From: Gadus chalcogrammus
Lineage: Eukaryota > Chordata > Actinopteri > Gadiformes > Gadidae
Assembly (NCBI RefSeq): GCF_026213295.1
Contig: NC_079418.1
Location: forward strand, 8,926,511-8,990,510
Length of the DNA stretch: 64,000 bases
Direction: 5' to 3'
Shown here: positions 1-64,000 of the stretch, one piece after another
Position numbering within the stretch: position 1 is the first letter of the stretch
How the letters are laid out: every line of letters starts with the position of its first letter
Program-made: the position numbers and the translations under genes
Notes under the pieces: model-generated
Seen by the model: the letters and a program-made list of their open reading frames with translations, nothing else
The model's database searches: none
What the model was told of the DNA's origin: nothing

Positions 1-942
1 TTTTGGGGATGGCCACTACCTATTTACCTACTATTCATTCAGACTCATAGCCTACATCCTGACTTGCAGGGGCTGGACTAGCTAACACTGCATATACAGA
101 TTCATGGCCATTCCAACAGCCATTGCTATTTGACCCATCGTTGTTATTCTGATATTGAGACAAATCATGATTACTGTCCTATAGTGTCATTTTTTGTGAG
201 TCTCAATGCCTATTTCAATGCAGTTAGAAATATGGGACAGTTGCTTCATTTTGTTTATATGCTACAGGCCGAAAGACTAAATTAATATGTAACTTACTTG
301 CTCCTTTTAAGTATAACATTGCTTGGGGTTGTCCAATTCCTCCACTGAAAAGGGTGGAAAGTGCTAACAACGATCTATCTCTTCTCTACAGGTAGTTGTG
401 TTGCGCGAATGCTGCTGAGGAAGGTAGCCTATTTGATTGATACGCTGAATTTAGTTAGCGAGCTTACATTGAATTCAACGTGGCCGGCCCCCCTGACTTG
501 GAGGAGGGCTTTATTTCGAATGACTAATAACTAGCCCAGCCCAGCTGACGTTCAGACGCATTTAAATGGTTGCTGGCAGTGACAAGTATATCACACAATT
601 AAACGAGGATAAACGCTATGTATTTTTGTTGATTTATTTTGCATTGATAAAAGGTGGTTAATAGTTGGCAGATATATTCAAGTGAATATTTCACGGAGGG
701 GCGGCGCCCTAGCACCCTCCATTGACCCACCGCCACTGTTGGGAACACCACCCAAACATACTTAGAACCAGGAAGTAATATCCAAGGCCATTCTGAAAAA
801 AATAGGATACTTAAGTAATGATCACATAATTTTTTTATTGTTTGGACTCCCTTTCTAATGTTTTTATCAGTCTATTTGGTTCATGAAGTGTTGTGCTTTG
901 TCTCCAGAAAGAGAGAAGTGTCTTCACGTCACGCTTAAAGCA
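1..942. other. No gene recognised
   Basis: AT-rich sequence with no convincing open frame, splice-bounded exon, RNA gene or delimitable transposon. Confidence 0.5.
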
Positions 943-1520
943 TGATTTCCACCGGGGACGTAAGCGCCGCGGAACGGCTGCGCCGCGGTCACTGCTGCTG
1001 ATCGCTGCCACACTAATCAATGAAACCCTTTCCAACGGGCGTGCCACGCTGCAGCGCTATCATTCCGTAGCCCTTCTATTTTTGACGCGACAGAGTACCT
1101 ATCCGGTCAATTTTCTAAATAAAACACAATACTCAGCTCATGTAGCCTATCACAACTTCACATCAACATTACGTCATGACCGGTGGCACCAGGTCAGCAG
1201 TCAATCAATCAAAGGGTCTCAGAGGGTCGGTAACATGGACGACGAGAGACTGATTGTCGAAGTGGAGCAACATAAAATTATTTATGAAATAAATCATCCT
1301 TTTTATAAGGACAATGTCAGAAAGGACAAAGCCTGGCATTTTATTGCAGTCGTTTTGGGAGTGGAAGGTGAGTACATTAGGTTTAGGATAATCGCGTGAT
1401 CTTGCGTGAATACGGCTGGCTAGCAAGGCAGTGCTACGCTGCCGTAACGCGCACGTTGGAAATTGACGCAGGGCAGAGTTCGCAGCCGTTCCGCGGTACG
1501 TATGTCCCCGGTGGAAATCA
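943..1520 (+). mobile_element. Short TIR element carrying a MADF exon
   Basis: The two ends are inverted repeats of roughly 40 bp. The left end begins TGATTTCCACCGGGGAC and the right end is its reverse complement, and the similarity continues through a CCGCGGAACGGCTGCG block. A single MADF-type exon lies between them. MADF/Myb-SANT genes are the usual second gene of PIF/Harbinger and related transposons, so this is probably an internally deleted copy. No clear target-site duplication was found, so the superfamily is an inference. Confidence 0.6.
1235..1367 (+). pseudogene. First exon of a MADF (Myb/SANT-like) protein
   Basis: An ATG opens 44 codons beginning MDDERLIVEVEQHKIIYEIN and ending just before a consensus GTGAGT donor. 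The acidic start, the aromatic residues and the later segment around KDKAWHFIAVVLG match the N-terminal half of a MADF DNA-binding domain. MADF proteins bind DNA and occur both as host factors and as transposon accessory proteins. No second exon is visible before the right terminal repeat at 1520, so this is a partial gene stranded in a short element. It could still be transcribed from outside. Most likely it is a relic, not a host gene. Confidence 0.55.
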
Positions 1521-2262
1521 GGCTTCCTGAACTAGACTCATGGTGTGTTCCTCAATCCTCTGACGCCAGATTTCCGAGTCAAAAGTCGAAGATCTCCCAG
1601 CTTTCTTGAGGCATTTCTCTGAGGCACGCCCCCTTTTTGTCTTCATCTTTCGGAACTCTGAGAGTACACCGAGAGCAGTGATGACGCTCTCAAAATAATG
1701 TTTACGCCGGTTAAGAGAATTATTTTCTTTGTATTTGTACCACGTTGGTCATTTTTAATGTCGATTTTAAATGCTTTTACACACTTGATGACATTGCTAC
1801 TTTATTCCGGTCACCAATTTATACATTGCATGGTCCTGCTTTGCGTGTATTACATTGTAAAGTTCTGTTGTTTATTTTCGAGCTGGTTTGCTAAAAAGGT
1901 TAATGTAGCTTAACAATAAACAACGATTTGTCAATTTCATGCAATAATCGCAAATTCGAACGGGAACGCTATAAATTCTCAGAGACCGAAAATGACGTAA
2001 AAAGTGCAACTCGGAAGGCTGGCGTCCGAGGTTTCAGGAATTACCGGTATACACACTTTAACATTCTCTCTCTGTCTCTATCTGTATGTCTGTTTGTGAG
2101 AGAGTGAGAGTGAGAGAATGTGATTCTAAAAGTGTGTTACGGCAATCTATTGTGTTGGTAACTTCACTCATAAATCTATCTACAGTTAAGTATGCATTTA
2201 GACAAATACGATCAAATATCAATTTAATATGTGCAACCTTTTATGTGTGGTTGTTCAAGATA
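1521..2262. other. No gene recognised
   Basis: AT-rich DNA with a short GAGA-type stretch near 2095-2120. The open frames are short and lack splice context or family resemblance. Confidence 0.45.
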
Positions 2263-2465
2263 CACTGAAGGCATGATGCCACCATAGGTTTGCAGAGAAC
2301 TATACACAATATGCACACTGAAGGCATGATGCATAGGTTTGCAGAGAACTATTTACGATATGCACACTGAAGGCATGATGCCACGATAGGTTTGCAGAGA
2401 ACTATATACAATATACACACTGAAGGCATGATGCCACCATAGGTTTGCAGAGAACTATATACAAT
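2263..2465. repeat. Minisatellite, about 4 copies of a 49-53 bp unit
   Basis: Four successive copies of a unit starting ACTGAAGGCATGATGC and running through AGGTTTGCAGAGAACTA. The second copy lacks a few bases after GATGC. The divergence between copies is low, so the array is probably young. Confidence 0.85.
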
Positions 2466-3185
2466 ATATTTCATTTCCAATTTTTCTGAATTGGATCGTC
2501 GACTAAAAGGAACTTCTTTGAGAGACGAAACGGAATTGCGCACATTTGCAGCCATGTTGAAATCAGCAAGTGACTTGATCGAAGATATCCCTTCGCGCTC
2601 TTGGCTCAGTTACGTATGACGCAAGCACGTTAGGGCGAGTCCCAAATCCCCATTGAAAATGCATTGAAGGCTCGATTTCCGAAAAAAGTTTTAACATTAG
2701 AGTCCACGGAGAAGGCTTGGGCGATTTTCCACGTCGATGAATTCTCCAATAGAGGCGGGACCATTTGAAACGCGACTTGAATCTGACGATTCTGATTGGA
2801 CAATGACAGATAATAGGTCTAGAACACTGAAAACGACTTTTGCCATGATAGAATAAAAAAAAATATGTATCCTCTTTCTCCCAGTTGGTAGTGCGTAGCC
2901 CAAATCGCCCCTATACACCATCCGCCCCTGGTTGTGACATAATGCACACATTCATATCAGCAGGCCACATTTGTCCTTGCCAGCTAGAGCGGCTTTTTTC
3001 TCATCCTGAGCCTAGAGAGGCATCCAGCTCATACAGGAAGCTATTCATCATGCAGAGTTTACCTCCGGCCACTAGGGGATAGTGTTGTATTGCAGACCGC
3101 TGACCGGCTGAGTTGGCGGTCTACCTTGTTGTGTTCGCTAGCATTGCAGACGTTCCCGTTGCATAGCATGTTGAGCTGCTGGCAT
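2466..3185. other. No gene; sequence left of the Tol2-like insertion
   Basis: Unique-looking sequence with short open frames only. It is continuous with 7176-7380 once the hAT insertion is removed, so it may be leader or LTR-side sequence of the Gypsy element. No matching LTR pair could be found. Confidence 0.35.
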
Positions 3186-3193
3186 GATTCATG

Positions 3194-6100
3194 CAGAGGT
3201 GTATAAAGTACTTGAAAAAAATAACTAAGTAAAAGTATAAGTACCATAACTGAAAATTACTTTGGTAAAAGTTAAAGTCACCTAAAAAAAATGTACTTGA
3301 GTAAAAGTCTTAAAGTAGCTCACATTAAATGTACTTAAGTATCAAAAGTATCTTGTGAAAAAATATACTCAAGTATCAAAAGTACAAGTACAAGTATTTT
3401 ATAGTACGCATGAAAGGAAGCAAAACAACCCAAAATTATTCTCCCCTTGTTTTTTATTTCACTTTTTCAGGTGAATGAAATGTGGTATAGAATACCACTC
3501 AAAAATAAACAATGTCTTTAACATAAGAACCACTTTTTAACTATGTTGGGGGAATCCTCATGAGCTGAGGCACAGTAACACCACACAAACAAACTTTCTG
3601 GTTCAAGTGGAGAAGTTGAACTTGCGGTTCATCCTCAGCAGAAGCTGATTTTCAAAAGTGTCTGCAGCTAGCCGTGCTCTTTTTGGGCTGAAGATGAGAC
3701 CTGCTATGCTGAACAGCCTTTCGCAAGCTGCAGAAGCAGGCAGAGGTGTGTTGAGTTTGACAGACAACTTGAGAACCACAGGAAACGTCTTGAGAATCTT
3801 GATGTCGTCTGTTGAGTAGGCCAGGTACGAATCAAGCTGCTTGGTGGCGCTTGGTGTTTTGTGGGAACTTTTCAGGATGTGGAAGAAGTCTCCCTCATCA
3901 GATGAGCCAGATCCAGCCTCTGCTGAAATAGAAGGATCCTCCAACTGCTCCCTGATGTAGTCCAACCCTGAAACACAGGGAGGGTGACACTAGCATTAGT
4001 ACAGTCACATTTTTATTGGACAAATTTAATTACATTTATGACATTTTCCATAATTCTAAAGGAATAAATAATATTACATTGACAAAAAACACTCAGAAAC
4101 AAAAGGCCAAAATTAGCAACAAAAAAAGAGAGATATAAAGTAGAAAAAAAGTTGTGACAAATTGTGAAAATAACTGATCTACAACCAAGGCAGTTTGAGC
4201 TTGCAGGTGGGCTACACAAAATCAGGGAATAGATAAGGAGAAAAACACAAGTCTTGACTCTGACAATTAGACATCTTAGATATTGGCTCAACCACTATTC
4301 AAAATTAGACTGGTGTATGAAATGAGTAATAAAATAATAAAAAAAATGTAAGGGTGCATTAGATTTGTAATTTAATGGATACAATTTAATTTTATGGATA
4401 TTTTCTTCCTTTTATTTTCTCCATGTTGTCTTACCGTTTTTCAGTGTAGCATCATCTTTGATCCAGGCCGTTTTGAATTTTGGGATGAGAATCGCTGCAG
4501 CAACCAATTCAGGGTCTCTTGACATTTCACCAAAACGGTTCTGGATGCCCACTTGAATGGCTTCAACCAGCGGCTTGCAGTGCTTCAGTGCAATCTTTAT
4601 TTTTTCCAGTTTGCTGCTCAGCAAGGAAATAGTCGGAAGAAGCCATCCCATCTGGACTTCCACTTCTCCTTGGAGGATGTTGATGGACTGGGCAACAGGG
4701 CTCATGGTGGTGTAGTACTCTTTTAGGAAAGTGAGCTCAACTGGATGAAACCTGTTAGGGAGAAAACAAACCACTGTTTTACAATTATGCATGAATATTG
4801 TACCCAAAAAATAAAATAAAAATACATAAATACATAATTCAAACTTACATTGGCACCTTCAATTCTGCACAGATCTCTCTCAAAGCTGGCTCTCCCTTCT
4901 CTCTCAGAATCTTGAGGAGCCTTTCCACAGCCATAAACATTGAGTTCCACCTGGTGGCGTTTGGTCGTAGCAGCTGGAGGGAGCAGGCATCTTCCACAGC
5001 TTCAGCTGCTTGGCAGGATCTTCCACACTTATTCCACAGCCCATAACACTTGCTGAATGTTGAGCGTTGCAGTTTTTTGTATCCATCGTTGGCTGTTGCT
5101 TTTTCAGCATCAACTGTAGACACCAAGTTGAGCAGATGACAAGCACATCGTTGATGTTTCGGAAGCTCAAACTCAAAGCCATCATTCTCAACAAGGATTG
5201 AAGTCATGTCAACAAATTCCACTCCCTCCATCTCATTCCCTTCCTCATCCTCTTTCTCTTCTGCTTCATTATTGTTTTTGTCCACACTAAAAACTTGAAA
5301 AGCCTTCAGGAAGTTGGAGCCATTATCGGTTGTTGTCCTCACAACTTTGTTCCTGATGCCATATTCAGTATGGATGTCATTGAGTGCGGTGGCCAAAACA
5401 TCAAAGGTGTGGGAACCTCTTAGCTGTCTGCAAGCTAGGGCTGCTGATCGTCTAGTTAGGTCTGTAGAGTTCACCCAATGAGCAGTCACACCAAGGAAGC
5501 TCCTTCTCCTAACTGACCAGCAATCTGTAGTGGTGGCGATGTGGTCCACTTTACTCATCTCCTCAGTTAACACGTTTTTCATAGACTTTGCTAAATCTTC
5601 AATCCTTGATCGCAGGGTGACCCGTGTGATGACTTTGGCAGTAGGAAGAAGATCTGTGAGAAGCTCTCTGAAGGCTTCATTCTCGACAGTTGACAATGGC
5701 TGGAGATTGTTGACAACATACTTAACAATGGCCCTGTCAACAGCACTCTGAGATATGGATCGGGTAGCCAGCAACGTGGTCTGTTTGAGGGTGGAGGTCC
5801 CAGCTTCCGAAGCCCTCTTTCTTTTTTGTGAGGTCAGCTGCTCATATTTCTTTAGATGTTGTGGATGTGCTCTCTACATGAAAAACACAAAATTAAAAGA
5901 AATAATAATATTAGTTCAAATGATACTCAAGACATCATTCAACAGTTACCACAATGACAGGTCTGGATTTCTAACCCCTTTCACCCTGATGTCCCGTTTG
6001 TGGGCATGTCCAACATTAATAAAAAAAAAGAAATGTTGCTCAACTGTCAACTATATTTTATCTTTCAAAAATACCAAATAATTTAAAGCTAAAACATCAT

Positions 6101-7167
6101 ACAGGACACTGAGCTTGGATATCTAATTGCTGTACAACAAATACAATTTAAAAAAACAAACACAAAGCTATTTTAATGAACAGCATGCCATTTTACTACA
6201 GTTCCTATGAACAAACAGGCACATTTTCAATAGCCTATTGCTTAACTTCCAAGTTACAGATTTTGTATGATTTATTTGTGTATTTTTCATTAAAAAAACA
6301 AGTGAAGCACTTGATATTAAAAATGTATCATGCAGGAGGAAAACTGCCTCGTTCGAGATGCTAACCCTGTTTATTGACACTCCTGCATAACACTTGTGTG
6401 CATGCGTGCGTGTGTGTGTGGCGTAGGTTTATTTGTCCACGACACCACCACACGTGTGATACGGGCAAGTTGCTAACGTTAGCACATAGCGTTAGCAACT
6501 TGCTACTAGCACGCAACCATGCTAGCACGTCGTTACGTTAGCAACTTGCCTGTAATGTTAGCTAAAACTATGTTTTACACATTTGTATATCCCTCCTGCC
6601 ACATGAAATGACATTGCTTACTTAATGCACTTACTTGGATGTGTTTTTTGAGGTTGGACGGGGAGCTTTTGAAGGCCTTTATTTCGTGGCACTTCGGAAG
6701 GCATAACATGCACTTCATTCGGTAGGAATTTGCCCGCATCCCGAGGTAGCTGAACATACTTTCCAGGTATGACCACGGGTGTCCGTCGTCGACTTCTGTT
6801 GAACTCTGTGCGTCGTCTTCTGTGTCTCCCTCATCCACATGCTCTGCGGCTGCCATGTTTGTAGTGATCTCTCTGCCGCCCCCGCGCGGTGCGCGCATCC
6901 CGTATTTATACCTTCTTCGCGAGAGTACCGTACGTGGTTCTTCTCGTCCTCTCGGAATCTCATGCAGAGACTGTTTTAATTTGTAACGAGTAACGAGGTG
7001 GCAAATGTCAAAGTAACGAAGTAAAAGTATATTATTTAACTTATAAATGTAGTGAAGTAAAAGTAAAAGTCCTGATAAAAAAAAAAACTCAAGTAAAGTA
7101 CAAATCCTCAAAAAAAATACTTAAGTAGTGTAACGAAGTACATCTACTTCGTTACTATACACCTCTG
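3194..7167 (-). mobile_element. Tol2-like hAT transposon, complete
   Basis: The element is 3,974 bp. Both ends carry the perfect 12-bp inverted repeat CAGAGGTGTATA, nearly the same as the known Tol2 end. It is flanked by a perfect 8-bp duplication, GATTCATG, at 3186-3193 and 7168-7175, the hAT signature. The subterminal regions are rich in AAGTA/TACTT motifs, as in Tol2. The only gene inside is a four-exon transposase on the minus strand. Intact ends, perfect duplication and an intact reading frame together suggest recent insertion and possible activity. Confidence 0.95.
3603..6856 (-). CDS. hAT transposase, Tol2-like, four exons
   Basis: Exons on the minus strand are 6856-6635, 5873-4849, 4751-4435 and 3967-3603. 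All introns are GT-AG and phases match, giving 642 codons plus a TGA, against about 649 for Tol2 transposase. Residues about 49-77 form a BED zinc finger (C49, C52, H72, H77) that is split by intron 1. The DDE-type catalytic core has D191 in TTDCWS, D256 in TTDNGSNF and E604 in SAACERLFS. The CACHLLNL and TRWNS motifs of hAT-Ac proteins are present, and the C-terminal hAT dimerisation region follows. The start was chosen at MAAAEH because it lies just before the BED finger; an upstream in-frame ATG exists. The enzyme should cut and paste the element by binding its ends in the nucleus. No frameshift or premature stop was seen. Confidence 0.9.
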
Positions 7168-7175
7168 GATTCATG

Positions 7176-7380
7176 TGAGTCTTTCCTGATTAATACAATT
7201 GTTATTGTTAGATACTTGAGATGCTTATGTGTGTATGCATTTATGTGCATGTAGGAATTACTGTTGTTATAACGTTTGTAGCTTACATTGTTATTGTGTG
7301 TGATTGCTGCAGGACTTCTTCACCTTTGTCATTAAATCCAAACTCTGACATCGAGGAGTGTATTTCTTCATGAAGAAGTC
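7176..7380. other. Leader upstream of the Gypsy ORF
   Basis: AT-rich sequence between the hAT target duplication and the Gypsy start codon. No primer-binding site or LTR boundary could be recognised. Confidence 0.3.
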
Positions 7381-10300
7381 ATGGTTGTCGTTGGATGTAC
7401 TGTTCCCGGCTGCGCTTTCGAGACCGGAGATGTGTCTGAAGCACTCGCCATTGCGCTGTTGACAAATCACGGACTTGTCCATCAGAACCCGCCGGCCCAG
7501 ATCCCGACTACGCATGGTCCGAAACTTGATCGGCCTAAGGTCGATGTTGGCGTGACGATAGAGGAATGGAACGTTTTCATCCATCGCTGGGACGGCTTTC
7601 GCACCGGTTCAGGCGTCGTGGCTGTCCACGCCCCTTTCCAGTTATTTCAGTGCGCTGGGCCTGAACTTGGAGATAGCATGTTGAAGGCCAATCCCAACAT
7701 CACCTCCGGACCCCTGGTGGATCTGATTGCTGCCATGCGTTCACTAACCGTCATTCCGGTTGCCACATGTGTCCTGCGCACCGAGCTGCTTCAGTTGCAC
7801 CAGGAGCGTGATGAAGCATTCCGTGCCTTCACCGCCAGGGTGCGAGGGAAGGCGGAGACATGCGCCTACGTTGCGGTATTCAAGTGTGGCAAGGATGTGG
7901 ACTATACCGACCACATCATCCGTGATGTTCTGATCAACGGGATTTACGACTCAGACATACGCCGCGAGACACTGGGGATACCTGACATTCTGACAAAACC
8001 AGTGAACGATGTAATTGCAGTCGTTGAAAACAAGGAAATGGCCCGCAATGCTCTCCCGTCGTCCACTCTATCAGCCATGTCGTCATTCCAGCGCCTACGG
8101 AGAGCTCTACAGACGGGCCCTGTCCCGACCCCAGCCCCAACAGACAGGGCTAGGCAAGCCTCGTGCCTGGGCTGTAAAAGCACCTTTAAGGTCTTCACGG
8201 AGGGACCTCGCGGTTGGAATACCAAGCCTCACCAGATTTGTGTCGGTTGCTATAGGGCCCGCCGACAGAAGAGGCGTCAACAGCCATCAAACGACGGTCG
8301 GCAGGCTGCCATGGAATCGGTGCCGATCTCCCAGATTTCATCGGTTCAACTCAAAGCACGCCCTGGCCGACGCTGCGGGGGCCGTCGCCGCACTCGGATG
8401 ACACACAGCACTATCGGTGGTCCCACACCCATCAGGCTCGGGCACCACATCTTCTCCAGGGGGGAATGGAGGCGGGCCAAGCTAAGAGACCACCCCCGAG
8501 TCTTAATCACCATCTCGGTCGACTGGTCAGTCGGGCCGCGGGGCAGCATCAACCACCGAGGCTCGGACAATGAGGTGAGCATATCCGCGATCGCAGACAC
8601 TGGCGCACAATCTGATCTGTGGTCTCTTGAGGAGTTCCTCGCCTGCGGATTCTCGCGTGATGACCTGCGTCCTGTTAATCTTAGCCTGTCAGCTGCCAAC
8701 CGCTCCCCCATAGCCATTGAGGGAGCATTCTTCACTAGGCTCTCAACAGCCCCCAGCGACAGTGGTGTTACGTCCTGCCGCTCGATGGTGTACGTGAGCA
8801 GCTCAGTTCGAGCGATGTACCTCTCCTACGAGTCACTGCCTAACCTCGGCCTCTTCCCTGCGGACTTCCCATCAGGTAACAGTGGAGGACCCAGAGACGA
8901 GCATGGCCCTGGCGCACGTGACATACCAATCAAGCCCTTGTTTGTGAATGCTACGAGGTCTGCCGACAGTGGCTGCACAGACCAGGGTAATCCCCAGGAC
9001 GCTCAGTGCTCATGCCACAAGCATACAGCCCCTCCACCACGGCCTCAGGCGTTACCGTTCCCCTGCTCACCGGAGAACAATGGTCGGATGAAAGATTGGC
9101 TACTAGAGAGATACGCCTCATCCACATTCAACACTTGCCCTCATGAGGCTTTGCCTTGCATGGAGGGGCCCCCTATCGAAATGCACGTGGAACCAGCAGC
9201 CACGCCGAAGGCATGCCACACCGCGGCTAATGTGCCTTTGTACTGGCAGCAGAAAGTCTACGACGACCTCCTTCGGGACAAAGCCCTTGGAGTCATTGAA
9301 CGTGTGCCATACGGTGAGCCAGTGACATGGCGCCATCGTATGGTAGTCACAAGGAAGCACGATGGCTCCCCCCGCAGGACCGTGGACCTTTCACCTCTTA
9401 ACAAGTTCTGCCAACGTGAAACCTTCGCCACTGAATCCCCATTCCACCTTGCACGTCGCATCCCAGGGGACACCTGGAAAACCGTCACGGATGCCTGGAA
9501 CGGCTACCATAGTGTGCCCCTGCGTGTGTCGGACCGTCGTCTGACCACCTTTATCACGCCCTTCGGCCGCTGGCGCTACATCAGGGCGCCGCAAGGTTTC
9601 CTGTCATCTGGGGACGGCTACAACCGTCGTTTTGACGCCATCCTCTCGGACTTCTAGCGCAAGGAACGTTGTGTGGATGACACTATCCACTATGACACTG
9701 ACCTGGAACATCACTGGTGGAGGACCATCGACTTCCTGACACGTGTCGGCCAGTCGGGCATTGTGTTGAACCCAGATAAGTTTCAATTTGCGGAGAGATG
9801 CGTAGACTTTGCTGGGTTCAGGGTGTCAGAAGCCACCATAGAGCCGCTTCCGAAGTACTTGGACGCCATCCGGGACTTCCCCACCCCGGACTCCACGACG
9901 GATATCAGAAGCTGGTTTCGCCTGGTCAACCAGGTGGCGAACTACGCCCAGTTGCGCGACGCTATGGCACTATTCAAGCCGTTCCTCAGCCCACGCTGCA
10001 AATTCTCATGGTCCCCTGAATTGGAGGAAGCCTTCCAAACATTCAAACAGGCAATAATTGGGGCCATCCGTGAGGGCGTGGAGATCTACGACATGCGGAA
10101 GCGCGCCTGCCTCCGCCCTGACTGGTCCAACAACTTCCTGCTCCAACAACATTGTAGCTGCACTTCGGGCATACCTGACTGTTGCCCCGGAGGATGGAGG
10201 ATCACCCTCGCCGGTTCGCGGTTCCTATCCTCGGCGGAGCAACGCTATGCGGCCATCGAAGGAGAGGCCCTGGCCGTGGCCTTGGGCCTGGAGCAGACAC

Positions 10301-11796
10301 GATACTTCACGCAAGGATGTGACAACCTCGTCGTGGTCACCGACCACAAGCCCCTTGTGAAGATCTTCGGCGACCGCACACTAGATGAGATAACAAACTC
10401 ACGCCTGTTCAGACTCAAGCAGCGTACCCTCCCATGGCGCTTTGACATTGTGTACCTACCTGGCAAGAGCAACCATGCTGCTGATGCGACTTCGAGGCAT
10501 CCTTCCCTCTCGGGCTCTGCGAACGGCCTCTCATTGGGAGCGCCTAGCGTACCTGACACTGTAGAATCCGCACTTATGGCTTCCATCCGCGACGATGCAC
10601 AAGAACTAGGAGCCATCTCATGGTCCCTTCTCGCACAAGAGACGGCAGCTGATGCGTGCCTCAGCCACCTTCTGTCCCTGATCGAGCATGAGGGTAGGGT
10701 TGATGTTAATGACCCTGCCCTAGCGAGTCTGTCACCAGTCTGTGGGTCAATCTACGCGCAGGATGGCGTCCTCCTATATCACGACCGTGTCGTGGTTCCA
10801 CCGTCCCTCCGTGAAGGAGTCCTTCGGCACCTCCATGCCGCCCACCAAGGAGCTTCTGCAATGGAGCAGCACGCCCGTGCCATAGTCTTCTGGCCCGGGA
10901 TGTCGAGGGACATCCGAGCCACCAGGTATGGATGTACAGACTGTAACCGCAATGCTCCGTCACAGGCATCCACGCCCCCCCTACCATCCTCACCGCCATC
11001 CACACCGTTTGAGGCGGTGTTTGCTGACTTCTTTGATTATGGAGGCCGCCACTACCTGGTTGTCGGTGATCGACTCTCGGGCTGGGTGGAGGTCCTCTGC
11101 TCCACAGCGGGCACTGATCTGGGAGGCTCGGCTGGCTTGGTTCGCCACCTACGCACGTTCTTTGCCACATTTGGCGTGCCGGAGGAACTTTCGAGCGATG
11201 GTGGTCCAGAGTTCAAATCTAGCCATACAGAGGACTTCCTCCGATTATGGCACGTCAGACATCGCGTGTCCTCGGTTGGTTTTCCACAGTCGAATGGGAG
11301 GGCGGAAGTTGCGGTGAAGACTGCTAAGCGTCTTCTGGTGTCCAACACTGGCCCAACTGGCGGTCTTGATCATGATCGTTTTTTGCGTGCCATGTTGCAG
11401 TTGCGCAACACACCTGACCCCGACTGCAACCTCTCACCGGCGCAGATTATATTTGGTCGTCCCCTTCGAGACTCTTTTTCTTTTGTCAACAGGCTAGAAA
11501 AGTTCTCGAACCCTCATATCCGACCGCTCTGACGCCAGGCATGGGCCGCGAAGGAGGACGCCCTTCGGACCCGGATATCCCGCATCACTGAGTCTTTGAG
11601 GGCTCACTCGAGACCACTCCGCCCATTGGTACTTGGTGAGACGGTATTCCTCCAGAATCAGCAGGGCCCGAGTCCACACAAGTGGGATCGGTCAGGGGTC
11701 GTGGTGTAGTCACTGGGTCACGATCAGTATCGGGTTAGGGTTGACGGGTCGGGGCGCCTGACTTTGCGCAACCATTTCAAGAGTTCAAAAAATTGA
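7381..11796 (+). pseudogene. Ty3/Gypsy retrotransposon gag-pol with three in-frame stops
   Basis: A single frame runs through the whole polyprotein and is broken by TAG at 9655, TGA at 11530 and TAG at 11707 before its natural TGA at 11794. In order it shows a gag-like N-terminus, a Cys-pair cluster near codons 260-300 instead of a classic CCHC knuckle, an aspartic protease with DTGA near codon 406, reverse transcriptase with VDDT at 9673-9684, RNase H ending near TDHKPL, and an integrase with an HHCC-like region, then D, D and E in VVGDRLSGW, SSDGGPEF and SNGRAEV. The first stop sits just upstream of the polymerase VDD motif, so the copy cannot make an unbroken product. No frameshift was seen. 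The RNase H start looks a few residues short. No LTRs were found on either side and no envelope gene is present. Confidence 0.9.
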
Positions 11797-11803
11797 ACTT
11801 TTT

Positions 11804-12361
11804 ACGCGAAGTACGCGAGATACGCGTCTGACGATAGCCGCGTTGCCCAATCAGCGTTGAGCTTGACCCGACGTCACTGGCAGAGAGTAGTGAGCTTGGA
11901 CAGAAGCATACGGCCGACATCTTTCTTTATTCTGTGTGGAAATAGTAACATAGTTACGCCATTAAATGCTTTTATGGAAACATTTCTAGCGAGAAATGTG
12001 CATTTTACTTTCATAATGTTCGCTCGGTGAATGTGAAGGATGTTTGGTTTGATAGTTATGACGAAGAGGGAACGCTCCGTTCACTTGCATGGACATTGGA
12101 CTCATCTAGGCGAGTGACGTATGCGCGTATGGCGCGTATGGCGCGTATTGCGCGTATGTGACCATTTTTGACACAAAATGGTCAAGCAACATTTTACGCG
12201 CGTATCTCGCGTAAAAAGTACGCGAGATACGCGTCTGGTGTGGCCGCACCTTTACGCGTGAAACGCGTAATACGCGTATTAAACCAATGGTTCCCTATGG
12301 AAAAAATGGCGATTTTAGACGCGAAGTACGCGAGATACGCGTCTGGTGTGGCCGCACCTTT
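11804..12361. repeat. CG-rich motif repeats (ACGCGAGATACGCGTCTG)
   Basis: The core GTACGCGAGATACGCGTCTG occurs at about 11811-11830, 12218-12237 and 12326-12345. The last two are followed by GTGTGGCCGCACCTTTA, which contains the small palindrome GTGCGGCCACAC. The copies look like terminal or subterminal repeats of a DNA transposon nested in or next to the end of the Gypsy element. Between them, 11981-11999 contains CATTTCTAGCGAGAAATGT, which also occurs in the arms of the 6.8-kb palindrome at 39.5-46.3 kb. Confidence 0.65.
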
Positions 12362-12843
12362 AGTGGCGCCGACAGAAAATTGATACATTTGCTTCAGAAA
12401 ACTTTGTTTGTGTGTGTATATGCAAACTCGAGTTTGCCTGTCCACCAACCGAGTTCATTTGTAACGAGGAGTACTCGAGTAATCGATTCCTCACGCCCAT
12501 CCCTAGTATATACTACACGTGAACACTCCAAAAATAAACAAGACAACACTTTTTGCCGGGATTTATTTGTTTTTATTAGTGGTTTATTAGTTTTTATTAG
12601 CGTGACGAGACGACCGTCACGCAATAAAAAGTTTAAGATCTCGATCATTGAATATTGCCCAATATCCCGAGAAAGCGAACAAATCAAATTGAGCCATCTT
12701 AGGAGGTTTAAGTGTAGCACATACTAATATGTTTTATTTTTTGTTATAATGCACACGTGCATGTAGCAGAAAATGTGCATCAGCGCCCCCTGGGGTCACA
12801 CTTTTCGGTGGGTCGCAGAATTCGGTGTAACACCGACACTTAA
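12362..12843. other. No gene; probable decayed hAT MITE end
   Basis: Near 12470-12506 the sequence ends ATTCCTCACGCCCATCCCTA, typical of the right end of fish hAT MITEs. Its left end was not found. The rest is AT-rich without a convincing exon. Confidence 0.35.
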
Positions 12844-13284
12844 AGGGGTAGTTCGGAATTTTGGACATAGCTCCTGATTCCCAAGTGAGTTGGTATTTTA
12901 TATCACTGGAGACAGTTTTCAACACACTTCATACAGTCCTTCTAGTTGCAGAGTTCGCTCGTGCTAGGCTAGCGCACGTCAACGGGCAATGCTAGCCTGC
13001 TATTAAAAACAGTCTTACCCACTCCACAGTACACCCGAGAGGTAAATCAATTATACAGACATTAAATCTAAGTGTCTGTTTATAGAATAATGTTAGAAAT
13101 AAAACCAACCTTGCATTGCATTGCATTTTGAGGGGATTGCGGGGTCTCAGCAGCAGTGTTTATATTCCTGTACGTAGGCTACGGCAGCGGCGGACTGATA
13201 CCTAGGTTACCTGCCGCTGTCATTGCTACAAACGCAGAGTACAGTGAACGAAGGAATTCTATAAGCGTATTCAATTAACAAGAT

Positions 13285-13386
13285 ATGCCCACGTTTGGAG
13301 GAGTTAGCGATGCATCTGCTTTTGAAGACGATTATGAGGAATTTGTTGTATCCAACGAACCGTACATGTACGAGCCGGTGTTTTGA
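13285..13386 (+). CDS. Short ORF, possible N-terminus of a Kolobok-linked protein
   Basis: Thirty-three codons open with MPTFGG and end in SNEPYMYEPVF followed by TGA, just before the GC-rich array begins. The acidic stretch and the EPYMYEP motif resemble the N-termini of fish proteins with a P2X7-intracellular-type zinc domain that often accompany Kolobok elements. If so, the array replaced the remainder of that gene. The resemblance is from memory and short, so it may be chance. Confidence 0.3.
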   Translation: MPTFGGVSDASAFEDDYEEFVVSNEPYMYEPVF

Positions 13387-13399
13387 CATGATATCCAGC

Positions 13400-13860
13400 C
13401 CGGTCTTGCAGCCCGGCCGTCGGACCCCCGCGGGCCGCCCGACCCCGGCTCCCGGCCGGGCCGCAGAGCACGATCACGATCACGGGCTGCAGCCCGGCCG
13501 AGAACCGGGGTCGGGCGGCCTGCGAAAGTCCGACGGCCGGGCCGCAGAATGGGCCGCCCGACCCCGGCTCCCGGCCGGGCCGCAGAGCACGATCACGGGC
13601 TGCAGCCCGGCCGAGAACCGGGGTCGGGCGGCCTGCGAAGGTCCGACAGCCGGGCCGCAGAGTGGGCCGCCCGACCCCGGCTCTCGGCCGGGCCGCGGAG
13701 CACGATCACGGGCTGCAGCCTGGCCGAGAATCGGGGTCGGGCGGCCCTTGAAAGTCGGCCGGGGACTTTCGCGATCTTCCGCGAAAGTCGGCCACAGACT
13801 TTCGCGATCTTCCGAGAGTCCTTGGCCGGGCTTCGAAGCCCGCAGCCGGGCTGCAGAGTA
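13400..13860. repeat. GC-rich tandem array with internal palindromes
   Basis: Units of about 113-119 bp begin at roughly 13432, 13551 and 13664, and a degenerate tail reaches 13860. Each unit contains GGCCGCCCGACCCCGG and, about 55 bases later, its inverted copy CCGGGGTCGGGCGGCC, so each can fold into a strong stem. Composition differs sharply from the AT-rich transposon around it. The open frame across it results from high GC content and lacks protein character. Confidence 0.85.
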
Positions 13861-14172
13861 TAATTAATAAAATAATTACTAGTTAATTACAGAGAAAATA
13901 CTTTTTCCAATCCTGTCGCATCTTTTCGTCCTCCATCTTGTCTAGGATATTTCTGGATTTTCCGTTTTCTCGCAAGGTATTGTGGGAGCAAGTCAGAACT
14001 GAATCGCTTTGAGGGTGCCCATCGAAAATCTCAATTTTGAGGGGATGTTAGCCCTCCCCCTTACCCCTTAAAGCTACTGTAACAGTGTAAATAATTACTT
14101 TATTTTATTTGTTAAATTCTGTTAAACTTGGGACTCCAACCAATATTTTATATTTTATTCTGAAAGTCCACG

Positions 14173-14690
14173 GCGGAAGTTTGTGTTTGAAAGTCAGAAG
14201 CAACCAAGCTTACGTTGTGGTAAGTCGCTGTTCTGTCCGCTTGTACATAAGTTCACTTATAAATGCAAACCATGTAAAGTACGATGTTTAAAATATAGCA
14301 TAACATGTAAAATCTAATGTTACATGTTGTAAGGCGTTTTGTTGGTTTGTGTGTGATGTTTGAGGAGTTCTTGAGCACGAGGTGTATGTGACATGTGCGC
14401 GCTAATGCGGGCCTCCTCTTTTATAGTTCGAACGGACTACGGCTGAATATATATATATGTGAACACTGGTTGTGTGTTGTCCCATGTTGCAGGTATGTTC
14501 ACTTAATGTTTTGTTTGTAAATACCACTATACGATCACTTAATGTTTTTTCTTGTAAATACCACTATACGATCATTTGAAGTTTGTGTTTGAAAGTCAGA
14601 AGCAACCAAGCTTACGTTGTGTTCGAACGGACTACGGCTGAATATATATATATGTGAACACTGGTTGTGTGTTGTCCCATGTTGCAGCTA
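14173..14690. repeat. Internal duplication inside the TTAA element
   Basis: A block starting AAGTTTGTGTTTGAAAGTCA occurs near 14178 and again near 14579. A second block starting TTCGAACGGACTACGGCTGA occurs near 14427 and 14623. A short repeat of AATACCACTATACGATCA lies between them. The arrangement looks like a segmental duplication with intervening rearrangement. Confidence 0.75.
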
Positions 14691-15206
14691 ATAAACCAGT
14701 CCAGTGCTCCACCCAACCTGTCTCTGTGAGTTCATATAAGAAGCAGAAGAGCTGCAGTGTACCCAAGGTCACACTACCTTAAAGTGGTATTGGGACATTG
14801 CTCCACGGTGCGTGCACGCGCAACAGCGAGGGCTAGGGCTGAGATTTTCTTTAGAGCAAAGCAATGGGAAAGGGCCTAAAATTCCGCTTCTGCTGAGAAA
14901 GTAGTCCCTCGATGATTCATGCGATGCAAGGTTAGTTTTATTTCTAACATTATTCTATCAACGCAGAATTTTAAATCTATAGTCTGGCGTTATAATTGAT
15001 TTACCTCGGGTGTACTGTGGAGTGGGTAAGACTGTTTTTAATAGGAGGCTAGCATTGCCCGTTGCCGTGCGCTAGCCTAGCACGAGCGAACTCTGCAACT
15101 AGAAGGACTGAATGAAATGTGATGAAAACTGTCTCCAGTGATATAGAATACCAATGCTCACTTGGGAATCAGGCCCTATGTCCAAAATTCCGAACTACCC
15201 CTTTAA

Positions 15207-16574
15207 CGCCTTAGCATTTAACCTGCAGTGACTACAGGGGGAAATATATCATGCTTTATTCACAACAATACTGTCCGAGTTATATCATCATTGTAGTATG
15301 GTTTTGATAATTATTGGTTCCATTAATTTATCTAACACAAATAGATCGAAGAATGATTCCAATAGATTATTCGGAAACAATCTGAAAGGAGTATGTCTCA
15401 TACTCCAGACCAATATGTGGCGCTGGTGAACACCACCTCCGTTTACTTGCTCCCAGAGCGCTATAAATAGTGTTGCCAGATTGGGCCAAATTACTCGTTG
15501 CAGCCAGAGTTGCCAGATTGGGCAGGAAATCTGGCCCAATCTGGCAACACGGACTACAAAAAGGGTCATCGCCTTACTATCCGGCAGGTCTTTCTCTCAG
15601 GGCCTGGACAGATCACATTACCCGGACCGTGTTTTTCATATTCCCTACTTCACAACCGTTTTTTATCAGCATTATTTTCGGTATGTTTATGGATTTTACA
15701 TCTGTGGTGTTTTGTGGACCATGAGTCTCCCAGTTTTTCCCTTTTTCTCGGTATAAAGGGTTGTTCGCCGTTGTGGGCATACTTCCCCTGAGCTTTGGTC
15801 TTGGATAACCCCTTTCTCCTCGGAGAGGGAACGCCGGGAGCGGGTTGCATCAAATGAGCGTTTAACCGGAGATGGGGCGGGACTTTCAGTTGCAAGGGTT
15901 TAGCTGCGGGAGTCCAGACAGTTTGTATTTCATTTGAGAAAACAATTAACAATAAGCCTGCTTAGCGTTGTTGTACCAAATTGTCCCTTCAGTTGCTTTT
16001 ACTAACTGCTTGGGACATTTAAGATGTATTTCACAGCTCGAATGAGTCAAGTGAGCGGAAGTAGCTTCGCGGTAGACCGGAGTAACATTACAACTCATGA
16101 GCATCTCTCGCTACAACGGCCAGTATGTGTGATGCCCCTAGCTGGTGTTAGCAGGCCCGGCTAACAAGGCGCATGGCCGGGTTGCTGGCGGAGCACCACC
16201 GTTGGCGATGTGTTGTCTGCTGTTTGTACACTGGCTCTTTCTTTTTATATATTAAACGAATTCCACCCTTGCGTTCATGCATCTGCCTGGAAAATGCAAC
16301 CAAATCGTATTTCCACACCTAGCATGACCCCCACCCCCATTAAGGCTGTGCTGTGGACTAGCCGTTAGCAGTAGCCTTATAGCCTAGCCATTAGCTGTTG
16401 GAAGTAGCCTTTCCTTTTCATTGAGCCGGTTGCCACTAAAGAAAAGGGAGCAAGATGTTTATTTGAACAGCACCCTCGTGACGTTATAGTTGTGTTGTTA
16501 CTGCGTTGCGTTAACTAGTCACTGCGTCAACTTGTGTAGATGTGGCGACTAGGTACATCCGGGTGTTGAGTTCG
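15207..16574. other. bzw1 upstream region, first exon not located
   Basis: This stretch should hold the bzw1 promoter and non-coding first exon, because an acceptor (TTTCTCAG) lies just before the start codon. No TATA box or donor could be chosen with confidence. Near 15475-15555 the phrase TTGCCAGATTGGGC occurs twice and once inverted, a small local repeat. Confidence 0.4.
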
Positions 16575-16810
16575 TGGTCCTGACTTTGTATACAGGATAT
16601 GTATTGGTAATATTCCTGACTTTGTATACAGAATATATGAAGGTCTTTACTAGGATTATATTGGTAATATAATCCTGACTTTGTAAACAGGATTCATTAT
16701 TCTACTGCCCTGCCTGTATTCGTAATATTCCAGACATTGTATACGTAATGTGATGATCCTGCCTTGCCAGTATTCGTAATATTCCTGACTTTGTTGAACC
16801 TCATCCTATA
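16575..16810. repeat. Degenerate tandem repeat upstream of bzw1
   Basis: About five diverged copies of a unit containing GTAATATTCCTGACTTTGTA, spaced 40-65 bases apart. Confidence 0.7.
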
Positions 16811-16998
16811 TATCAGAAAGGCATGATGTCATGTCTTTTTTTTTTTTTACATACCATTTATTGGAGGGAAATTAACGATGCGCGTCCACTTGGTGGACTT
16901 GATGCTTAATGTTTTCACTAACTTCTAACTGCTTGTGTGTATTGGACTAATTTCGGTGTATTCTTGGTTTTGTTGTGTGTTTTCTCAGGGTGTCTTTT

Positions 16999-37262
<20,264 letters not shown>

Positions 37263-37798
37263 GACCCAGAGATGACTTTCTTCCAGTCCCAGGAGCTGTC
37301 CCCCCCCCTTCCTCTTCCTTCTTACATCCCCCCCTCCTTCCCTCGCGCAGAATCAGGCTAACCCCCTCTGAATGGTTCTTTGTCGCTGATTAGCCCCGCC
37401 CCCCTGGGAAACATTCCATGTAGAATTGACAACCCGAGCCACCGCCGACGGCCCACAAAAATTCCAAGTTGTCATTTTTTCAAACTTTGAAATTTGAAAA
37501 ATAATTGCCAAATGTAAACGTCATGGCTGCTCTGTAAGGGCTCGCCGTGTCGAAAACTTTAGTGTTCATCTCCGTGCGGGGATTTCATATTTGTACGAGT
37601 TGTCGCCACCTTGAAACTATCTTACTCAACCCCCCCCCCAAAAGTTCCTTGCAGTCAACTCTTTTCCTGGTTTCGTACTTCCAATTGACTTTTATATGGA
37701 ATAAAATATTATTGAAATTATTTCACCCAGACTCTTTAATCGTGTCGTGCTGTTGAAGCCGGGGTTTTTTCTTCACTGAGCTGTAACGTTGGATCTAT
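37263..37798 (+). other. bzw1: bzw1 3' untranslated region
   Basis: Sequence following the bzw1 stop codon. A canonical AATAAA lies at 37700-37705, giving a short 3' UTR of about 460 bases if used. Confidence 0.7.
37700..37705 (+). promoter_or_regulatory. bzw1: Polyadenylation signal AATAAA for bzw1
   Basis: First perfect AATAAA downstream of the bzw1 stop, just before the next transposon begins at 37799. Confidence 0.65.
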
Positions 37799-40125
37799 AG
37801 CTGTGTTCGAAATTTGAGTGTACATACGACGTTCCCTACATGTTACTCCGTATACCACAATGCAATGTGCTCATGTTTTTCCGGAGGAGAAGAAGGCTTT
37901 CGTTTAGAAATTTCAACAATCTATTTGGGATTTAACATAGAAAATGTACCATTCAAAATTAATAAAAAATACTGTGATAAAGGAAATGTAACATTCAACA
38001 TCAGTACAACCTCCAGCTTTCCTCGTGAGTGCCCGGTTTGTTAAAGGTCCCATGACATGCTATTTTATGTATTCTTTAATATAGGTATTAGTGGGCAACT
38101 AACACAGTATTCAAAGACGTTCCCGAAATTCAGCCGTGGTGCAGAGTTACAGCCACTCCGAGCCAGTCGCACATTGAGCTTCCCCCAAATGCGCTGTTTT
38201 GGTGTCTGTAGCTATAATGCAAATGAGGAGGAGCGGGTCAAGGAGGAGGGTGGGGGTGTGGCCCTGAGCAGCTTGCAGCCACGGTACCATTCGCTCTGTT
38301 TACAGTGGATGTATCGCAATGGCGAGGCGCACACAGCCTTTAGCCGTGTTCTGTAAATATTCTAGAACACACGGGAGTCCTGGAGCTCTATATCAAAATA
38401 TTATCATATAGCCTACATAGATATCTATCATATAAATTATATTATAACGGCCAAAAGATGTGTGAGCCGATATTATGAATCTCAAACGACCGCGTTGGGT
38501 TCTCCGACGTTCCTGGTTCTTCAACGTCCTCATCAATTTGAAGTAGACTGAACCACGACAAGGAGGAGAAAGGGATCGTTGCCGGGCAGCGCTTAGGCAC
38601 CTCCGCCTCCGGCGGTGGTCCCTCAGCGGGTCTCAAGCTGGAGACATTCGCCGCCAACAATCCCTTTCTCCTCCATGTCGTGGTTCGTGTTCTTGAGGGA
38701 GTCAAAGCCAAAGTTCCTTCCCCCCAATTCATTCTCAACCTTGGCTGAGATAACCCCCAATACGAGTCTCGTTGTAGAAATACCAGAGACGAGAGTCCGA
38801 CAGAACGGTTATCCAAATAACAAGGAAGTGTACAACATTTGCGTTACAGTCCCGGAGCTCTATATCTAAATAATATCATATAATACATAGAAATCTATAT
38901 CATTTAATACATATTATCACGGCCAAAAGCGGTGTGCCCCTCCAGACGATATAATGAATCACAAACGACTTTGTCGGGTTCTTGGACGTCTCTGGTTCTT
39001 CCACTTTCACATCAACCTGAAGTCGACTGAACCGCGCGCTGCCTGCTGCCGGCTGCCCGCTGCCGGGCGATGGTGCCTCGCGGAAACCGGCGGCATGTCG
39101 CAGTTCATGTACTTCAGCGAGTCAAAGCCAAAGTTCCTTTCCCCCAATTCCTTCTCAACCATGGCTCAGATAACCCCCACAACAGTCTCGTTGTGGAAAT
39201 ACAAGACACGTCAAAGAACCGACAAGAAACACTTGCGTTACAGTGTGTGTATTCACACACACAAACACACGCACACACACACGTGGCGCTCGCACGGTCG
39301 AGTCTCATTGGCGGGCCAACGTCTCTGGGCCGGCCAGGCAGAGTAAGGGGAGGAGCTGAGATTCCTGATGACGTCAAGAATACAGACATTCCAAATCAGC
39401 GCACTTGAGCTTCCGTTTTTTCAAAGGCGAGCAGAACAGCTAGTGCTCGTTTTACACCAAACGCAAGTTTTAGCCATTGGGGGACCATAGGCAGGCTAGG
39501 GGAACTCATATTTATGTTAGAAAACAACACAGTCTCACTCCCTACTCGTCAAACGTGTGACGCATGGCCAAGGATCCCTGGCGTCAATTTCCGACGAAAA
39601 AGTGGTACCCTTTTCGTCGTTTTTCAACGCGGGGTCCGTCAGATAGACATTCATGTTAATCCCTCAGCGTCGGATATAGACGAAAGGAAATCGATGTTTA
39701 TCAACGGTGATGCCGTAGCTATTGTCTATTGATTTGTTTGACAGATTCACCATTAAACGTGTTTCTAATGCCATTTCTAGCGAGAAATGTACCTTTTCCT
39801 TGAATAATCTTCAGTCAGTGAATGTGTATGATCTTTATTAATATTTATTATCTGAATGGGAAATGCAATATTTTAGGACCGATTCACCGTTAAACGTGTT
39901 TCTAATACCATTTCTAGCGAGAAATATGCTTTTTACTTGCATAATCTTCAGTCAGTGATTGTGTCTGATCTTTAGTTTTATAGTTATCAGGAACACTTTA
40001 TCGGCTCGCTCGCATGTTTCAACGACGTCAGGTTGCTAGGGACGCTGCTTTCGCTAAACTAGCAGCTCACGTGTTTCCTGCGTTTGTGTTATTAAACCGT
40101 TACTTTATGTAACTTTTAATGATAT

Positions 40126-41131
40126 TGTAATAACCACAGGCGAGGTAGTGAGCGAAGTAAGCTTGATAGCAGGTTTATTGGATTCCACAATCGGACAGGC
40201 AGGCACAGCTCCACCGGAAAACTACAACAACCAAAACTCCCGCCCGGAAGGAAACCCCCGGAACCCCCTCTCAGAAGGCCCGCCCCTTCCCCCCAAACCC
40301 TGTGACGCTACAATACAGGCCCCCAGGACTGGTGCATATTTCCGGAATCCACCAGTGCTCAGAGGCCACGCCTGGTATTGCAGTCGGTTTAGTGGGCTGT
40401 GGACGGGTCCCGGAAGTAGATATCCTCGTTCACTCCAATACAAGTGGGGAGCAGGAATGTGTCTCCGCAGAAAATGTGTGGATATCAATCAAAGGTTCAT
40501 AATTATCTTTATACCGTGTACTAAAAAAATGTACGTTTCTTCTTTTCAAAACGCCACCTCAAGCGTTTTATTAGCCGTTATCTCGCTGGGGAAGAGGGGT
40601 GTGCAGCTGAAAGGAGTCGTAGTGAAACAAATGGCATCCGAGAGGGCCTAGTTCAGTGCTCCGTTAACGTGTCCGATTTTTGGACTGGTTCATCTGCTGC
40701 TCAATAACTCTTACGGTACTCTGCTTGCAATCATTGTGATTCATCATGTATTGATCCATTTATTCAAACGATCCAAAGACAAAGAACAGGTGCATTACGG
40801 TATAATTTTATATTGTTGTTGGACCGGAGTGGGTGGATGGGCACGGATCCCTGGCGTCGATTTCCGACGACAAATGGGTACCTTTTTCGTCGTTTTTCAA
40901 CGCGGGGTCCGTCAGATAGACCTTCATGTTCAACACGGTCTCACTCACGTGCAGGCCCCCACCCTCGTGTTCTTCCAAGGCCCTCCCCCAGCTGACCTAA
41001 TGATTCGCCCCCACACTGATTGACAAGAAGAACATTACAATACAAGCACATAGAACAACTGGCATAACGGACAACGAAATACAATGCAACACATAACACA
41101 CAAACTATTTAACTGTCCCAGGGTCGCTACA
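40126..41131 (-). repeat. Mirror copy of the candidate solo LTR, left arm
   Basis: Inverted counterpart of 44719-45724 at the exact mirror position, with only a few substitutions. The LTR was therefore present before the arms were duplicated, or was copied between arms. Confidence 0.5.
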
Positions 41132-44100
41132 ATATCGTAAATACGAATTCGTTCTCAGCCTATTTTTGCCATTTATTTACCGTGTTACTATGGCAGAATA
41201 AAGAATAAATTCATGCATCATCATTCAACTTGAACATGTGTTTTTACAGTATAGAGTGGTGGAGAGGGACGACGTATGTTGGCAAACCCGGAAGTGAGCG
41301 TCGCCCTCGGTTCCCTTGACAAAAAGCCAACGGGTTTTCCTTTGGATTAGTGCAGAAAAATGTGCATCTTTGAAGCAACTCCTCAAAAATGGAAAATAAA
41401 TAAATAAATAAAAATAACCGTGCTCCAAAGAACGAAGTGTAAACCAATGCATTCTGAATGGGAGTGTTTCTCCAATTTTTCCATGCTACACAGAACGAAA
41501 TGTAAACCCATGCAAATAAAGACTTCATGTTCATAATAATTTAAATATCATTAATCTACAGAGTGTGTAGGGAGGTATTATATTTTTTTCAACGGGGCTG
41601 AATCCAGTCACTTGACCGTCATGGTTGCTATGGTGGTTGCTATCGACCGCCCCCTCTAATACTCGTGGCTCTAAAAACCACGCGGCAAAGGAGCTGCCGT
41701 AAATTGTGTTGTTTTTGTCGTAAACTAGGGTCCGATGGTTGAAAAATAGACAGATATTCCAAGGTATCCTTAAAAGGCAGCTTGGATGTGTTTATTTTCT
41801 GCAGTTTAGACTTCTATAACTCATTTTTGAAAGCAGAACACCAAGCTCATTGATTTAACAAGGGAGGGTTATTTGAAACAATTTATTAAATAAATATTTG
41901 TGAGAGGTCATTCCTTCTCCTGATTTTACTTCCTATTTATGTCTAGGGTAAACCCCTACTGTCCACAAGCATCCCCCCCCTCCCCATATGGATTTGGAGA
42001 ATTGTTGCCACGTCCCAGTGGTGGAGGTATCATATATATATGAAAGAGGGCATTCAATTATAGCCTACTACAATGATCAATTAGGAGGCCGAAGCCCTAA
42101 AGGAAGTGATCCAATAGGTGACTGAGTCGACAACATTTAAGTAAGCTGTATAGGGTCTCTTATATATCAAAGGGGGTCTCAAAGGACGCATACGCTTCAA
42201 CCTGTGGCTCCAGCACTACAGGAAATGACTCTGCAAGTGCTCCATCTCGTTGCAACTCACCCAGCGGCTCACTTGCAAGATTTTGGCCTGAAGTTCTTCC
42301 CAGACCTACACCCTAGCCATCCAACATGCATATCTGAGAATCAGGCCTCTCTTTAATAATGACAAAAAGTTATGAGAGAAACACACATTAACTTTTTGTT
42401 ATCTCATAAGCGGCGTGGTGCCGGCTCCTTTTGACCTTTTGACCCCAGACTTCAAAAACGTGGCCACAGGCCAGCTGTGTCTACACACCTTTAGCCACAA
42501 ATGTACACCTCCATCCCACAAAAAATGGGGACTAGAAACTAACCTCTGTCTTATGTACATTTACTGTACTGTTGGAGGTCACGCCCCTTTGCCGACCTTT
42601 TCGAGATAGCTAGGGATGCTAAAATGTTTACACACATTTCCCGGGGCCCCGTGAACGACATATCCGAGATTTGGAGTTCTAGCCCTTAGAGAAAAAAAGT
42701 TTTCCCAAATGGAGTGTCATTTGGACAAAGCCCCTCAGAAGTGTAGCCTGCAAGACCTAATGGTTCAGAATGTGGTGGAAAAACAGTTTTTGAGATAGGA
42801 AGGTCCTACCGCCCTGAAATTTTAATACCTTATTCTAGGCCCTAACTGGGACCTCCGCACCGAAACTTGGCCCGGTCGGACCCCGAGGGCAGGGAGGGGG
42901 GGCCCTTCCTGCCCGAAACTTGGCCCGGTCAGACCCCGAGGGCAGACCCCACCCTTCCGGCCCTCGGGGTCCGACCGGGCCAAGTTTCGGTGCGGAGGTC
43001 CCAGTTAGGCCCTAGAATAAGGTATTAAAATTTCAGGGCGGTAGGACCTTCCTATCTCAAAAACTGTTTTTCCACCACATTCTGAACCATTAGGTCTTGC
43101 AGGCTACACTTCTGAGGGGCTTTGTCCAAATGACACTCCATTTGGGAAAACTTTTTTTCTCTAAGGGCTAGAACTCCAAATCTCGGATATGTCGTTCACG
43201 GGGCCCCGGGAAATGTGTGTAAACATTTTAGCATCCCTAGCTATCTCGAAAAGGTCGGCAAAGGGGCGTGACCTCCAACAGTACAGTAAATGTACATAAG
43301 ACAGAGGTTAGTTTCTAGTCCCCATTTTTTGTGGGATGGAGGTGTACATTTGTGGCTAAAGGTGTGTAGACACAGCTGGCCTGTGGCCACGTTTTTGAAG
43401 TCTGGGGTCAAAAGGTCAAAAGGAGCCGGCACCACGCCGCTTATGAGATAACAAAAAGTTAATGTGTGTTTCTCTCATAACTTTTTGTCATTATTAAAGA
43501 GAGGCCTGATTCTCAGATATGCATGTTGGATGGCTAGGGTGTAGGTCTGGGAAGAACTTCAGGCCAAAATCTTGCAAGTGAGCCGCTGGGTGAGTTGCAA
43601 CGAGATGGAGCACTTGCAGAGTCATTTCCTGTAGTGCTGGAGCCACAGGTTGAAGCGTATGCGTCCTTTGAGACCCCCTTTGATATATAAGAGACCCTAT
43701 ACAGCTTACTTAAATGTTGTCGACTCAGTCACCTATTGGATCACTTCCTTTAGGGCTTCGGCCTCCTAATTGATCATTGTAGTAGGCTATAATTGAATGC
43801 CCTCTTTCATATATATATGATACCTCCACCACTGGGACGTGGCAACAATTCTCCAAATCCATATGGGGAGGGGGGGGATGCTTGTGGACAGTAGGGGTTT
43901 ACCCTAGACATAAATAGGAAGTAAAATCAGGAGAAGGAATGACCCCTCACAAATATTTATTTAATAAATTGTTTCAAATAACCCTCCCTTGTTAAATCAA
44001 TGAGCTTGGTGTTCTGCTTTCAAAAATGAGTTATAGAAGTCTAAACTGCAGAAAATAAACACATCCAAGCTGCCTTTTAAGGATACCTTGGAATATCTGT

Positions 44101-44718
44101 CTACTTTTCAACCATCGGACCCTAGTTTACGACAAAAACAACACAATTTACGGCAGCTCCTTTGCCGCGTGGTTTTTAGAGCCACGAGTATTAGAGGGGG
44201 CGGTCGATAGCAACCACCATAGCAACCATGACGGTCAAGTGACTGGATTCAGCCCCGTTGAAAAAAATATAATACCTCCCTACACACTCTGTAGATTAAT
44301 GATATTTAAATTATTATGAACATGAAGTCTTTATTTGCATGGGTTTACATTTCGTTCTGTGTAGCATGGAAAAATTGGAGAAACACTCCCATTCAGAATG
44401 CATTGGTTTACACTTCGTTCTTTGGAGCACGGTTATTTTTATTTATTTATTTATTTTCCATTTTTGAGGAGTTGCTTCAAAGATGCACATTTTTCTGCAC
44501 TAATCCAAAGGAAAACCCGTTGGCTTTTTGTCAAGGGAACCGAGGGCGACGCTCACTTCCGGGTTTGCCAACATACGTCGTCCCTCTCCACCACTCTATA
44601 CTGTAAAAACACATGTTCAAGTTGAATGATGATGCATGAATTTATTCTTTATTCTGCCATAGTAACACGGTAAATAAATGGCAAAAATAGGCTGAGAACG
44701 AATTCGTATTTACGATAT

Positions 44719-45724
44719 TGTAGCGACCCTGGGACAGTTAAATAGTTTGTGTGTTATGTGTTGCATTGTATTTCGTTGTCCGTTATGCCAGTTGTTCTAT
44801 GTGCTTGTATTGTAATGTTCTTCTTGTCAATCAGTGTGGGGGCGAATCATTAGGTCAGCTGGGGGAGGGCCTTGGAAGAACACGAGGGTGGGGGCCTGCA
44901 CGTGAGTGAGACCGTGTTGAACATGAAGGTCTATCTGACGGACCCCGCGTTGAAAAACGACGAAAAAGGTACCCATTTGTCGTCGGAAATCGACGCCAGG
45001 GATCCGTGCCCATCCACCCACTCCGGTCCAACAACAATATAAAATTATACCGTAATGCACCTGTTCTTTGTCTTTGGATCGTTTGAATAAATGGATCAAT
45101 ACATGATGAATCACAATGATTGCAAGCAGAGTACCCTAAGAGTTATTGAGCAGCAGATGAACCAGTCCAAAAATCGGACACGTTAACGGAGCACTGAACT
45201 AGGCCCTCTCGGATGCCATTTGTTTCACTACGACTCCTTTCAGCTGCACACCCCTCTTCCCCAGCGAGATAACGGCTAATAAAACGCTTGAGGTGGCGTT
45301 TTGAAAAGAAGAAACGTAATTTTTTTTAGTACACGGTATAAAGATAATTATGAACCTTTGATTGATATCCACACATTTTCTGCGGAGACACATTCCTGCT
45401 CCCCACTTGTATTGGAGTGAACGAGGATATCTACTTCCGGGACCCGTCCACAGCCCACTAAACCGACTGCAATACCAGGCGTGGCCTCTGAGCACTGGTG
45501 GATTCCGGAAATATGCACCAGTCCTGGGGGCCTGTATTGTAGCGTCACAGGGTTTGGGGGGAAGGGGCGGGCCTTCTGAGAGGGGGTTCCGGGGGTTTCC
45601 TTCCGGGCGGGAGTTTTGGTTGTTGTAGTTTTCCGGTGGAGCTGTGCCTGCCTGTCCGATTGTGGAATCCAATAAACCTGCTATCAAGCTTACTCCGCTC
45701 ACTACCTCGCCTGTGGTTATTACA
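44719..45724 (+). repeat. Candidate solo LTR in the right palindrome arm
   Basis: The segment begins TGTAGCGACCC, ends TTATTACA, has AATAAA about 50 bases from its 3' end, and is flanked by ATAT on both sides. These are LTR-like features. It contains about 90 bases that also occur at the palindrome terminus (TCTATCTGACGGACCCCGCG). No internal retrotransposon sequence accompanies it. Confidence 0.5.
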
Positions 45725-46570
45725 ATATCATTAAAAGTTACATAAAGTAACGGTTTAATAACACAAACGCAGGAAACACGTGAGCTGCTAGTTTAGCGAA
45801 AGCAGCGTCCCTAGCAACCTGACGTCGTTGAAACATGCGAGCGAGCCGATAAAGTGTTCCTGATAACTATAAAACTAAAGATCAGACACAATCACTGACT
45901 GAAGATTATGCAAGTAAAAAGCATATTTCTCGCTAGAAATGGTATTAGAAACACGTTTAACGGTGAATCGGTCCTAAAATATTGCATTTCCCATTCAGAT
46001 AATAAATATTAATAAAGATCATACACATTCACTGACTGAAGATTATTCAAGGAAAAGGTACATTTCTCGCTAGAAATGGCATTAGAAACACGTTTAATGG
46101 TGAATCTGTCAAACAAATCAATAGACAATAGCTACGGCATCACCGTTGATAAACATCGATTTCCTTTCGTCTATATCCGACGCTGAGGGATTAACATGAA
46201 TGTCTATCTGACGGACCCCGCGTTGAAAAACGACGAAAAGGGTACCACTTTTTCGTCGGAAATTGACGCCAGGGATCCTTGGCCATGCGTCACACGTTTG
46301 ACGAGTAGGGAGTGAGACTGTGTTGTAGAAAACCTCATAAAGTGAGATTTTCATGTCATGGGACCATTAACATGATGTGGGCGCATCTGTCTGCGTCACA
46401 CAAATACCCGGGGCATTTACTGACGTAAATGATGTTTAGAAATGTTCAGCGTAGTGTCCGAATTCTTGTGTGTTCGTTCCCTCTTCCGTGCACTATATCA
46501 TATATATATATATAACACGATATAGGGAATAGTGAGTGAGTGAATAGGGAACGATTTCGAACACAGCTTA

Positions 46571-48240
46571 TGACTGAGTAGGTAGGTGCAGTTCTGGTGC
46601 CTAACGCGATAAACGTCTTGGTGCTTAGTCATGGTAATACCTTGCTCCCTTCAGCACACAACAAGGTGACTCTTAACTTATTTTAATGTCCAATTAAAAA
46701 TCCTGCTTGACCCCTGTGTACACAATAGGGTTACGCTTGACTGATTTTGATATACATTTTAAAATCTTGCTTAAGCATTATGTAAACGATAAGGTGCAAC
46801 TTTGCTTATTTTAATATCTATATTTTTTGTAACACCTTAATCATTACGTAGCCACCCTCGACACTGCATAGCCACCCTCCCCCTTCTGGCCACCATTGTA
46901 TTGTACTATAGTACTTAACTGTAGAAACTGCAGTAGCTGCTATCATGGCTGTAACACGGGGAATTGGTTAGCCTAGCGATTGTTGTACTTGCACTTGGTT
47001 CTATGAACATCCTTTCTGTACCGACAGCAATATATTGATGCACTTCTTACGACAAATGTACTTATTGTAAGTCGCTTTGGATAAAAGCGTCTGCTAAATG
47101 CCCCAAATGTAAAAAAATGTAAATGTAAACGTTCACAATAAGCTTAGCTTTTATATATAAACGCCTGCTTTATGTAGGCTACACAATAAGGTGAAACGCA
47201 ACTTTTTTTAATGTATATTTTTTATTTGTATAAAAATACAATTTTTAGCAGCTTCTCAACATTGGGCGATGTGCAAACGATTCAAACGTAATGTATGTAA
47301 GCAAATAATCTTTACACAGTGAAAGATTTCAGGGTTCTGACTGCATTCCTGAGGTAGTGGGCAACAATGTCCTAAAATATTTGTCTTTAATGTTTCCTCC
47401 TGGATTTCGTTGACGGATTGACACCAACTCCCTATTTCATTCATTTCTTCCAGTTAACCTAACAACCACTCTTTAAAAATATGATGTATGAATAATATTA
47501 GTTATTAAGTAATGCTCAGAGTTTATGGTGCGTTCACATCGCGCGAAATGATGGGGAAAACACAACGTCGGAAAGTTCTCCTGAACGACACCACATGACG
47601 CTGTTATGATTCTACTTCCGTTCGGCAACTGGGGCCAGATTTTGATAACAGAGTTGTCCAGTTGGTGACGTATGGTTTACTAGTGACGTGCATGAACATG
47701 GCGGAACATGAAAGTTTTACTCGTAAAAGAAAACCATCATATCACATACTTTACCATTGATTGACGTAACCGCCTGTTGGCATCAACTTTGCTCACTTGT
47801 AAACCAGCTCTAGATAAGGGCAAGGGTTGCCTTCCATACCATACAGTGCCAATACTGTCTGTGCATCTCATAAATAAAAGCAAAAGGATAGTAGGTGATA
47901 TGCATCAAGGAAATAAAGGCATGCAAACTTGAAACTGATCCTACCAAGTTCTGTTTAGTTCTGACTGGTTTTTATCGCATAGAAAAACCCTGCTGTGAAG
48001 AACTTTTAGATTCCCAACGCAGTGAACGGTCGCTGTCGGGAACACACAAGCGTCATCACTAGCAAGACGTCTCGTTATCCCCAGGATGATGAACGCACCT
48101 TTATTTCCATGCAGAATGCAATGCACATAATCTGCAGGCCATGTGACTCTGGGGGGGGGAATCATGGTCATAGTTGCAACAATCCAAACCCAGATGTTTA
48201 TTCATTAACAATTTTCCTGTCTCTCTATCTTTTTATCTCT
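46571..48240. other. No gene; scattered repeat fragments
   Basis: Degenerate AT-rich sequence with several AATAAGGTG-type repeats near 46620-46800 and 47190. A SINE/L2 tail lies at about 47068-47105 (GTCGCTTTGGATAAAAGCGT). A possible MITE start is near 47528 (GGTGCGTTCACATC). Confidence 0.5.
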
Positions 48241-48250
48241 CTTTACTCAG

Positions 48251-48336
48251 AAGTATTTTCTCAGCCAATCATCAGTAAGGCCAATGCTCAGCTTCTCAAG
48301 ACCCACTTCCTGCCTCTGATGGAAAAACTCAAAAAA
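48251..48336 (+). CDS. Candidate exon of an unrecognised gene
   Basis: An 86-base open segment lies between a good acceptor (CTCTTTACTCAG) and a GTGAGC donor. It reads VFSQPIISKANAQLLK, then a THFLPLMEKLKK end in phase 0, a plausible helical segment. A second possible exon begins at 48542 after TGTGTCACAG and reads IIVCIDAADRLTP before a stop at 48614. I do not recognise the protein. Only two short pieces are visible and no neighbouring exons could be linked, so this may be a decayed gene or chance. Confidence 0.3.
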
Positions 48337-48990
48337 GTGAGCTTTTTTTTCATTTATCATACCATCATCTGAAAACATAGTTCTGAATCTGTCCCTTACA
48401 ATAATGTCTGATAATTCTGTGGGTGTAATTGAATAAAATGCAGAAAATAGCAGTTTTTTAAAAGAAAATCCAATTAGTTGACATACAACTAATTGTTTCC
48501 AATGGATGAACCATTACATGAGTTCTCTCTCTGTGTCACAGATCATAGTGTGTATAGATGCTGCAGACAGACTGACCCCCGTCTGCGGGGGGGGGTTCAG
48601 GTGGTCTACAAACTAGCCTTACGGAACAAAGCTAAAGTGTAATTCCTGCAAAAATTGAACACAGGGTCTTTTTTTGGCATGAAGACCCATAAAATAAGCC
48701 CTCCAGACACCTTTTTTCGTTGAAAATCGAGTATAGTGCTTGCCTGCGAATGCCCAGAGCAATGTAACAACACAAATGGCTTCCATGTTACTGGCCAGGG
48801 GCAGTGTGAACATTTACAAATCGATATTTTTTTAACCACTAATACTGCTCAAATTACCACCAAACCTATGCAGTAGGTTTGGTGCAGCAGACTAGGGGCC
48901 CTACACATAAAATGAGGCACCAACAACTTAGTTAATATACCAGGAGTTTATTTAAATAAACTGTTTTCCAAGTCTGTGCCCTACCGGCAG

Positions 48991-49290
48991 TGTTTGTAAT
49001 AACGGCGCAGTTTAAAAGAACAGCGTTATTTTTCAGTAATCTAACTAATTACTGTTTCCGTCGTTAGAACGCCGTTACCGTTACTGTACGTTAAATGCGG
49101 TAGGTTACTAAGGAATTGATTGATTGAACTGCGTATTCCGAAGGCACCGCTGGCTCCAATCACAAACTGCTAGTGAGGAGACCGGGTGGGTTAACAACGA
49201 GATAAGCGATTATGATTGGCTAAGGCAGAGTCATTTTTCATGGTAGTCAATCAGAGCCAGTGTTTTTACACACAAGCCAGGACACGCGCG

Positions 49291-49383
<93 letters not shown>

Positions 49384-49757
49384 CCAAACAGATTCGATGA
49401 AGCAGCAGAAATGGCGAGTCCGTAGCAATCTGATGAAAAGTTGGCATTTTTGGTAGTATTCGGCAGATGTTCCACAGCCTTCGCAACCAAGCAAATTAAA
49501 ATTCAGTTGGAAGTATATCAGGGCCTTGAATGGGCAGTTCAACCATTTAACACATTAAGGCCAAGTGAAAACTGCTCAGAAAAATCCAAATTCTTTGATA
49601 TAGCAACTTTCTTTTTTACAGTAACGCAAATAGTTACTTTCCCTGGTAACTAGTTATTTTATATAGAGTAATTCAGTCACTAACTCAGTTACTTTTTGGA
49701 ACAAGTAGTGAGTAACTATAACTAATTACTTTTTTGAAGTAATGTTCCCGACACTGC
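48991..49757. mobile_element. Nested CAGTG-ended element
   Basis: The left end begins CAGTGTTTGTAATAACGG and the right end is GTAATGTTCCCGACACTG, both with TAACTAATTACT-type subterminal blocks common in fish hAT elements. It lies within the ACCGGTAGG sequence of the host repeat. A clean duplication could not be read. Confidence 0.65.
49292..49376. repeat. (CA)n microsatellite
   Basis: An almost uninterrupted CA run of about 85 bases inside the nested CAGTG element. Confidence 0.97.
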
Positions 49758-50636
49758 CGATAGGTCCATGTTTCCAGGAAGTCCACACAAGTCGATTACC
49801 GGCTACCGTTAACAATTTAATAGAGGCGCCAACTAATTCATCTCAAAGGGGACCTTTTATTTATTTTCGACTTTTATGACCTATAAACGTTGTTATAATG
49901 ATTGATAGTCATGTTTAACCATACACAAAAAACTATGTAGATTTTCGGGAAATTCTTCCTCTCATCTGGGCGATTTCAGCATTCTCTGTCAACTTTCGGT
50001 TTCGTCCTTTTCCGCCCCCTCGCCCCCCTCCTGCCAACCCAACTCCGTTGTGATTGGTTACCTTAATTGAAGCGCGCGCGCAGGCAGATTTGACCAGGCA
50101 TATGGGGGCGCGGCAGGAGTGCCTCTACGTAGATGATTTCCTGGAAATGTGAACAAGTGAATCGCAAATGTTGTCCCGAGTGTTTAGCGCTCTGCACAGC
50201 CACCTCAGACTGTCAGCAGGGAATACGTCGAAATGCATGTACGTCATTATTTGACACTTTAGTACACTATTACACTATTATACTAAATAAAATATTTAGT
50301 ATCTTAAGTAGGCTAATTGTCTTGTGTGGATTTCCTGGAAAGGTAAGGCTTCACGGTAAGGCACAGACTTGGAAAACAGTCTTATTTAATAAACTCGCCT
50401 AAACTAAATACGCTAACTAAGTTGTTGATGCTTTGTTTTATGGGTAAAGGGCAAGTGAATTTGGAAACCTTCACACTGCCCCTAGCCAGTAACATGGAAG
50501 CCATTTGGGCCGTTGCATTCGCGGGCAAGCTATATACTCGATAATCAACGAAAAAGGTGTCTGGAGGACTTATTTTGTGGGTCTTCATGCCGAAAAAGAC
50601 CCTGGGTTCAATTTTCTCCGGAATTACATTTTATCG

Positions 50637-51230
50637 TATTTTATGCGGTAGTCTTTGTTGTCTAACCCAGCAATTCCCAATCCGGTCAGTGGAACAGCTA
50701 GAACCGGACTTTGAAATATTTCCAGAAAAAGAAAAAACTACTTTTGTGTGTGAATCTCAGTTGACGCTTCTTGAGTTTCTCTTAATATTTACTTTATATT
50801 ATTCCATTGTAAAATGGAGCCTGAGACTCGTTTCCCGAAATAGACGTCCTTCAAAAAAGGGGGGGGGGGGGACTTAACCTCGTGGGCTCAGGTGACGGTA
50901 ACTACCGTAACAAAGGCGGGACCGGGACCCCTCGCGCTTGGGACAGAAAGTGCATTTCAGTGATTCTATATTCATATTTACATCGTCATAGTCAGGTTTG
51001 GCGCGTGACTTGCGATCACACACGCACGCATACAGGTGAAGGCGCGATCCCGCGCCTCCATGTAAACATTGACGTCTCGTGGCTCCTCGTCGCTTCAAAG
51101 GGCCGACTGTTTCCCGCCGTCTCTGAGCTGCGGGGAGACAACATCAAACAATCAACACACCGGGGCTCGCGCCGAATTCAAACCATGGTCTTCCTGCCCT
51201 CGCTCGTGCTCGTGCGGCTGTCTCACTCAC
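50637..51230. other. tcf15-like intron or downstream region
   Basis: No second exon of the bHLH gene could be recognised here. A G run lies near 50860-50870. The short minus-strand open frame around 50880-51090 shows no bHLH-family C-terminal sequence. Confidence 0.45.
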
Positions 51231-51725
51231 CGCTTTCCTCTGGTCGCTGAGGCAGAACGTGCAGATGGGTCTCAGCGAGGAGCCGCACGCGCCGACGGAG
51301 CCCTGGTACCGTAGACAGGGCCGCCGCTCCTCGCGCTCCTCCTCCCCCGCCCCGAGGAACAGCACGTTGGCCAGGTGCGCGATGTAGCCGGACGCCAGCC
51401 GCAGCGTCTCGATCTTGGACAGCTTCCGGTCCGCGGGCTCCGTGGGGATGAGCTCGCGCAGCGCGGTGAACGCCGTGTTCACGCTGTGGGTCCGCTCCCG
51501 CTCCCGGGCGTTCGCCGCCTGCCGTTGCTTGGTGACGCCCGGCAGGTGCCTGCTGCCGTCGATCCCCCCGCCCACCGCCGCCCTCCTCCGGGAGGGGTCT
51601 CTGGCGTCTGTGCCTCCGCCGCCAACGCCCGTGGACTCGTCGGAGCCGTCGCCGCTGTCTGAGTCATCCGAGTCGGACGGGAAGCCGTCCGGTTGCGCGC
51701 CTGCGTCTCTACCCGTGGCTTTCAT
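51231..51725 (-). CDS. tcf15-like (paraxis/scleraxis group) bHLH factor, exon 1
   Basis: One exon of 165 codons runs from an ATG at 51725 to a GTGAGT donor after [14 protein letters not shown] sequence. The acidic Ser/Asp-rich N-terminus is followed by a bHLH domain at about residues 66-120: basic region [20 protein letters not shown], then [20 protein letters not shown]. The Cys-rich [12 protein letters not shown] end is shared by TCF15 and scleraxis. [10 protein letters not shown] and YIAHLANVL favour TCF15; ELIPTEPAD is scleraxis-like. Such factors dimerise with E-proteins in the nucleus and direct paraxial mesoderm or tendon development. The frame stays open upstream to 52097, but this ATG precedes the conserved part. 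A TATATTTA motif (minus strand) lies near 52011. Exon 2 was not found. Confidence 0.88.
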
Positions 51726-52179
51726 GGTTGGCTTCGAGTCGACTGTGCCCGGGTGGGAGCGCGCGGAAAGGCGCCTGACAGGCAACGGCCCATGACCGCG
51801 AGCTGGAGTGAAAATAGCACCTGCGGGCAGCAGCTGCCGCGCGATCCGGTGACCGTGGGGGGCTCGCGCTGCGCGTCGCGTTGGCAGATCAGTGCCATGT
51901 CTAGAGTGACGGGTCCTTTCTTGGTCGCCAGGACGCGGGGTTTCGGGAGGGAGGAACAGGTGGGGGGCGGGATAGGAGGACACCTGTCGCGATCCGGGGA
52001 GAGCGACGGAATAAATATAACGACGCGGGTCCCCCTGCCTCCCGTGCGGAATTGACGCAGCGCGCGGGTCTAAATATGCCCCTACTTGACGTGACACGCT
52101 GCCGTCAGAACCTCTGACCTTAGATCCCGTTGGTTGCTGTTCTCAATTCTGAATCGATGAAACATAGGTTATTTTTATG
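51726..52179 (-). other. tcf15-like 5' region
   Basis: GC- and CpG-rich sequence, as expected for the promoter and 5' UTR of a developmental bHLH gene, with a possible TATA-like site near 52011-52020. No other gene was recognised. Confidence 0.45.
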
Positions 52180-52810
52180 TTTTTTATTTGTAGTTTAAAC
52201 GCGTATTTACATGGTATCCCTGAACATATTCATAACTTTTAGAGTGAAAACATTAAGTTGACAGGACTTTTATAGTGAAGAGAGCTGGCAGAGGACTTTT
52301 ACAGCGAAAAAATTAGTTGACAGAAAACTTTCATTGTGAAAACATCAGTTGAAAGAGGACTTTTGTACTGAAAACATGAAGGTGAAAGGACTTTTATTGT
52401 GAAAACATAGTTGACAGGACTTCTATAGTGGAAAAAAAAAGAGTTGACAGAGGACTTTTATCGTGAAAAAATGAGTTGACAGAACTTTCATAGTGAAAAC
52501 ATGAGTTGAACGAGGACTTTTATAGTGAAAAGAAAGTTGACAGAGGACTTTTATAGTGAAAACCTGAGGAGTTGACAGAGGTCGTTTATAGTGAAAACAA
52601 AGATGACAGAGGACTTCTATAGAGAAAACATGAAGCTTTGACAGGACTTTTATAGTGAAAACAAGAGTTGACAGTACTTTTATAGTGAAAGAAATGAGTT
52701 CATAGAGAACCTTCCTTGTGATAACTTGAAGCTTTGACAGGACTTTTAAAGTGAAAGCATAAAACTTTGACAAGACTTTTATCATGAGAACAGAGTAGAC
52801 AGTGGTTGCA
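52180..52810. repeat. Degenerate 30-35 bp tandem array
   Basis: About 17 variant copies of a unit with GTTGACAGAGGACTTTTATA followed by GTGAAAACAT. The minus-strand frame through it is periodic repeat sequence and not a real protein. Confidence 0.9.
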
Positions 52811-53094
52811 GGTCCTCCTGATTGGCTGATTTTCTCCACCTCACAGAATATTCAGTCTTGGTGAACACACTAGCTGAAGCTAAAAGCCAATCCTTAAATA
52901 TTATAATCCATCCTTCCTGATCGAGTTTGCCGCTGTACTCTCATCAGTATGAATGGGGGGGGGGACTGTTTCACGGGGGAGAGAGAGAGAGGGAGATAAC
53001 AGACGGTCCTCCCTCTCCTCACCTGCAGGACTTTAACCCCTTCTGAACAACCTCTGCAGGCGAGGGTCAGGCCCCCCCACATCCTCCCCCCCGG

Positions 53095-58104
<5,010 letters not shown>

Positions 58105-58108
58105 CTGA

Positions 58109-58682
<574 letters not shown>

Positions 58683-59353
58683 GTGCGTTTCCATCAAGTG
58701 GTTAGAGCGGGTAACTACCCTAGTGCTGCCTGGAGGTGGCGCTGTAGGCAAAAAATGTATGCCGATACTTGGCTGTAATAAATGGTAGAAGTAGAAAAGC
58801 TGCAACAAATGTAACAGAAAGCGGTTAGTCTGCCAACAGAGAAGAGTAACAACAAACATGGAGAGAGGAATTCAGCAGCAATTGGTTTCCCTTGGGTATA
58901 AATGTTCTTTCAGTGAAGTTATCATTGGCTATTTTAACTTCCGTATCCGTATACGAAGAAATAGAGCAATTAAAATGTACACAGCAGTAGCAAGGGAAAT
59001 ACGAGGACGACGTTGAGTGCCTTACGTAATGGAGAGCACGTGAGTACGTGGGTGATGCCGTTACACATGGATGTCGGCAGGGTTGCTATGGCCGGTCGTT
59101 ATGCGGAAAACGGAAAAACTGTCAGTCCTGTTTGTTCAAAATTCGCTACATCACAGCTGTTTCGAAAAGAGTGTTTCCATCTGCTATTTTGCAAATTTAA
59201 TCTCTTTCGCATTTCTCAAAAACCCCTTCAAGCGAGCAGATAAACTTCTTTGCGAATTAGAGGATTTTTATGCGAATTCTTAGTGTTACCATCACCGTTT
59301 ACCGATTCGATACTTCAAAGTTCGCTTAAAATCAGGGGGATGGAAACGCACCA
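58683..59353. mobile_element. Candidate MITE
   Basis: The ends GGTGCGTTTCCATC and GATGGAAACGCACC are inverted repeats. Subterminal TTCGCAAAAAT/GCGAATT blocks occur on both sides. No duplication could be fixed. Short open frames inside lack family resemblance. Confidence 0.6.
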
Positions 59354-59479
59354 AGTGACATTTGGAGCAGAACACTAAACATTATATCGCCGTGGCAACC
59401 AAGCAGCCAGCTGAATATAGGGAAGTTGTGTTTCCTAATAGGTGCACAGGTGCTGAGGCTAGGAAAAAACACAAAGAGC

Positions 59480-61710
59480 AGGTCCTTTAACAAAACACAG
59501 AGGTCCTTTATACAGACTTTGCCGTTCAAAAAGGCAAAATGTAACCTCATTTTTCACACCAATGATGTTCCTGAGTGGACATTTGTCCTTCTGCAAACAC
59601 TACGACAACATACGCAAAAGGAGAATTGGACGTGGTGGCAGGCTAACAATATGTGAAGATGAGACCCTGAACATAGATGACCCCGAGTTGACCATCTTCT
59701 ACTACAAAAAGGGTACAGTCCTAGTCCAGGGTAATTCCCCACGCATTCTCCACGCTGAAAGCAGAGGTAGAGAGTGGAAAACCCACTGCTGAGGAGCAGG
59801 TATAGGAGACATCAGTCTTAACATCGGCTCCACCAACATCCCCCAGCTCTGACAAGCAGTTCAGAGAATCACTGGCTCTTCTTGAGCTAGACTTGGCTGA
59901 ATTCAAAGAGCTCATGCTGGCCAGGTTAGACAACTCCCCTTATGACTCTTTCCAGGGAACTCAAAGAGGAGCTCCAGCAACAAAGAGTTGACAATGAGAC
60001 ATCCTTCTCTGAGCTCAGATATGCCTTCCAGACCATCAAGGAGGAAAATTGAACCCTCAGAGCCCAGATAACCAAGGTGAAAGAAGACGCCAGCAACAAG
60101 GAGAGAGCCCTCCTACGGGAAGTAATGCAGATGAAGGAGCAGGTGACATAAATAAAGCAGCAATTGACAATCATAAGAAGAAACACACAGTCACAAACCC
60201 ACTTACATTTACAGAGGCGCATATTATCCATGACATAAATGTAGAGCTAACCAGAAGCTGCACTGCCCTGCCTAACGTCTATATAGCCCATCATCCCTCC
60301 ATCGGCCCACAGGATCTGTACGACGGAGTCAGAAAATTTGCCTAAAAGATGTGGCCCTAGGACGGAATCCAACCAGCTCACAGCCCCGTCCTCCATACCC
60401 CTACCGCTACCCTCCCCCACCCTTCATGCAGAGCAATATGCCATTCTCCTGCTGGCCTTTGTCCTCCAAGCATCTACCTCCATCACCCCATCACAAGGCA
60501 ATTCCCCAGCCCAGGAAGAAGACACCGTCCCCAACAAAAGCCTCACATCCGCAAGAGAGACAATTCATTTTCTATTGTAACTGCACTTATGCATTCTTTT
60601 TGCATTAGCTATTGGAACATTCAGGGTCTGTATTCCTCAACCTTTGGCTTGAAAAGCACAAACCCTGAGTTCTTTAAATGTACTGAAAACAGTGATATTG
60701 TCATTCTCACTGAGACATTGTGGCGAGAAAATGTTGCTGCTATGTGTCCAACCAACTACTCTGAGATCATTGTGCCATCTGTAGAACTACGAACGGCACG
60801 CCGTGGAAGAGATTCTGGTGGTATTCTGGTGTGGTGCAAGAATGAATTTTCTAAACATACGTATATCAGTCGTTAAAACTGAAAAATATCACATTTGGCT
60901 GAAACTACACAATATAGGCCTCACTGAAACTACAACTTACCTCTGTGCTGACTACATTCCACCAGCAGAATCAGAATACTATCAAGAAGACTACTTCAAT
61001 AATTTGTACTCAGATATGAGCTACTTTCAAGCACAGGGAATAGTGCTACTATGTGGAGACTTTAATGCACGCACTGGTGTTGAGCCTGACTTCATAGACC
61101 CTCAGGGCAGTGCACATGTTTTTGGCCAGTCACCCTTGCATCTTTCACCAACCACCACCACATGAAGAAACCTCGACTGTGTGGTTAATAACAGTGGAAA
61201 AGACTTAGGGCACCTCTGTCGAGCCTCAGGCCTGTACATGCTTAACGGCAGGATACCAGGGGATTCTTTAGGGAGATTCACGTATACTCCTACATCAGTG
61301 CATTCACTGTCAGGCGGCAAACTCCTTTTTCAGACCATAACTGAATTAATATATTCCTAAAAATGACCAACCAATTTACTAACACATGTTAAGAATCCAA
61401 CCTACAGATGGGCTCCAGATAGCGCAGAAAAATTCATACAAGCGCTAAACTCACCTGAATTAACCTACAAAATAACTAACTTTGCTAGCCAACAGTTCTG
61501 TACTGATGAAAAGAGCCTCAACATGGCTGTTCAAGAACATTTTTTACAAGGCGGCTAAAAAGGCTGAACTCAGAAAAAAGAAAGGGGTAACCATTAAAAA
61601 ACAAAAACATGACAAATGGTTTGACACAGAATGTAAAAAAAATTGGAAAGAACTGAGACATCTGTCAAACCGAAAGCAACGCAGATCTAAGAATGCAATA
61701 GTCTATATTG
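59480..61710 (+). pseudogene. Decayed LINE: ORF1 coiled coil and endonuclease domain
   Basis: The first part (59480-60160) holds frame-broken ORF1 pieces, including GGRLTICEDETLNIDDPELT and a coiled-coil run around 59940-60150 (ELKEELQQQ, KEDASNKERALL). From 60592 an apurinic-type endonuclease follows with ISYWNIQGL, the catalytic ILTET, GGILVW, LLCGDFNARTG, LDCVVNN and FSDHN. These are the motifs of LINE nicking enzymes. At least three frame breaks are present. The sequence stops near 61710, where a Harbinger-type repeat starts, and no reverse transcriptase follows. The clade (L1/Nimbus or other) is not resolved. Confidence 0.8.
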
Positions 61711-61990
61711 CCGAAACTCCTCTTAACGTGAACGCGCTTTCACTGCACTCACGACGATCGTAGGATTGTAACTGTCCACTGACACGCTGCTGAAACGGGC
61801 TATGTAGAAGGGGGAGACGCAGGAATGTCGCATGAAAATGGGGTTAAAATTGGTTAAAATATCCCCCCCCCATCAACGCCAACAGAGTAGCCTACGAAAA
61901 TAATAGACTGCAATAATATGAATGCTAAAGATATTAAAACACAATTGATTATGCCTAGGCCGACATATATATCAGTCCTAATCCTGAACG
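61711..61990. repeat. Harbinger-linked direct repeat, copy 1
   Basis: Starts CCGAAACTCCTCTTAACGTG and matches 63360-63640 through AATATGAATGCTAAAGATAT, then diverges near CCTGAACGGCACGCACTG. Confidence 0.88.
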
Positions 61991-63359
61991 GCACGCACTG
62001 TGCATACATTTATTCACGGCATTTCCCCCCCTGAAATTATTCCATATTCCAAAAATCCAAAATAGCTCGGTGACAACTACATTTATCTTAATGTGCTGAT
62101 TTCTGAAACATACTTTAAGGTTTCATTGATTGGCTCTCTAGTAGGTAGAATATTTAAATGCAACATTCCATTCATTCATTATCATTCAAACGCAGCTATT
62201 GCTGACCCAATTAGAAGAGCTTGGACTAGATCCTGTCCATATTGTTGGGCAGGATGAAGTAGGCTAGGCAGGGTTCGAGTTATGATTCCATTGCGCTGAA
62301 TTTCGACGGGGGAGGGGGGGGGATATAGGAGGTATGGGCTATTATGACACGGCTCTTTTCAATGCCGTGGTGGAACGCTCCGTTCACTTGCATGGGCCCT
62401 TCACAACAACGCCAGCTTCTTCGGTTGCTCAGCGACGTCAACGTCTTTGGCTAACTATTTCTCTGCTAATCAACACTACGTATGGTAACAAATAAATTGT
62501 AAAATGACACCTTGTGAAGTTAGGCTATTTTTTCGTTTGGCAAGTAGCCGCTCATAGTCGAAAATAAGCCCCTTCAGGTCGAAGCACCTCCGTTTCGTGT
62601 CGGTGTCCGGTTCGCCCTGTCTGGGCTTATTTTCCAGATAATGAACGGCGTTCTATTATCCCACTAAGTCTTAACGTCAATATTACTCTGCATGTGGAAG
62701 GGAAAATAGCTTTATTTGTAATTACAATATTATGCGGCTGTATTTTCCGAGACCCCAAAAGATATTTGAGTTTACTGCTTTCATGGGAGCCAGCTACCTC
62801 TCTTTATGGGAGCTCAGCTCCCACTGCCTCCCACCTAACTCGAACCCTGGCTATAGGTCTTTCTACTACACTGCCGAGCCGGTTCGGTCGCACGCCCGGC
62901 AATTTCACGTTCTTATCTCAAGTTTCCTGTGTAAAACCGAGGGGGTCAAATCCCCCGTTCGTCACGGCGCGGGGTTTCTTGGTTGACTGGGGAAGACGGG
63001 GCTGTGCACGGAGTCTCTGACCTCTTTAGAATAATTTGTATTATTGCATACTCCCGAATGTTTTAATTTTTTTATGAATGAAGACACCCGCATGCAATAA
63101 TGAGTTCACTCTATAGTAGGCTAACGATGCTCTTAGCGTCCTACGAGTACCCTGGAGCACTCGTTAGCTACGAGCGTTTTCAAGACGTTCGTTACCAACG
63201 ATGCTTTCGGGAAACGGTGTGAAAACTGTACGACGCTCATACGACCCACTCTGCGATCCACTTAGGCTAACGATGCTTAGCGATATCGATGGATCTTCGC
63301 TCGTAAGATCATTCTCTCGATGGATCTTTCGAACCATCGATAATTTCTTTGGAGCGTTT
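61991..63359. other. Spacer between the direct repeats; repeat mosaic
   Basis: Contains a copy of the dispersed repeat seen at 31190-31380 (62520-62660, with GGTTCGCCCTGTCTGGGCTT). The phrase GGAACGCTCCGTTCACTTGC is also found near 12070. A terminal-like region near 63130-63360 has TTTCGGGAAACG and repeated CGATGGATCTT. No intact gene. Confidence 0.6.
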
Positions 63360-63633
63360 CCCGAAACTCCTCTTAACGTGAACGCGCATTCGCTGCACTC
63401 ACGACGATCGTAGGATTGTACCTGTCCACTGACATGGTGCTGAAACGGGCTATGACCCAGGGGGAGACGCAGGAATGTCGCAGGAAAATGGGGTTAAAAA
63501 GGGTTAAAATATCTCCCCATCAAGGCCAACCGCAGGGTAGCCTACGAAAATAATAGATTGCAATATTATGAATGCTAAAGATATTAAAACACAATTGATA
63601 TTAAGCCTAGGCCGACATATCAGTCCTAATCCT
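63360..63633. repeat. Harbinger-linked direct repeat, copy 2
   Basis: Second copy of the 61711 repeat, same orientation. It leads into the transposase fragment, so the first copy is probably a truncated duplicate of the same element. Confidence 0.88.
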
Positions 63634-63918
63634 GAGCGCACGATCGGGAGATGGAAGTTGCGCTTTAGATGCCTTCACAAGTCCAGCGGAGGGCTCCAGT
63701 TTTCGCCGGCCAAGTCATGCGCTGCGATATGTGTGACAGCTATGTTGCACAACATTGCAGCTAAGGCTGGGGTAGCTTTGGTTGAACCGGAGGACATTGA
63801 GGACGATGACGACGAGGAAGATCGGTGTGAGGACGGCCTCCCTCATAACTACGCGGCTGGTTTTCATGCACGTAGAAGACTTTTTTTTAACCCCCTCCAC
63901 CCTCCCACATGTCACTAA
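63634..63918 (+). pseudogene. PIF/Harbinger transposase C-terminal fragment
   Basis: Open frame of about 94 codons from ERTIGRWKLRFRCLHKSSGG through FSPAKSCAAICVTAMLHNIA, then an acidic linker and a stop at 63916-63918. The E-R-x-x-G-xx-K-x-RF-x-CL motif and the VTAMLHNIA block are the C-terminal part of HARBI1-like DDE nucleases, with the first E as the third catalytic residue. The two catalytic Asp motifs and the start are missing, because the sequence upstream is the non-coding repeat. It is a dead fragment or the distal exon of a rearranged copy. Element ends lie beyond or near the window edge. Confidence 0.8.
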
Positions 63919-64000
63919 ACATTCCCGTCAACGTGACCAATCCCCACCATATCCCAGCCTTTTGCCTGCTCCTTTGCATTTTTTTTTATTTTCTTATAAT

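Follow-up and report, generated by a model that had tools for sequence, protein, structure and literature searches.

A near-perfect 6.8-kb palindrome in the Gadus chalcogrammus genome is very probably a non-autonomous fold-back transposon from the same family as long elements that bear a KDZ transposase gene

Among DNA transposons, the P and Mutator superfamilies are known to include fold-back elements, and Zisupton, one of the Kyakuja-Dileera-Zisupton (KDZ) elements, whose transposase has been little studied, is known from fish. The text available on the fungal Kyakuja KDZ transposons gives them a 7-bp target site duplication (TSD), 5'-CA..TG-3' ends and no TIRs, and assigns Zisupton an 8-bp TSD (PMC12730594). 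Movement has been shown for the KDZ1-KDZ3 elements of Cryptococcus, which are about 9-11 kb long and have TIRs of 139-241 bp. Their TSDs are given in the accessible part of the report as 8 bp for KDZ1 and 4-8 bp for KDZ2 and KDZ3, so that TSD length alone is not diagnostic of Kyakuja (PMC12810828).

Coordinates below refer to the window, the whole stretch of 64,000 nucleotides analysed here (NC_079418.1, 8,926,511 to 8,990,510 of the forward strand). At 39525-46325 it holds a near-perfect palindrome of 6.8 kb, in which the arm alignment places all mirror positions at a sum of 85,850. The left arm (39525-42890, plus strand) and the right arm (42960-46325, minus strand), each of 3,366 bp, enclose an asymmetric, G+C-rich spacer of 69 bp (42891-42959, no strand assigned). 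The arms differ by seven substitutions and no gaps, at 40155, 40530, 40531, 40714, 41746, 41905 and 42840 and their mirrors; the original prediction had given the same dimensions, with substitutions only, and had noticed about six by eye. Mismatches become dense only once the spacer is entered, and outside 39525 the symmetry ends abruptly, with a mismatch at 19 of the 25 positions of 39500-39524. The arms make up 6,732 of the 6,801 bp, leaving little or no unique interior, as is characteristic of the fold-back class. A chance origin of this structure is excluded. As predicted, TAGAAAA lies on both sides, at 39518-39524 and 46326-46332 (plus strand).

The internal architecture of the arms is described here for the left arm on the plus strand. 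This arm opens with the terminal motif CAACACAGTCTCACTCCCTACTC (39525-39547), and the right arm terminates in CTGTGTTG. A 94-bp subterminal repeat has its outer copy at 39564-39657, 91% identical to the inner copy at 40837-40930, directly 3' of which we read an internal terminus-like motif, CAACACGGTCTCACTC (40931-40946). Two 105-bp direct repeats (39740-39981; 88% identity, 137 bp from start to start) also lie within the long inverted repeat. Arm positions 1-1346 (39525-40870) are mostly common, in pieces, to the left end of two KDZ-bearing loci, C12 and C8, while positions 1679-2822 (41203-42346) find a single match as the interior of an old copy, L024, and form part of the inverted arm in the window. 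None of the nine ORFs of the left arm gave a Pfam match, which bears out the earlier observation that no transposase is visible.

The palindrome belongs to a multi-copy family with ends of the form 5'-CAACACAG..CTGTGTTG-3'. In the window's own genome (630 Mb) the motif CAACACAGTCTCACTCCCTACTC has 89 matches with at most one mismatch, against none for the reversed control pattern. Thirty-six of the 89 form 18 pairs of neighbours that converge on each other at distances of up to 20 kb; no neighbours face away from each other within 10 kb (one case lies at 11.6 kb), and two are in tandem. The first 1 kb of the element has at least 46 matches, many of them as inverted pairs, a lower bound from the scoring of 40 of 2,240 candidates.

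The original prediction had proposed a search for further copies, and there are copies elsewhere that share these ends and have 7-bp duplications of their own. Among 17 read pairs, 12 have a perfect 7-bp TSD, one matches at 6 of 7 bases, three have none (L014, L016, L027) and one has inverted flanks (L022/L023). Seven of the perfect cases (L010, L011, L013, L015, L037, L038 and C10) rule out an 8-bp reading on either side, and the remaining five (the window, L009, L012, L017 and L021) would still allow it. CA..TG termini are typical of the copies read, apart from a GA at one end of L037. The inverted arms span 0.5-3.4 kb in most copies read, and copies vary in length and in internal deletions. 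One of them, L011, is nested in a second member of the family, which fixes its empty site exactly: the uninterrupted counterpart, a single AATAACC, is visible in the window at 40129-40135 (plus strand).

Two long loci connect these ends to a transposase gene. The C12 locus has an intact left end with its TIR and a KDZ exon (PF18758; L020:7831-8208, E 2.5e-18; 67 bits, cut-off 26.6); at a distance of 18.4 kb from that end lies the remnant of an inverted TIR. The outer 181 bp of this right TIR are missing and did not turn up in the 3 kb beyond it. A second KDZ gene lies behind a family end at L050 (C8), with the same left end as C12. The two genes are 95-97% identical in nucleotide sequence, as is a further 1 kb on their 3' side, with an intervening 8 kb of C8 left out of the comparison. 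Homology between the loci starts no more than 6 bp from the CAACACAG end; their flanks are unrelated. Searches of both sides of C12 and the left end of C8 did not yield a KDZ locus that is complete at both termini and has a TSD. A third KDZ locus (C7:3031863) lies 7.2 kb from a family end but on its wrong side.

From these comparisons we consider it very probable that the focal palindrome represents a non-autonomous DNA transposon of the fold-back type, from a family in which the long members have a KDZ transposase gene. The assignment to KDZ concerns the family as a whole and not the focal copy. The reading draws on the 7-bp TSDs and CA..TG ends, which match those of fungal Kyakuja. The palindrome was probably moved in trans by the KDZ transposase. 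The original prediction of an enzyme acting in trans is thereby probably upheld, while its candidates, a hAT-, P- or Mutator-like enzyme or an unknown transposon class, find no support in view of the KDZ transposase genes of the long loci.

The KDZ gene might instead be a passenger, with another enzyme moving the ends. Of 22 KDZ loci, only two have a listed family end in front of them, and a DUF4218-like coding fragment with a weak match is joined to an old TIR at L030, which indicates that foreign sequence does get attached to family ends. We nevertheless regard a passenger as unlikely, since end and gene are common to two unrelated sites at 95-97% and since a KDZ lineage has the same TSD length and CA..TG ends. 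The L030 fragment was itself considered as a transposase and rejected (E 0.023; 15 bits, cut-off 27); it has no solved relative, and no right TIR was found within about 10 kb. The 17-kb pair L022/L023 was likewise rejected as an autonomous element, because the whole stretch is palindromic and continues into the flanks; no KDZ-like frame was seen by eye among its ORFs.

The 7-bp TSD and long TIRs had prompted consideration of the P superfamily, in which the palindrome would be a fold-back element like Drosophila Galileo, moved by a P/THAP transposase in trans. The TSD length, the CA.. start, the long, internally repetitive TIRs and the presence of TSD-less copies are all reminiscent of Galileo as far as the available account goes. 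This reading was set aside when the KDZ gene was found, and we retain it as a quite improbable rival: the transposase behind the family end in both long loci is KDZ, and the P elements of zebrafish (Pdre2) have TIRs of 13 bp and TSDs of 8 bp in the part of the source available (PMC10983969). Dada, considered for its TSD of 6-7 bp as given in the accessible part of its description, was dropped for the same KDZ gene.

The asymmetric spacer gives information on how the palindromes arose. Among 11 other copies examined, the window-type centre is complete or nearly so in seven, in the same orientation in L010, L013, L018 and L019 and reversed in L014, L015 and L011 (shortened in L011). Only parts of it are present in L009 and L016, and it was not found in L017 or L027. 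One asymmetric centre in young copies at different sites indicates that the palindrome formed once and then moved whole, in agreement with the original prediction that it moved as one unit. Formation separately at each site, for instance by inverted insertion of two copies, could account for the unequal lengths and internal deletions, the TSD-less L014, L016 and L027 and the failure to find the shared centre in L017 or L027. Such an origin is highly improbable for the young group, given the shared centre and the perfect TSD around the whole pair in most read pairs. In the wider family, the absence of this centre from L017 and L027 means that palindromes may have arisen more than once. That the focal palindrome is an assembly or long-read artefact is extremely unlikely: L022/L023 and L025 do have the look of fold-back artefacts, with palindromes that run into the flanks and arms that differ at gap positions more often than by mismatches, but the focal palindrome halts exactly at the element ends, between differing flanks and with a TSD, and the same centre recurs at other sites with other TSDs.

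Under the preferred reading of a fold-back element mobilized by KDZ, an enzyme produced elsewhere in the genome would bind the subterminal repeats, cut at CA/TG and insert the entire palindrome by a 7-bp staggered cut. The palindrome itself may have originated from an ordinary long-TIR element if an inverted copy of one half took the place of the other half, through a template switch from one TIR to the other in the course of gap repair or through hairpin-templated synthesis. Gene conversion or cruciform repair could later have homogenized the arms within elements.

Arm-to-arm copying was assessed in the six copies with near-full-length arms (the window, L009, L010, L013, L014 and L016, the TSD-less L014 and L016 included), leaving out shorter copies as well as any column that contained a gap or more than two letters. 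These six palindromes, of 6.7-6.8 kb, have arms that are 98.6-99.8% alike. Of 25 variant columns involving two arms, 23 fall within one element; with L016 removed, the counts are 16 same-element and no different-element columns. Private substitutions common to both arms of an element indicate that, in individual elements, one arm has served as the template for the other. Assembly polishing could inflate the likeness of arms. Possible, if doubtful, is a more specific picture of a vertebrate KDZ lineage with Kyakuja-type insertion and a non-autonomous, self-homogenizing palindrome, its halves copying each other via an intermediate folded as a hairpin or cruciform, perhaps in the act of transposition, and new copies staying near-perfect with long matched arms.

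The family links a KDZ gene from an animal with defined ends and with a TSD of 7 bp, and provides a ready set of copies for counting arm-to-arm copying. Long palindromes that are close to perfect are known to give rise to breakage and inversion. Palindromes of this kind in assemblies are not necessarily artefacts if they pass the TSD test.

Among described elements, Galileo resembles the family in its 7-bp TSD, its long TIRs with tandem repeats, its mixture of copies with and without TSDs and the extension of its TIRs by recruited internal sequence. According to the accessible text, it differs in its P-superfamily transposase and in TIRs that reach about 1.26 kb and do not form a near-complete palindrome (PMC3573991). 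The Tm1 Mutator/Foldback elements of root-knot nematodes belong to the same fold-back class but are, by the title of the report, of Mutator type (PMC3169594). A literature search covering titles and the starts of abstracts found no KDZ fold-back element. Within KDZ, Zisupton shares the superfamily but has an 8-bp TSD in the available text, as opposed to 7 bp here, and the 8-bp length of Zisupton and Dileera is not that of this family (PMC12730594). Cryptococcus KDZ1-KDZ3 are likewise KDZ elements with TIRs, whereas their TSD lengths are different, their TIRs are shorter and no fold-back form is described in the part of the source available (PMC12810828). Fungal Kyakuja families are described, in the text available, as TET/JBP-bearing and TIR-less, in contrast to the TIRs of 0.5-3.4 kb and the palindromic copies without a transposase seen here. 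The likeness to Kyakuja, drawn from TSD and ends and not from phylogeny, lies in the KDZ superfamily, the 7-bp TSD and the CA..TG termini that this family also has (PMC12730594).

The palindrome at window positions 39525-46325 consists of two 3,366-bp arms (left, 39525-42890; right, 42960-46325) around an asymmetric 69-bp spacer (42891-42959), with base i paired to base 85850-i. The arms differ by seven substitutions and no indels. Symmetry ends immediately beyond the borders, where TAGAAAA flanks the element on both sides. The structural description in the original prediction (mirror sum of 85850, substitutions only, 69-bp centre, TAGAAAA on either side) is exact, and the predicted lack of a visible transposase holds for the nine open reading frames (ORFs) of the left arm, one extending into the left flank, none of which matched a Pfam family. 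No Rfam match at the gathering threshold lies inside the element; a UnaL2 LINE 3′ element is found 0.7 kb downstream (47054-47107, plus strand). Elsewhere in the window, two long adjoining plus-strand ORFs of 773 and 624 aa (7336-11529) resemble by eye a retroelement polyprotein with reverse transcriptase and integrase, and a 342-aa minus-strand ORF (4848-5873) in the same way resembles a hAT-type transposase. A 332-aa minus-strand ORF with a bHLH-like domain by eye (51147-52142) is possibly a host transcription factor gene, and a 27-bp minisatellite (16 copies, 98% match) occupies 28958-29407.

The element has many relatives in the genome (G000; 629.9 Mb in 168 contigs, the window being C7:8926511-8990510). 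At least 46 matches, many as inverted pairs, were obtained with the arm's first 1 kb, a lower bound from 40 scored candidates of 2,240. The 23-base end motif (39525-39547) occurs 89 times with at most one mismatch (52 forward, 37 reverse), and its reversed control is absent from the genome. Neighbouring ends form 18 convergent pairs within 20 kb, accounting for 36 of the 89, and two pairs run in tandem. Divergent pairs are absent within 10 kb, with one at 11.6 kb. Ends outside the convergent pairs have no listed partner.

Both ends were read for 17 of the 18 pairs, the one left out being a 66-bp pair on contig C2. The original prediction proposed a search for further copies with 7-8-bp duplications, and 12 of the 17, the window included, carry a perfect 7-bp target site duplication (TSD): TAGAAAA (window), TATTTTA (L009), GTTATGT (L010), AATAACC (L011), GCCTGCA (L012), GCAGCAA (L013), TCTAATG (L015), ATAAGAC (L017), ACGCAAT (L021), CACCAAA (L037), CTAATGT (L038) and GTCAGGT (a 10.7-kb copy on C10). 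An 8-bp reading is ruled out in seven of the 12 and possible in five (window, L009, L012, L017, L021). Six of seven TSD bases agree in copy L024, and the ends of L014, L016 and L027 show no TSD. The flanks of the pair L022/L023 are inverted, as are those of L025, a copy found through the 1-kb match, absent from the 89 ends and left out of the pair count. Both loci are palindromic across their entire length (17.6 kb at C7:8029402-8047055; 4.5 kb at C11:2093333-2097876) and into the flanks, with more gap positions than mismatches between arms (576 vs 250 and 48 vs 15, respectively); such a pattern suggests either fold-back artefacts of long reads or true palindromes of larger size.

For one copy the exact empty site can be read. 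L011 sits within another family member with AATAACC on both sides, and the uninterrupted counterpart, with a single AATAACC, is found in the left arm of the window's own element (40129-40135), which shows that L011 entered its site by insertion with a 7-bp duplication. The centre was compared in 12 copies. It is complete or nearly so in the window, L010, L013, L018 and L019, reversed in L014, L015 and L011 (the last shortened by about a dozen bases), partly retained in L009 and L016, and not seen in L017 and L027. This asymmetric centre is shared by the window, L010, L011, L013 and L015, each at a site of its own with its own TSD. The young group's palindrome therefore arose a single time and afterwards moved whole, bearing out the proposal that the element moved as one unit. 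A separate origin is possible for older palindromes, among them L017 and L027.

Across the six copies whose arms are close to full length, 95 two-letter columns are variable, and in 25 of these the variant is present in exactly two arms. Both arms belong to one element in 23 of the 25 (12 in L013, seven in L016, three in L009, one in the window), against an expected 6 of 66 possible pairs (binomial p 3e-22, a guide only, as columns are not independent and one conversion tract can carry many). Arm-to-arm differences per about 3.3 kb number 7 in the window, 25 in L009, 7 in L010, 6 in L013, 45 in L014 and 11 in L016, a likeness that could also stem from assembly polishing. With these caveats, within single elements one arm was copied onto the other after the lineages split.

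A tree built on the first 780 bp separates a young group, including the window's element, from an older group with a support of 100/100, in a bootstrap that is not fully settled. In the old copy L024 the inverted repeat spans 0.94 kb, and an interior matching arm positions 1679-2822 (counted from the outer end of the left arm) is present once; in young copies this interior is included in both arms. In the simplest reading, the starting point would have been an ordinary element with long terminal inverted repeats (TIRs), in which an inverted duplicate of one half took the place of the other. Further palindromes (L027, L037, L017) have arms 87-99% alike by stretch.

Two long loci, on C12 and C8, start with the family's end and carry a Kyakuja-Dileera-Zisupton (KDZ) transposase gene. 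The left end of the C12 locus (L020 and L041) matches arm positions 1-858 at 98.6% and 905-1326 at 95.3%. On the other side, arm 182-543 recurs in inverted orientation, 97.5% like the left copy, and stops 18.4 kb from the left end; the outer 181 bp of this right TIR are missing, and a search of the following 3 kb did not find them. Between the two TIRs lies the KDZ gene, with an exon matching PF18758 (E 2.5e-18) and a B-box-like zinc finger upstream. At C8 (L050) the family end is interrupted by a retroelement and lacks arm 673-1061; the KDZ gene behind it is 95-97% identical in nucleotides to that of C12. Homology between the loci begins within 6 bp of the end CAACACAG, and their flanks are unrelated. 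A further 1-kb match lies downstream (10523-11574 of the joined C12 locus, near 22581285-22582600 on C8), in a comparison that omits 8 kb of C8 between gene and match.

These two are among 22 KDZ loci in the genome; each follows a family end on its own strand, at 6.8 and 7.6 kb, where about 0.01 such placements would be expected by chance in our own arithmetic. A third locus has an end at 7.2 kb, but on the wrong side; on visual inspection the remaining loci have none of the 89 listed ends within 20 kb. In amino acids the C8 exon is 89% like the C12 exon, and seven other compared loci are 76-80% like it. Four loci of near-equal score (L042, L044, L045 and L046, on C13, C66 and C8), all 80% identical to the C12 exon, are perhaps a second, young KDZ family. 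Separately, L030:1501-2960 (C1:24190575) joins an old TIR end, reaching roughly to arm 528, to a DUF4218-like coding fragment, a weak match in two frames with 40 related proteins in the public protein set, mostly on short contigs.

No KDZ fold-back is described in the titles and abstract openings of the literature matches listed, a set that mostly excludes subscription journals. In a 2025 survey, fungal Kyakuja have 7-bp TSDs, CA..TG ends and no TIRs, and Zisupton and the first Dileera family it examined have TSDs of 8 bp (PMC12730594). Cryptococcus KDZ1-3 have TIRs of 139-241 bp, with TSDs measuring 8 or 4-8 bp (PMC12810828), so that the lineage within KDZ cannot be told from TSD length alone. 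In the P superfamily, zebrafish P elements have 13-bp TIRs and 8-bp TSDs (PMC10983969), and Galileo combines a TSD of 7 bp with TIRs that have grown through tandem repeats and the recruitment of internal sequence, and with mixed copies that lack a TSD (PMC3573991). The architecture of the present family resembles that of Galileo in TSD length, TIR lengthening and mixed TSD-less copies. It thus behaves as a fold-back of the Galileo type, but present evidence places it in KDZ.
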